The notes beneath the pieces were generated by a model. It was not told the origin of the DNA and did not search any database. It saw only the letters and a list, made by a program, of their open reading frames with translations. A DNA stretch of 43,863 nt from a virus, in the IMG/VR virus record IMGVR_UViG_3300001473_000111, positions 1 through 43,863 of that record, one strand, 5' to 3'. How positions within the stretch are numbered: position 1 is the first letter of the stretch; the number at the start of each line of letters is the position of its first letter. This document shows positions 1 through 43,863 of the stretch, piece by piece. The position numbers and the translations under genes were made by a program.

Positions 1-1224
1 ATGACGGAACGCTGGCTGCAATCGCTCAAGCCGGCGGCCGAACGCCTCGAATTCGCCGACAGTCTATGCCCCGGCCTGCGCCTTCGCGTCGGCAGCAGGT
101 CCATGACCTGGTCAGCATTGGTACGCAGTCCGGACGGACGCAAGAGGGTCGCGCTCGGCAAGTATCCAAGGCTCGGTCTTCAGGATGCGCGCAGGCTCGC
201 CGACCAGGTCATCGAAGACGCAAGGACGACGGCACCCGCCGCCGCGGGTACGCAGGGGACGGTGCGCGATCTGTTCAATTTCGTGATCCAGCAAATGAAG
301 GCGGAATCCGTCGCTACCGTCGACCAATACGAGGCCTACCTGATCGGTCGACCGGACAGCGCGCTTAGCGTCGTCGGTCTGGATGCGAACGGCAGAGACG
401 TTCCGGCGAACCAGATCACACCGGACGACGTGACTCGCTGGCTGCGCGGGTTTCATGAAGCCGGCGCACTGACCGGGCACCCTCGCGCGTATCTCTCCGC
501 CGCGTTTGGCCGCGGTTTGTCAGCTGATCACGATCCGACCAGCCCGAACCCGGAAATCCGCTTCAATCTCACAGCCAACCCGGTCACGCATGTCGGAGGG
601 AAGATGAAAGGAAAGCCGCGCGACCGGACGCTCTCGTTAACGGAGCTGACCGGGTTCTGGCACGGCTTCTCGGGACGAGGCGTGAGCCCGTCGATGAAAC
701 TGCTGTTCCGACTCATTATTAGTATGGGCGGCGTGCGCATCACCGAGATCGTCCGCAGTGAAAAAAGCTGGTACGTCACGCGCCGAAAAGAAGCCTGGCT
801 CGCCCTGCCCCGCACGAAGAACGATCATCCGCATGATTTGCCTGTCACGAACATGGCAGCCGCGGCTTACCGTGCCGCAGTTCAGATTTCGGATCCGGCG
901 AGTGCGTTCCTGTTTCCGAGACATCACCAGCCCGACGAGCCGCAAACCCTCAACAGCATCAGCCAGGCGACACGCAAGTGGTGCGACCGGCATGACGTCG
1001 AGCGCTTCCAGCCGCGCGACATACGGCGCACGTTCAAGACCTTGCTGATCGAAAGAAACCCGTCGTTGAACCGGGACTGGATCGACGTTTGGCACAACCA
1101 CGGCCGGGCCGCCGATGTCGCCCGCAAGCACTATGACCGCGCTGAATATGTTGCGGTGAAACAAGCCGTAGCATCGGCGATCGACGATTTGCTGATTGCC
1201 GTCGAGACGAAGACAGACCTTTGA
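1..1224 (+). CDS. int: Tyrosine-type phage integrase
   Basis: Site-specific recombinase that would integrate and excise the phage by attP/attB strand exchange. The N-terminal ~75 residues resemble the arm-type DNA-binding domain of P4-like integrases (LGKYPRLGLQDARR around 52-65). The C-terminal catalytic domain shows R246 (GGVRITEI), K273, the box II motif R339-D-I-R342, H365/H367 and the nucleophile Y378 (KHYDR). Box II normally reads H-x-x-R, so the first His is replaced by Arg here. The 407-residue length is normal. The ATG is the first base of the window, so no upstream signal can be seen. Its position at one end, reading inward, fits an att-proximal integrase. The stop codon lies inside a 34-bp repeat that recurs at 2215. 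Confidence 0.93.
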   Translation: MTERWLQSLKPAAERLEFADSLCPGLRLRVGSRSMTWSALVRSPDGRKRVALGKYPRLGLQDARRLADQVIEDARTTAPAAAGTQGTVRDLFNFVIQQMKAESVATVDQYEAYLIGRPDSALSVVGLDANGRDVPANQITPDDVTRWLRGFHEAGALTGHPRAYLSAAFGRGLSADHDPTSPNPEIRFNLTANPVTHVGGKMKGKPRDRTLSLTELTGFWHGFSGRGVSPSMKLLFRLIISMGGVRITEIVRSEKSWYVTRRKEAWLALPRTKNDHPHDLPVTNMAAAAYRAAVQISDPASAFLFPRHHQPDEPQTLNSISQATRKWCDRHDVERFQPRDIRRTFKTLLIERNPSLNRDWIDVWHNHGRAADVARKHYDRAEYVAVKQAVASAIDDLLIAVETKTDL

Positions 1225-1255
1225 AACACATAAAGCCGCACCAATTGGCATGGCT
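1222..1255. repeat. Degenerate copy of terminator-like direct repeat (copy 1)
   Basis: This 34-bp stretch, starting at the integrase stop codon, matches 2215-2248 at 28 of 34 positions by eye. It lies just beyond the leftward membrane-protein gene 1403-2077, with the second copy on the other side, so the repeat brackets that cassette. Its stem is degenerate (AGCC/GGCT only). Besides this repeat, the 178-bp gap 1225-1402 holds nothing recognisable. Confidence 0.6.
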
Positions 1256-1402
1256 AATTACGCAGGAAATTCCAAATGTCCGAAAATCAGCGCGAGATGT
1301 AGTTCTCGGAGGCGAGTGCGATCCGGGAACGCGGTGCTAGTGGCCGGCCAGCCATGCATTCGCTGTCCACGATTTTCCTCGTGCGTGCGAGCCTAATTTC
1401 TC

Positions 1403-2077
1403 CTACGCCGCAAAGCCGGTCATTAAGGTTCCTACGACGAACAAAAAGATGCCGAATAGATCTTCTCTAAGGCCACCAACAGCAACTATGCTTATCTGAG
1501 TACCCAATTCGGAACTGGATTTATTTAATTCCTCTTTTAGTTCTTTAATGTCTCGGGTAACAACTTCCACTTTCTCATCTAATCTTTCATCTATTTTATA
1601 CAAATCTCTTTGAAGTTCGTGCACTCTTTGAATAAGAAACGATAGTTTGTGATTGATGTCAGCATCGTCAGAAACATTATGATAGAAATTGGCTTTTCCA
1701 ACAGCCGCTGTCACTTCAATACTGCCTGCACCAAGAACATAGTTTTGTCGAAACCTTGGTCGTTCGCGCCACCAAACCCCGATTGACGCGATCAAAGGTC
1801 TGCTAAACAGAGGAACACCAAAATGTCTACCGGTTTGCCACAAGCCAATTGACGCAAGACCAAATCCAAGAATTTGAAGTGAAAGACCGATGTAATGCAG
1901 CTTGCGGTCGCTTTCGATGTAGCGCAACAAGCATATTGTTGCCACTGTCCATACTGCGGCAAGCAAAAACGGCCATGTCGAAGAGCCAAACCAAATTAAA
2001 AAGCGTCGCAAAAAAACAAGAATGCGAATAATAAACTGTCGGAACGCAATAAACTTTGCGCTATTGCCGGATTTCAT
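1403..2077 (-). CDS. Membrane protein with coiled coil, accessory cassette
   Basis: The family is not recognised. The 224-residue product has two N-terminal hydrophobic segments (about residues 35-52 and 62-82), then a polar region. A charged, heptad-like stretch follows at about 145-185 (HELQRDLYKIDERLDEKVEV), and a last hydrophobic segment lies near the C terminus (FGIFLFVVGTLMTGF). It is therefore probably an inner-membrane protein. The gene is clearly AT-richer than the phage backbone and sits alone between two copies of a terminator-like repeat, which suggests a separately acquired moron. The general plan of membrane anchor plus coiled coil recurs in the rightward cassettes at 35665, 37110 and 38146. 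A superinfection-exclusion role is a guess. Confidence 0.75.
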   Translation of the reverse strand: MKSGNSAKFIAFRQFIIRILVFLRRFLIWFGSSTWPFLLAAVWTVATICLLRYIESDRKLHYIGLSLQILGFGLASIGLWQTGRHFGVPLFSRPLIASIGVWWRERPRFRQNYVLGAGSIEVTAAVGKANFYHNVSDDADINHKLSFLIQRVHELQRDLYKIDERLDEKVEVVTRDIKELKEELNKSSSELGTQISIVAVGGLREDLFGIFLFVVGTLMTGFAA

Positions 2078-2214
2078 ATTCGATCTTCAACTTATTAGAG
2101 AAACGCATCTACCGTCAAAACACCTTACCAAACGCTCGAAACACTTGGCCACCACAAATTGCCGACAGCGCAGCTTTGATTTGTCGGCACATCGACACTG
2201 GTGACGCTGTACCC

Positions 2215-2254
2215 TGAAACAAATAAAGCCGCATCATATGGCGCGGCTTCTCGG
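2215..2254 (-). terminator. Leftward intrinsic terminator (repeat copy 2)
   Basis: A 7-bp stem, AAGCCGC (2226-2232) with GCGGCTT (2243-2249), is followed on the minus strand by a T-rich tail (TATTTGTTT). It would stop leftward transcription arriving from 2972 and the late operon beyond. The same sequence is repeated imperfectly at 1222-1255. The remainder of the 2078-2322 gap holds this element and the LexA-like box. Confidence 0.6.
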
Positions 2255-2288
2255 TATCGCTTGCCTCGTTCGCGATATGATCTTATGA

Positions 2289-2303
2289 GAACATCAGGAG
2301 AAC
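2289..2303 (+). promoter_or_regulatory. Putative LexA (SOS) box
   Basis: The sequence is GAAC-ATCAGGA-GAAC, that is GAAC-N7-GAAC. This is the reverse complement of the GTTC-N7-GTTC direct repeat known as the LexA operator of alphaproteobacteria. It ends 19 bp before the ATG of the 75-residue gene at 2323, a normal distance for promoter repression. A match of eight fixed bases can occur by chance, but its placement supports function. Confidence 0.6.
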
Positions 2304-2322
2304 ATATTTTGAGGCTTCGGAG

Positions 2323-2550
2323 ATGTCACGGCGCAGCGGACGCGGCACGATCAAGGTAGACCCGGTGCTGGATAAGCTTGCGGCCGGTCGTGCCGGCGCG
2401 GTTCAAGTCATGCGTGAAGCAAAGATCGGCTCGCCCGCATGCCGGAACGCTGGATATGTTGCCGACGCGATCGATGACCTGGCCGAGAAGCTGACCGGTG
2501 ACCGGACGCATTTTCACACCCGGCCGGCATCAACGGCACCAAAGGAATGA
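2323..2550 (+). CDS. Small hypothetical protein, probably SOS-regulated
   Basis: A 75-residue basic protein of unknown function. It has no signal peptide or membrane segment. Its second half contains a helical stretch, AIDDLAEKLTGDRTHFH, that looks like a conserved core. The ATG follows GAGG with a spacing of about 9 nt. A GAAC-N7-GAAC LexA-like box ends 19 bp upstream, so expression after DNA damage is likely. The gene stands alone: its downstream neighbour (2972-2616) is convergent. Coding status rests on length, the SD-like sequence and the operator, so it is moderate. Confidence 0.55.
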   Translation: MSRRSGRGTIKVDPVLDKLAAGRAGAVQVMREAKIGSPACRNAGYVADAIDDLAEKLTGDRTHFHTRPASTAPKE

Positions 2551-2615
2551 CGTCCGACTCCTGCTGAATAGAGGGTTGATCGCAAACAAGGGCGACTGAA
2601 AACAAATTGCAATAC

Positions 2616-2972
2616 TCAATAGTTGCTGAAAACGGGACACTCGGACGTTCCATATTGAGCAATACGTACGCACAGCGCGAGACACTCCATTTTTCCGGCG
2701 TTAGCTCCGGGTTTCACCGCAAAATGGATGTCATAAGTGTCGCCCTCAAGAATTACTGCCAAGATCGTGATATCTTCTGCTGTCGTTGCCAACTGATATG
2801 ATCCACCAACGGGACAGTAGTCTGGATTGCATTTGGACCTACAGTGTCCGGCTTGACCGCCATCAACTCCGATAGCGTCCTTGTTTCCAAACTCTAATGT
2901 TTGTGCATGTCCGACAGCCACTGCTGCGATCAGAAACACAAGCGTCGCAAAAACTCTGAAAATCCCATTCAT
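2616..2972 (-). CDS. Secreted cysteine-rich small protein
   Basis: A 118-residue protein with a clear Sec signal peptide: MNGIFRVF, a hydrophobic core, and likely cleavage after GHAQ (about residue 24). The mature part carries six or so cysteines, including a compact C-x3-C-x4-C cluster (HCRSKCNPDYC) and C-x3-C near the end, suggesting a disulfide-bonded periplasmic protein. No family is recognised. It lies downstream of the tail genes on the same strand but is AT-richer, so it is probably a lysogenic-conversion gene added at the end of the late operon. A second small secreted Cys-containing protein, apparently unrelated, is encoded at 30291. Confidence 0.7.
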   Translation of the reverse strand: MNGIFRVFATLVFLIAAVAVGHAQTLEFGNKDAIGVDGGQAGHCRSKCNPDYCPVGGSYQLATTAEDITILAVILEGDTYDIHFAVKPGANAGKMECLALCVRIAQYGTSECPVFSNY

Positions 2973-3092
2973 AGCATTACTCCAGTATATGCAATCAATG
3001 GTAGCATCGTAAATTAGGAGCGCGAATAGTCAAGTTGTGCTCTAACTTCACTACAGCCGCTGGTGCCTCATTCGACTCTCAACCCTCTTGCA

Positions 3093-3368
3093 TCACCTGA
3101 AAACCTCAATTCTGAGGTCTTCTTCCAGAATCCTGCCGTCCGACGTCGTCACTTGATTGCGAAGAAAGATGATCTGGCCTGCCGTTCCACCTGTCACCCT
3201 GACGGTCGTCTGGCCGCCGACCATGGTTTCGTTTGACAGCTGAAACTCGGTGGTATTGTCCCACGTGGAGGACACGATGGTTTCGCCATCGTTGAGCCGG
3301 AGTGTCCAATCAATCCCATAATCGAGTTTTTCGTCCGGGTATTTCCCGTCAATGCGGTCCACGGCCAT
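3093..3368 (-). CDS. Phage structural protein, Ig-like/adaptor type
   Basis: A 91-residue acidic protein rich in predicted beta strands (IDWTLRLNDGETIVSSTW, TTVRVTGGTAGQIIFLRNQV), ending DLRIEVFR. This is the pattern of small beta-sandwich proteins encoded next to phage tail fibres and often annotated as fibre-tail adaptors. It is the last gene of the structural run, 7 bp downstream of the repeat protein at 3376-5130. Assignment rests on context and fold-like pattern; no motif proves it. Confidence 0.65.
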   Translation of the reverse strand: MAVDRIDGKYPDEKLDYGIDWTLRLNDGETIVSSTWDNTTEFQLSNETMVGGQTTVRVTGGTAGQIIFLRNQVTTSDGRILEEDLRIEVFR

Positions 3369-3375
3369 CTTAACC

Positions 3376-5130
3376 TCATGCTTTCAGTACGTGCTCTCGT
3401 GCCTTTGCGGCGGCCTGCGTTCGGCGGCCGGCGCAAGCCATCACACTCTGGCGCGGCTGCGCCCTCAACAAACGCCCCTCCGGCACCGTCACGACCTGGT
3501 CCAGTGTCTGAGATATCGACAGGGACGGCAGTTCGATCGGCAGATCGAGACCGGCAAGCTCCACTGCATGGATCTGCAGCGGCGCGAGTGCGGGAAGATG
3601 GATCTGCAGCTCAAGCGGTTGCAACTCGACCGCTTGACCCTGTGCGGCTGCCAGGGTCGGCAGCTCAATCGGAAGGTCCAGACCTTCCAGCCCGACCGAC
3701 TGTGTCTGACTGACATCAAACGGCGGAAGCTCAATCGGCAGATCGACGCCTTCGAGGGCGACCGCTTGCGTCTGGCTGACATCAAGCGCCGGCAGTTCGA
3801 TCGGAAGATCCAGACCGTCGAGATCAGCCTCTTGTATCTGACCGACCGTGAGGGTCGGCAGGCTGAACGGTAACTCGACGCCAGCCAGGGCAACGGCCTG
3901 GATCTGCTGCGGGGACAGCGCCGGAACAAGGATTGGTAGCTCGATCGAGCGCAGCTGTATCCCGTCGACTTGAACCGGCGCCAGTTGAGGCAACTCGATC
4001 GGAAGATCCAGACCCTCCAGCCCGACCGTCTGGGTCTGGCTGACATCAAACGACGGAAGCTCAATCGGCAGGTCGATGCCTTCGAGAGCAACTGCCTGCG
4101 CCTGGCTGACTGTGAGCGCCGGCAGCTCGATCGGCAGCTCCAGACCGGCAAGGTTCGCCTCCTGGAACTGTCCGACGGTCAGGGTCGGCACATTAAAAGG
4201 CAGATCGATGCCAGCCAGGGCAACAGCCTGGATCTGCTCCGGCGCGAGCGCCGGCAGCTCGATCGGAATATCTATGCCTTCGAGGGCGACCGCTTGGGTT
4301 TGACCGACCTCAAGCGCCGGTAGTTCGAACGGCAGGTCAAGACCTTCCAGCCCGACCGTTTGCGTCTGGCTGGCGTCAAGCGCCGGCAGCTCAATCGGAA
4401 GGTCCAGACCTTCCATGCCCACAGTCTGCGTCTGACTGGCGACAAGTGCCGGCACCTCGATCGGCAGCTCCAGGCCTTGAAGTTCGACGTCGATGGGATC
4501 GGGCGAGCCAGATGCGGCCGGGATCAGCGCATAGGCAAACGACCGCCAGTCGCGTCTGTCGGAGACTCGGGTTGTTGACGGTTCAGTGGTCGCTGAGGGA
4601 ATGACCTTGGTGTCAACAAGAGCATACCCGTCGCTGTTCTCGAACGAAAGCCGTTCAGTCCACCCGGCTGGAACACTTGTCGGATCGCGGTGGTCCTTGT
4701 GATTCACCGCCACCCTGACGCCGAGACGATCTGCGCCGGTTGTTACGGTCGCGTTGTAGTCGATGTCGGAGTCGCTGCCGCTGCTGTCCAACCCCAGCGA
4801 CTCGAATGGAGTGCCCGCGTTGTCACAGCCCCTGAAGGCCACAATGAAACATGTAACCTTGCGTCCATCACCGATCGTAATCGTGTTCGACGGGGCAGTT
4901 CCATCATACTCGTGCCTCCAGCCCTTGCGCATGCGGCCGCCGACGACGTGCTCGTTAATGACCACCCAATCCAGCGGATCCATTTCCATGGTGTCGTCGC
5001 TGTCCTGCGCGGCATAGCATTCCAGTGTGTCACCCGCCGTTATTCCGGCCGGCAGGCCAGGCGAGTAACTGTTTCGGTTGTCGCCATTGTTGGGAATCGA
5101 GCCAACGGCTACGAAGTCCGGCGCGGTCAT
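3376..5130 (-). CDS. Repeat-rich tail-associated protein (15 x 22-residue repeats)
   Basis: A 584-residue protein in three parts. Residues 1-213 form a folded-looking domain (GDTLECYAAQDSDD, TCFIVAFRGCDNAG) of a kind found in distal tail proteins. Residues 214-543 are exactly fifteen uninterrupted 22-residue repeats with consensus L-x-G-[LIV]-[DE]-L-P-[IF]-E-[LV]-P-x-[LF], followed by a Q-x-Q-rich turn. Residues 544-584 are a basic tail. Units 4-8 and 9-13 correspond one to one, so a five-unit block of 110 residues was duplicated. The alternating hydrophobic pattern suggests a beta-solenoid or fibrous stalk. It sits among tail-type genes after the lysis cassette, so a host-contact fibre is plausible; function is inferred only. 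Confidence 0.8.
   Translation of the reverse strand: MTAPDFVAVGSIPNNGDNRNSYSPGLPAGITAGDTLECYAAQDSDDTMEMDPLDWVVINEHVVGGRMRKGWRHEYDGTAPSNTITIGDGRKVTCFIVAFRGCDNAGTPFESLGLDSSGSDSDIDYNATVTTGADRLGVRVAVNHKDHRDPTSVPAGWTERLSFENSDGYALVDTKVIPSATTEPSTTRVSDRRDWRSFAYALIPAASGSPDPIDVELQGLELPIEVPALVASQTQTVGMEGLDLPIELPALDASQTQTVGLEGLDLPFELPALEVGQTQAVALEGIDIPIELPALAPEQIQAVALAGIDLPFNVPTLTVGQFQEANLAGLELPIELPALTVSQAQAVALEGIDLPIELPSFDVSQTQTVGLEGLDLPIELPQLAPVQVDGIQLRSIELPILVPALSPQQIQAVALAGVELPFSLPTLTVGQIQEADLDGLDLPIELPALDVSQTQAVALEGVDLPIELPPFDVSQTQSVGLEGLDLPIELPTLAAAQGQAVELQPLELQIHLPALAPLQIHAVELAGLDLPIELPSLSISQTLDQVVTVPEGRLLRAQPRQSVMACAGRRTQAAAKAREHVLKA
3502..4491 (-). repeat. Fifteen tandem 66-bp coding repeats
   Basis: The 990-bp stretch encodes residues 214-543 of the protein at 3376-5130, fifteen units of 66 bp with no indels. 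Copies differ at both silent and replacement sites. A 330-bp higher-order duplication (units 4-8 against 9-13) is visible. Such a tract can gain or lose units by recombination without shifting frame. Confidence 0.92.
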
Positions 5131-5136
5131 CTGCGG

Positions 5137-5583
5137 TTATCCGATACTGGCAACGATCGCGTCGAGGAGTGGCCGCAGATCGGTTGTGGCAGCGGCGCTG
5201 AACGTTCTTTCCGCACGGTTCCCCTGAGCATCCATACTAACATCCAGGATGTAGCCGCCCTCGTCTTTCGGATAGTTGTCGATGATCCACTTGCCGGCGG
5301 CCTGGATAGCCGCCCGCATGTCTCTGAATTCCTGTTGCAGGTCTAGAGACTCATCGTTTTCCATCTGTTTCGCATAAGCGACGAGTGCACCGTTCTTGGA
5401 ATAGCCGGCAAATCTCGCGTCGACTACCTTGAGCCGGTCGAGCAGCTCTTTCATATATGTCGAATTATAGGGACCGGTTGCCATGGCCGCGCTCGCAGCG
5501 GCGCACTTTCTCTTAATGTCCGCCGCGTTCCGTTTTATTTCCTCGTACTCGCTCGCGAGGGAGGGTGTTGTCGGAAAAGCCAT
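5137..5583 (-). CDS. Hypothetical phage structural protein, mostly helical
   Basis: A 148-residue protein, helical in its first two thirds (EYEEIKRNAADIKRKCAAAS; EFRDMRAAIQAAGKWIIDNY) and ending in a short beta-rich segment. The ATG at 5583 is chosen because it overlaps the stop of the preceding gene as TAATG, the coupling seen across this operon; an upstream in-frame ATG at 5631 would lie inside the neighbour. It is followed 6 bp later by the repeat protein. A role in the distal tail or fibre assembly is suggested only by its neighbours. Confidence 0.75.
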   Translation of the reverse strand: MAFPTTPSLASEYEEIKRNAADIKRKCAAASAAMATGPYNSTYMKELLDRLKVVDARFAGYSKNGALVAYAKQMENDESLDLQQEFRDMRAAIQAAGKWIIDNYPKDEGGYILDVSMDAQGNRAERTFSAAATTDLRPLLDAIVASIG

Positions 5584-5960
5584 TATGCGGCCACCTGCGC
5601 AGCGGGAACACGGAGATATTGAGCCGGCCATGCGGCGGGCGGGCCGAGCACCAGGTCGACAGGTGCTGTCAACGGGCCGGTTGCAATCACGGTGTCGGTG
5701 TTATTCGTCAAGGCCCAATGAGTGGCCTGGCCAGCCGCAGTGACGACGCCGTCTGTCACTTCGGGTATTTCGCTCCAGCGGCCGTTAGGCGTGGCATCCT
5801 CCGGCGCCCCGAGTGTGATCCCGGTCTTGTTAGCAAGCGCAAGAGTGGATGATGCCTGCGCAAAGGTCGTCGGCTCGGCCGAACAAAGATAGAGCCGGGT
5901 CGCGTCGGCAATGCACTGGTTCAGAGCCGCATCACGCGCAGCGTTGTAGATAGAAGGCAT
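5583..5960 (-). CDS. Hypothetical phage tail-associated protein
   Basis: A 125-residue protein starting MPSIYNAARDAALNQC, with a helical N terminus and a beta-rich second half (THWALTNNTDTVIATGPLTAPVDLVLG). Small proteins of this pattern accompany tail-fibre genes in phages of alphaproteobacteria, but no domain name can be given with confidence. The start codon follows a GAGGTG ribosome site. Its stop couples to the next gene as TAATG. It heads a second block of structural genes that lies after the lysis cassette. Confidence 0.75.
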   Translation of the reverse strand: MPSIYNAARDAALNQCIADATRLYLCSAEPTTFAQASSTLALANKTGITLGAPEDATPNGRWSEIPEVTDGVVTAAGQATHWALTNNTDTVIATGPLTAPVDLVLGPPAAWPAQYLRVPAAQVAA

Positions 5961-6034
5961 GTTTCACCTCGTCTGGTTGGGATTGGAAAGAGCGCCCGGC
6001 CGGGTGGGTCGAGCGTTAGGGGTTTGAGGGTGGA

Positions 6035-6382
6035 TTACTTCCGGTCGGCGAGCGCGTTCTTGATTTCGTTCGCCAGGTCCTTGACCACGGTTGAGAGGTC
6101 GTCGATCGCTTTTACCAGTCGGTTCTCGACTTCCTTCAAGTGATCGACCGAGGCGTATTCGCGCTGGACTTGCAGCTTGTACTCGTTCAGCTCTCGCCGC
6201 AGCTCCGCATGGTCGCGGTTATGGTCCTCCCGGACACGAGTGATACGGTCGTGCAGCTTGTCCTCTCGATCTTTCTTGTCCTTTTGAATGGCTCGCTCAC
6301 GGGCTACAAAACCGCTTACGAGGCCAACAAGGGCAATCAGCGTTCCAAAAAGCCAAACGTCGCCGCCATCAGGTGTGCTCAT
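6035..6382 (-). CDS. Membrane-anchored coiled-coil protein of the lysis region
   Basis: A 115-residue protein with one N-terminal membrane segment (about residues 9-26, VWLFGTLIALVGLVSGFV). A highly charged coiled coil fills the rest (KDKKDREDKLHDRITRVRED, then ENRLVKAIDDLSTVVKDL). This matches the architecture of XhlA-type and other single-pass lysis-associated proteins. Its ATG overlaps the Rz1 stop codon (ATGA), so it is translated as the last gene of the holin-Rz-Rz1 group. A role in lysis is likely from position; tail-chaperone or holin-modulator roles are alternatives. Confidence 0.7.
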   Translation of the reverse strand: MSTPDGGDVWLFGTLIALVGLVSGFVARERAIQKDKKDREDKLHDRITRVREDHNRDHAELRRELNEYKLQVQREYASVDHLKEVENRLVKAIDDLSTVVKDLANEIKNALADRK

Positions 6383-6678
6383 TCTTGCCCCTCAAATCCG
6401 GATTTGATTCCCTGGTACCAGGCAGCGCACCGCCTGACTCTGCTGTTCGCCCGGCCGAGCGCCTGGTCGGTGCGGATCACCGCAACGTCAAGCGGATCAC
6501 CGATCTGAACACCGGACCGCTCCTGCTTCCGGCAATCAGGCGGATGTTCCGGAAGCTGCTTCGTTGCCTCGACCTGTCCTTGCCGGGTCGCGGCTTCTTT
6601 CAGCTTCTCGTCAACGGTTGTGCAGGCGCTCAAAAAGATCAGCGTCGACAACGCAACTATCTGAGACGGTCGAGACAT
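6379..6678 (-). CDS. Rz1: Rz1-like outer-membrane spanin lipoprotein
   Basis: A 99-residue lipoprotein. The signal sequence SRPSQIVALSTLIFLSAC ends in a lipobox (L-S-A-C) with C19 as the predicted acylated residue. It would form the o-spanin that joins the Rz protein to disrupt the outer membrane at the last step of lysis. The start at 6678 gives a proper signal peptide; the open frame extends further upstream but without one. It overlaps the 3' end of Rz by 68 bp in another frame, the classic Rz/Rz1 arrangement. The mature part is longer and less proline-rich than lambda Rz1. Confidence 0.85.
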   Translation of the reverse strand: MSRPSQIVALSTLIFLSACTTVDEKLKEAATRQGQVEATKQLPEHPPDCRKQERSGVQIGDPLDVAVIRTDQALGRANSRVRRCAAWYQGIKSGFEGQE

Positions 6679-7015
6679 AGTCGGCCAACTCCTCTGCTGC
6701 GGCTTCCGCATCCGCGTCCGCCTGTTCAATACGTGTTTGAAGGTCTCTGTTCGCACTGTCGGCCACGGCTTTTCGCCGTTTCATTTCTTCCAGCTGGACC
6801 TGCAAAGAGGTCAGCTCGAACTGGTCGACCTTGTCCTGCACGGCGGCACTGACCGCCCTCGCCTTGTCGATCTTGTGCCAAACAAAGAGAGCGCCGAGGA
6901 CCGCGGCAGCAACGGCGGCGTAAACCAACAGCCTCCCCGTTCGGGTTCCGAGGAGGCTGGAGACGAAGGCAATCGCACGGTCCTTGACGATCTCAATGAC
7001 GATAGAAGCGATCAT
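6611..7015 (-). CDS. Rz: Rz-like inner-membrane spanin
   Basis: A 134-residue protein with a single N-terminal membrane segment (about residues 28-46, GRLLVYAAVAAAVLGALFVW). A long periplasmic coiled coil follows (SLQVQLEEMKRRKAVADSAN, RDLQTRIEQADADAEAAAEE). This is the i-spanin topology (N-in, C-out), and the overlapping Rz1 lipoprotein gene makes the call firm. The start overlaps the holin-like gene's stop as ATGA. It acts with Rz1 to fuse or breach the outer membrane after the endolysin has degraded the wall. Confidence 0.87.
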   Translation of the reverse strand: MIASIVIEIVKDRAIAFVSSLLGTRTGRLLVYAAVAAAVLGALFVWHKIDKARAVSAAVQDKVDQFELTSLQVQLEEMKRRKAVADSANRDLQTRIEQADADAEAAAEELADYVSTVSDSCVVDADLFERLHNR

Positions 7016-7320
7016 CCGATCCGCCCTTCATAGTTTTCCGCCGGAGGGTTTTGCGGAAACTCCTGCGGTGGCTCCGGCAGGATCTCCGGCGGCGCACCAT
7101 CCATGCCGTAGCGCTTTTCGTAAGACCGGCCGGCAGAGGTCACCATGCCGAGGCCCGCGAGCTGACCGACTTGCGCCAGCATGAAGGCGCTGACATCTTC
7201 GAAATCAACGAGCTGTGCAATCAGGAGAGCGCAGATCAAAAGCGCGTAAATCAGATTGATGAAAACCAGCGCCCAGCCCATCGCCGGGCGCCAGGTCTTC
7301 TTGATGGTTTCGATGTTCAT
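7012..7320 (-). CDS. Putative holin
   Basis: A 102-residue protein with one strong hydrophobic segment (about residues 14-37, MGWALVFINLIYALLICALL) and a second weaker one (about 46-62, AFMLAQVGQLAGLGMVT). A proline-rich, charged C terminus follows (PPEILPEPPQEFPQNPP). Size, topology and position between endolysin and spanins fit a phage holin or holin-like protein that times lysis by making membrane holes. Start and stop codons overlap both neighbours (TGATG with the endolysin, ATGA with Rz), so the lysis cassette is one translationally coupled unit. Confidence 0.75.
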   Translation of the reverse strand: MNIETIKKTWRPAMGWALVFINLIYALLICALLIAQLVDFEDVSAFMLAQVGQLAGLGMVTSAGRSYEKRYGMDGAPPEILPEPPQEFPQNPPAENYEGRIG

Positions 7321-8036
7321 CAGCGCGTCGCAGCGAAATCCGCCGGCTCGACACTGTCGGCGCGCATCGCCGGGTAGTGGCGAAACGGGAACGTGCTCGG
7401 CCAGCGGAAAGCGATGAATTTCGAACGGGGAAACGAGCTTATAGTCACAGCGTTCTGCTGGTTGCCACCCATCAAAAAGACGCGGGCCGTGCGCGGGTCG
7501 TAACCGACCACGATACCGACATGACCGGCCTTGGCGTTCCAGCGAATGACGCCGATCGATCCGACGATCGGTCCGCCGGCATCAATGCCGAAGTCGCGCC
7601 AGGCCTGTGCCCAGAACGGATTTGACGGTACCGGCTCGTCCGGTAGCGTCTTGACGATGCAGGTTTCTACTGCGTCGCCGCACCAGGGCAACTTTGCCGG
7701 ATTGCCGAGAAACTTGCCGTCGCGCAACCAGCGTGAAAGCGCCGTGTTATTGCGCTTCTCGTGAAGGCCCATGCGGCGGTCCATTTCAGCGAGCCAGGGC
7801 GGCATGGACTGACCCGGAACGTCTTTGGTCGGGACCCGGCGCTTGCCCGACGGATCGATCCGAAGCGCCTTGACCGTGTCGCTATCAGCCAGGCCCGAGA
7901 TCCGCAGGCCCTTGTCCGCCTGGAAGGCTTTGAGCGCTGACGTCGTTCCGTTGCCGATGTCGCCGTCTGCTTTGAGCTGCGCACCATGTGCATTGAGCCG
8001 CTGCTGCAGCCATTTGTTGAATGCAAGGTTACTCAT
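7320..8036 (-). CDS. Endolysin: peptidoglycan-binding domain plus TIGR02594-type peptidase
   Basis: A 238-residue lysis enzyme. Residues 1-60 form a PG_binding_1-like domain (LKADGDIGNGTTSALKAFQA). Residues ~75-210 match the TIGR02594 cysteine-peptidase pattern, with likely catalytic C119 (PWCGDAVET), H172 (AGHVGIVVG) and N192 (GGNQQN). It would cut peptide bonds in peptidoglycan. There is no signal peptide, so export would depend on the holin next door. The start at 8036 follows a strong AGGAGGGTGAC site; the longer frame from 8081 would begin inside a terminator hairpin. It overlaps the holin gene as TGATG. Confidence 0.87.
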   Translation of the reverse strand: MSNLAFNKWLQQRLNAHGAQLKADGDIGNGTTSALKAFQADKGLRISGLADSDTVKALRIDPSGKRRVPTKDVPGQSMPPWLAEMDRRMGLHEKRNNTALSRWLRDGKFLGNPAKLPWCGDAVETCIVKTLPDEPVPSNPFWAQAWRDFGIDAGGPIVGSIGVIRWNAKAGHVGIVVGYDPRTARVFLMGGNQQNAVTISSFPRSKFIAFRWPSTFPFRHYPAMRADSVEPADFAATR

Positions 8037-8057
8037 GTCACCCTCCTGTCGGGCATG

Positions 8058-8079
8058 AAAAAGCCGCCCTAACGGCGGC
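8058..8079 (-). terminator. Intrinsic terminator after tail-spike gene
   Basis: A perfect 6-bp GC stem, GCCGCC/GGCGGC (8063-8079) with a 5-nt loop, is followed on the minus strand by TTTTTC (8062-8057). It lies between the tail-spike stop and the endolysin ribosome site, so the lysis genes need read-through, antitermination or their own promoter. Confidence 0.8.
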
Positions 8080-8106
8080 ACGGAACGTGCGAAATTTCGG
8101 AAACAA

Positions 8107-10761
8107 TCAGTCGGTGGTTGGCCGGTAGAACGTGGTCTCCCTGTAGAGCGTCATACCCTTGCCATCGGCCACGACCTTGCCGGCCGATCCGAGGGCAAGG
8201 CCCTTGGCAAAGTCCGCTCGAATTTCAAGGGTGTGTGTTGACCCGCCCGCGCGGTTCACAATTGTGAGCAACTGGCCCATACGCTGACCCATATTGATCA
8301 GCTCGTCGATCCAGACACCGGAAGCTGTGCAGGTCACGCGTACGATTATGAGATCCGCATTGTTGTACTTCAGATCGATCACCTGACCGCCCGCAGCGGC
8401 GTAGGTCAGATTGTGAAACGCCGCCAACTCCTTGAATTCTGAGCCATCGACAAGACCTATCCTGTAGTCCCACCCTAGCTTCGCGTCGGCACCCTTGTTG
8501 ATGTATGCGTCTTCGTTGGTTGGAACGGCATCTCCGATGACCGGTTTCAGACAGATCGCGGTCCCGTCGGCGTTGTTGAGGTCAAATATCCCGCCCCATG
8601 TCCCGGTCACCTCGACCTCACCAGTTCGGACATCACTGGTGGCCGCAAGGATCTCAAACAGGTAGGGATCGGTGCCCGTGTGATCATTCAGGTCGATAAG
8701 CGTCTTGTCGACGGTGAAAACGGCACCTGAGCCCGCGCTGACGACGCGGGCATTGTTAACCGCGCCGGCCAGTTTGAGATCGCAATTTTTTAGGTGTGCC
8801 GCGCAATCGGTTCCCTCGATGACGTGGTCATGATCGGTTACTTCGCAGTTCAGGTTCTTGAGCTTTATTCCGGAGATCGGATTGCCGCTCTGGCCGGATA
8901 CAAGAACCGCGGCCGCGGGCGTGTCGGATACGAGCCCGTCAACCAGGACATCCTTGGTCGCATCGCTGGCGAACTGTTGGAGAATATGAACGCCGTACTT
9001 TGTGCCAAGCGCCTTGATGTTTTTGAAAACGATCCCCTTCCCGCGCGCTTGGAAACCCGCGCCGGTGGCGTCTTCGCCCCGCACGGCACCGGACGCGGTA
9101 CAGTTGGCGAATGTCACGTTCAGCGCGTCGTGGTGAGTGTCGAAAGGATCGGCCCAGCAATCCGCGCCGAGGCTATCGGAGATGTTGTGCCCGATCGACT
9201 GACCAAAGAGGCGGATATCGGAGCCTGCGGAAACGCCGTCCTGGTTGGTCGTATAGACGTGGCGGCAGATTCGGCCCGTCACGCTCCGCCAGCTGTTGCG
9301 TTGACCGCTCTTGTCATTGATCAGATATCCGTAGCGGCTGTTCGACGGATCGTTTGAGAGGTTTCCGCCGGAGATCCCGGCCGCGTCGATCTCCGTGCAG
9401 CCGCGGAATTCGAGGGCGACGGCCCAGCCTTTCACGACTTCCAGGTCGCGGAAACGCGGGTTGACCAGACCGGTCGCCTGAAACTGTGGCTGCGTCCAAT
9501 TGGCCGCGTCCCCTGCTGCGTCCGTGTCAAATGCCAGGCCATGAAGCTCCTGCTTGAATGGCTGCAGCACAGCGACGCGAATGTTCGTCGGACTTCCAGG
9601 GACGTCCGACACGAAGCGTTTGGCGAGGTAGATCGTATTGGTTGCTACCGCCACGATACGGCCGATCTCGCCCCAGAACTGGCCAGCAATTCCCGAGCCG
9701 GCCCATTGATCGTCTGACACAACCTTGACCAAGTCACCCACGACATAGCTGTGCGCGGAACCGAAGGTGACGCTCGCAACCGGTGAGGTCACAGCCGCGC
9801 CGTTGGAAACGTCCACAGTATCGGCATTGTTGATTGATGTTGCGACGGTCTCGGTCTGCACGCTTGCAGACATGGACAGCGAGACGACGTTGGCCCCTTG
9901 GATAAGGATTGCACCGAAAGCCAGGATGACGATGTTGATGTCGGAAACGGTCAGGCCTGTCAGAACGAGATAGCGGCCACCCGGGTTGAATATCAGGACA
10001 CTGCCGTCGGAATCATTGATCGCAGCCTGAATGGCAGCGCTGTCATCCGTGACACCGTCACCCACCGCACCATAGTGCTTGATCGTCTTCGCCCCGCCGG
10101 GCGACCAGTTCGCGCCATCATTCGTCGTCAGGGCCGTGCCGGCGGCATCGCGCTGATAGACCAGGATTTCGCCGGCATGGATCACCTTGATCTCGTTAAG
10201 GCCGGCGTCGACATTCGCGGCCTCGGCGATCGCGCGCGAGGCGAACGGAGCGCCAGCCAGAGACGCACTGGCGGCAGCGGCGCCGGCAGACGCCAGGGCG
10301 TTCGCCGCGTGCCCTTCCGCCGCGGTGATTTCGGCCGCGGTCGGGCCTTCGATGGGCTGACCGGTGGCGTCGAACATCGGCACGGTGTTTGCCCGGGTCG
10401 CAGCATCCGGAAACGGGTCGATCGATTCCCCTTCCGGCACGCGCAAGGATCTGGAGAGATCGTTTTCCGGAAGCGGTCCGAGGCGGGTCCAGGACCCCGC
10501 GCCGGCCTCGCCCGTCTTCTGATACACCCCGTTATTGGAAGGCGTATCGCCCCAGATACGCGCCAGGGCTCCGGCGTTCCAGTTGAGGTCGGCTTGCAGC
10601 TCGGCGAGCGTCGCATAATCCGTTCCGAGATCGGAACTCACCTGAGACGTGACCTTGCTGAATTCGATCACCGCCAGCGACTTCTGACCGCCCGATTCCA
10701 CATGTCCAAACAGCTCGGTGACCACGGAGGCCTGTGGAAGATTGTCCGTCTTTACGCCCAT
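8107..10761 (-). CDS. Tail spike with pectate-lyase-like beta-helix
   Basis: An 884-residue receptor-binding or depolymerase protein. The N-terminal ~220 residues include an Ala-rich helical linker (ITAAEGHAANALASAGAAAA). At about residues 225-250 stands the hallmark of pectate-lyase-fold tail spikes, KHYGAVGDGVTDDSAAIQAA. A long right-handed beta-helix type sequence follows (VLVDGLVSD, GIKLKNLNCEV, HLKNCDLKLAG). The last ~150 residues form a compact beta domain, probably for trimerisation. It would bind and perhaps degrade host surface polysaccharide. It follows the J-like tip protein by 9 bp and ends before a terminator. The substrate cannot be told from sequence. Confidence 0.87.
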   Translation of the reverse strand: MGVKTDNLPQASVVTELFGHVESGGQKSLAVIEFSKVTSQVSSDLGTDYATLAELQADLNWNAGALARIWGDTPSNNGVYQKTGEAGAGSWTRLGPLPENDLSRSLRVPEGESIDPFPDAATRANTVPMFDATGQPIEGPTAAEITAAEGHAANALASAGAAAASASLAGAPFASRAIAEAANVDAGLNEIKVIHAGEILVYQRDAAGTALTTNDGANWSPGGAKTIKHYGAVGDGVTDDSAAIQAAINDSDGSVLIFNPGGRYLVLTGLTVSDINIVILAFGAILIQGANVVSLSMSASVQTETVATSINNADTVDVSNGAAVTSPVASVTFGSAHSYVVGDLVKVVSDDQWAGSGIAGQFWGEIGRIVAVATNTIYLAKRFVSDVPGSPTNIRVAVLQPFKQELHGLAFDTDAAGDAANWTQPQFQATGLVNPRFRDLEVVKGWAVALEFRGCTEIDAAGISGGNLSNDPSNSRYGYLINDKSGQRNSWRSVTGRICRHVYTTNQDGVSAGSDIRLFGQSIGHNISDSLGADCWADPFDTHHDALNVTFANCTASGAVRGEDATGAGFQARGKGIVFKNIKALGTKYGVHILQQFASDATKDVLVDGLVSDTPAAAVLVSGQSGNPISGIKLKNLNCEVTDHDHVIEGTDCAAHLKNCDLKLAGAVNNARVVSAGSGAVFTVDKTLIDLNDHTGTDPYLFEILAATSDVRTGEVEVTGTWGGIFDLNNADGTAICLKPVIGDAVPTNEDAYINKGADAKLGWDYRIGLVDGSEFKELAAFHNLTYAAAGGQVIDLKYNNADLIIVRVTCTASGVWIDELINMGQRMGQLLTIVNRAGGSTHTLEIRADFAKGLALGSAGKVVADGKGMTLYRETTFYRPTTD

Positions 10762-10770
10762 GAATGTCTC

Positions 10771-13764
10771 CTACGTGACGGTGACCGTGAACGGCCCGGC
10801 GATCGGCCCCGGCTGATCGTCCTGGTTCTGCGGTTCGAGGTAATAGTCATAGCTGCCGGCAGGCAGCAGGCTGGTGTCCTGACCGGTCGCATCGCCGTCG
10901 ATCACCTCAAGGGTCGACGACTTCGAGACGGCATGCGTCCCGATCAGATGGGTCAGCTTGTCGAGCGTGCCGCCGCTGGCGAGCCGGTAGATCGCGACCT
11001 CGGCAACATTGTCGTCGTTCTGCGTGACGATCGTGATCGTGGCGTGCGCCGTAGCGCCGACAACGCCGCTGCCCGCGCCGAGTGCGAGCGGCAAGCCGGC
11101 ATCGTCTTCGCCGATCGTGACCGTGGCGATGGTGTTGTATGGCCCGGGCGTGCCGTTCGGTGTCAGGGCGCGGGCGCGCAGATCGACATTGTTGCCGCTG
11201 ATGTAGCCCGCAATCGATGTACCGCCATCCCCGGATGTGATCGTGACCGTGGTCCAGGTGACATCGCCGGTCAGCCGATGGTCGATTTCGAAAGTCCCGA
11301 TAATGGCCGCGCTGCCGCTGCCTGGCTCGATCAGGAGATCAAGACCATTGACATCTCCGGTACCGGCAAGACCGGTCCTGACAGCGGTGAAGACGGGCGC
11401 GGACGGGATCAGAAGCGGGTCATTCAGTTCGCTGCCGACAACGCCGGACCATGTTGGCGGGTTCTCTGCATCCGTCAGGGTGTCGACCTCGGGCGAGGCG
11501 TCGATCATGGTGACAAAGCTTGTAAAATTTTCACCCGACTCGATCCCCTTGATGATCAGAGCCTTGCTTTCCGAGACCGCCTTGCCGAAATGGACGAGAT
11601 CCCCCGCGATCGGCAGAGCGCCGGCGCCTTCCAGCGAGAGCGAGTTGGTCGCACCGGCAATGGTGCCGACACTACGCACCGTTGAAACGCCGATTGTGTC
11701 CGCCTCCGAAATCCCGGAACGGAACCGGATGGCGTAGCTTTCGCCCGCTTCCATCGTCACCTGCTCGTCCAGCACCACGATGCGGCCCTCGACGGCGACA
11801 ACCCGGGCGGCAATCTGTGTTTCTTCCAGGGCGTCAAAGGACCCCATGACCAGGTCGCCGCGGGTCGCCACGCGCGCAGCACCATCTTGCAACGCGCTGT
11901 AGACATTGGGCCGGTAGATCAGCTCGTATTGCCGGCGCCGGGCCTCGATCCAGATTTCGTCCGGATCGGTCTTGCCGGGAAGTTCGATTTCCTCGGTCAA
12001 GGTGATTTCGCCGGAAAAGCCAGGCCAGGGAATGATCCGCTCGGCCGGTTCATAGTCGTTGGTCTCGTCGAAGAACGGGATCCGGAACGCGTCGGGCGGG
12101 TTCAGATAGGCGCGCTGCCAGCGGAAACTGTCCGAGTTGCGCGGGTTGATATGATCGATGACGAGGTCCTGCGGCTTGTCGACGACGACGCCCCACAGAA
12201 CGCCGTCGTGGCGAGGCGACGCCCGCCCTGCCCCGGCGCCCAGTTGAAGGGTTTCCAGAAGCGACAGATCCGCATCGAGCACAAAATTGTACTCAAGTCC
12301 TTTCGCCGCGCAGAACTCGTGCCATTCGGCGAGTTGCTCCAGATCGATACCGCCGTCAGTGACCGGATAGGCGTTCGCGGGACACTGAAGCGCAAAACGG
12401 AAGTTCGACGCCGGATTTGCGGTTTCGCGTTCAATCCATGTCCCGCTTGTGCTGTCCCAATCGAGCGCGACCCGGGAACAGAGCGCCGAGAAGTTGTCGA
12501 GCGAGCCGTTCAGCTGGTAGGTCGCCTTGATCCGGACTGCCGCAATCGCGATCGGATGCTCGAAGTTGAGCGGGTATTCCGGCCGGATGGTCTGGACCGC
12601 GACGAGCACAGACCGGTCCTGAACACGCGAACTGGTCCGCTCGTCGGTCATCCGGGTGACCTCGATCTCGTAGCGACCACGGGAGGGAAAATCCCAGCTG
12701 TGCTGCCGATAAAACGCTTCCCGCTTGGCGGCCGAGACATTGAGCGTGGTGACGTCGGTCCAGTCGTCCCCACTGTCCTGAGCCCGGTACCGGATGCGAA
12801 CCGACACGGTCAACGACTGCAGATTGCCGTTGCTGTCATAATTGAATAGCCCGCCCGGAAACGAGATGATCACCGAGGCGCCGGTACCGTTCGCCGCAGA
12901 ATAACGCACGACAGGTTCCTCGGTCGCCGGGCCTGAAATGACATTGCCGGCATCGTTGCGCGGCAACGGACGGGTCAGATCACTGCCGGCAAGATCCTCG
13001 ATCACCTGACGCGGATAGAGCGTGATCGGCTCATCCGTCGGCCAGCCTTCGCGGGTCTCGATTTCGACCTCGTCATATTCGTCCAGGTCAGTCGTGCCGA
13101 TCTTGAAGTCACTCAGTTTCATCGGGCCGTAGCCGAAGACGAAAAGCGAGCGAATGTATTGAACATCGCCGACGATCTCTGTGTAGGAAATCGCTCCGAA
13201 TGGCGGTGCGTATCTGTGCTTGCCAAATAGCACCGGCACGGGCGCGTCCGGCGCGAGTCGGTTCTTCCAGCCCGTGATCGTATAGGACTGGTTGACGTCG
13301 TCGTCCGAGGTTGCCGGCGTGTCGGGCTTGGCCGGTGGCACGAGCGCATTGATCAACAAATTGCCGAGCGCCGTCACCCCGAAGGTCAGGAGACCTTGAG
13401 CGACACCGGCCGAGATGCCGAGTGCGCCCGCGAGCGGGACCGCCCAGAACTGCCCGATTGCGATCGCTGCGATCGCGACAACGACCTGCAGGATCGAACG
13501 TAAAGCGCTCTTGCCGGGCAGCACGCGAATGACAACGCGCACGCCCGGCCGAGGCCGCACAAACTGCCAGTTATCGCGCGCAATCACGGCGGTGCCGCGC
13601 TCAGAGACAAGCACCACGCGGATCGGCAGCCCCTTTCCGATGGCCTGCGGCAGGGCTGTCGCGACAACCTCGGCAATGGTGAAGCCGTGCGGCAGTTCCA
13701 TATCGATCCGCCCGGCTCCCGGGTCAAACAGCGGTGCGGCAAGGACGGGGAAAGTTTCGCTCAT
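10771..13764 (-). CDS. Tail tip / host-specificity protein (lambda gpJ-like)
   Basis: A 997-residue protein at the gpJ position, after the NlpC/P60 peptidase. The N terminus (GHGxT-like IAEVVATALP, then RPRPGVRVVIRVLPGKSALR) is followed by a hydrophobic Gly/Ala segment around residues 90-145 typical of TipJ proteins. Then come the central conserved tail-hub domains (FGKHRYAPPFGAISYTE, DAFRIPFFDETNDYEPAERI). The C-terminal ~250 residues look like fibronectin/Ig-type beta repeats. It should form the tail tip that organises fibres and contacts the receptor. It overlaps the upstream gene by 4 bp (ATGA). Confidence 0.88.
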   Translation of the reverse strand: MSETFPVLAAPLFDPGAGRIDMELPHGFTIAEVVATALPQAIGKGLPIRVVLVSERGTAVIARDNWQFVRPRPGVRVVIRVLPGKSALRSILQVVVAIAAIAIGQFWAVPLAGALGISAGVAQGLLTFGVTALGNLLINALVPPAKPDTPATSDDDVNQSYTITGWKNRLAPDAPVPVLFGKHRYAPPFGAISYTEIVGDVQYIRSLFVFGYGPMKLSDFKIGTTDLDEYDEVEIETREGWPTDEPITLYPRQVIEDLAGSDLTRPLPRNDAGNVISGPATEEPVVRYSAANGTGASVIISFPGGLFNYDSNGNLQSLTVSVRIRYRAQDSGDDWTDVTTLNVSAAKREAFYRQHSWDFPSRGRYEIEVTRMTDERTSSRVQDRSVLVAVQTIRPEYPLNFEHPIAIAAVRIKATYQLNGSLDNFSALCSRVALDWDSTSGTWIERETANPASNFRFALQCPANAYPVTDGGIDLEQLAEWHEFCAAKGLEYNFVLDADLSLLETLQLGAGAGRASPRHDGVLWGVVVDKPQDLVIDHINPRNSDSFRWQRAYLNPPDAFRIPFFDETNDYEPAERIIPWPGFSGEITLTEEIELPGKTDPDEIWIEARRRQYELIYRPNVYSALQDGAARVATRGDLVMGSFDALEETQIAARVVAVEGRIVVLDEQVTMEAGESYAIRFRSGISEADTIGVSTVRSVGTIAGATNSLSLEGAGALPIAGDLVHFGKAVSESKALIIKGIESGENFTSFVTMIDASPEVDTLTDAENPPTWSGVVGSELNDPLLIPSAPVFTAVRTGLAGTGDVNGLDLLIEPGSGSAAIIGTFEIDHRLTGDVTWTTVTITSGDGGTSIAGYISGNNVDLRARALTPNGTPGPYNTIATVTIGEDDAGLPLALGAGSGVVGATAHATITIVTQNDDNVAEVAIYRLASGGTLDKLTHLIGTHAVSKSSTLEVIDGDATGQDTSLLPAGSYDYYLEPQNQDDQPGPIAGPFTVTVT

Positions 13765-14177
13765 ATCCCTTCCCTCACATCAACGTGTCGGTAGTGACCG
13801 ATGAGACGTGGTCTCCAGGACCCGGTCCGATAGCTTTCGACCTTCGCCTGGTCCTCGCCCTGGATGTGCAGCATGACGCCGTTTCGAACTACAAGGCCGC
13901 AATGCGCGGCCGTCGGACCGATGCGGAAAAGTGCGACGTCAAAGGCTTCCGGCGCACCCTCGACCTTGCGCCAGGGACCGATCTCGATCGCGCTGGAGAA
14001 GAGCCCGTCCAGTTCCCGGCGTTCATCGCAGCTGACATAGTCGCCGGCATAGGACGTCAGCTGCATGCCAAGCTCGGCGGCATAGACATGGACAACCAGG
14101 CCGTAGCAATCGCAGCCGGACCGGTCCCGTCCGAATTCCTCAAACGGTATGCCGATGTATCCGTTGCTCCAACTCAT
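13761..14177 (-). CDS. NlpC/P60-family tail tip peptidase (lambda gpK-like)
   Basis: A 138-residue papain-like cell-wall peptidase. The motif GCDCYGLVVHVY places the nucleophile at C24. AAHCGLVV supplies H92, and H104 (VMLHI) is a possible further polar residue. Proteins of this kind at the tail tip locally open peptidoglycan during DNA injection or mature the tip. It is located between the DUF1833-like protein and the gpJ-like protein, as in many alphaproteobacterial siphoviruses, and overlaps both by 4 bp. It is shorter than lambda gpK and lacks the JAMM domain. Confidence 0.85.
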   Translation of the reverse strand: MSWSNGYIGIPFEEFGRDRSGCDCYGLVVHVYAAELGMQLTSYAGDYVSCDERRELDGLFSSAIEIGPWRKVEGAPEAFDVALFRIGPTAAHCGLVVRNGVMLHIQGEDQAKVESYRTGSWRPRLIGHYRHVDVREGI

Positions 14178-14698
14178 CTGTGCAGTCCCGGAAAACGTTG
14201 TTTGGTCATGCGGGCCGCCGGGAAGCTCTCTTCCTCGATCGGCTGCCGGCTGAGATAAAGCGTGATCTCCGAGGCATCTCCCTCGGAACGAACCAGTTTC
14301 AGGTCCCTGAATTCGGCCTCCACCTGGTCAGGCGAGGATGCGAGCACGAGCGCCAGATGCACCGTTGCCTGTGTCGTCAAGCTTTGTAGAACGTCGGCAA
14401 TCCCCGTGGTGACGTTCTCAAGCACGATCGCAGCCTCCGCCGGCGCTTCTTCCATGTCGCTCGGCATGTCGGTCGAAACGAGCACGAACTGAAACGGCTC
14501 GGTAACCGGGCTGGCGCCGTTGAAGGTGGATCGTGTTCCATAGGCAAGCGGGTCATCGCTGAGCCGCTCGGTCGGATCGGTGGAAAGGCGCACCGGGTCG
14601 GTAAGCGCCTCGTGTTCGATGTGAAACAGCGCAACCTCGACCTCGTCCGTCGAGTGTTCCTCGAACGAAAGCCGTTGGTTCAGAGAAACGCGCCTCAC
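14174..14698 (-). CDS. Minor tail protein, DUF1833-like
   Basis: A 174-residue protein. The stretch RLSFEEHSTDEVEVALFHIE, then RLSTDPTERLSDDPLAYGTR, is the signature I associate with DUF1833, a family of minor tail proteins placed after the tape measure. The start is taken as GTG at 14698 because it overlaps the previous stop as GTGA, keeping the coupling seen throughout the operon, and because similarity starts right there; the ATG at 14779 lies well inside the neighbour. It probably belongs to the tail tip, in the region occupied by lambda gpL. Confidence 0.8.
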   Translation of the reverse strand: MRRVSLNQRLSFEEHSTDEVEVALFHIEHEALTDPVRLSTDPTERLSDDPLAYGTRSTFNGASPVTEPFQFVLVSTDMPSDMEEAPAEAAIVLENVTTGIADVLQSLTTQATVHLALVLASSPDQVEAEFRDLKLVRSEGDASEITLYLSRQPIEEESFPAARMTKQRFPGLHR

Positions 14699-15114
14699 GG
14701 CATCACCGTGACCGGAAACGTGATCACGAACCGAATGCCGCGCATCGTGATTGCCGGCATCGATTCCCCAAAGAGGCAAAGCCAGTGCGCCGCAATCAGG
14801 ACCGGCTCGTCGTCCGGGGCAAGCAGCGGCTCTCCGTCCGGCGTGAGCAGCTCCCAGCCATCTGTCAGCGGGTCCGGCATCACAAACGGCAATGTGCCGA
14901 GCGCGGTTTCGTTCCGGTGGAAATTCTCAAAGATGGCGACCTGGTCGCGCGTGACACTCATGGAAAGCGAAACGAACTGGGCGGCAGAGGAAAATCGGCG
15001 GCGATATCCGGGAGGGCCTGTTTCAGCGCGGCGGCGCAGACGCGGGTCCTGGTGTTGCTTTTGGAAGCCGGAGCGTTGTGGTTTCGGCAACTCGGTCGGC
15101 CAGACGGGGATCAT
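14695..15114 (-). CDS. Minor tail protein (lambda gpM position)
   Basis: A 139-residue protein starting MIPVWPTELPKPQRSGF, with a basic N terminus and a beta-rich core (DQVAIFENFHRNETALGTLP). The ending, MRGIRFVITFPVTVMP, is typical of small tail-tip proteins encoded directly after the tape measure. It overlaps the tape measure stop and the next start by 4 bp each. No specific family is claimed; position and pattern support a gpM-like baseplate or tip role. Confidence 0.78.
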   Translation of the reverse strand: MIPVWPTELPKPQRSGFQKQHQDPRLRRRAETGPPGYRRRFSSAAQFVSLSMSVTRDQVAIFENFHRNETALGTLPFVMPDPLTDGWELLTPDGEPLLAPDDEPVLIAAHWLCLFGESMPAITMRGIRFVITFPVTVMP

Positions 15115-18100
15115 CGGTTGACCCTTTGCTTCTTGAGCCCGAATGTCCTTCGAAGCGTGCGCTGTGCAGCGCCGCCCGGTGTCTCCATCGCATCGGAGAC
15201 CTGCTCGGCAGCAATGAACTTGATGCTGCGGCCGCCGCGCTCGTCACGTTCTTCTTCAAACTCGATCTGCGCATTCGAATAGTTGTGCACCTCGATCTTG
15301 ATCCGATCGTCATTTGCGGCCGCACCGCGCATCGACGGCATCGCTCCGGATCCCGCGTAGGGCGTGACATAACCGCCCGACCGGAAACCCTTGAGCGTGT
15401 TCCGATGCAAGGCATCGAGCGCGTCGACGCCGATCCGGCGTGTAGCCGGTGCGCTGAAGACATATTCGTTTGCATGCACGACACCGGCGACGTCAGTGTC
15501 AGCGCCTGGACCCGTCGGTCCGCCGCGGTTGAACCCGAACAGCCTGCCGATGCCGCCGAAGATTGCGGAAAAGAACCCGCCAAAGCCGCCGCCACCCCCT
15601 GCCCCGGCTCCTGCCTCGCCCAGACCGCCGAAAATGTTCTGAATCCCGTCGGTCATCGTGCCGGCGAGCTGCTGAGACTGACCAGCAAACGAGGTCGCCG
15701 TTTTTGCAAGCGAGCTGCTGCCGTCGGCGAGCGAGGTGATCGCCTTGCCGATCCCGCCGTCGAACCGATTCAGGTTGGATGAGACCGTCGTGAGGTCTGT
15801 GCCGAACACATTGAGAGCGTCTTGCGCCGCTTCCAGGCGTCCGGTCCAGTTGTGCATTGCCTCCGGGTTCGCCCACGAAAAGCCGCGAGGGCGTTCGAAG
15901 CCTCCGAAAGCTGCCGTTGCCTCTCTGACGTTGCTGCTTCCGAGTAGGTTCCGGTAAGCCCGGCCTTCTGTCGTCATCAGTTCGTGCCAGGCAAAGTCGA
16001 GCTGACCTCGGACATTGCCAAGGTTCTGGCGCCCGCCGATGAAATCAAACAGGTTGAAGCGTCGGTCATTGTGCTGGAAGAGACCGAACGCATTTCCGCC
16101 GTCGCCGATCGCAAACGGGTTGAATGCGCTCTCGGCCGAGACGTTGCCGAGGATGCCGGCAACCTGATGCGGCTGCAGGCCCTTGCCGATGAAATAGTTC
16201 CAGATCTGCGCGGCGACCGAGCCGCCGGTTGATGGCGCGATCGCAGATGACCCCGCCGCTGTCGGGAGGACCGCCGCGGCGGCCGCGGGAGCAGATACTG
16301 CCGGGCTGTAACTCGCGACTGAGGATGATGCAGTGCCGCGTCCACGGCCAAAGCCTCCGCCGAACAAGGAGCCGAACAACCGCGACAGGAAGTCGTTTGG
16401 CGCCGGGCCGCCAAGCAGGAAATTAATCTGACCGGACAGGAAGTCGCGCAGGATCTGCTTTGCGAGCCGTTCCAGCACGTCGGAAAGATCCTCGCCGTTG
16501 ACGATGGCGTCCGCCAGACCGTCGGCCAGTTCTTCACGAAGCGGCTCGGTGGCTTCGCGCAGATCATTGGTGCGCCGCTCGGCAATGACAAGCTGTGCGG
16601 CGTAAGCGCTCGGTCCGTTCCCCGATGCGATTTCATTGAGACGCTCAAGAGCCGCCGCGGCATCATCGGTCGCAGCCGCATAGTCGCGCATCGCTTTGAC
16701 ACGGGCATCGTCGGCATTGCCGCCGGCGCGCGCGAACAGGCCTTCGTTTTCCAGTTCGGCGATCCGATGAAGACGTTCGGCCAGTTCCTCGGCGGGTGTC
16801 CGGCTCGCCTCGATCAGTTTCTTGACTTCGGCAAGGCGTTTTTCAAGCTCTCTGTCGCTGGAGGCGTTGAGCTTGTCGATGACCTTCTGATAGTCCTCGG
16901 CCGCCTTTACCCGCGCATCGGCCGCCTGGCTCGCGGTCAGAAAGCCCTGTTCCTCGGCCGCGGCAATGTCCTTCAGTGTCTCCCGGTATTTGTCCGCTGC
17001 CGGCGTAATTCGGTCGATCCAGGTATCCGCAAGTTTTTCAAGACGCTTACGCTCTTCTTCCGCCAGGAAGTCACGGTCCTGATTCTGGCCGGGCGCTTCT
17101 TCTGATCCGAAAACAAAACCATCCGTGAGACCGTTGCGCCGATCGAGAATGTCCTGCAGCCGTTCGAGTTCTTCGTTCATGCGCGCCAGATCGTGGCGCG
17201 CCGTATCGAGTTGCGGCAGGAATCGCGTATCGCGCTGCGACCGGGTTTCAAGGTCCTCAATCCGTTGAAGCAGTACGATCCGGTCGTTCAGAAGGGTGTT
17301 GAATCGCTCCTGGACAAGCCGCGTGGATTGATCCTCGGCCTCACGCGTAAGATCGATGAGAGAACTGAAGCCGGCAAGGACAGTTGCCAGAAATTCGGCA
17401 AGCGCTTGAGCCGCCGGTGCCGCATCAAACAACGCTCGCGTCAAGTTCCGATCGATCGTTTGAGCCGCCTTGGTGAGTTCGCTGTCGAGCTCCTCTGCGC
17501 GGCGAACGACTTCATCGTCAAAAATGAGACCGAGATCACGTGACTCCTCGATCATCCGTCGCAGGTTCTCAGAACCACGATCGATCAGCTCGACAAACCG
17601 CTCGCCGGCAGTTCCGCCGAAAATTTCGTCTGCAATCCGGATCTGCGCGGCCCGGTCGAAGTTTTCGAGGCGCTCGACGATCTCGACCAGCAGTTCGGAC
17701 GGGTTCTTCAGCTGCTTGCGCAGTTCTTCCGCGCTGAACCCGAGGCGCTCAAACGCTTCGGCTGCCGGCCCTGCCCCTGTCAGGATGAATTCGTCGGCAC
17801 GCAGATTGAGTTCCTTGATGCCGTCTGTCAGCGCATCGACCGAAATGCGGTTCCGGTCGGCAACAAGCTGCAACTCCTGAAACGCTTCGACATCAAGACC
17901 AGCCCGGCGCGCGGCGTCGCCAACCTCAGCGATGGACCGTGCAGCATCGCGGGACGACGTGACAACCCTGGAGAAACCAAGCGCGAGCGCCCCAATACCA
18001 ATTGCAGCGGCTGCGCCGGCAGGCCCCATGGCACGCAGCCCTGCTCCAGCGGCCCCGAGATTTGTCGACAGTCCAGCCGCGCTGGTCTTGAGTTCGCTGA

Positions 18101-18266
18101 CCGTTGCGTCGACCGCCTTCAAACTCCGGCGTGCCGGCTTGCTGGCGCGCTCGATGCGTCGGAGCGCCTGCTCGCCCTCGGTGCCGAACTTGCGTAGCTC
18201 GCGTTGAACGACCTTCCCGTCAACCGCGGCGAGACGGATGCCGACTTGTGGCATTCTGCGTGTCAT
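15111..18266 (-). CDS. Tape measure protein with embedded phage tail lysozyme domain
   Basis: A 1051-residue protein that sets tail length. By the usual 1.5 angstrom per residue it predicts a tail of roughly 150 nm. The N terminus is basic and helical with a small-residue membrane-like segment (AAAAIGIGALALGF, about 87-100). Long coiled coils follow to about residue 560, and a Gly/Ala/Ser linker to 670. Residues ~675-815 match the phage tail lysozyme type: NYFIGKGLQPHQVAGILGNV, the candidate catalytic E712 in NVSAESAFNP, and GNAFGLFQHN. The C terminus is Gly-rich and ends in a small beta domain. The enzyme would open the wall when the tape measure is ejected. Its start overlaps the tail chaperone extension by 47 bp. 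Confidence 0.9.
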   Translation of the reverse strand: MTRRMPQVGIRLAAVDGKVVQRELRKFGTEGEQALRRIERASKPARRSLKAVDATVSELKTSAAGLSTNLGAAGAGLRAMGPAGAAAAIGIGALALGFSRVVTSSRDAARSIAEVGDAARRAGLDVEAFQELQLVADRNRISVDALTDGIKELNLRADEFILTGAGPAAEAFERLGFSAEELRKQLKNPSELLVEIVERLENFDRAAQIRIADEIFGGTAGERFVELIDRGSENLRRMIEESRDLGLIFDDEVVRRAEELDSELTKAAQTIDRNLTRALFDAAPAAQALAEFLATVLAGFSSLIDLTREAEDQSTRLVQERFNTLLNDRIVLLQRIEDLETRSQRDTRFLPQLDTARHDLARMNEELERLQDILDRRNGLTDGFVFGSEEAPGQNQDRDFLAEEERKRLEKLADTWIDRITPAADKYRETLKDIAAAEEQGFLTASQAADARVKAAEDYQKVIDKLNASSDRELEKRLAEVKKLIEASRTPAEELAERLHRIAELENEGLFARAGGNADDARVKAMRDYAAATDDAAAALERLNEIASGNGPSAYAAQLVIAERRTNDLREATEPLREELADGLADAIVNGEDLSDVLERLAKQILRDFLSGQINFLLGGPAPNDFLSRLFGSLFGGGFGRGRGTASSSVASYSPAVSAPAAAAAVLPTAAGSSAIAPSTGGSVAAQIWNYFIGKGLQPHQVAGILGNVSAESAFNPFAIGDGGNAFGLFQHNDRRFNLFDFIGGRQNLGNVRGQLDFAWHELMTTEGRAYRNLLGSSNVREATAAFGGFERPRGFSWANPEAMHNWTGRLEAAQDALNVFGTDLTTVSSNLNRFDGGIGKAITSLADGSSSLAKTATSFAGQSQQLAGTMTDGIQNIFGGLGEAGAGAGGGGGFGGFFSAIFGGIGRLFGFNRGGPTGPGADTDVAGVVHANEYVFSAPATRRIGVDALDALHRNTLKGFRSGGYVTPYAGSGAMPSMRGAAANDDRIKIEVHNYSNAQIEFEEERDERGGRSIKFIAAEQVSDAMETPGGAAQRTLRRTFGLKKQRVNR

Positions 18267-19070
18267 TCGGTGCTCCGTAATGTACCTGGAAGGAATTCAG
18301 GAAGGCGGTTTCGTATCGGACGAGAAGGTCCGAAACGATTTCTGTTTCTGACGCTGTAAGATCGCCGGCACGGGCAAGCGCCTCACTGATCATGAGGCCG
18401 GTTCTGCGGCCGTCCTGGTCGGAAACGCGCCAGACGCCGGCCGCCATCGCCAAGCGGGCGGCCAGTTGACCGAGCCCGGTTGCCGGCTGGTTCTTTTCGA
18501 TCGGGCACGCATGCCCGCAATTCTGGTTCAGCTCTCTGCAGCCTTCGCAGTATCGTCCTCCGCCTCGCCCGAACCATTCTGCGAGACGGGCGATCCGTTT
18601 CCCTCTTCTCGGACCGCGAACTGGACGGAGTACACAACTTTGTCGAAAGCCTTTTTCATGTCCGGATAGAGAAGGAACTGGCCGATCGAGGTGCGGTCAC
18701 GCGGCAACGGCTCGCCGTCTGCGTCCTCGACGTTCTCCCAACTTGTGACCACCTGCTCGAACAGAAGCACAGCGGCAATGAAAGATGTCAGGCCGAGGAA
18801 GTCGCGGAAGCGATCCGCGCCGAGCTGCTCATCGTCCTCGTCCTCAACGAAGTCTGCCTCGTTCCCCATTTCCTGATCAAGCAGGCTCTTCGGGACGCCA
18901 TACTCGCTCAATGCATCGCGCGACAGCACCATGTCACGGATCGCGCGCGCTGATTCGGCCTGCGCCTGGTCGAGGTCGATCGAGTTCGCCGGGCGCATGG
19001 TGAGGACCACACCGTAGGGAAACTCCACGGTGCGGGCCTCGAATGAAAATTCGGACGGATTAAAGGGCAT
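18220..19070 (-). CDS. Tail assembly chaperone, -1 frameshift fusion (G-T-like)
   Basis: Predicted 283-residue product made when ribosomes slip back one base at GGGAAAC (18603-18597). It joins residues 1-158 of the chaperone to 125 residues read from 18597 to 18223 in the -1 frame. That frame is fully open and protein-like: RLAEWFGRGGGRYCEGCREL then NQNCGHACP gives four cysteines spaced like a zinc site, followed by helical sequence. Only a short internal ATG (18453) would otherwise start this frame, leaving the conserved-looking Cys region untranslated. As in lambda gpG/gpGT, the fusion should recruit the tape measure during tail assembly. It overlaps the tape measure start. Confidence 0.85.
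18528..19070 (-). CDS. Tail assembly chaperone (gpG-like, unshifted product)
   Basis: A 180-residue protein between the tail tube and tape measure genes, the fixed position of tail chaperones. The N-terminal part is beta-rich (MPFNPSEFSFEARTVEFPYG). The middle is helical (DLDQAQAESARAIRDMVLSR), and there is an acidic stretch ADFVEDEDDEQLGADRF. The last 22 residues after the slippery site are low-complexity and acidic, as expected for a tail replaced on frameshifting. The start overlaps the tail tube gene by 11 bp. It would act during assembly and be absent from the virion. Confidence 0.86.
   Translation of the reverse strand: MPFNPSEFSFEARTVEFPYGVVLTMRPANSIDLDQAQAESARAIRDMVLSRDALSEYGVPKSLLDQEMGNEADFVEDEDDEQLGADRFRDFLGLTSFIAAVLLFEQVVTSWENVEDADGEPLPRDRTSIGQFLLYPDMKKAFDKVVYSVQFAVREEGNGSPVSQNGSGEAEDDTAKAAES
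18565..18603 (-). promoter_or_regulatory. Programmed -1 frameshift signal
   Basis: The heptamer G GGA AAC (18603-18597) is in the correct zero frame for tandem -1 slippage to GGG AAA. Three bases downstream begins a perfect 7-bp stem, TCGCCCG (18593-18587) with CGGGCGA (18571-18565), loop 15 nt, which could act as the stimulator. Lambda uses GGGAAAG at the same gene junction. Confidence 0.86.
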
Positions 19071-20034
19071 AGGAATCGATGTTGTTACTGACGGTCACGG
19101 TGAGCATGGGTGCGCCGGCCGTTTGCTCGGCGCGGAACCCGAATTCAGATTCGAGCCGCCCGGGTCCGGAGATTGGAGCGAACGGTGCGCGGTCGAAACG
19201 GACCGCCGGCATCGAAAAGGTGATCCGCGCATCGGCCTGCTCACCGAACTCCATCTCAAGCGCAACCGGATTGCCCGCACTCATGATGTCGTAATAGGTG
19301 TCGTCGACATACCGGACCCGGCCGTTGCCGGTCATCTGAGCCTCTGTGTCGAGATCGAACCCGGACACGAACTTGGTGCCGTTGACGGACTCGTCGTCGG
19401 CGAACCCGTTCTGGTAGTTGAAAGATGCCCCGAGGAAGTTTCCGGCCAGGACGGTGTTCACCCTCATGAGCCCCTGAGAGGCCGGCAGCAACGAAGTCGG
19501 GAGCATGGCCGGCGGTGTCCCGCCGCCCGAGCTCGTAAGCTTTGCCTGGTTGCGGGCCAGGCAATTGAGCGTCACCGGTCGAAAGCCGCCGGATCGGGCG
19601 CCATCGAACGAGAAGCCATTCGCAACGACACCGATCGCCTGATAAAACGCCGCGCCGGCACGTTTTTCGACCTCGATGGTGCGCCAGGGCAGGACTTCGC
19701 CGCCCGACACCCATGTGTGCGTATAAGGTCCCGACCCGGTCGTCACCGGCGCGCCGAAGAGATGGGTCAGCCAATACGGGAAATGATTGGCATCGAGGGG
19801 AACGACAATATCGCCGGCGGCGGTCAAAAGACCCGGCTGCGGTTCGGTGGCATCGCGGTTGTTGTTCCGCTCCAGGCCAATCAGCGGGTTTTCCTCGAAC
19901 GGCTCGGACTCGCCGAGGTTTTCCGAATAGAAAAACGTTTTGATATAGTTGCCGGTCGCCGGCGTGTCGAAGGCTGATTGCGTGCCGAACAGAAGGTTTG
20001 CGGTTTTGCCGCGAGGTTTGGCTGACGTTGCCAT
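19060..20034 (-). CDS. Major tail tube protein
   Basis: A 324-residue protein with beta-rich composition and conserved-looking blocks NLLFGTQSAFDTPATGNY, DLDTEAQMTGNGRVRYVDD and ALEMEFGEQADARITFSM. This is the pattern of tail tube proteins of siphoviruses infecting alphaproteobacteria. It should polymerise into the tail tube through which DNA passes. The gene sits directly before the chaperone pair and after the tail-terminator-type genes, the canonical order. A good ribosome site (AAAGGAGC) lies 5 nt before the ATG. It is larger than lambda gpV, which may mean an extra surface domain. Confidence 0.85.
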   Translation of the reverse strand: MATSAKPRGKTANLLFGTQSAFDTPATGNYIKTFFYSENLGESEPFEENPLIGLERNNNRDATEPQPGLLTAAGDIVVPLDANHFPYWLTHLFGAPVTTGSGPYTHTWVSGGEVLPWRTIEVEKRAGAAFYQAIGVVANGFSFDGARSGGFRPVTLNCLARNQAKLTSSGGGTPPAMLPTSLLPASQGLMRVNTVLAGNFLGASFNYQNGFADDESVNGTKFVSGFDLDTEAQMTGNGRVRYVDDTYYDIMSAGNPVALEMEFGEQADARITFSMPAVRFDRAPFAPISGPGRLESEFGFRAEQTAGAPMLTVTVSNNIDSYAL

Positions 20035-20050
20035 GGGATGCTCCTTTGGA

Positions 20051-20230
20051 TCAGCCGCTTACCGCGGCAATGGACTTGTCGATTTCGGTGGCCGGACGGA
20101 TCTTGCCCTTGAGCTCCTTGATTTGGTCCGGCTCAAGCCAGAGGATTTTTCCGCGGCGGTGGCCGTCGTGGTCCTCAAGCAGCACAAAGTGGCCCGCCTT
20201 CGGCGCGGCCGGTGTTCGTTTCGCGGTCAT
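20051..20230 (-). CDS. Small basic hypothetical protein of the tail module
   Basis: A 59-residue gene filling the gap between tail tube and tail terminator. The product starts MTAKRTPAAPKAGHFVLLED and ends in a helical, lysine-rich segment (EPDQIKELKGKIRPATEIDK). The ATG at 20230 follows AAGGTGAG with a spacing of about 5 nt, and the stop TGA is at 20053-20051. Codon usage matches the neighbouring late genes. Function is unknown; the constant position among tail genes argues for a small structural or assembly factor. Confidence 0.72.
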   Translation of the reverse strand: MTAKRTPAAPKAGHFVLLEDHDGHRRGKILWLEPDQIKELKGKIRPATEIDKSIAAVSG

Positions 20231-20248
20231 GTCTCACCTTTTGAGTGG

Positions 20249-20704
20249 CTAGAAAGATTGGTTCGAGGTGATCTCGACCTCCAGGGCGACAATGAGCCCG
20301 GCAAGGTTGGGAACACCGTCGGTCACAAGCCCGCTGCGTGTGATGCCGGCAACACGGCTGTCCTCGCAGGCATTCGCGAGCGTCGGGTCTGCATCGATCG
20401 CCGTAGCAATGGTGTCGACGATCGCTGAGAGCGCGGCGCGACGCTCTGCATCGCTATTTCCCTGAACAATGATTTCGAGCTGCGGCAAGAGCGTCAGCTC
20501 ATAGACCGGCCCGTCGCCGATCAGGATGTTGTCGATGCGGATGTCTCCGTCGATCAGGTTCGCGAAGCCCTTCGCACCACGGTCGAGGTCCTCAAGCATC
20601 TTTTCGAGCGGTTCGTTCCGGTGCACTGTAGGCACGGCGGTCTCGGACCTGGCGAGTGTCGTCAGGACTGACTGGAGGGCTGTCAAAGCTGTGTCCGAGT
20701 TCAT
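20249..20704 (-). CDS. Putative tail terminator / minor tail protein
   Basis: A 151-residue protein: a helical N terminus (TALTALQSVLTTLARSETAV), then beta strands (YELTLLPQLEIIVQG), a helix (AALSAIVDTIATAIDADPTL) and a final strand (LAGLIVALEVEITSNQSF). This alternation is that of gpU-type tail terminators, which cap the tail tube and join it to the head. The start overlaps the upstream DUF6441-like gene by 4 bp (ATGA). Assignment by pattern and position; no unique motif. Confidence 0.7.
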   Translation of the reverse strand: MNSDTALTALQSVLTTLARSETAVPTVHRNEPLEKMLEDLDRGAKGFANLIDGDIRIDNILIGDGPVYELTLLPQLEIIVQGNSDAERRAALSAIVDTIATAIDADPTLANACEDSRVAGITRSGLVTDGVPNLAGLIVALEVEITSNQSF

Positions 20705-21378
20705 TGACCAAGCCTCTTTGAAATTCCCGCCACAACCCTTTCGACATAGAACCGCTCGGCGATTGCTGCGACGGAATCAATATCGAAGCGCTTTGCCAGC
20801 CGAACCTGTTTGACGAGCACATACATCAGGACAGGCTGAGACTTCACGCGACCGCCCTGCTTCACGATCCGGGACCGCCGCCGCTGGCCACCCGATCGCC
20901 TGAAGCCCTTTTCGGCTATCGCGTAGAAAACCCGGTTCCCGCTGCCCGGCTTGGGAAAAACCTTGAGGCTGTCCGTGCCGAATGTTTCGAGAAAGTCTTC
21001 CATCGACATGCGCCGCCCCCGCGCACCACGCTTTCGGGTTGCCGGCGCGAAGTCCGTTGGAACTGCAAGAAACCCTGCCGGCCTGGTCGAGCGGATGGGG
21101 TTGCCAGACGAAAACGCAGAAACGATATGTGGCGCCTTCGACCAAATGAGCGCTGCAGGCTCCAGCGTCATGACATTGCGGCCCGGAAACGTTTTATGGC
21201 GCCACGTCTTCGAGAGACGGTTCCCCAGTCCAGCGGAGAGTACCTGCTGCCGGAACCGCTTCTTCACGGTCATCGCGACGTCGTCGGTCGCTTCATAGAT
21301 CGCGCCCGCGACTTCGGCGGTTTGCCGGTCGAGTTCCTTTTGCAGATCGCCGACGATGGCAAGTTTCAGATCGGGCAT
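20701..21378 (-). CDS. DUF6441-like head-tail / minor tail protein
   Basis: A 225-residue basic protein. The N terminus MPDLKLAIVGDLQKELDRQT and the later blocks RLSKTWRHKTFPGRN, SAFSSGNPIRS and GFLAVPT resemble the phage family DUF6441, found between head completion and tail tube genes. This is the slot for gpZ-like neck proteins, so a neck or tail completion role is likely. It begins directly after the stop of the head-tail joining gene (TAAATG) and overlaps the next gene by 4 bp. The family name is from memory of its pattern. Confidence 0.75.
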   Translation of the reverse strand: MPDLKLAIVGDLQKELDRQTAEVAGAIYEATDDVAMTVKKRFRQQVLSAGLGNRLSKTWRHKTFPGRNVMTLEPAALIWSKAPHIVSAFSSGNPIRSTRPAGFLAVPTDFAPATRKRGARGRRMSMEDFLETFGTDSLKVFPKPGSGNRVFYAIAEKGFRRSGGQRRRSRIVKQGGRVKSQPVLMYVLVKQVRLAKRFDIDSVAAIAERFYVERVVAGISKRLGQ

Positions 21379-21675
21379 TTAAAGCACCACACGGCAGCGC
21401 CAGACCAGCCTGGACGTGTCCTTGAATGTCGGCTTGCCGACAATGCACTGCGTCTCGCTGCCTACGGTGAAGCTTCCGCCCTCTGCCGGTGTCACTTCAC
21501 TGTCGCGGACCAGAATGACAGTCATGCGCCCGACAGGCCGAGAATTTTCCAGCATGTCGACACCGGTGTCGTCATCGCTCTCGAACAGGAGCTTGCAGGG
21601 CGTTTCACCGTAAAAACCGTCGACGCCAAGCACTTCGAACTCGGCATCGACGACCTCTTTATCGAACACGCTCAT
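21379..21675 (-). CDS. Head-tail joining protein (gpFII-like)
   Basis: A 98-residue, mainly beta protein beginning MSVFDKEVVDAEFEVLG. Size, strand-rich pattern (CKLLFESDDDTGVDMLENSR; RMTVILVRDSEV) and position three genes after the major capsid protein agree with lambda gpFII-type joining proteins that complete the head and receive the tail. It is contiguous with the DUF6441-like gene (no intergenic bases). The identification is by context and fold-like pattern. Confidence 0.7.
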   Translation of the reverse strand: MSVFDKEVVDAEFEVLGVDGFYGETPCKLLFESDDDTGVDMLENSRPVGRMTVILVRDSEVTPAEGGSFTVGSETQCIVGKPTFKDTSRLVWRCRVVL

Positions 21676-21683
21676 GCGTCAGA

Positions 21684-22046
21684 TCACGCGGCGGGCGCGG
21701 TCGATGTCTGACTGTGTTTCGCCCAGACCGCGTCGCGTTCTTCCGGGGTCACGTCAAAACCGAGGCGTTTTTCAATCTCACCGACGACAGGCTTGCCGCT
21801 TTTGGTGAAATGATCCTCGTTCTCCGGATCAAGATCCTTGAACACCGAAGCGATCGCCTCTTCCAGGGCCTTGCCCTTCGGTCTCGCCGGCTCTTTGACC
21901 GGCTTGCCGTTTGGCTCGACTTCGCCGTGGCGCGCAATCAGTTCCTCGGCTTCCTCTGCGTCGATCGGAACGGGTTCGCCCGGCGCGTAGGTCTTGCCGC
22001 CTGCAACCACCGTGATCGGCAGGCAAATCTTTCTCTTTCTGGCCAT
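21684..22046 (-). CDS. Small head-module protein (gpFI position)
   Basis: A 120-residue protein with two parts. A small N-terminal beta domain (ICLPITVVAGGKTYAPGEPV, then helix DAEEAEELIARHGE) resembles the little domain often annotated DUF7210. A charged linker with KPVKEPARPKGKAL leads to a C-terminal helical hairpin (IEKRLGFDVTPEERDAVWAK) resembling a HeH/LEM-like DNA-binding fold. It lies after the major capsid gene and a terminator, at the place of lambda gpFI, which aids DNA packaging. Function is inferred from position only. Confidence 0.68.
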   Translation of the reverse strand: MARKRKICLPITVVAGGKTYAPGEPVPIDAEEAEELIARHGEVEPNGKPVKEPARPKGKALEEAIASVFKDLDPENEDHFTKSGKPVVGEIEKRLGFDVTPEERDAVWAKHSQTSTAPAA

Positions 22047-22065
22047 GTGTTGAAAATCTCCGTTG

Positions 22066-22094
22066 AAAAAGGGCGGCGGCGATTGCCGCCACCC
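22066..22094 (-). terminator. Intrinsic terminator after major capsid gene
   Basis: Stem GGCGGC (22075-22080) / GCCGCC (22085-22090) with a GATT loop is extended by GGG/CCC across one mismatch. On the minus strand it is followed by TTTTT (22070-22066). It would lower expression of genes beyond the capsid unless antiterminated. Confidence 0.8.
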
Positions 22095-22122
22095 GGCGTT
22101 TCAGGTTGCGCTCAGTCGGTGG

Positions 22123-23154
22123 TCAGCGGACCAGGACGAACTTGGACGCGTTGATTTCACCCGGCACCGGAAGCGGTGCGGATTGCGTCATCATGAAGTC
22201 TACGGAAGGATCTTCCTGCGACCAGGTCTTCGGGAACCGGCTCATTGCGCGCAGGGACCGGTTATCTTTGATGGCGCCGTGGCACATGTTGCCGGCAAAG
22301 GTCGGTCGGCTGATGGTCAGGACACCATAGCTCGGCCAGAAATCAAGGATCGTGCCGTCCTCATCTTCGAATTTCTGCGTGTACTGCCAGAAATCGAATT
22401 CGGCGATCGACCCGAGATAGGCGGCAACCATGTCCTCGGAGCCGGTTGCGACCGGTCCGAGTTCCATGCGCCCGCTCGCCTGGCGGCGATTGTCCAGGAT
22501 CTCCTTGACTTCGGAGTCGGACGTAAAGAGTTCCGCCGCTTCGGCGCCCATCACCACATCGCCGGCGTTGCCGCCAGACAATACCGCGATTTCCGTCGCC
22601 CAGGCGCGGATGTTCCGCTTGACGTAGACGCCGGTTTCGCCCCAGCGGTCAGCACCGGTCAATTGAACCGTCAAGGACGCATCGCGCCCGAAATCAACGG
22701 TCTGCGACGGGAAGTCTTCACCCTGGCAGACAACAGCGCCGGTCTGCAGGATTTGCGAGCACATCCATTCCTCACGGCGGGTGATCTCGTTGTCCTGGTC
22801 GGCCAGCTTCTGGATCGCGTTGCGGTCAAAGCGCTCCTCGGGAGCCAGCTCTCCGTTGAAGTCCTCGCCGGCAAGCCGGACAAAGTTCTCGTCCGGTGAA
22901 AGCTCGTCCTTTGGCTTGACATAGGGGGGCTCAAAGGTCTCGACCGAACGGCCGCGGGCGCGGCGGGCCTTGCCGGCGACGTTGGGCGAGACAAACGGCG
23001 CGATCTTGCGGCGCTTGGCAACCTTGTCGAAGGCAATCTCTGACGTGGTGAACTGGATGCCATTGGTGAAGATGGTGTCGCGCAGCCAGGCAGTCGGACG
23101 GTCAAGCGTCGGAAGCACCGCCTGCAGCGCAGTCGTGGAGTAGAGCGGATCCAT
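22123..23154 (-). CDS. Major capsid protein (lambda gpE family)
   Basis: A 343-residue protein of the lambda gpE type. It starts MDPLYSTTALQAVLPTLDRP and contains LRDTIFTNGIQFTTSEIAFD, the glycine-rich E-loop region, ILQTGAVVCQGEDFPSQTVD, the conserved VLSGGNAGDVVMGAEAAELF and a C-terminal PSVDFMMTQSAPLPVPGE. Length and gene order (protease, scaffold, decoration, capsid) fit the family. It builds the icosahedral shell. It stands between two terminator hairpins, so its transcript level may be set separately from the genes on either side. Confidence 0.9.
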   Translation of the reverse strand: MDPLYSTTALQAVLPTLDRPTAWLRDTIFTNGIQFTTSEIAFDKVAKRRKIAPFVSPNVAGKARRARGRSVETFEPPYVKPKDELSPDENFVRLAGEDFNGELAPEERFDRNAIQKLADQDNEITRREEWMCSQILQTGAVVCQGEDFPSQTVDFGRDASLTVQLTGADRWGETGVYVKRNIRAWATEIAVLSGGNAGDVVMGAEAAELFTSDSEVKEILDNRRQASGRMELGPVATGSEDMVAAYLGSIAEFDFWQYTQKFEDEDGTILDFWPSYGVLTISRPTFAGNMCHGAIKDNRSLRAMSRFPKTWSQEDPSVDFMMTQSAPLPVPGEINASKFVLVR

Positions 23155-23183
23155 TTGGATACCTTTCCTGATTGGAGAGAATG

Positions 23184-23205
23184 AAAAGACCGCGCTGCGG
23201 CGCGG
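23184..23205 (-). terminator. Hairpin terminator after gpD-like gene
   Basis: A perfect 6-bp stem, CCGCGC (23190-23195) / GCGCGG (23200-23205), with a TGCG loop, is followed on the minus strand by TCTTTTC. It separates the decoration gene from the capsid gene. The T tract is interrupted, so termination may be partial. Confidence 0.68.
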
Positions 23206-23208
23206 AAC

Positions 23209-23565
23209 TTAGACCCGTGTCCGGACGAACATCGGTGCGTTGGCGAGGCGGAGCGCGGTTTCAACGCTTGCCGCATCATGGCCGGTGCCGAAGCTCATCT
23301 GATCGGCGGCGAATTCGCCGGCGAAGTAAGCCGCAGCGATGACATCGCCGGCACTCGCATCGACATCATCCGCAAGGATTGCCGCCGGTGTGTCGGAACC
23401 GTCGCCAGCGGCGGACAACGATTCGATGTACTTGTCAGATGCGGTCACACGTCCGAGGACGGAGCCGCGTGTAAGGTTCTGCCCCGACAGGATCGTCACG
23501 TGACGAATCGCAACAGGGAAGTCCCCGACGATCAGACCGCCGGGCTGGTGGGTTGCAGTGACCAT
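23209..23565 (-). CDS. Head decoration protein (lambda gpD-like)
   Basis: A 118-residue protein starting MVTATHQPGGLIVGDFPVAI and containing LTRGSVLGRVTASDKYIESL, GDGSDTPAAILADDVDASAG and a beta-rich end. These are hallmark features of the gpD/HDPD decoration family, which trimerises on the expanded capsid to stabilise it after DNA packaging. Length (lambda gpD is 110) and position directly before the major capsid gene agree. Confidence 0.88.
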   Translation of the reverse strand: MVTATHQPGGLIVGDFPVAIRHVTILSGQNLTRGSVLGRVTASDKYIESLSAAGDGSDTPAAILADDVDASAGDVIAAAYFAGEFAADQMSFGTGHDAASVETALRLANAPMFVRTRV

Positions 23566-23622
23566 TTTGGCCCTCCGATTTTAGGGATGATGAATCCGGC
23601 GAGGCCGGTCCGAGTGCGCCCG

Positions 23623-24120
23623 TTACCGCCGGGCGCGCGCGTCTTTCATCTTGGTCGCTGTTGCGACAAGCGAAGCATCCTTGCCTTTGAAGCTGGAAGC
23701 CTCAGAGGCAGCGGCGTCCTGGCCGGGTGACTTGTCCCGGCCGGACATGGCTTGCGACAGGGAAGACCCCTTGCCGCCGGACTTCAGGATCGATTTGGCA
23801 CGATCAAGAGACATGCTGCCTTTTGCGACGTCCTCGGCAAGTTCAGTCGCGAGCTTTTCGCGGCCTTTGGCCTCCGGCGACCGCATCAAGGCGAAACCGG
23901 CCTCGATGTTGGACGATGCGGCTTTCGCTTCGTCCTCGTCGTCGCCGTCCTCAGCATTGCTTTCAGCATCTGCTTCCTCAGCAGCCTGATCCTCGTCCTC
24001 GGACCCGGTCATTTCGTCCTCGTCCTCTTCGTCGTCTTCCGCAGCCTCTGAGTCAGACGCGGTTGCCGGCGCCGGCTTCCCTTTCAGGTGAGCCAGGCCG
24101 TTACCTTTTCCTGTTGCCAT
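23623..24120 (-). CDS. Acidic scaffold-like capsid assembly protein
   Basis: A 165-residue protein. After a basic start it carries a long acidic low-complexity stretch (about residues 28-66, e.g. EAAEDDEEDEDEMTGSEDED) and then a helical C-terminal part (REKLATELAEDVAKGSMSLD) ending in basic residues (KMKDARARR). This is typical of capsid scaffolds. In lambda and many relatives the scaffold (Nu3) lies inside or fused to the protease gene; here it is a separate gene 27 bp after the S49 protease. It should be removed from the procapsid during maturation. Confidence 0.72.
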   Translation of the reverse strand: MATGKGNGLAHLKGKPAPATASDSEAAEDDEEDEDEMTGSEDEDQAAEEADAESNAEDGDDEDEAKAASSNIEAGFALMRSPEAKGREKLATELAEDVAKGSMSLDRAKSILKSGGKGSSLSQAMSGRDKSPGQDAAASEASSFKGKDASLVATATKMKDARARR

Positions 24121-24147
24121 GGGGTACTCCTTGGGTTGAAGGTCAGC

Positions 24148-24987
24148 TCATGCCGAAAGGGATGCGACCAGGGCGGCAAACGCCTGGTCCGGTGACATGA
24201 TCTGGTCGATCAGGCCGAGATCTCTGGCCTGAATGAGGTTCACGGGGCCGTCATAGAGCTCGGCCTCGGTATTCATGACGGTTTCAAGGTCGATGCCCCG
24301 CCCCGCCGACACGTGATCGGCAAAGAGGCGGCGATAAGCGTCAACGGTCGTCTGCCACTTAGCCTCGACATCCTCCGGAAGGGGGCGATAAGGCGTCCCG
24401 TCGACCTTTCGCGCACCGGAATGGATCAGCGTGATATCGATGCCCCAGTCCTTGAACATCTTCGAGAAGTCGCCATGCATGCGGACAACGCCAATCGAAC
24501 CGACGGCACCGGTCTGCGGGACGGTCATGATTTCGGCAGTGCTGGAAAGTGCATAGGCGGCACTGGCGCAAAGATCGCGGACGATCGCCATAGTCGGCTT
24601 TTCCGCGCTGACTTCGCGCAGGAACTCGGCCAGTTCGAAACACCCGCTGACATATCCCCCCGGACTGGAGACGTCATAGGCAATCGCCTTGACGTCAGGG
24701 TCGGCGAGTGCGGTCGCGGCCGCGATCCGAATGCAGTTGTAACCCGTGATGTATTCACTGCCATGAAACGACAGAACCGGCACCAGCGACCCGTAAATTC
24801 CGATCACCGCCACACCGTCGATTACCTCGTAAAGCTGGTTGCCGTGGCTGTCCTCGATCCAGCAAACACCGGCGTCGTCACGCGGATGCGAGCGCGCACG
24901 GAGCACGGCCTCGACGAGGCCGGGTTCCCGACCTTCCAGGAGCGAGACATAAGCACCGTTCAGGCACGAGAGATCCAATCCGTTCAT
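24148..24987 (-). CDS. S49-family head maturation protease (lambda gpC-like)
   Basis: A 279-residue SppA/ClpP-fold serine peptidase that would process capsid and scaffold proteins. Visible blocks are the strand-turn YDVSSPGGYVSGC (105-116), the nucleophile region DLCASAAYALSS with likely S142, and GAVGSIGV. K194 (SGARKVDG) lies 52 residues after S142, the same spacing as the Ser/Lys dyad of Bacillus SppA (S147/K199). It is shorter than lambda gpC because the scaffold domain is encoded separately downstream. The start overlaps the portal gene by 4 bp. Confidence 0.87.
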   Translation of the reverse strand: MNGLDLSCLNGAYVSLLEGREPGLVEAVLRARSHPRDDAGVCWIEDSHGNQLYEVIDGVAVIGIYGSLVPVLSFHGSEYITGYNCIRIAAATALADPDVKAIAYDVSSPGGYVSGCFELAEFLREVSAEKPTMAIVRDLCASAAYALSSTAEIMTVPQTGAVGSIGVVRMHGDFSKMFKDWGIDITLIHSGARKVDGTPYRPLPEDVEAKWQTTVDAYRRLFADHVSAGRGIDLETVMNTEAELYDGPVNLIQARDLGLIDQIMSPDQAFAALVASLSA

Positions 24988-26609
24988 GCGGCGCTCCTCT
25001 TGTCATCGTCGTCCGGCGCGTCTTGCTGGTTGGACGGCCCTGCCCCCGTCCCGGTGTCCTGCGACGGTCCGTCAAGACCCCGATCGGCAAATGCCGCCTC
25101 CTCGCGGCCGAACTGATCGAGGTTCTGCTCCCAGTCTCCACCCTGCTCTGCGGTTTCGCGCTCAAGCGTCGTGAGACGGGCCTTCATGCGCAGGATTGCC
25201 GCCTGCGCTTCCTTGACCGGGTCGATATAGCCGCGGCCCGGGCCGATCCAGTCGCCGCGCAGGTATCCGGCCGGCGCTTCGTAAAAACTCTTCGCATTGG
25301 CGGGAGGCACCACGATGCCGCGGTCGAGCGCTTCTTCCAAAACGGCCGCAAAGATCAGATTTGCCGCCCCGGAGACAAGAATGCTGCGCAAACGCGAAAT
25401 TCCGCGCCAAACCTCGTTCAGTGCCGCCCTGGCGGACGAATAATTGGTTTTCGACCAGTCCATGGACAACTGCTCATAAGAAACGCCGAGCGAGGCAGCG
25501 AGCGCCCTCAAGAACACCTCCATGAAGGCCGGAAAGCCCGCCGTCTGGCGTGGCTGTGTGTTCATGTCCAGCCGATCGGTCGGAAACAGGGTCACGAAAC
25601 GGTTTTCGTCCATGATCCGGCTCGATTGGTCGTAAAAACGGCCGCGGCTTGAGTTGAATTTGCCCCAATCGGTACTCGTGTCCGCCGTGCCGATGGCCTC
25701 GGCCGCATATTCCGCGCCGAGCTGGGTATAAATCGCCCCGACGACGGAAGAATTGAGGACAGCGGCCTGCAATTCTGACTGCGAATAGCCTGCAAGCATC
25801 TTTTGACCGGCAAGATTGCTGACCAGGCGCGAAATCCCGCGCGTCTGGCCGGCGCGCCGCTTGTCAAAGACGTGCAGGACCTTCGGCCGTTGCCAATCGC
25901 CGATCGGGTCCCATCTCGGGAACCGTTCCCACGTCCAGGAATTAGCGCCGTAGCTGAAAACGTCCGACGGGTGCGCCTTGCGGATATGATAGGCGATCGG
26001 CGCCCCGTCCTGGTTGGTTTCGACGCCTGCACGCAGGGTCGCCGTGTCCATCTTGTTGTTCGGGTTCGTCAGCCGGTCCGGGTCGACGATATGAACCGCC
26101 GTTGCGAACTCACGTCCCGCCTCTTCAATCCAGCGCAGCACCGCCAGGCCTTCGCCGGCAACGAATTCCCGCGCGAGCAATCCCATGATCCCGGTGAAGT
26201 TTAACGAGCGCTCCGCGTCGCACCGGAAAATCGGATCATCGCCCCACGATGTCATGGCAGCCTGGATATCCTCGCCCAGCTGGTCGGCTTCATCCTGGCT
26301 TATGCCGAGCATCTTAGCGGATGGTTTGGAGTTCAGCCGGAAGGTGCCGCCGACAAGCATGTCGACCTGTCGATCGACACCAGAGGAAATCCACGGATTC
26401 GAGCGATCGAGGTCGCGCGTTCGGGCAACGGCCATGTCACGACGCGGAAGCCAGTCCGCATCGGCGGACCTAAGGCCCGGTGTCCAGTTTCTCAGGCCCT
26501 GCGGGTCCTTGGAATAGGTCGCGTAAAGGTCATCAGCTGCCGCCTGGTTGGCAGGACGCGCGGACACGCCCGTGACGTCGCCGGCCTTGACCCGCACTTT
26601 GGGTTTCAT
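24984..26609 (-). CDS. Portal protein (lambda gpB family)
   Basis: A 541-residue protein with the lambda-type portal pattern. It shows LRSADADWLPRRDMAVARTR near the N terminus, RDLDRSNPWISSGVDRQVDM (the long-helix start), GEGLAVLRWIEEAG, VHIVDPDRLTNPNN, HVFDKRRAGQTRGISRLVSN and YEQLSMDWSKTNYSSARAAL. Twelve copies would form the channel at one capsid vertex through which terminase packs DNA. The C terminus is acidic and disordered. The gene overlaps the gpW-like gene upstream and the protease downstream by 4 bp each. Confidence 0.92.
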   Translation of the reverse strand: MKPKVRVKAGDVTGVSARPANQAAADDLYATYSKDPQGLRNWTPGLRSADADWLPRRDMAVARTRDLDRSNPWISSGVDRQVDMLVGGTFRLNSKPSAKMLGISQDEADQLGEDIQAAMTSWGDDPIFRCDAERSLNFTGIMGLLAREFVAGEGLAVLRWIEEAGREFATAVHIVDPDRLTNPNNKMDTATLRAGVETNQDGAPIAYHIRKAHPSDVFSYGANSWTWERFPRWDPIGDWQRPKVLHVFDKRRAGQTRGISRLVSNLAGQKMLAGYSQSELQAAVLNSSVVGAIYTQLGAEYAAEAIGTADTSTDWGKFNSSRGRFYDQSSRIMDENRFVTLFPTDRLDMNTQPRQTAGFPAFMEVFLRALAASLGVSYEQLSMDWSKTNYSSARAALNEVWRGISRLRSILVSGAANLIFAAVLEEALDRGIVVPPANAKSFYEAPAGYLRGDWIGPGRGYIDPVKEAQAAILRMKARLTTLERETAEQGGDWEQNLDQFGREEAAFADRGLDGPSQDTGTGAGPSNQQDAPDDDDKRSAA

Positions 26610-26848
26610 CCCTGACCTCCAAAGGTTGCAATGACCGGGCCGACGCCGGACCGCTCACCAGTCATTGCGGCGAGCTGGACTTTCAGGCGCGCGATCTCCT
26701 GATTGATTTCAGGAACGCTCGCCATCTGGTACTTGACGCCGCCGCCCTGAGATCCGGTGACTTCCGACCTTTTGGTGCCGGACAGGATCGCAAGTTTTAC
26801 GGCTTCAAGGCTCGCGATCTGCGCTTCAAGTTCAGCTTGTGTTGCCAT
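26606..26848 (-). CDS. gpW-like head-tail joining protein
   Basis: An 80-residue protein of the gpW type: helix TQAELEAQIASLEAVKLAIL, a short beta hairpin with KRSEVTGSQGGGVKYQMA, and a second helix (VPEINQEIARLKVQLAAMTG). gpW is the first connector added after packaging. Its place between terminase large subunit and portal is exactly lambda's A-W-B order. The stop overlaps the portal start by 4 bp. Confidence 0.88.
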   Translation of the reverse strand: MATQAELEAQIASLEAVKLAILSGTKRSEVTGSQGGGVKYQMASVPEINQEIARLKVQLAAMTGERSGVGPVIATFGGQG

Positions 26849-26854
26849 GGAAAC

Positions 26855-28945
26855 TCACTTGTTCAGGCGTGCGAGGGCGTCGAGGCCATCGTCGAGTGGT
26901 TGCGACTTTTCAGCCGGTTCGGTTTGGGTCACTTTCGGCTCTTGTCGAACCGGAGCCGCTGCAACGGCCGCCACGGTTTGCGGGGCAAAAAGATCGCCGG
27001 TTGTTGCAGCAAGATCGGTGTAATAGGCGGCACGTTCGGACCACTTCTCATCGGTCCAGTTCCATAAGGTGGCGTAATGCGTCAGCGCCCAGTTGTAGAC
27101 GCGGCAATCAAGCCAGTGGTTCGGTCCGCTCGCCTTCCAGGTGCGCGTCGGCCCGTTGCGGCCCTTTTCGACGACGACATACTCAGAGACGAGGTGCTTG
27201 AAGTATTCGTCTTCCACGTTCGCCGGAAAGTGGCTGTAACCGAGCGGGACTTCCGCGCTTTCGCCGAGGCTGCGTCCCAGCAGCGTCATCAATGTTGACT
27301 TGATGCCGTAGGTTCCGACCAGCCAGACCCTGGCACCGAACTTTCTGGCCTTGCCGGCGGAAAGACCAGATTTGCGGACTTCTGGGCTTTCCGCCCTGTG
27401 AATCGGCAGTTTCGTCCAACCGTCGACACCACGCAGGTTCAGGGCATTCGAGCGGCGCTTGGTCCAGGCATAAACAGCCTCTGAGTGATACGCACAGTCG
27501 ACGCCGATCCAGTCGTCGCTGATCCTCGTGCCGCAGGCATGGACACATCCCCCATCGACAACCTGGTCAAGTTTCGGCCAGGCCCCGTCAAGCGCTACAT
27601 CGGTGTCGCCCGCGAGAAATCCGTAATCGATCGTCCAGCTTTCCTTGTTCGGTCCCCAACCAACCCGCTCCCAGTAGAGACCGGTCTTTTGAACGTCGAC
27701 GGCGAGCGTGACAAACAGAACGCCAGCCGGAGCGGCACCGCGTTGCCAGTCGGCCTCTCGCCTTGCGGACAATGTCTCCCAAGGCGGCGCATCGCCTTTC
27801 GCCTCGTAGGAGTGGCCGAGACCGGTGTTGACGAACGGCTTGACCATCTCCGGATCGTCGCCGGCCTCAACTTCAAGGCGGGCCAGTTCATCCCACATTT
27901 CAAACCGGGACATGAACCCGGTCAGGTGATATCCGGTCCGGTAAACGTTTAGCGGCCGGTCTCGCCATCGCTTCGCCTCTTGCGGCGTAAGAACAGGGAG
28001 GGGAAGCTCGCCGTTCTCGTCCGGGACAGTCGGAACCCAGCAGGCGCCGTTTTCTGGATCCTGCATGAAACGCTTGTCGGCCTCAAAGTGCTCGGCCTCA
28101 CAAGCCCCGCATTTGACATGACACCGGAACGGCGGTTCGTCGTTGCGGATAACGTCCTTCCAGTCCCAATCGTTGAGGGCACCGCAGGCTTTGCACGCCA
28201 TGTAGTAGCGGCGCCGGTCGCTGGCCTCGTACTTCTTGTCGATGTTCTCGCCCTTGAATGTCGGTGTCGACACATCGAACGACTTCGAAAGCCCGAAAGC
28301 CTTGTACGTCTTGAGACGTTGCTCGGAGAGCTTGTCCGGATCACCCTCACCGTCAGCGCTGTCGGTCCAGGCGGAGGTATCGTCCCGCACCATGAACCGG
28401 ATCGAGTGCTGGCGAAGGGATGCGGCCGAGTTGGCGCCGCCAAACAGGAGAAACCCGCCCTTGAACCGGAGGCGCTTGGAGGTCGACCCCTTGGTTTTCG
28501 CCTTGACCGGCGTGACGACGCCGCCCTTTTCCGGGTTCAGGACATCGGTCGCCTCGATCGTCTCGTTGAGTTTTTCCTCTTTCCAGTCCAGCGCTGCCTG
28601 GATCGTTGCCTGAATGTACATGATCGGCGCGGCCGCCATGTGCATGATGAAGCCGATCCAGTTCTCGGCAATCGCTGATCCGCCTGATTGAGCCGCTTTG
28701 ATCAGGACCACTTCCGGAATCGGATCGTCCGGTGACAACCGGTCCATCGGCTCGACGAGATAGGGCGCGGTGCTGTTGCGCCATTTGCCCGGCAGTGCCG
28801 AACCGTCGGGAAACTCCCTGTGCTCCTCGGCCCACTCGGAGACCTTCATGCGTTCGTCGGGCCGGATGGCTTTTGCCGCGGACACCGCGAGCCCCACAAG
28901 GTTGCTTTTCAGCAGCCGTTCGGTCAGCTGCCTAATCTTCTGCAT
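26855..28945 (-). CDS. Terminase large subunit (lambda gpA family)
   Basis: A 696-residue packaging ATPase and nuclease. The gpA-type N terminus (KVSEWAEEHREFPDGSALPG, then the variant Walker A KAAQSGGS at 83-90) is followed by a central zinc-binding block (CKACGALNDWD ... CHVKCGACEAEH). The C-terminal nuclease half contains LAVDVQKTGLYWERVGWGP with the acidic residues expected for an RNase-H-like fold. Family length is about 640-700. It overlaps the small subunit gene by 14 bp. Membership in the gpA family points to cos-type packaging. Confidence 0.92.
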   Translation of the reverse strand: MQKIRQLTERLLKSNLVGLAVSAAKAIRPDERMKVSEWAEEHREFPDGSALPGKWRNSTAPYLVEPMDRLSPDDPIPEVVLIKAAQSGGSAIAENWIGFIMHMAAAPIMYIQATIQAALDWKEEKLNETIEATDVLNPEKGGVVTPVKAKTKGSTSKRLRFKGGFLLFGGANSAASLRQHSIRFMVRDDTSAWTDSADGEGDPDKLSEQRLKTYKAFGLSKSFDVSTPTFKGENIDKKYEASDRRRYYMACKACGALNDWDWKDVIRNDEPPFRCHVKCGACEAEHFEADKRFMQDPENGACWVPTVPDENGELPLPVLTPQEAKRWRDRPLNVYRTGYHLTGFMSRFEMWDELARLEVEAGDDPEMVKPFVNTGLGHSYEAKGDAPPWETLSARREADWQRGAAPAGVLFVTLAVDVQKTGLYWERVGWGPNKESWTIDYGFLAGDTDVALDGAWPKLDQVVDGGCVHACGTRISDDWIGVDCAYHSEAVYAWTKRRSNALNLRGVDGWTKLPIHRAESPEVRKSGLSAGKARKFGARVWLVGTYGIKSTLMTLLGRSLGESAEVPLGYSHFPANVEDEYFKHLVSEYVVVEKGRNGPTRTWKASGPNHWLDCRVYNWALTHYATLWNWTDEKWSERAAYYTDLAATTGDLFAPQTVAAVAAAPVRQEPKVTQTEPAEKSQPLDDGLDALARLNK

Positions 28946-29588
28946 CGGGGTCGCTGTCTTCGCCTTCGAAATCGCGGGCGACCTCGTCGAGTGCCTTCCG
29001 GATCTCCTCGGTCAGCGAAACCCTGATAGCGCGGGCATCCGGTGCGGCCGCAAGACCGTCGGCGCAGGTTGCCGGCAGCCCGAGCATGCGGTCACGCACC
29101 CGCCTGAAGAACTCGAAAAGCTTGGAGTCGGCCGCATCCTTCGACACCAGCTTGCCGACGCGTTCCTGAAAATCGAGATAGGCGATCTCGGCGTCGATCT
29201 CGGCCTTCTTTGCCTTGGCCGCGTTGTAGGAACCCTGTTTCGGCGCGCCTTTGTCGTTGCCGTCCTCGACCTGGTCCTCCGCCGGATCGGCCAGGGGCAA
29301 GTCCATGTCCGGTGCCGGTTCCGCCTCCGGGACCGCGCCGCTCGACAGGGCCACACCCGGGTTCCTCAGGTGTTGCGCCGGGTCGGTCGTATCCTTGATC
29401 AAGCGGGAATAGACCGCCGCATTGACGTGCCGCTCCCGGCCCTGTTGGCGAACCGTCAGCAGACCCTCGTCGAGGAATTTCTTCACCCGCTTCGAGACGG
29501 CCTGTTTCGAAACTCCGTTGAGCCGAGCAAGCTCGGCGATCGAAACCCAGACGTCGGGAGTGATTTCCTCAATGGTATCAACCGTCAT
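28932..29588 (-). CDS. Terminase small subunit (Nu1-like)
   Basis: A 218-residue DNA-recognition subunit. Residues ~10-55 form a winged helix (VWVSIAELARLNGVSKQAVS, KRVKKFLDEGLLTVRQQGR), as in lambda gpNu1. The middle is acidic and the C-terminal half helical (AKKAEIDAEIAYLDFQERVG) for contact with the large subunit. The ATG at 29588 is preferred over a TTG at 29594. It would bind cosB-like sites; tandem CGTCAACC iterons lie at and just upstream of its start, a likely binding target. First gene of the late structural run. Confidence 0.85.
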   Translation of the reverse strand: MTVDTIEEITPDVWVSIAELARLNGVSKQAVSKRVKKFLDEGLLTVRQQGRERHVNAAVYSRLIKDTTDPAQHLRNPGVALSSGAVPEAEPAPDMDLPLADPAEDQVEDGNDKGAPKQGSYNAAKAKKAEIDAEIAYLDFQERVGKLVSKDAADSKLFEFFRRVRDRMLGLPATCADGLAAAPDARAIRVSLTEEIRKALDEVARDFEGEDSDPDAED

Positions 29589-29638
29589 CGTCAACCTGTC
29601 GCCCGCCCGAACGTCAACCGCGTCAACCTCGTCAACCC
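29576..29638. repeat. CGTCAACC iterons, candidate cosB
   Basis: Four perfect CGTCAACC sites (29589-29596, 29612-29619, 29621-29628, 29630-29637). The last three are tandem at a 9-bp period, and a variant TATCAACC lies at 29576-29583. They overlap the start of the Nu1-like gene. In lambda, gpNu1 binds repeated R sites at cosB in the same place, so terminase binding is the simplest reading; autoregulation is an alternative. Confidence 0.62.
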
Positions 29639-30290
29639 TGCGAAAAGTCCATCCATCTGCCGAACAAACGCGCTCAGTCCCCCCGCATTAAGTTCAGTTG
29701 TGGGAAGGACCCGCGATCGTGCGGGAACGAAAGAGCCCATATCGGTGTGGGACAAAAGCTTTGAACCTTGGCGCAAACTGGCGATCATATATGCTCAGGC
29801 ACCTCGTCTTCGATTTGGCGCGATACGGTCCCAAGAGGGCGAATGAAAAGGCTCGAGTTGCAGCTTTACAAGTAAAACAATTCTGCCTTCAGTTTGTTTC
29901 TTTGGCTCAAACTATTTTTGGTTCCCGAGTACGCCCACCGGACTGCAAGCGCTTATGCTGTCCACGGAAATTGAACATGCGTATCTGTCAGCGATAAGTT
30001 GCCTTTGAGCTGCCCGGTAGCGCACTTCCGTAGTGAAAATAGTCTGCCCGTTCGTCAAACAGCAACTAACGTCCACTCTCATGATCGGCCAAAAGCATTT
30101 CGATGCCCTTTAGGTTTTAGACCAAGGCTCTCAATACGTTGATCTTCTTGCACAATAGCACCATGCGGATAGCCACAAAAACGAACTTTTTCGCCGATAA
30201 TTATTTTTTTCTTTTTTTCCTGCCACAATCTATGATAGTATACTTTATTGTAATTTAGAGTGTTTCTTACAAAGAGTAATTCAAGTAATC
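29639..30290. other. Non-coding leader upstream of terminase, probable cos region
   Basis: About 650 bp with no convincing gene. At 29710-29725 an inverted repeat CCCGC-N6-GCGGG lies 72-137 bp beyond the iterons, a distance like that between cosN and cosB in lambda; it is a weak cosN candidate. A second small dyad, CCCA/TGGG, is at 29736-29751. From about 29900 the base composition becomes AT-rich, marking the edge of the rightward cassette. TATACT at 30239-30244 could be the -10 of a promoter for the gene at 30291, but no good -35 is seen. Confidence 0.45.
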
Positions 30291-30656
30291 ATGTTTTATT
30301 TCTTTCAAAGACTCTCATTCTTTATTCTTAGCGTTACATTACCGCTAATTCCTGCAAGTTCGCACTCTCAAATTGTGTACTCGAATTATTCTCAGTGTAA
30401 CTCGACAGAATATATTGACCTTTCCATTGAACTAGCTTGCCCAAAAGGACATGCATTCACCGGGTTACGATTTAGCGTGGGAACGAACGCCCTTGATCTA
30501 AAATTTACCGTGCGATGTTGCTTAGAAACTAGTATGCGCTACTACCGTTCATCTCGATTATTTGCGGACATTAATCTCGAGATATCAAGAACATGCGAAG
30601 AAAGCAGCGTCGCCGGTAGACCCAATTCTCGCGAAAGAAAACAACGAGCCCTGTAA
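30291..30656 (+). CDS. Small secreted protein of the Hint-peptidase cassette
   Basis: A 121-residue protein with an N-terminal signal peptide (MFYFFQRLSFFILSVTLPLI, probable cleavage near SSHSQ) and a mature part with about five cysteines (YSQCNSTEY, LACPKG, RCCLE, TCEE). No family is recognised. It is strongly AT-rich, reads against the late operon and lies 53 bp before the Hint protein, so it probably belongs to the same acquired cassette. Its SD sequence (AAGAGT) is weak and distant. A periplasmic partner or protective factor is possible, but nothing in the sequence proves it. Confidence 0.62.
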   Translation: MFYFFQRLSFFILSVTLPLIPASSHSQIVYSNYSQCNSTEYIDLSIELACPKGHAFTGLRFSVGTNALDLKFTVRCCLETSMRYYRSSRLFADINLEISRTCEESSVAGRPNSRERKQRAL

Positions 30657-30709
30657 TTGTATTTGCTGAGGTGAAAAGAAACAGTTCAATCTAGCATGGA
30701 GGAATTAAG

Positions 30710-32083
30710 ATGGCGATCCGACAATGTTTAGCAGCTCACTGCAGCGGGGCAGATCCAGAAATCTATCAGGTTTGCGTCCAGAACGGATTGCCCGCTGGAT
30801 ATCCAGTTTTGACCAAAGACGCTAACGGACCTTGCACTTGCTCATGCTCATGCCTCGCTTTTGGCACACCTGTTCAGATCGGAACGAACGCGTTTGAAGC
30901 TATTGAGAAGATAGAAACAGGTGGAACAGTGTTTGCTGCTGGTAAGGACCTCAATTGGGCTGAGCAGCCTGTCGAGTTTAGTCAAGGAACGACAGGCGCA
31001 TCACGTCAACCTTACACCGTATTGCTAGTTTACGAAGATCGCTTCCTGGCAGTTACTAGCGATCACGTGTTCCTTATGGCCGACAAGACACTCAAAAGAG
31101 CTGACAGGCTTGTTGTTGGTGACGAACTCTCGTCTCCAGATGGCGAGCCCGTTCCGGTCCGTTCAGTGCACGTCGGAGAATACACCGCAGGATTTCATCA
31201 TATCGCAACACGCAAAGAACTTCCTGACAAAAATTTGTCGGGTCATCTTCTCAATACAAACGGCGTCGTTAGCGCCGACTACATTGTTCAAATTTCCGCG
31301 CTGAGTGAAGAACTCAGAGAAGGGTTCGTAAAGGACCACGACAATTTGCCTGTTGTTGGATCTCCTGAGTATGTTGCAGCGTATGGAGATGCTTGTCTCC
31401 ACGAACCTGAGGAAATCGAAAAACTAACAATCACAACTATAAATATAAAAGAGGAAGCGGATACAGCCAAACCGGCATTTGTTTCTGCGAGCAATTTACG
31501 TCTTTCGATTCCTGAATATGCGCATGAGTTTATTTCTGCGAAGGAAGCAAAAGCTAAAGCCCTTGAACCAAAACGGCCATGGAATGATCCTCAGGCGCGA
31601 GAGTGGACTGAATACCTATTGACACATCATAGGACATACTATCCCAACGTAATTTACCATTTCGACTGGACCGACGATAACGTGAATGCCTTTGCGTGGG
31701 TTCAAAATGGCGTGCGCAACATAGCCATACTCGGAGGGCTTGTGCGTCACTTCGCAATGGAACTTGAAGGAATCGCATTAGTAATTGCGCATGAGTTGGC
31801 GCACCACTATGGGGGCCCCCCAACATTCCCTGGCGGCCTAACTTGCGAGGGTCAATCGGACTACCACGCCGTTCGCACAATCATGCGCCGAGTTTGGTTT
31901 GGAGAATACTACATCACGGTGTCGGATGAGGCGATTGATCAGTTGGCAAACTTCTTCGGCGTACCTAATGATCCTAATCCACCAGGCGGAAACGCAGGAT
32001 GCACACACCCACCCGGCGCATGTCGAATTGCCACCTATCACGCCGCGGTGAGCCTGTCTGGTCGACCAGGCTGCGCTGGATAA
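30710..32083 (+). CDS. Hint-domain protein fused to HExxH metallopeptidase
   Basis: A 457-residue protein with an unusual domain order. Residues 1-47 are Cys-rich (C6, C11, C22, C42, C44, C46). Residues 48-195 are a Hint (hedgehog/intein) domain: likely nucleophile C48 (CLAFGTPV), block B T116-x-x-H119 (VTSDHVFLM) and a typical end, GHLLNTNGVVSADY (178-191). A linker follows. Residues ~290-457 are a zinc peptidase with HELAH (361-365) and a probable third ligand E380 in CEGQSDYHAV. Hint domains cut or splice their own chain, so the peptidase may be released or activated by autoprocessing. A perfect GGAGGAATTAAG precedes the ATG. AT-rich, on the opposite strand to the late operon. Confidence 0.82.
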   Translation: MAIRQCLAAHCSGADPEIYQVCVQNGLPAGYPVLTKDANGPCTCSCSCLAFGTPVQIGTNAFEAIEKIETGGTVFAAGKDLNWAEQPVEFSQGTTGASRQPYTVLLVYEDRFLAVTSDHVFLMADKTLKRADRLVVGDELSSPDGEPVPVRSVHVGEYTAGFHHIATRKELPDKNLSGHLLNTNGVVSADYIVQISALSEELREGFVKDHDNLPVVGSPEYVAAYGDACLHEPEEIEKLTITTINIKEEADTAKPAFVSASNLRLSIPEYAHEFISAKEAKAKALEPKRPWNDPQAREWTEYLLTHHRTYYPNVIYHFDWTDDNVNAFAWVQNGVRNIAILGGLVRHFAMELEGIALVIAHELAHHYGGPPTFPGGLTCEGQSDYHAVRTIMRRVWFGEYYITVSDEAIDQLANFFGVPNDPNPPGGNAGCTHPPGACRIATYHAAVSLSGRPGCAG

Positions 32084-32087
32084 AGAC

Positions 32088-32576
32088 ATGCATGCGATCA
32101 ACGGCGAACTAGACCGCCTCAGAGATAAGATCGCAGAGAACTGCGGAGTGCCTTCCGAGGCACTCCCGATTAGTGTCGTAGCGAAAGCTGCCACCGAACC
32201 ATTGTTTCTGCATCATTTAGTGACAACTGCGGGAGACTCGTTTTTGTTTGATCTACTCGTGCAAAGTGAAGCATCGGCTCTTCAATCATGGCACGAAACT
32301 GTTAGACGCGATTCCGCCCTATTTGGATCATCAGCAAAGGCAGCACTTAAGTGGATTGCATCAGGCGCTAGGTTTGCATCGAAAGAAATAGTTAAGCTTC
32401 GACTGAAAACTTGTCGTTCGTGCCCGCATCGTAGAACCGCTCCACGAACGGGAATGTATGCGCTCATGAAATCTCAATATGTTTGCGAGCTTTGTGGGTG
32501 CGACATTGATAAGAAGGCAATTCTACTTAGCGAGAAATGCCCGGATACTGAGTATTCTGAAAATGGAAGATGGTGA
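32088..32576 (+). CDS. Zinc-ribbon protein of the Hint-peptidase cassette
   Basis: A 162-residue protein starting 4 bp after the Hint protein stop. The first ~105 residues are helical with no recognised fold (PLFLHHLVTTAGDSFLFDLL). The C terminus is a treble-clef-like ribbon: C-x2-C-P-H (CRSCPHRR), then C-x2-C-G-C (CELCGCDIDKKAIL), then a final CPDTEYSENGRW. The C-G-C-x4-K...C-P...W ending occurs in many small phage and bacterial zinc proteins. Tight linkage to the Hint peptidase suggests a partner, substrate or immunity protein; which one cannot be decided from sequence. Confidence 0.75.
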   Translation: MHAINGELDRLRDKIAENCGVPSEALPISVVAKAATEPLFLHHLVTTAGDSFLFDLLVQSEASALQSWHETVRRDSALFGSSAKAALKWIASGARFASKEIVKLRLKTCRSCPHRRTAPRTGMYALMKSQYVCELCGCDIDKKAILLSEKCPDTEYSENGRW

Positions 32577-32835
32577 AAGACTGGAAAGTGTCCGAGTATT
32601 TGACAATGGAGTTCGGTCTTTTGTGCCGCCTTGCTTTTGCTTTGAGATTCTTTCAAAACACGGCGAAAAGATTGGAATTGTTTCGAAGTTAGAGATAGTT
32701 GAAGTAGATCTTGCGGAGAAAGATGTGACAAATGGGCGAATATATGTTTCTGGCTTTATTAGGTCTTACAGTGTTGAAGAAACTGAATACCGTGCAGAAG
32801 AAGGTCTTTGTTTTGTTGTAACGCGTCGAGGGTAA
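32563..32835 (+). CDS. Small beta-rich protein ending the Hint-peptidase cassette
   Basis: A 90-residue acidic protein (MEDGERLESVRVFDNGVRSF) with alternating hydrophobic and charged stretches suggesting a small beta-barrel or sandwich (KIGIVSKLEIVEVDLAEK, RIYVSGFIRSYSVEETEY). The ATG at 32563 is taken because it overlaps the zinc-ribbon gene by 14 bp and the longer frame from 32479 would lie deep inside that gene. No family is recognised. Its size, acidity and last position after a peptidase gene resemble an immunity or inhibitor protein; that is inference. Confidence 0.6.
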   Translation: MEDGERLESVRVFDNGVRSFVPPCFCFEILSKHGEKIGIVSKLEIVEVDLAEKDVTNGRIYVSGFIRSYSVEETEYRAEEGLCFVVTRRG

Positions 32836-33261
32836 CTCTCGGCAACTTAAGTGACGCAAATAAGCTCAGTTAAATCTCCACTCTTGAATTCTCACATAGG
32901 CGCCACAATTGGCGCTGTACAAGTTAATTAAATTAGCGTCGTTAGACACATTCTATTGGACAAGGGCGTCAGAGTAATGGAGCGATTGTTCAAGTTTTTT
33001 AGGTATTGATCCTACAGTTTTTCAATTTAGAGAAGACTACTGCAGTGCGCAACGCGGTGATAACCATCAGATCAAGCCTCAAACTCATCGTTCAGAAATC
33101 GTTGTCTGACTACGCCACCCAATAGAACCCCATCGTGCCAACTCCGCCTTTCCGGCGTATCTGTTGACTGGGTTCCCCGTCTAGGTTCGCTCTGTTTGGT
33201 GTGGCGGCCAGTGCCAGCCCAGGCCCTAGAGATCCGTAGGAGTCGTCCTAAGCGCAGATAC
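32836..33261. other. Non-coding gap between Hint cassette and NusG-like gene
   Basis: No gene is supported in these 426 bp. The left two thirds are AT-rich like the cassette. The right third (33113-33240) is GC-rich and full of inverted repeats, described separately. Leftward transcripts leaving the NusG-like gene must cross it to reach the terminase genes. Confidence 0.5.
33113..33206 (-). other. Structured element downstream of NusG-like gene, candidate antitermination RNA
   Basis: An outer stem CGCCAC (33113-33118) / GTGGCG (33201-33206) encloses a long interrupted hairpin: GAACCC/GGGTTC (33125-33130, 33170-33175), CAAC/GTTG (33139-33142, 33163-33166) and CGCC/GGCG (33145-33148, 33154-33157) with a 5-nt loop. 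A further CCTA/TAGG dyad lies at 33225-33240. It begins 55 bp after the NusG-like stop on the transcribed strand. The nested pairing is seen directly; a role as a recruitment RNA for the NusG paralogue is inference. Confidence 0.45.
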
Positions 33262-33867
33262 TCATCTCACCTTCTGGCATTTGTCAACCGGAACGAGCAA
33301 ACGCACCGACTGCCCCATCATGTCCGCCTCGGCTGTCACCATGCCTTTCGCTTCGTGATAACCGCTCACAAACGCCTCAAGCCTCTGGTAGTGCGGTGTC
33401 GTGATATGGATCTGCTCGCCGATGCTAAATGACTGAGGAACTTGATATTCCTGATCCGTCTGCGCCTTCCATGCCGCTTCCATGATCGCCCTCATTTCGC
33501 GCGCCGGCACAACATGCGGGCGCTTGTCGAAATGGAAGGTCAAAATGTTTTCCACACCGTCGCACTCGCGCACCGTTTCGGCGTATTGGCTGGCAGATCT
33601 GTCCAACGCAACGAACAGATACCGGGGAAAGAACGGCCGACTCGCATCAATCGTCTTGCTCGCGCGCCTGCGCCTGCGCGTGACGGGTTCCATTGGCCGG
33701 TAGGTGATCAACCCGGCTGAAGCCAGGCTCTTCATGGCGCGCTCTTCGCACGCGGGATTGGTCAGGATGACGATCCAGTCGAGCGAACGCACGCCGACCA
33801 ACGCATGCATCAAGGCGTAGTCCTGCTTGAGGGCCGCGGTCACAGGGATGGTTCCAATCTGGCTCAT
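33262..33867 (-). CDS. NusG-like transcription antitermination protein
   Basis: A 201-residue paralogue of NusG. The NGN domain spans about residues 28-125 (LDWIVILTNPACEERAMKSL, then SRPFFPRYLFVALDR). A C-terminal KOW-type domain covers about 145-200 (FSIGEQIHITTPHYQRLEAF). NGN binds RNA polymerase and makes it processive. The ATG at 33867 is chosen because it overlaps the previous stop (ATGA); the longer frame runs into that gene. As last gene of the leftward early operon and upstream of the late genes, it occupies the position of lambda Q. Internal late terminators support a role as late antiterminator. Confidence 0.83.
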   Translation of the reverse strand: MSQIGTIPVTAALKQDYALMHALVGVRSLDWIVILTNPACEERAMKSLASAGLITYRPMEPVTRRRRRASKTIDASRPFFPRYLFVALDRSASQYAETVRECDGVENILTFHFDKRPHVVPAREMRAIMEAAWKAQTDQEYQVPQSFSIGEQIHITTPHYQRLEAFVSGYHEAKGMVTAEADMMGQSVRLLVPVDKCQKVR

Positions 33868-35198
33868 TCTGCGGCCTGCTTTCGTGTGTTCGTCTCGTAT
33901 TCGGTTTCGAAGCGGGCCATTGCCGCCCGCACAGCTTCCAAATTGCTCGAGTGAACGCCCGGCGGATCTGTTGTTGTCGGCATCCAGACCCAGTCCGGAC
34001 AATCCCGATCTTCGCCGAACCACGGCCATCCACGCTCTGCGTGCAACACCTTCCAAGCCTGCCAAAGGTTAGAGCCATTCGCGACCTTGCCGAACAGCTC
34101 CAACAGCGGAGCCAATGATGGATCGGCCTGAACGCCGAGGTGCCGTTGAACAGCCCGTTCGTGCATCGTGTTGACCTGCGGCCAGCCTTCTTTGGCCCGC
34201 TTTTCGCGAAGCAGCTCGTCCCGGCTGTACAACCCATTTGCAACAAGCCGCTCCTGCGTCATGGTGAGTTTCGGCGGCGGTCCCTTGGGCTCTTGCAGCA
34301 GTTTTGCGAGCCGCACCGCACCCCATGCTTTGCCGAAAGGTGGCGCTGCTTCCACCTCCCCGCCCTGCTCCGCCTTCCCGAAGTCTTTGGGAGCCTCCAT
34401 CCAAAGTTTTTCGGCGAGATAAGAAGATGGCGCCGGGAAATGATCTTTGCTCTGCGATCTCAAAAGCGCGATCCAGTCATCCCGCCTTTCAAGAGCTTCA
34501 AGCTGTTCGTCTGGCGTCAACTTCTCAAATTCGCGGATTGCATTTCGCAGCGAACTCCCCCTGTTTCCAGGCCAGCCCTCGACCAAAGAATTGAAGATCC
34601 GGTTCGCTTTCGCAGCAGGTAGATGTTTCACAGCCGGCAAGCCCGCGCTTTCTTCGTCGCGCTCGCGTGCGCCCTCTCTCTCTATTAACAAGGGGTCGTT
34701 AAGAGGGGTCGTTAACATAGGTGCCGACTCTGGACCGGCAGGGGGTGCCGACTCTGGACCGGCAGGGGGTGCCGACTCTGGACCGGCAGGGGGTGCCGAT
34801 ATATCGGCAGGGGTGCCGACTGACCGGCACGCTAATTTTGACGATGTTTCACGGAGCGCGACGTCGTCGTCCCGGTCTGTATCCACCAGTTGAACAGTCG
34901 AAACATCCTCGTGTACCGGGTCCAAGATCACGCGATAGAGGTGCGAGCTATCCCGACCGCTATCCGTCTCTTGATGAAATTGCTCCAAATAGCCTTGCCG
35001 CGTCAGCCGACCGATGGCTGCCTGAACCGTAGAACGCGCACAATCCATCTCACGTGCCATCTTTACCTGTGAGCGACGGCACCAACCAAGCTCGTCCGTA
35101 TGACGGCCGAGCACGCACAGCACCTGCAAATCGCGCGGCTTCAACTCCGGATCTGTGGCGGCACGCGCCGGGATAATTGAAAGCCGTGGCGCCCTCAT
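33864..35198 (-). CDS. Helix-turn-helix replication-type protein
   Basis: A 444-residue protein. Residues ~20-90 form a winged helix typical of phage replication initiators and plasmid Rep-like regulators (LKPRDLQVLCVLGRHTDELG, MDCARSTVQAAIGRLTRQGY). A variable proline-rich linker follows with a perfectly repeated octapeptide unit SAPPAGPE. The C-terminal half is helical (IFNSLVEGWPGNRGSSLRNA, REFEKLTPDEQLEALERRDD) and resembles the C-terminal part of phage DnaT/O-like proteins. It may start phage DNA replication. It overlaps neighbours on both sides by 4 bp. No helicase or primase motif is seen in this window. Confidence 0.7.
   Translation of the reverse strand: MRAPRLSIIPARAATDPELKPRDLQVLCVLGRHTDELGWCRRSQVKMAREMDCARSTVQAAIGRLTRQGYLEQFHQETDSGRDSSHLYRVILDPVHEDVSTVQLVDTDRDDDVALRETSSKLACRSVGTPADISAPPAGPESAPPAGPESAPPAGPESAPMLTTPLNDPLLIEREGARERDEESAGLPAVKHLPAAKANRIFNSLVEGWPGNRGSSLRNAIREFEKLTPDEQLEALERRDDWIALLRSQSKDHFPAPSSYLAEKLWMEAPKDFGKAEQGGEVEAAPPFGKAWGAVRLAKLLQEPKGPPPKLTMTQERLVANGLYSRDELLREKRAKEGWPQVNTMHERAVQRHLGVQADPSLAPLLELFGKVANGSNLWQAWKVLHAERGWPWFGEDRDCPDWVWMPTTTDPPGVHSSNLEAVRAAMARFETEYETNTRKQAAE
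34720..34791 (-). repeat. Three perfect 24-bp in-frame repeats
   Basis: Three identical tandem 24-bp units, GGTGCCGACTCTGGACCGGC plus AGGG, are followed by a partial, diverged copy to about 34811. They encode repeated SAPPAGPE in the linker of the HTH protein at 33864-35198. Identity at the DNA level indicates recent expansion. As multiples of eight codons they change only linker length. Confidence 0.88.
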
Positions 35199-35518
35199 TC
35201 CGCCGCCTCCTCGGGTTGCGGCGACGCGGAACTATGAGCCGTTGTGACATCGGGAAAATCGAAGGCGAACGTGACCGTCATCAGTCCGCCGATGTTGCTG
35301 GCATGAATCAGCCGCAGCCAATGCAGCGCCCAGAGCGGACCCCACAAATGCACAGGATGGCAACCAAGATCATCCGCAAGCGTTTGTGTAGGTAATGTCA
35401 ACGGCCCATCTTCGTGGCGCTTCGCCAAAGCCTCCAAGACGGACCAGCGCTGACATGGTGTCGGCAGGCACAGCGCATCCGCCTGCGCTTCGACCCATTG
35501 TTCCGCGCGCGCGCTCAT
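35195..35518 (-). CDS. Small hypothetical protein, winged-helix-like
   Basis: A 107-residue protein starting MSARAEQWVEAQADALCLPT. A central segment (WSVLEALAKRHEDGPLTLPT, QTLADDLGCHPVHLWGPLWA) resembles a small winged helix that might bind DNA. The ATG at 35518 follows AAGGGTAGCGGC. The stop overlaps the start of the replication-type protein (ATGA). Its upstream side now faces a rightward cassette that begins at 35665. Function is unknown; a regulatory partner for the replication protein is possible. Confidence 0.65.
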   Translation of the reverse strand: MSARAEQWVEAQADALCLPTPCQRWSVLEALAKRHEDGPLTLPTQTLADDLGCHPVHLWGPLWALHWLRLIHASNIGGLMTVTFAFDFPDVTTAHSSASPQPEEAAE

Positions 35519-35591
35519 GCCGCTACCCTTCGGTTGCGGGCCTGTGCACACCTTTTTCGCGAGAACTCTGTCTTCTTGCGCTTGTTCGCGA

Positions 35592-35611
35592 TTTTCGCCA
35601 AGTTATGCAAC
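35592..35611. promoter_or_regulatory. Shared cassette-boundary sequence, copy A
   Basis: TTTTCGCCAAGTTATGCAAC, preceded by CTTGTTCGCGA, resembles the sequence before the cassette at 37110 (CTTGTCCGCGCA then TTTCGTCAAGTTGC) and, less closely, the one before 38146. Between it and the gene lies an inverted repeat CGTGAG-N12-CTCACG at 35615-35640. This may be a shared promoter/operator or an old operon junction. Confidence 0.45.
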
Positions 35612-35664
35612 TCAAGCGTGAGCGAATTAAACTTCTCACGATACCGACCTGGGGTGAGCCTCAA

Positions 35665-36987
35665 ATGACACGGATCACAACCGATCTCACAGTTAAAAAT
35701 GTTCCTAGAACACAAAGGAGTAGTAAAGTAGAAACCCAAGAAAATGTCATAAATTTTCTTGAGAATAACTATATTGGTTTTTTTGAAAAGTTTGCAGTTG
35801 AATTTAATTACAACAAAATCAAAGGATTTCGGGTTTCCAGTCACGACCAATACGTGCAACTGACCGCTATTATTGCGAATTACATCCTGCAAGAAGCGCG
35901 CAGCAACGAAATAAAATTGCGCGATAATAAAGTATATTTTATCGACAATCCCGGAAAGAGCGCTACAAGAATACCAATTTTTAATTTCGAAGAATTTGAT
36001 TTGAGCCAACCAATGGAGACATATACAAATCAATATTTCAGAGAAATAGTAGAACATTATGGAAGTATTGCAAATAGTATCATCAGAACTATAGAAGAAC
36101 CTAGTTACATTGACAATCAACGTGATGGTCAGATAGGCCCGCACCCACAAAACCATGACGCTGAGAGCGAGCGCAGCACACTGAGATTGCAACTGGCTGC
36201 CATCTCCAAACGCCTTGACGCTCTTGAAAGCGCGCCCTCCCTGGATGATGAACTCGCACTCGCTAAGGAGGATTTTTCGACACTCGTCCAGAACGAAAAT
36301 ATGAAAGTTAAAGAGACTATTCGCATATTCGATGAGCAATCCAAGGCGTTCCGTGACGAGCACATGAATACTCTTGCAGGTGCCGTCAAGGACGAGCTCA
36401 CGATGCTGGAAGATGGCCGAGCGGAGCACTTCGGAAAGATAGCTGATCAGCTTGAGGCAGAACGCGCGAACGTCGTTGAAAGCGCAAGAAGTGAAATTGA
36501 AAAATACAAACGCGAAGCGGGTGCGACACTTGTTGTAAAAAAGGCATACGAACTCTGGAACGAAAAGGCTGGCGCGCATAGACGGTTGTTCTTTGTCACA
36601 GCGTCTCTTTTTTCGTTCTTGGTAGTCGCGGCCATCGGGTTTCCGATAGTCTATTGGAATATCATTTCTAGCGAGATTTTGAGACTTGAGCCGCTCTTTC
36701 AAGGGCACGTGTTTGGAGCCGTCGTCCTCATTTTGATACCAGTGCTCGGCGTGGCTTGGGTCCTTCGCCTCCTTAGCAGGTTTACTATTCAGAACATGAT
36801 GCTCGCTGACGACGCGCAATTGCGGCGCGTGATGGCGGAAACTTATGTGCGCTTGGTTTCCGAGGACGCAATCAAGGATCCTGAAGATAGAGCAATCATT
36901 TTGTCGGCTTTGTTCAGACCCTTGCCTGGAACGACAAGTGAAGACATTAGCCCACCCAGCATCACTGATGTTTTGAAAGGCAAATGA
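35665..36987 (+). CDS. Membrane-anchored coiled-coil protein (DUF6161-like), cassette A
   Basis: A 440-residue protein. The N-terminal ~150 residues are a soluble domain, followed by a charged coiled coil (~165-290, LRLQLAAISKRLDALES). Two membrane helices lie at about 305-330 and 350-370 (FGAVVLILIPVLGVAWVLRL). The C-terminal block, TIQNMMLADDAQLRRVMAET then DRAIILSALFRPLPG, closely parallels the protein at 38146; I associate it with DUF6161. GGGGTGAG 6-8 nt upstream supports the ATG at 35665 over longer frames. It is AT-rich and reads against the early operon, so a moron. Defence or superinfection exclusion is possible but unproven. Confidence 0.8.
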   Translation: MTRITTDLTVKNVPRTQRSSKVETQENVINFLENNYIGFFEKFAVEFNYNKIKGFRVSSHDQYVQLTAIIANYILQEARSNEIKLRDNKVYFIDNPGKSATRIPIFNFEEFDLSQPMETYTNQYFREIVEHYGSIANSIIRTIEEPSYIDNQRDGQIGPHPQNHDAESERSTLRLQLAAISKRLDALESAPSLDDELALAKEDFSTLVQNENMKVKETIRIFDEQSKAFRDEHMNTLAGAVKDELTMLEDGRAEHFGKIADQLEAERANVVESARSEIEKYKREAGATLVVKKAYELWNEKAGAHRRLFFVTASLFSFLVVAAIGFPIVYWNIISSEILRLEPLFQGHVFGAVVLILIPVLGVAWVLRLLSRFTIQNMMLADDAQLRRVMAETYVRLVSEDAIKDPEDRAIILSALFRPLPGTTSEDISPPSITDVLKGK

Positions 36988-36989
36988 CA

Positions 36990-37080
36990 TCACGCCGCCT
37001 TCCCCATTGGTTGTGGTGCCGTTTCCATCGGCAAATCCGCTGCGAGCGGCTGCGCCTTGCGCTTGTCCGCGCATTTCGTC
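36990..37080 (-). pseudogene. Possible remnant of a small leftward gene between cassettes A and B
   Basis: A short open stretch from a TTG near 37082 reads MTKCADKRKAQPLAADLPME and ends at 36990, three bases from the cassette A stop. Its start region resembles the leftward sequences entering 35518 and 38080. It may be a tiny gene or the leftover 5' part of one split by insertion. Too short to decide. Confidence 0.25.
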
Positions 37081-37112
37081 AAGTTGCGGTTGCAACGGGG
37101 GACAACTGGATG
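37079..37112 (+). promoter_or_regulatory. Shared cassette leader, copy B
   Basis: The 34 bp up to and including the ATG at 37110 align without gaps to 38115-38148. TCAAGTTG is identical at the left, and GGGGGACAAC, containing the ribosome site, is identical next to the start. The middle is diverged. This indicates a common origin for the upstream regions of cassettes B and C. Confidence 0.65.
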
Positions 37113-37760
37113 AAGTACTTTTACTGTTTCGGTGCAAGTTGCCTTGGAGGACTGACGGCCGCTTTCATTGGTCTTGCAGTTTTTCATTTCAGCCGGTTTC
37201 AGCCGATCATTGGAGCGGCTTTCGCGGTCGCAGGCACAATAGGAGCTGCAGTAGTAGCCTGGGTGTCGGTTCAGAAACAAATCGCTGAGCAGCGTCGGCA
37301 AGGGCTGGGTCAAAGCCTTGAGAAGCTCTATCAGTTCCGCGATTTCATAAATTCTGCTGCCGAAGAATTGCAGGGCTACAAAAGTCTGGCCAACAAAGCA
37401 GCCTTCGTTCATCAACAAAAAGAGGAAGACTATGACGCAACCATAACAGAGGCTCAGCGCATTCCCTTTAGCATCCCCTCGAATGTGGAACCACTCATCA
37501 ACTACAAAACCAGAACGTCGATTGAGGCGCTCAACAGTTACATTATTCAATACGAACAGTTGATTATTGCGATCATCGAAAAAAACGGACTTCCCTTGAC
37601 GAGTGTCGTTTTGGACCCGCAAACAAAGCACAAATACGACAGAATTTTGCAGAACAGCGCCACGAAGGCTGAGCAAGTGATCAGTGATCTTGCCGAGTTT
37701 GACTCGACTGATAACGACAAGCGCATCGACACGCTTCAGCGCGAAATAGCCAGTCTTTAG
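37110..37760 (+). CDS. Membrane protein, cassette B
   Basis: A 216-residue protein with two adjacent N-terminal membrane segments (about residues 3-24, FYCFGASCLGGLTAAFIGLA, and 33-52, IGAAFAVAGTIGAAVVAWVS). A mostly helical cytoplasmic part follows (QKQIAEQRRQGLGQSLEKLY; QYEQLIIAIIEKNG). No family is recognised. The start follows GGGGGA with a spacing of about 7 nt, in a leader shared with cassette C. Its stop codon overlaps the stop of the convergent DUF4326 gene by 3 bp, showing a very tight fit into the operon. The topology of membrane anchor with cytoplasmic helices is common in phage exclusion and abortive-infection proteins, but that role is a guess. Confidence 0.72.
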   Translation: MKYFYCFGASCLGGLTAAFIGLAVFHFSRFQPIIGAAFAVAGTIGAAVVAWVSVQKQIAEQRRQGLGQSLEKLYQFRDFINSAAEELQGYKSLANKAAFVHQQKEEDYDATITEAQRIPFSIPSNVEPLINYKTRTSIEALNSYIIQYEQLIIAIIEKNGLPLTSVVLDPQTKHKYDRILQNSATKAEQVISDLAEFDSTDNDKRIDTLQREIASL

Positions 37761-38080
37761 CATGAGCAAAGATCCTCGCGCTCAGGCGCCTTACGCCGGT
37801 TCGCGTATTTCAGAAGCAAATCGGCGTGGCACGGCGCACCGGGCGGACACAAGCAGGTAAGGTCCTTGCCCGTCAGCTCGTGCACAGGCAGCGTCGGGAT
37901 CGTGAACATCCCAAAACACTGACAGGCGTCTTCCGCGTCCATCGCCTGGTCGGGCATACCCGGCAGCGTGTCACCGACCTTGAACGGATCGCCCCACCTG
38001 GTCGACCGGTCGAACTTGACCGCGTCCGGGTTGTCGGCGCGCCACGGCTTCGACCGGATCATCTGAATCCGCGCGGGCAT
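37757..38080 (-). CDS. DUF4326 domain protein
   Basis: A 107-residue protein with the DUF4326 pattern: an early R-x-W-G-D/N-P-F block (STRWGDPFKVGD) and the C-terminal LTGKDLTCLCPPGAPCHADL, matching the usual L-x-GKDLxCxCP-x-CHAD motif. Conserved Cys and His could bind metal. The biochemical role of the family is unknown; it is frequent in phages. The ATG follows AGAGGGTCGCGCG. The gene is flanked on both sides by rightward cassettes and is therefore an isolated survivor of the leftward early operon. Confidence 0.85.
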   Translation of the reverse strand: MPARIQMIRSKPWRADNPDAVKFDRSTRWGDPFKVGDTLPGMPDQAMDAEDACQCFGMFTIPTLPVHELTGKDLTCLCPPGAPCHADLLLKYANRRKAPEREDLCSC

Positions 38081-38114
38081 CGCGCGACCCTCTTGTTGAT
38101 CGGTGGAAATTCAG

Positions 38115-38148
38115 TCAAGTTGTGCACGGTGCGGGGGACAACCGAATG
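38115..38148 (+). promoter_or_regulatory. Shared cassette leader, copy C
   Basis: Gap-free 34-bp match to 37079-37112, with TCAAGTTG and GGGGGACAAC identical and the ATG of the DUF6161-like gene at the right end. The opposite strand carries the upstream region of the DUF4326 gene, so the sequence lies between divergent genes and contains TTGACT on the minus strand. Confidence 0.65.
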
Positions 38149-39255
38149 ATCAGAAATCTTGAGTTTTGGGTTACAAATTTTAAGAAGTTGAATGGTCACG
38201 GAAGCGGCGAAAAATGGGAAACTGGCGACATGCTCGCACTGGATGCAGCGTCTTTTCTCCTGAGTAAGTTGTTTCAGAGCGACAGAAAGTTCATGTTGAG
38301 GCGCAGTGCAGACAAACTGCTTGCCTTCCCTCTTGAAACTGAACCAACATTTCCAAAAGCGCCTCTCGAAAAAATGCTTCTGGATTTTGCGAGCGAAGGT
38401 CTTACACCAACCGGCCTCGACTACGTCGCTGTGATCTACGAAACCAGTGGCGGCATAATCCGGAACGGCGCTACTATCGAGGGGATAGCGCCAGAATATC
38501 GGCAGCAAGTTCCAGAATATCGTTTGCTCTATCCAGCCGCGAGTGCGAGCTTTGCAATCAATAACGACACAAACACCGTGTTGGCTGACCAGATCAAAAA
38601 AGGCTTGGAGGAGATCCTCAACGCCGCCGAGAGCCACCAGCTGATTATGCAAAGCAAGGCCCTTGATTTCATTAAAGCGGCGGAAGAAGAAGCCAATAAT
38701 AGGATTATCAAGAGTGCTGAATCGGTAGTTGATAAGATCGAGCACGAAGGAAAATCCATGCTCGAAAGCAAGAAAAACGAGCTTGTCGAAAATCTGATAC
38801 TTCAAGACGTCATGAGCTTGTGGGACAGCAAGGCTCGAAGCCACAAACTGTGGTTCTATATCGGAGGCGCGTTGTTTGTTGCGTTGATAGCCGGTCCAAT
38901 TGCACTCGGCGTCAACAACTTTCCTCAACTCGCAGCCACAGTACAATCTGTGCTGCCAACAGGAACTTCCGTGCCTTGGGGAAGTCTTGTGATTTTCACA
39001 ATCCCGGCGCTCGGCTACGCTTGGATATTGCGCTTGGTGAGTCGATTCACGCTTCAGAATCTGACACTTGCCGACGATGCCGCCCAACGCAGTGTGATGG
39101 CAAAAACCTTCGTCCGCCTCGTCGCGGAAGACAAAGCGGATGACGAGAAAGATCGTGCAATCATGCTCAATGCACTCTTCCGGCCAATCCCAGGCGCCAA
39201 GGAGCAAGATCTGCAACCGCCAAGCATTGCGGACTTCGTAAGTAAGCAAAGCTAA
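38146..39255 (+). CDS. Membrane-anchored coiled-coil protein (DUF6161-like), cassette C
   Basis: A 369-residue paralogue of the protein at 35665. The N-terminal domain differs (MIRNLEFWVTNFKKLNGHGS; LDFASEGLTPTGLDYVAVIY). A helical stretch follows (AEEEANNRIIKSAESVVDKI) and two membrane helices at about 248-268 and 290-308. The shared C terminus (TLQNLTLADDAAQRSVMAKT, then DRAIMLNALFRPIPG) matches it closely. The ATG at 38146 has GGGGGA 8 nt upstream. It reads against the early operon between DUF4326 and GcrA-like genes. Different sensor-like N termini on one membrane module suggest diversification, as in defence proteins; function is not established. Confidence 0.8.
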   Translation: MIRNLEFWVTNFKKLNGHGSGEKWETGDMLALDAASFLLSKLFQSDRKFMLRRSADKLLAFPLETEPTFPKAPLEKMLLDFASEGLTPTGLDYVAVIYETSGGIIRNGATIEGIAPEYRQQVPEYRLLYPAASASFAINNDTNTVLADQIKKGLEEILNAAESHQLIMQSKALDFIKAAEEEANNRIIKSAESVVDKIEHEGKSMLESKKNELVENLILQDVMSLWDSKARSHKLWFYIGGALFVALIAGPIALGVNNFPQLAATVQSVLPTGTSVPWGSLVIFTIPALGYAWILRLVSRFTLQNLTLADDAAQRSVMAKTFVRLVAEDKADDEKDRAIMLNALFRPIPGAKEQDLQPPSIADFVSKQS

Positions 39256-39299
39256 CCTTACGAAATTCTCCCGTGAAAGATGGTTGGTCGGCCAGCAGC

Positions 39300-39869
39300 T
39301 CATGACCAGCGCCTCCATGGCTGCAGAAGGAACCCTGGCGCAACGCCGGATGCCGCAGCGGAAGACCCGCGCAGCGGCACCGTGAGATTTTCCAGGCAAG
39401 CCGGGCAATAGGATTTGCCCGCCGCCACCGGCTTGCCGCAGTAGAACTTTTGCGCAACGCCGGGTTCATCATCGCCCCAGAGCGGCGCCCGGCACGTCGT
39501 CGCGGTCAGATCGAAAATCGTGACCCCTGCCGCCCCGGTGCCGATCGCGGGCGCCGGAACGCCTGGCAGCTTTGGTGCGGGCAATGCCTTTTTCGTGCGT
39601 GCACGCGCACGCGAGGCGCGGGCTGCCTTTTCCTTCTCGGCACGCGCCTCGCGCGCCGCCACCACGGCTGGAAGCCCGGTTAGCCCGAAACGGGTAATGA
39701 TACCGTTGACGTGGTTTTCACCGATCGGTCCATAAATCACGGACAGCAGTTCGGTTGCCTCGGAAACGTTCCGGCCCTCGACCAGCTGAGCTGTCACGGC
39801 GTCGCGCTTTTCGTCCGCCGTCAGGTCCGCCCAGGCCAGCCGGTCGAGGTCGTCGAGCGCAAGGCTCAT
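39300..39869 (-). CDS. GcrA-family regulator
   Basis: A 189-residue protein with the layout of GcrA, the alphaproteobacterial cell-cycle transcription factor that works with sigma-70 at methylated promoters. The N-terminal DNA-binding region contains DEKRDAVTAQLVEGRNVSEA and NHVNGIITRFGLTGLP. A basic Ala/Lys/Pro-rich linker follows. The C-terminal metal-type motif is TTCRAPLW...FYCGKPVAAGKSYCPAC. The N-terminal helix-turn-helix is less canonical than in host GcrA. The ATG at 39869 overlaps the preceding stop (ATGA). A phage copy may redirect host or phage transcription. The C-terminal ~20 residues look atypical, perhaps altered by the cassette beside it. Confidence 0.78.
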   Translation of the reverse strand: MSLALDDLDRLAWADLTADEKRDAVTAQLVEGRNVSEATELLSVIYGPIGENHVNGIITRFGLTGLPAVVAAREARAEKEKAARASRARARTKKALPAPKLPGVPAPAIGTGAAGVTIFDLTATTCRAPLWGDDEPGVAQKFYCGKPVAAGKSYCPACLENLTVPLRGSSAAASGVAPGFLLQPWRRWS

Positions 39870-40120
39870 GGCCGCCCTCCTGTTCTCATTTTCTTGAGTT
39901 GGGTCAGCACGTTCGCGATATCGTTCAGGATCGCCGCGTCTTCGCGGTAGCCTTCGGCGACTCTGGAGACGTCGGAAAATCCGGTGCCGTGATACGCTAC
40001 GTCCAACGCGATCTCCGCGCACAACCGCTTATTGTCAGCCAGCTTCTTCAAGCACTCGATCATTTTGTTCAAATCGTCCGTTGAATACTCGTAGAAGCGC
40101 TTGTTCGCGTTCGAACTCAT
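39866..40120 (-). CDS. Small hypothetical early protein
   Basis: An 84-residue, largely helical protein (STDDLNKMIECLKKLADNKR; YREDAAILNDIANVLTQLKK) of unknown function. It overlaps both neighbours by 4 bp (ATGA at each end), so it is part of the coupled leftward early operon between the TTG-started regulator-like gene and the GcrA-like gene. Codon use matches the backbone. No motif is recognised. Confidence 0.72.
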   Translation of the reverse strand: MSSNANKRFYEYSTDDLNKMIECLKKLADNKRLCAEIALDVAYHGTGFSDVSRVAEGYREDAAILNDIANVLTQLKKMRTGGRP

Positions 40121-40491
40121 TCGCTACTCTCCCGAGCCAATTCCTCACGCAATATTGCAAGCTCTCGCATTGCTGCCTCTACTCGCTGCAGCAATCCGTC
40201 CCCGTGCACGCGCACGAAGCGCCCACCGGCCAGTTCGCACAGCTTTTCCAGCAGCGGCGCAACCTCACCGCGCTCGGCACAGTCGATGACAAGATCGGCA
40301 AACACGTCGACAGGAACGAACGCGTCTGCGTGTCGCTCGTTGCCGGTGTTGCCGTAGTCGGACAAGGTCTTGGAATGGACGCGCGTTATGACAGAACTGG
40401 AGTCCTGCCCGCCGCACATTTGGACAGTTCGCTGCGTCGAGATTTTCAGGGCGCGGCGCTCGGCTTCGCTCGTGTGACGACGAATAGTCAA
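40117..40491 (-). CDS. Early protein, possible CII-like regulator
   Basis: A 124-residue protein starting with TTG (TTGA overlap with the previous stop; GGGGG 7 nt upstream). The sequence LKISTQRTVQMCGGQDSSSV then ITRVHSKTLSDYGNTGNERH looks like a DNA-contacting region. FVPVDVFADLVIDCAERGEV and a C-terminal helix (LLQRVEAAMRELAILREELA) could mediate oligomerisation. Second gene of the leftward operon after the Cro/YdaS-like gene, the place of CII-type activators. The family is not certain. Confidence 0.68.
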   Translation of the reverse strand: MTIRRHTSEAERRALKISTQRTVQMCGGQDSSSVITRVHSKTLSDYGNTGNERHADAFVPVDVFADLVIDCAERGEVAPLLEKLCELAGGRFVRVHGDGLLQRVEAAMRELAILREELARESSE

Positions 40492-40757
40492 AACACAACC
40501 CCCGAATTTTTACTGATTTTCGGGGATGACGCTTCAGGATCATTCGGGGATGATGGAGCCGGATAAAGATCAGGCCGAATGACATGCAGCGCAATTCCAG
40601 TCACTTCAGAAATAACGAGGACGCGTTCCGCGGGAACGCGTCGCCATTGAGAGATCGCCTGCGGCGTCACCAACCCCTTAAGCTTTCTCGAGAGTGCAGA
40701 AGGCCCATTAGCGGCAGAAAGGACGGCCTTAAGTCCAATGTCAGTAAAGCTTTCCAC
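40488..40757 (-). CDS. Cro/YdaS-like helix-turn-helix regulator
   Basis: An 89-residue DNA-binding protein of the YdaS/Cro type: LSAANGPSALSRKLKGLVTP, then the recognition helix region QAISQWRRVPAERVLVISEV, then HVIRPDLYP. The start is GTG at 40757; no in-frame ATG exists and upstream the frame meets a stop. It is divergent from the repressor at 40844, as cro is from cI, and heads the leftward early operon. A promoter-like TTGAAT-N17-TTACAT lies directly upstream and would leave almost no leader. Confidence 0.82.
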   Translation of the reverse strand: MESFTDIGLKAVLSAANGPSALSRKLKGLVTPQAISQWRRVPAERVLVISEVTGIALHVIRPDLYPAPSSPNDPEASSPKISKNSGVVF

Positions 40758-40766
40758 TTCATTAAA

Positions 40767-40795
40767 ATGTAAGCATTTCTTTCATGAAAATTCAA
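40767..40795 (-). promoter_or_regulatory. Candidate leftward early promoter
   Basis: On the minus strand TTGAAT (40795-40790) and TTACAT (40772-40767) are 17 bp apart, an acceptable sigma-70 pair. Transcription would begin near 40760, 3 bases before the GTG of the Cro-like gene. A TTTCATGAAA palindrome (40780-40789) sits in the spacer, where a repressor would block it. Confidence 0.5.
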
Positions 40796-40847
40796 GCCAT
40801 AATTTCATCGACCGCATTAACCATTGTTGACATGATGTCAACCATGG
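40779..40847. promoter_or_regulatory. Immunity-region operators between cro-like and repressor genes
   Basis: Two dyads are seen. TTTCATGAAA at 40780-40789 is a perfect palindrome with the half-site CTTTCAT. GTTGACAT-G-ATGTCAAC at 40826-40842 is a perfect 17-bp palindrome, extended by CCAT/ATGG to 27 bp (40821-40847) with one mismatched pair. The larger one covers the preferred repressor start codon, so autoregulation is likely, and it carries TTGACA on both strands. Confidence 0.65.
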
Positions 40848-41287
40848 AAACGACTGGCGCAAGAATAAGACACATCCGCAAGGCCTTGGGGCTGTCACAA
40901 GAGGACTTTGGAAAGAAGCTTTCTGTGAGCCGCGGTGCTGTTGGAAATTGGGAAACAGGCGACGACTCGAAGAAGAGCGGAATCAGCCACGATAACCTGA
41001 AGAAAATATCTGAAATCTCCGGGTGCAGTGTCGACTGGATTTTGACCGGTAAAGGCGAACCGTTTCCGGATGGCGAAGGCCGAACAACTAAATCAGCAAG
41101 CAAGCCAGGAAGAAAACTTGACCGCACTCTTTTTCAGGTTGCTCATGACATGGCGAGGAACTTCGAACAGACACAACTTGGTGGTTTAGCTTCATTTGAT
41201 GACTTTAATTTTCTGGTTGAAAAATACTACAATGAGTTGTTGACTAGAAAAACACAGTTTGAAAATAGCTCCGAAGAAGAGCACTGA
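40844..41287 (+). CDS. XRE-family phage repressor (CI-like)
   Basis: A 147-residue repressor. Residues ~5-65 form a Cro/C1-type helix-turn-helix (RIRHIRKALGLSQEDFGKKL, then SVSRGAVGNWETGD) with the typical continuation VDWILTGKGEPF. The rest is a short helical tail with no LexA/CI-type autoprotease domain, so induction may not use RecA-driven self-cleavage. Starts at 40784, 40832 and 40844 are all in frame and none has a good ribosome site; 40844 is chosen because the HTH begins there and the upstream DNA looks like operator. It is divergent from the Cro-like gene and heads a small rightward operon. Confidence 0.82.
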   Translation: METTGARIRHIRKALGLSQEDFGKKLSVSRGAVGNWETGDDSKKSGISHDNLKKISEISGCSVDWILTGKGEPFPDGEGRTTKSASKPGRKLDRTLFQVAHDMARNFEQTQLGGLASFDDFNFLVEKYYNELLTRKTQFENSSEEEH

Positions 41288-41313
41288 TAAACCGCAATTA
41301 AAAGGTTGCCAGT

Positions 41314-41550
41314 GTGCCAGACAACCGGAACGACAAGTTAGAAGAAGTTCTCGACATATTGCGTGAAAAGGGAGCAATTTTGGCTGCACTGGCCTATTGT
41401 CATGGACTATTCGGTCATTCCCAAATTGCGAAGCTCGACCGCGACGAACGGCAAAAGCTTACAATCCTGCTACGCAGGAAAATTCTTGAAGCAGCAATGG
41501 CGACAGGTGAAGAGCTTCGCTCTGACGATCGGACGACGACTCTTCAATGA
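41314..41550 (+). CDS. Small hypothetical protein behind the repressor
   Basis: A 78-residue helical, charged protein (NDKLEEVLDILREKGAILAA; DERQKLTILLRRKILEAAMA) of unknown function. It starts with GTG at 41314, with AAAAGG about 8 nt upstream, and its stop overlaps the next ATG (ATGA). Lying 26 bp after the repressor on the same strand, it should be expressed in the lysogen. No DNA-binding or membrane motif is seen. Confidence 0.65.
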   Translation: MPDNRNDKLEEVLDILREKGAILAALAYCHGLFGHSQIAKLDRDERQKLTILLRRKILEAAMATGEELRSDDRTTTLQ

Positions 41551-42122
41551 AAAACAATTACGTCCTGAATCTTCCTGTTGAAGACTTGGAAAGCGGCAGC
41601 GCTGACAATATTGCCACTTTTCTGTATCGCCTCTGGCGCGACACCAAAGGCGTAATGCCGGGCGAGGACTCGCCTATCGTCGACTACTTGCCGCAACTCG
41701 TCATTCTGCAAACTATCAGATCACCGACCGACAGCCCCGACATTGTTTCTGTAGGTTCGGACAGCCTCTTTGCGAAAATAGTACCGCAAGCAGCCGATCC
41801 CCGCCTGACGCAGCCTAGGCTTGAAATCGAACCGCACTATCGAAACCTCGTCAGGCAATCATACGTAGAAGCTTCCAAAGGCGAAGCGCGCTATGATGTG
41901 ATCGGGTTCACATATCTGCTTAACAGCGGTCTTGAATGGATGAAAACGGAGCGCGTGTTGTTTCCGTTTACCGCGCCAAGCGGACTCAGGTGGATTTTCT
42001 GCTATTCGATCCTGCGAGAAGCTCGGAAGCTAAAGCGTCGACCAGGTCAAGAAGATCTTCTTGAGAATTCGCCATTACCTTTAGATCGTCATCGATTGTT
42101 GAAGGACCGCGCGCCCATCTGA
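41547..42122 (+). CDS. Hypothetical protein of the repressor operon, PAS-like pattern
   Basis: A 191-residue protein translationally coupled to the gene before it. The middle, LPQLVILQTIRSPTDSPDIV, followed by FAKIVPQAADPRLTQPRLEI and RVLFPFTAPSGLRWIFCYSI, has the strand order of small PAS-type sensory domains known in alphaproteobacteria, but I cannot confirm this. It ends in a basic tail that overlaps the convergent gene at 41986-42696 by 137 bp. As part of the repressor transcript it may be made in lysogens and could modulate immunity. Confidence 0.6.
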   Translation: MKNNYVLNLPVEDLESGSADNIATFLYRLWRDTKGVMPGEDSPIVDYLPQLVILQTIRSPTDSPDIVSVGSDSLFAKIVPQAADPRLTQPRLEIEPHYRNLVRQSYVEASKGEARYDVIGFTYLLNSGLEWMKTERVLFPFTAPSGLRWIFCYSILREARKLKRRPGQEDLLENSPLPLDRHRLLKDRAPI

Positions 42123-42696
42123 TACCGGGCGCGGTTTTGGTGAAGCCGCATTTTTCCGCAAATCCCGTTTCCAAAAACGCCGGCCTCACCCAGGCATAAC
42201 ACCAGCTAAATCGCCACTCTAGCAGCGCAAGCAACTGCAACACCTTCGCAAACGGGGCTGACACTTTCTTTTCGGGGTGACTGGCTGACACCCACATGTC
42301 GCCCAAATAAACAACGTTCCCCGACACCCCCTTCGCCCAGAGATATTGTTTCGCCGCAGGTTGTACACGCAACTCATCGGTGTGCGGGTAGCAGCGCGCC
42401 CAATAGTCGCGCCAATACCGGTCAAGACTCCACGAACCAAGCTCGTCCAATCGCGCCGCTGCAAGCGCAACCAGTTCGCCAGAAGCATTGTAACCGCCAA
42501 GCCAGAAAGCCTGCGGAGGTGTATAGGTGTTGAGGGTTCGGCGGAAATGTTCTGTGAGAGACTTTTCGGGAATGTCGTCAAGCAACGCCTCCAGATGCTC
42601 AAAGTCCCGGCTCTGCTCTAGCCGGACACCTTTTTGACGCGCTTCTTCGTAAAGCCGATCGATCACCCGGCTTATTAAAAGCCTGTCGAATTCCAT
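41986..42696 (-). CDS. Putative GNAT-like protein
   Basis: A 236-residue protein that may have an acetyltransferase-like fold: strands and helices in FWLGGYNASGELVALAAARL, YLGDMWVSASHPEKKVSAPF and ETGFAEKCGFTKTAPGIRW, the last resembling the Y-x-x-x-GF end of GNAT domains. The family is not certain. The ATG at 42696 follows GGCGGGG; a GTG at 42705 is less well placed. It is convergent with the repressor operon and shares 137 bp with its last gene. It looks more like a host-type chromosomal gene than a standard phage gene. Confidence 0.6.
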   Translation of the reverse strand: MEFDRLLISRVIDRLYEEARQKGVRLEQSRDFEHLEALLDDIPEKSLTEHFRRTLNTYTPPQAFWLGGYNASGELVALAAARLDELGSWSLDRYWRDYWARCYPHTDELRVQPAAKQYLWAKGVSGNVVYLGDMWVSASHPEKKVSAPFAKVLQLLALLEWRFSWCYAWVRPAFLETGFAEKCGFTKTAPGIRWARGPSTIDDDLKVMANSQEDLLDLVDALASELLAGSNSRKST

Positions 42697-42759
42697 CCAA
42701 CGCACCCCGCCTGAATCGCAAGCATCTTTACCGTTGACTTGGGCATGCGCAAGGCCACT

Positions 42760-42826
42760 TAACTTTCACACTTGCACCACTATGAAAGTTATGCTTTCAT
42801 TTTGTAAAGCTGATCTCACTAGTGAG
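42760..42826. promoter_or_regulatory. Operator cluster before rightward operon
   Basis: Within the 42697-42938 gap are a 9-bp inverted repeat TAACTTTCA-N14-TGAAAGTTA (42760-42791), an overlapping ATGAAAG-TTATG-CTTTCAT (42782-42800) and a perfect palindrome CTCACTAGTGAG (42815-42826). The half-site CTTTCAT recurs in the cro-repressor gap at 40779-40785. This fits a second repressor-controlled promoter region; no clear -35/-10 pair can be fixed. Confidence 0.58.
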
Positions 42827-42938
42827 TTAAACGCTTCTCATGTGTAGTGCACTCGAAAATTTAGGTTGCGACCCGGTTTCAAGACCGCACTACGACTTAC
42901 TAGCGTTTGTGCAAGCAGGAATTTCAGGAGACGCACAA

Positions 42939-43385
42939 GTGACCGCCAGCATCCAGAACACCGCATCGTCCTTCAAGATGCTGAAAAAGGCCGTTTCCTG
43001 GTTCCGTAAGGCAACCGATCGGCCGGTCGACGAGCGCGTCTGGCATATCGAAATTCAACTCGACTCGTTTGAAAAATGCATGACAAGCCTCACCGCGCAG
43101 ATCCGCTTTTATCAAAGCGCCAAGAGCCCGACGCGCGCCCTGATCATCACCGAGGCCGACGGCTCGGAAAGACATGTCAGCGGCCAGAGCGTCGAAACCC
43201 TCTGCCTGCACCTGCCCGGCGAGCCCGAGGACGCCGTCGTCTATGGCAAGCCGGAAACCTTGAAGCGGATCGCCGCGGCACTTGAAGCCCACGGAAAGAC
43301 CGTCACCGGTCCCGCCCCGATCGCCGATCACGCCGCAAAGCTCGGCGAAGCGCCCCCGGAAACAGAAAAGGCCCGGTTCAAATGA
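42939..43385 (+). CDS. Hypothetical early protein, rightward operon
   Basis: A 148-residue protein. The GTG at 42939 is preferred because AGGAG lies 8 nt upstream, whereas the ATG at 42840 has no ribosome site and falls beside the operators. The first part is helical (SFKMLKKAVSWFRKATDRPV, FEKCMTSLTAQIRFYQSAKS). The second half has beta strands and a helix (TRALIITEADGSERHVSGQS, KPETLKRIAAALEAHGKTVT). The family is unknown. It is the first of three coupled rightward genes, probably early functions, possibly recombination or replication related. Confidence 0.68.
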   Translation: MTASIQNTASSFKMLKKAVSWFRKATDRPVDERVWHIEIQLDSFEKCMTSLTAQIRFYQSAKSPTRALIITEADGSERHVSGQSVETLCLHLPGEPEDAVVYGKPETLKRIAAALEAHGKTVTGPAPIADHAAKLGEAPPETEKARFK

Positions 43386-43666
43386 CCGAGACCCTGATCA
43401 ACACCGTGACGGGCGCAGCGCCCTTCACGCTTTTGGCGATTTCCGTGCTCTGCGTCGCCGTCATGTTCAAGAACCTGCGCACGCGGCATCACGCCCCGGC
43501 GCAAAAGAGGTTCGGCCACTGGCCGGACACCGCGCAAACTTCCTCCCCATCACCCGGCTTATCCGACAACGCGGCGGATCACATTGCCCGCCGGGTGGCG
43601 CTTAGCCTCGCCGTCGGCATCGTCGCCGGCGAGGCCCTTTTTGCCGTCTTCCCGGGAGGGGTCTGA
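43382..43666 (+). CDS. Small membrane protein
   Basis: A 94-residue protein with a membrane segment at about residues 11-29 (AAPFTLLAISVLCVAVMF) and a second near the C terminus (VALSLAVGIVAGEALFAVF), joined by a polar loop of ~40 residues. It overlaps the gene before it (ATGA) and the gene after it (TGATG). Function is unknown; small early membrane proteins of phages may alter host processes or exclude other phages. Confidence 0.65.
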   Translation: MTETLINTVTGAAPFTLLAISVLCVAVMFKNLRTRHHAPAQKRFGHWPDTAQTSSPSPGLSDNAADHIARRVALSLAVGIVAGEALFAVFPGGV

Positions 43667-43863
43667 TGAGTTTCGAAAAACAGCAGAGCCGCACCCGCGC
43701 CCTCGTGCGCACGGCCGTCGACCGCTTCGTTGTGGACATGGACGACGCGATCGAGGAATTCGACAACGCCGGCGACCGCCAGGGCGTGGCCGACGCCAAG
43801 GCCCTGATCAACGCCGTCAAAAGCGCCGCCGCAATCCGTTTTAGTGAAAGATCATCATCATGA
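43666..43863 (+). CDS. Small helical hypothetical protein
   Basis: A 65-residue, mostly alpha-helical protein (RALVRTAVDRFVVDMDDAIE; DRQGVADAKALINAVKSAAA) of unknown function. The start overlaps the preceding stop as TGATG, so it is translationally coupled. Its stop codon is the last base of the window, so the operon may go on beyond it. Confidence 0.62.
   Translation: MSFEKQQSRTRALVRTAVDRFVVDMDDAIEEFDNAGDRQGVADAKALINAVKSAAAIRFSERSSS

What the first reader, a model, noticed from the sequence alone, without database searches (positions are those of the whole stretch)
30291..32835. Hint domain fused to a zinc metallopeptidase, with satellite genes, as a phage cassette
The protein at 30710-32083 joins a Cys-rich leader, a Hint autoprocessing domain (C48, T116-x-x-H119, end motif near 178-191) and a C-terminal HELAH peptidase with a CEGQSDYHA third-ligand motif. 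It is followed, with 4-bp spacing and a 14-bp overlap, by a zinc-ribbon protein and a 90-residue acidic protein, and preceded by a small secreted protein. The group is AT-rich and opposes the late operon. A Hint domain placed before a C-terminal effector is known from polymorphic toxins, where it releases the toxin. Here the analogous effector would be a peptidase activated by self-cleavage, with the small proteins as immunity or targets. I do not know of a described system with this set.
Basis: partly seen in the sequence, partly recalled or inferred. Interest (0 to 1): 0.88.

Follow-up and report, generated by a model that had tools for sequence, protein, structure and literature searches.

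The report
Self-cutting peptidase cassette carried by phage
A soil-bacterium phage carries a rare three-gene cassette, shared with several bacterial phyla, whose main protein joins an intein-like self-cutting domain to a zinc peptidase; relatives sit beside toxin-injecting machines, so it is probably an undescribed family of self-processing effector proteins.

Summary
The 457-residue protein has a Cys-rich leader (1-47), a Hint domain (48-190) and an M48-type zinc peptidase (about 262-457). In the AlphaFold model residues 48-190 align with solved inteins from their first to their last residue. C48 is the nucleophile, T116/H119 is block B, and an invariant Asp190 sits where inteins have Asn. 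M48 is found in 13 of 22 relatives and Hint families in several.

A zinc-ribbon partner lies beside all 29 distinct copies found, in five phyla. The 90-residue gene accompanies only a "standalone" clade of nine, all with intact Hint and HExxH residues; the phage belongs here. Other relatives lie directly after TcA in Tc-toxin loci, or inside contractile tail-like particle operons next to an AHH nuclease. Most of those have lost HExxH. The zinc-ribbon gene also follows an RHS toxin with a PT-HINT domain. This supports a polymorphic-toxin-like reading.

Corrections: the cassette is not phage-specific, since this is the only viral copy found. The upstream "secreted" gene is not conserved. The zinc ribbon looks like an adaptor or chaperone; only the 90-residue protein fits immunity.

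I found no published description. Activity, delivery and target are untested.

The parts
30710..32083 (+). HintPep: Cys-rich leader + Hint domain + M48-type metallopeptidase, 457 aa
   Evidence: 29 distinct homologous copies
30710..30850 (+). Leader, residues 1-47, with C6, C11, C22, C42, C44, C46 nearly or fully invariant in the family
   Evidence: alignments A1, A3
30851..31279 (+). Hint domain, residues C48-D190; C48 = intein Cys1, T116/H119 = block B, H179 = block F His, D190 at the terminal Asn position, Y191 = +1
   Evidence: VIA-align: 48..190 onto first to last intein residue, Z up to 15.9; Foldseek E 1.9e-9; Pfam Hint, Hint_2 and PT-HINT in members. The block F and +1 assignments are my reading of the alignment
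31493..32080 (+). M48-type peptidase domain, residues 262-457; HELAH at 31790-31804 (361-365), E380 at 31847-31849
   Evidence: Pfam PF01435 24.5 bits against cutoff 20.3, 13 of 22 members; weak sequence match to solved M48 3c37 over the VNAFA and HExxH motifs
32088..32576 (+). ZnR: 162-aa helical protein with a C-terminal zinc ribbon (C109, C112, C133, C136, C138, C151, ending in RW), partner of HintPep
   Evidence: DUF6171 in 14 of 22 members
32563..32835 (+). P0004: 90-aa protein with motif DNGxRSF(V/I)PPxxxF, found only in standalone cassettes; candidate immunity protein
30291..30656 (+). P0001: 121-aa protein with a likely signal peptide; upstream neighbour, not conserved with the cassette

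Best explanation
The cassette encodes a self-processing effector of the polymorphic-toxin type. HintPep is made as a precursor. Its Hint domain cuts at C48 (N-S acyl shift) and perhaps after D190, separating the Cys-rich leader, the Hint domain and the peptidase. The released M48-type peptidase acts on a target protein. ZnR is a dedicated intracellular adaptor or chaperone that holds or loads the precursor, perhaps by its zinc ribbon contacting the Cys-rich leader. P0004 is the likely immunity protein of the standalone, peptidase-active form. In Tc and tail-like loci the same pair would be cargo or an accessory of the injection particle. The phage carries a standalone copy as a probable lysogenic-conversion gene set. 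Shown: domain architecture, conserved catalytic residues, gene linkage, contexts, purifying selection. Inferred: cleavage, release, proteolysis, toxicity, the roles of ZnR and P0004, delivery route, and benefit to the lysogen.
For: Hint fold with residues 48..190 aligned onto complete inteins. M48 signature. C48, T116, H119, H361, E362, H365, E380 and D190 are intact in all nine standalone members. ZnR is adjacent in 29 of 29 distinct copies, and every one of 22 ZnR copies in 20 carrier genomes lies beside a HintPep. ZnR elsewhere follows an RHS protein with C-terminal PT-HINT, E 5.8e-14, or a phosphoesterase-family (phospholipase C-like) enzyme. Relatives follow TcA, or lie between a lectin-like fibre protein and an AHH nuclease in contractile-particle operons. 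P0004 is confined to the standalone clade. Known analogy: Hint just before a C-terminal toxin (PMC3482391).
Against: No signal peptide or trafficking domain is evident on HintPep, and no delivery gene adjoins standalone copies. Their genomes mostly lack TcA (6 of 7) and all lack eCIS_core. 17 of 29 copies, all Tc- or particle-linked, have lost HExxH, so the peptidase is dispensable there. The terminal residue is Asp and the penultimate is Ala/Gly instead of His-Asn. Block B His is replaced by Gln or Thr in many Tc/particle members. The effector is more conserved (74%) than its partners (43% and 37%) between the window and L008. No toxicity data.
Confidence: 0.5

Rival explanations
1. HintPep and ZnR are maturation or structural accessories of injection particles (for example processing or capping the fibre or TcA subunit), and the standalone clade has reused the protease for another housekeeping or maturation task. 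The peptidase would not be a toxin.
For: Always immediately after TcA or the fibre gene in particle loci; a C-terminal Ig-like Big_5 domain in Tc-linked members; frequent loss of HExxH while leader and Hint Cys persist; some Tc loci seem to hold only TcA-HintPep-ZnR within the fetched flank (L015).
Against: The standalone clade has no particle genes nearby. ZnR also pairs with an RHS-PT-HINT toxin. In the phage it is far from, and opposite to, the tail operon.
Confidence: 0.2
2. The standalone cassette is an intracellular defence or superinfection-exclusion module. The Hint domain keeps the peptidase inactive until infection or redox stress triggers self-cleavage, and ZnR and P0004 act as sensor and inhibitor.
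For: Phage moron-like position and A+T-rich composition; no export signal; sporadic, horizontally moved distribution (3 of 385 and 2 of 395 genomes); P0004 restricted to peptidase-active standalone copies.
Against: No match in the PADLOC models (only a weak GajB hit for P0004); no defence-island neighbours recognised by eye; relatives sit in secreted-weapon loci; a Mesorhizobium copy follows a LuxR-LuxI pair, which suits a public weapon better.
Confidence: 0.17
3. The functional product is the leader: Hint cleavage releases or modifies a 47-residue six-cysteine peptide (as Hedgehog Hint modifies its N-terminal partner), and the peptidase is secondary.
For: Leader cysteines, C48 and D190 are the most conserved residues of the whole family, kept where HExxH and block B His are lost; Hedgehog Hint is among the close fold matches (Z 14.8-15.3).
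Against: No sterol-recognition extension follows the Hint domain, though this was only read from the domain layout; several Hint-only paralogues have lost C48 yet keep the leader; the leader model is low confidence (pLDDT about 58-67).
Confidence: 0.1

Closest known systems
PT-HINT polymorphic toxins (Pfam PF07591; Zhang et al. 2012, PMC3482391)
   Same: Hint directly upstream of a C-terminal effector domain; some members match PT-HINT; a ZnR homologue adjoins a true RHS-PT-HINT toxin
   Different: No trafficking or repeat region; Asp instead of the His-Asn end; a Cys-rich leader instead of a long stalk; occurs in contractile-particle operons, whereas that survey reports HINT never with PVC systems and regards HINT and the PVC-metallopeptidase as mutually exclusive
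Bacterial intein-like (BIL) domains and inteins (BIL2 6y75, C. thermocellum BIL 2lwy)
   Same: Fold, extent and nucleophile position; +1 residue (Tyr) is not a nucleophile, as in BILs (PMC4031507)
   Different: C-terminal Asp with Ala/Gly before it; a conserved CxCxCxC run leads into the nucleophile
Hedgehog Hint (1at0, 6tyy; Pfam PF01079)
   Same: Fold; Pfam Hint matches 6 of 22 members, best 7.9e-6
   Different: No evident sterol-recognition region; a peptidase follows instead
M48 peptidases (PF01435; 3c37)
   Same: VNAxA, GGL, AHExxH and ExxxD motifs in M48 order
   Different: Fused to Hint, no membrane segments noted, HExxH lost in most Tc- and particle-linked relatives
Tc toxin complexes (TcA/TcB/TcC)
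   Same: Distant relatives lie directly after TcA, often before or near TcB-TcC
   Different: Not a TcA, TcB or TcC subunit; a survey of Tc toxins (PMC7861908) does not mention Hint, peptidase or zinc in its main text

Membership tests
Hint/intein superfamily | Hint fold from Cys1 to the terminal residue | tested here: met
   Model 48..190 onto inteins 1..last, Z 11-16; Foldseek E 1.9e-9
Hint/intein superfamily | Cys/Ser nucleophile and block B TxxH | tested here: met
   C48 in 29 of 29 full-length copies; T116-H119 in all nine standalone members; H119 replaced in many Tc/particle members
Splicing intein | C-terminal His-Asn and +1 Cys/Ser/Thr | tested here: not met
   Ala/Gly-Asp190 then Tyr191
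Hint/intein superfamily | Autoprocessing activity | not testable with these tools
   needs protein
M48 metallopeptidase | Curated profile match | tested here: met
   PF01435 24.5 bits against cutoff 20.3; a match in 13 of 22 members
M48 metallopeptidase | HExxH plus downstream Glu ligand | tested here: met
   H361-E362-H365 and E380 in all standalone members; lost in 17 of 29 copies overall
M48 metallopeptidase | Fold match of the domain to solved M48 structures | tested here: inconclusive
   The Hint domain fills the fold list; only a weak sequence match to 3c37, E 0.023
Polymorphic toxin system | Processing domain before a C-terminal effector | tested here: met
   Hint 48-190, peptidase 262-457
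Polymorphic toxin system | N-terminal trafficking domain and central repeats | tested here: not met
   Only a 47-residue leader; no trafficking or repeat family in Pfam, NCBIfam or PHROGs
Polymorphic toxin system | Adjacent immunity gene | tested here: inconclusive
   P0004 has the right distribution, function untested
Tc toxin component | TcA, TcB or TcC homology | tested here: not met
   No such family matched by any of the four proteins; TcA absent from 6 of 7 standalone carrier genomes

The most novel reading that the evidence does not exclude
A previously undescribed effector family in which a metal- or redox-sensing cysteine cluster (C42-x-C44-x-C46-x-C48) gates an intein-like self-cleavage ending in Asp, with a dedicated zinc-ribbon adaptor shared by Tc toxins, contractile particles, RHS toxins and free-standing mobile cassettes, and with the peptidase as one replaceable passenger.
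Probability: 0.25. Interest if true: 0.85.

Novelty: new variant of a known kind. Interest (0 to 1): 0.66.

Why it matters
It adds a Hint-metallopeptidase fusion with a strictly linked zinc-ribbon partner that recurs beside unrelated injection machines in five phyla. The 2012 survey held that HINT and the metallopeptidase of contractile systems are alternatives that never co-occur. Here both are in one protein, and that protein occurs in contractile-particle operons. The zinc-ribbon gene is a new marker for finding effectors. The cassette is small, complete and suited to a direct laboratory test of redox- or zinc-gated self-cleavage.

Tried and rejected
Single-protein and alignment scans of IMG/VR and the INPHARED phages found no other viral copy; the IMG/VR method needs short conserved stretches, so absence is not proven. 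P0001 was considered part of the cassette and rejected. ZnR as a strict immunity protein was rejected as less likely, since it persists beside dead peptidases and other effectors. Foldseek of the ZnR model gave no match. Promoter, terminator and repeat scans around the cassette were at chance level. No tRNA gene was found beside the standalone cassettes. Papers on Hint with contractile injection systems, Hint with Tc toxins, and DUF6171 were sought and none found; the library is open-access only. The PADLOC hit to GajB for P0004 (12 bits) was judged chance.

Full report
CHECK OF THE OBSERVATION. The four frames, their spacing (4 bp, then a 14-bp overlap), the low G+C (44-48% against about 60%) and the orientation against the late operon are as described. 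The window is a 43,863-base virus record. PHROG matches on both sides (integrase, tail, portal and terminase; then a NusG-like antiterminator and a replication initiator) show that the cassette is inside phage DNA and not in a host flank.

DOMAINS. Pfam finds M48 in HintPep alone (24.5 bits, cutoff 20.3) and no Hint in that single sequence. Across 22 relatives it finds M48 in 13, PT-HINT in 8, Hint in 6 (best 7.9e-6), Hint_2 in 4 (best 6.8e-7) and Intein_splicing in 3. The AlphaFold model (22-sequence alignment, pLDDT 84, pTM 0.74) matches BIL2 and other inteins by Foldseek at E down to 1.9e-9. VIA-align places residues 48..190 on inteins from their first to their last residue (for example Z 15.9 over 132-136 residues at 1.7-1.8 A). 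Hence C48 is the nucleophile and D190 occupies the terminal Asn position, with Y191 at +1. Literature records that inteins use C-terminal Asn with block B Thr/His and assisting block F residues, that BILs lack a +1 nucleophile, that one BIL has Tyr at +1, and that inteins with Asp ends have been studied (PMC4031507; the last from a title in its reference list). The peptidase matches M48 motif order (VNAFA, GGL, AHELAH, CEGQSDY), with a weak match to the solved M48 protein 3c37 (E 0.023). Coordinates of the model were not available, so ligand geometry was judged only from the order of helices.

RELATIVES AND LINKAGE. Twenty-nine distinct full-length copies were collected: plasmids, genome contigs, extra copies reached through the ZnR search and one more alphaproteobacterium. 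They come from Pseudomonadota, Actinomycetota, Bacteroidota, Bacillota and Planctomycetota. ZnR is adjacent in all 29; in one (L017) it precedes HintPep. The only HintPep without ZnR is a recent duplicate (98.7% identical) on the Streptomyces canus plasmid that also holds a complete cassette. In 20 carrier genomes every one of 22 ZnR copies lies beside HintPep. The family is rare: 3 of 385 and 2 of 395 genomes of two classes, seeds included.

TWO KINDS OF LOCUS. The standalone clade (nine members including the window; monophyletic, 100/100) has HintPep-ZnR-P0004 with no shared neighbours. All nine keep C48, T116, H119, D190, HExxH and E380, and only they have P0004. TcA is absent from six of seven of their genomes tested, and eCIS_core from all seven. 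The other clades are linked to machines. Most follow TcA directly (TcA profile confirmed in carriers G007, G012, G015, G020). Three actinobacterial ones lie in contractile tail-like operons, with baseplate J, baseplate hub, gp25-like baseplate and weak sheath matches; they sit between a laminin-G fibre-like protein and an AHH nuclease. In these clades HExxH survives only in Chitinophaga (two) and Splendidivirga; 17 of 29 copies overall have lost it. The leader cysteines and C48 persist throughout, and D190 in all 26 copies examined for it.

ZnR ELSEWHERE. Without HintPep, a full-length ZnR homologue follows an RHS/TcB-like protein with a PT-HINT domain (E 5.8e-14) near its C terminus (L055), and a phosphoesterase-family enzyme in Sinorhizobium meliloti (L050). 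This makes ZnR a shared partner of effectors and is the main reason to read HintPep as an effector. The AlphaFold model of ZnR is confident (pLDDT 89) but matches no solved fold; 14 of 22 members match DUF6171.

MECHANISM. I infer: precursor, ZnR binding, Hint cleavage at C48 (and possibly after D190), release of the peptidase, action on a target, with P0004 as immunity in the standalone form. The CxCxCxC run ending in the nucleophile suggests redox or zinc gating; this is inference, helped by the fact that disulphide-switched inteins are known (a title in the reference list of PMC4031507). For the phage I infer lysogenic conversion; no promoter or terminator evidence supports or opposes this.

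COMPARISON AND NOVELTY. It works like a PT-HINT polymorphic toxin, but lacks trafficking and repeat regions and the His-Asn end, so I do not file it as a classical member. The 2012 survey states that HINT is never associated with PVC systems and is mutually exclusive with the PVC-metallopeptidase (PMC3482391). Here Hint and a metallopeptidase are one protein, found also in contractile-particle operons. Those operons are tail-like but were not shown to be PVC/eCIS proper: eCIS_core is absent from G014 and, where present in G017, lies on other contigs. I rate it a new variant of a known kind.

LIMITS. Nothing was tested biochemically. The gene calls in high-G+C loci were made by simple rules. 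The collection scans rely on short conserved stretches and undercount. The literature library is open-access only.

Noticed in passing
L026:8351-9858 (Mesorhizobium): A LuxR-type regulator and a LuxI-type autoinducer synthase lie directly upstream of, and co-directional with, the cassette, suggesting quorum control in that strain.
   Followed up: partly
L024:13064-15797, L028:12315-13118, L027:8291-9334, L002:12685-13350: Hint-only paralogues with the Cys-rich leader but no peptidase lie beside full cassettes; most lack the C48 nucleophile.
   Followed up: partly
L055:3708-7894 (alphaproteobacterium G368): An RHS protein with PT-HINT is followed 2 bp later by a ZnR homologue, with no Hint-peptidase protein there.
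   Followed up: partly
L050:3286-5270 (Sinorhizobium meliloti plasmid pB): A phosphoesterase-family (phospholipase C-like) enzyme overlaps a ZnR homologue, downstream of a large Ig-domain protein.
   Followed up: partly
L057:7013-8086 (alphaproteobacterium G378): A free-standing M48-type peptidase of this family (HETGHH) without Hint, in an A+T-richer patch with an unknown 167-aa gene.
   Followed up: no
L059:8095-18983, L058, L003: Actinobacterial contractile tail-like operons with a lectin-type fibre protein, HintPep-ZnR and a roughly 1300-aa AHH nuclease protein; most particle genes have no Pfam match.
   Followed up: partly
window 33262-34065: NusG-like phage antiterminator (phrog_6386, E 6.5e-19) next to the cassette.
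   Followed up: no
window 35395-36987: 530-aa ORF in the A+T-richer early region with no PHROG match.
   Followed up: no
window 30291-30656: Orphan 121-aa Cys-containing protein with a likely signal peptide, no relative in any locus or collection searched.
   Followed up: yes
L012:5453-6480 (Nocardiopsis): A broken second HintPep copy sits between the intact copy and ZnR, a tandem duplication remnant.
   Followed up: no
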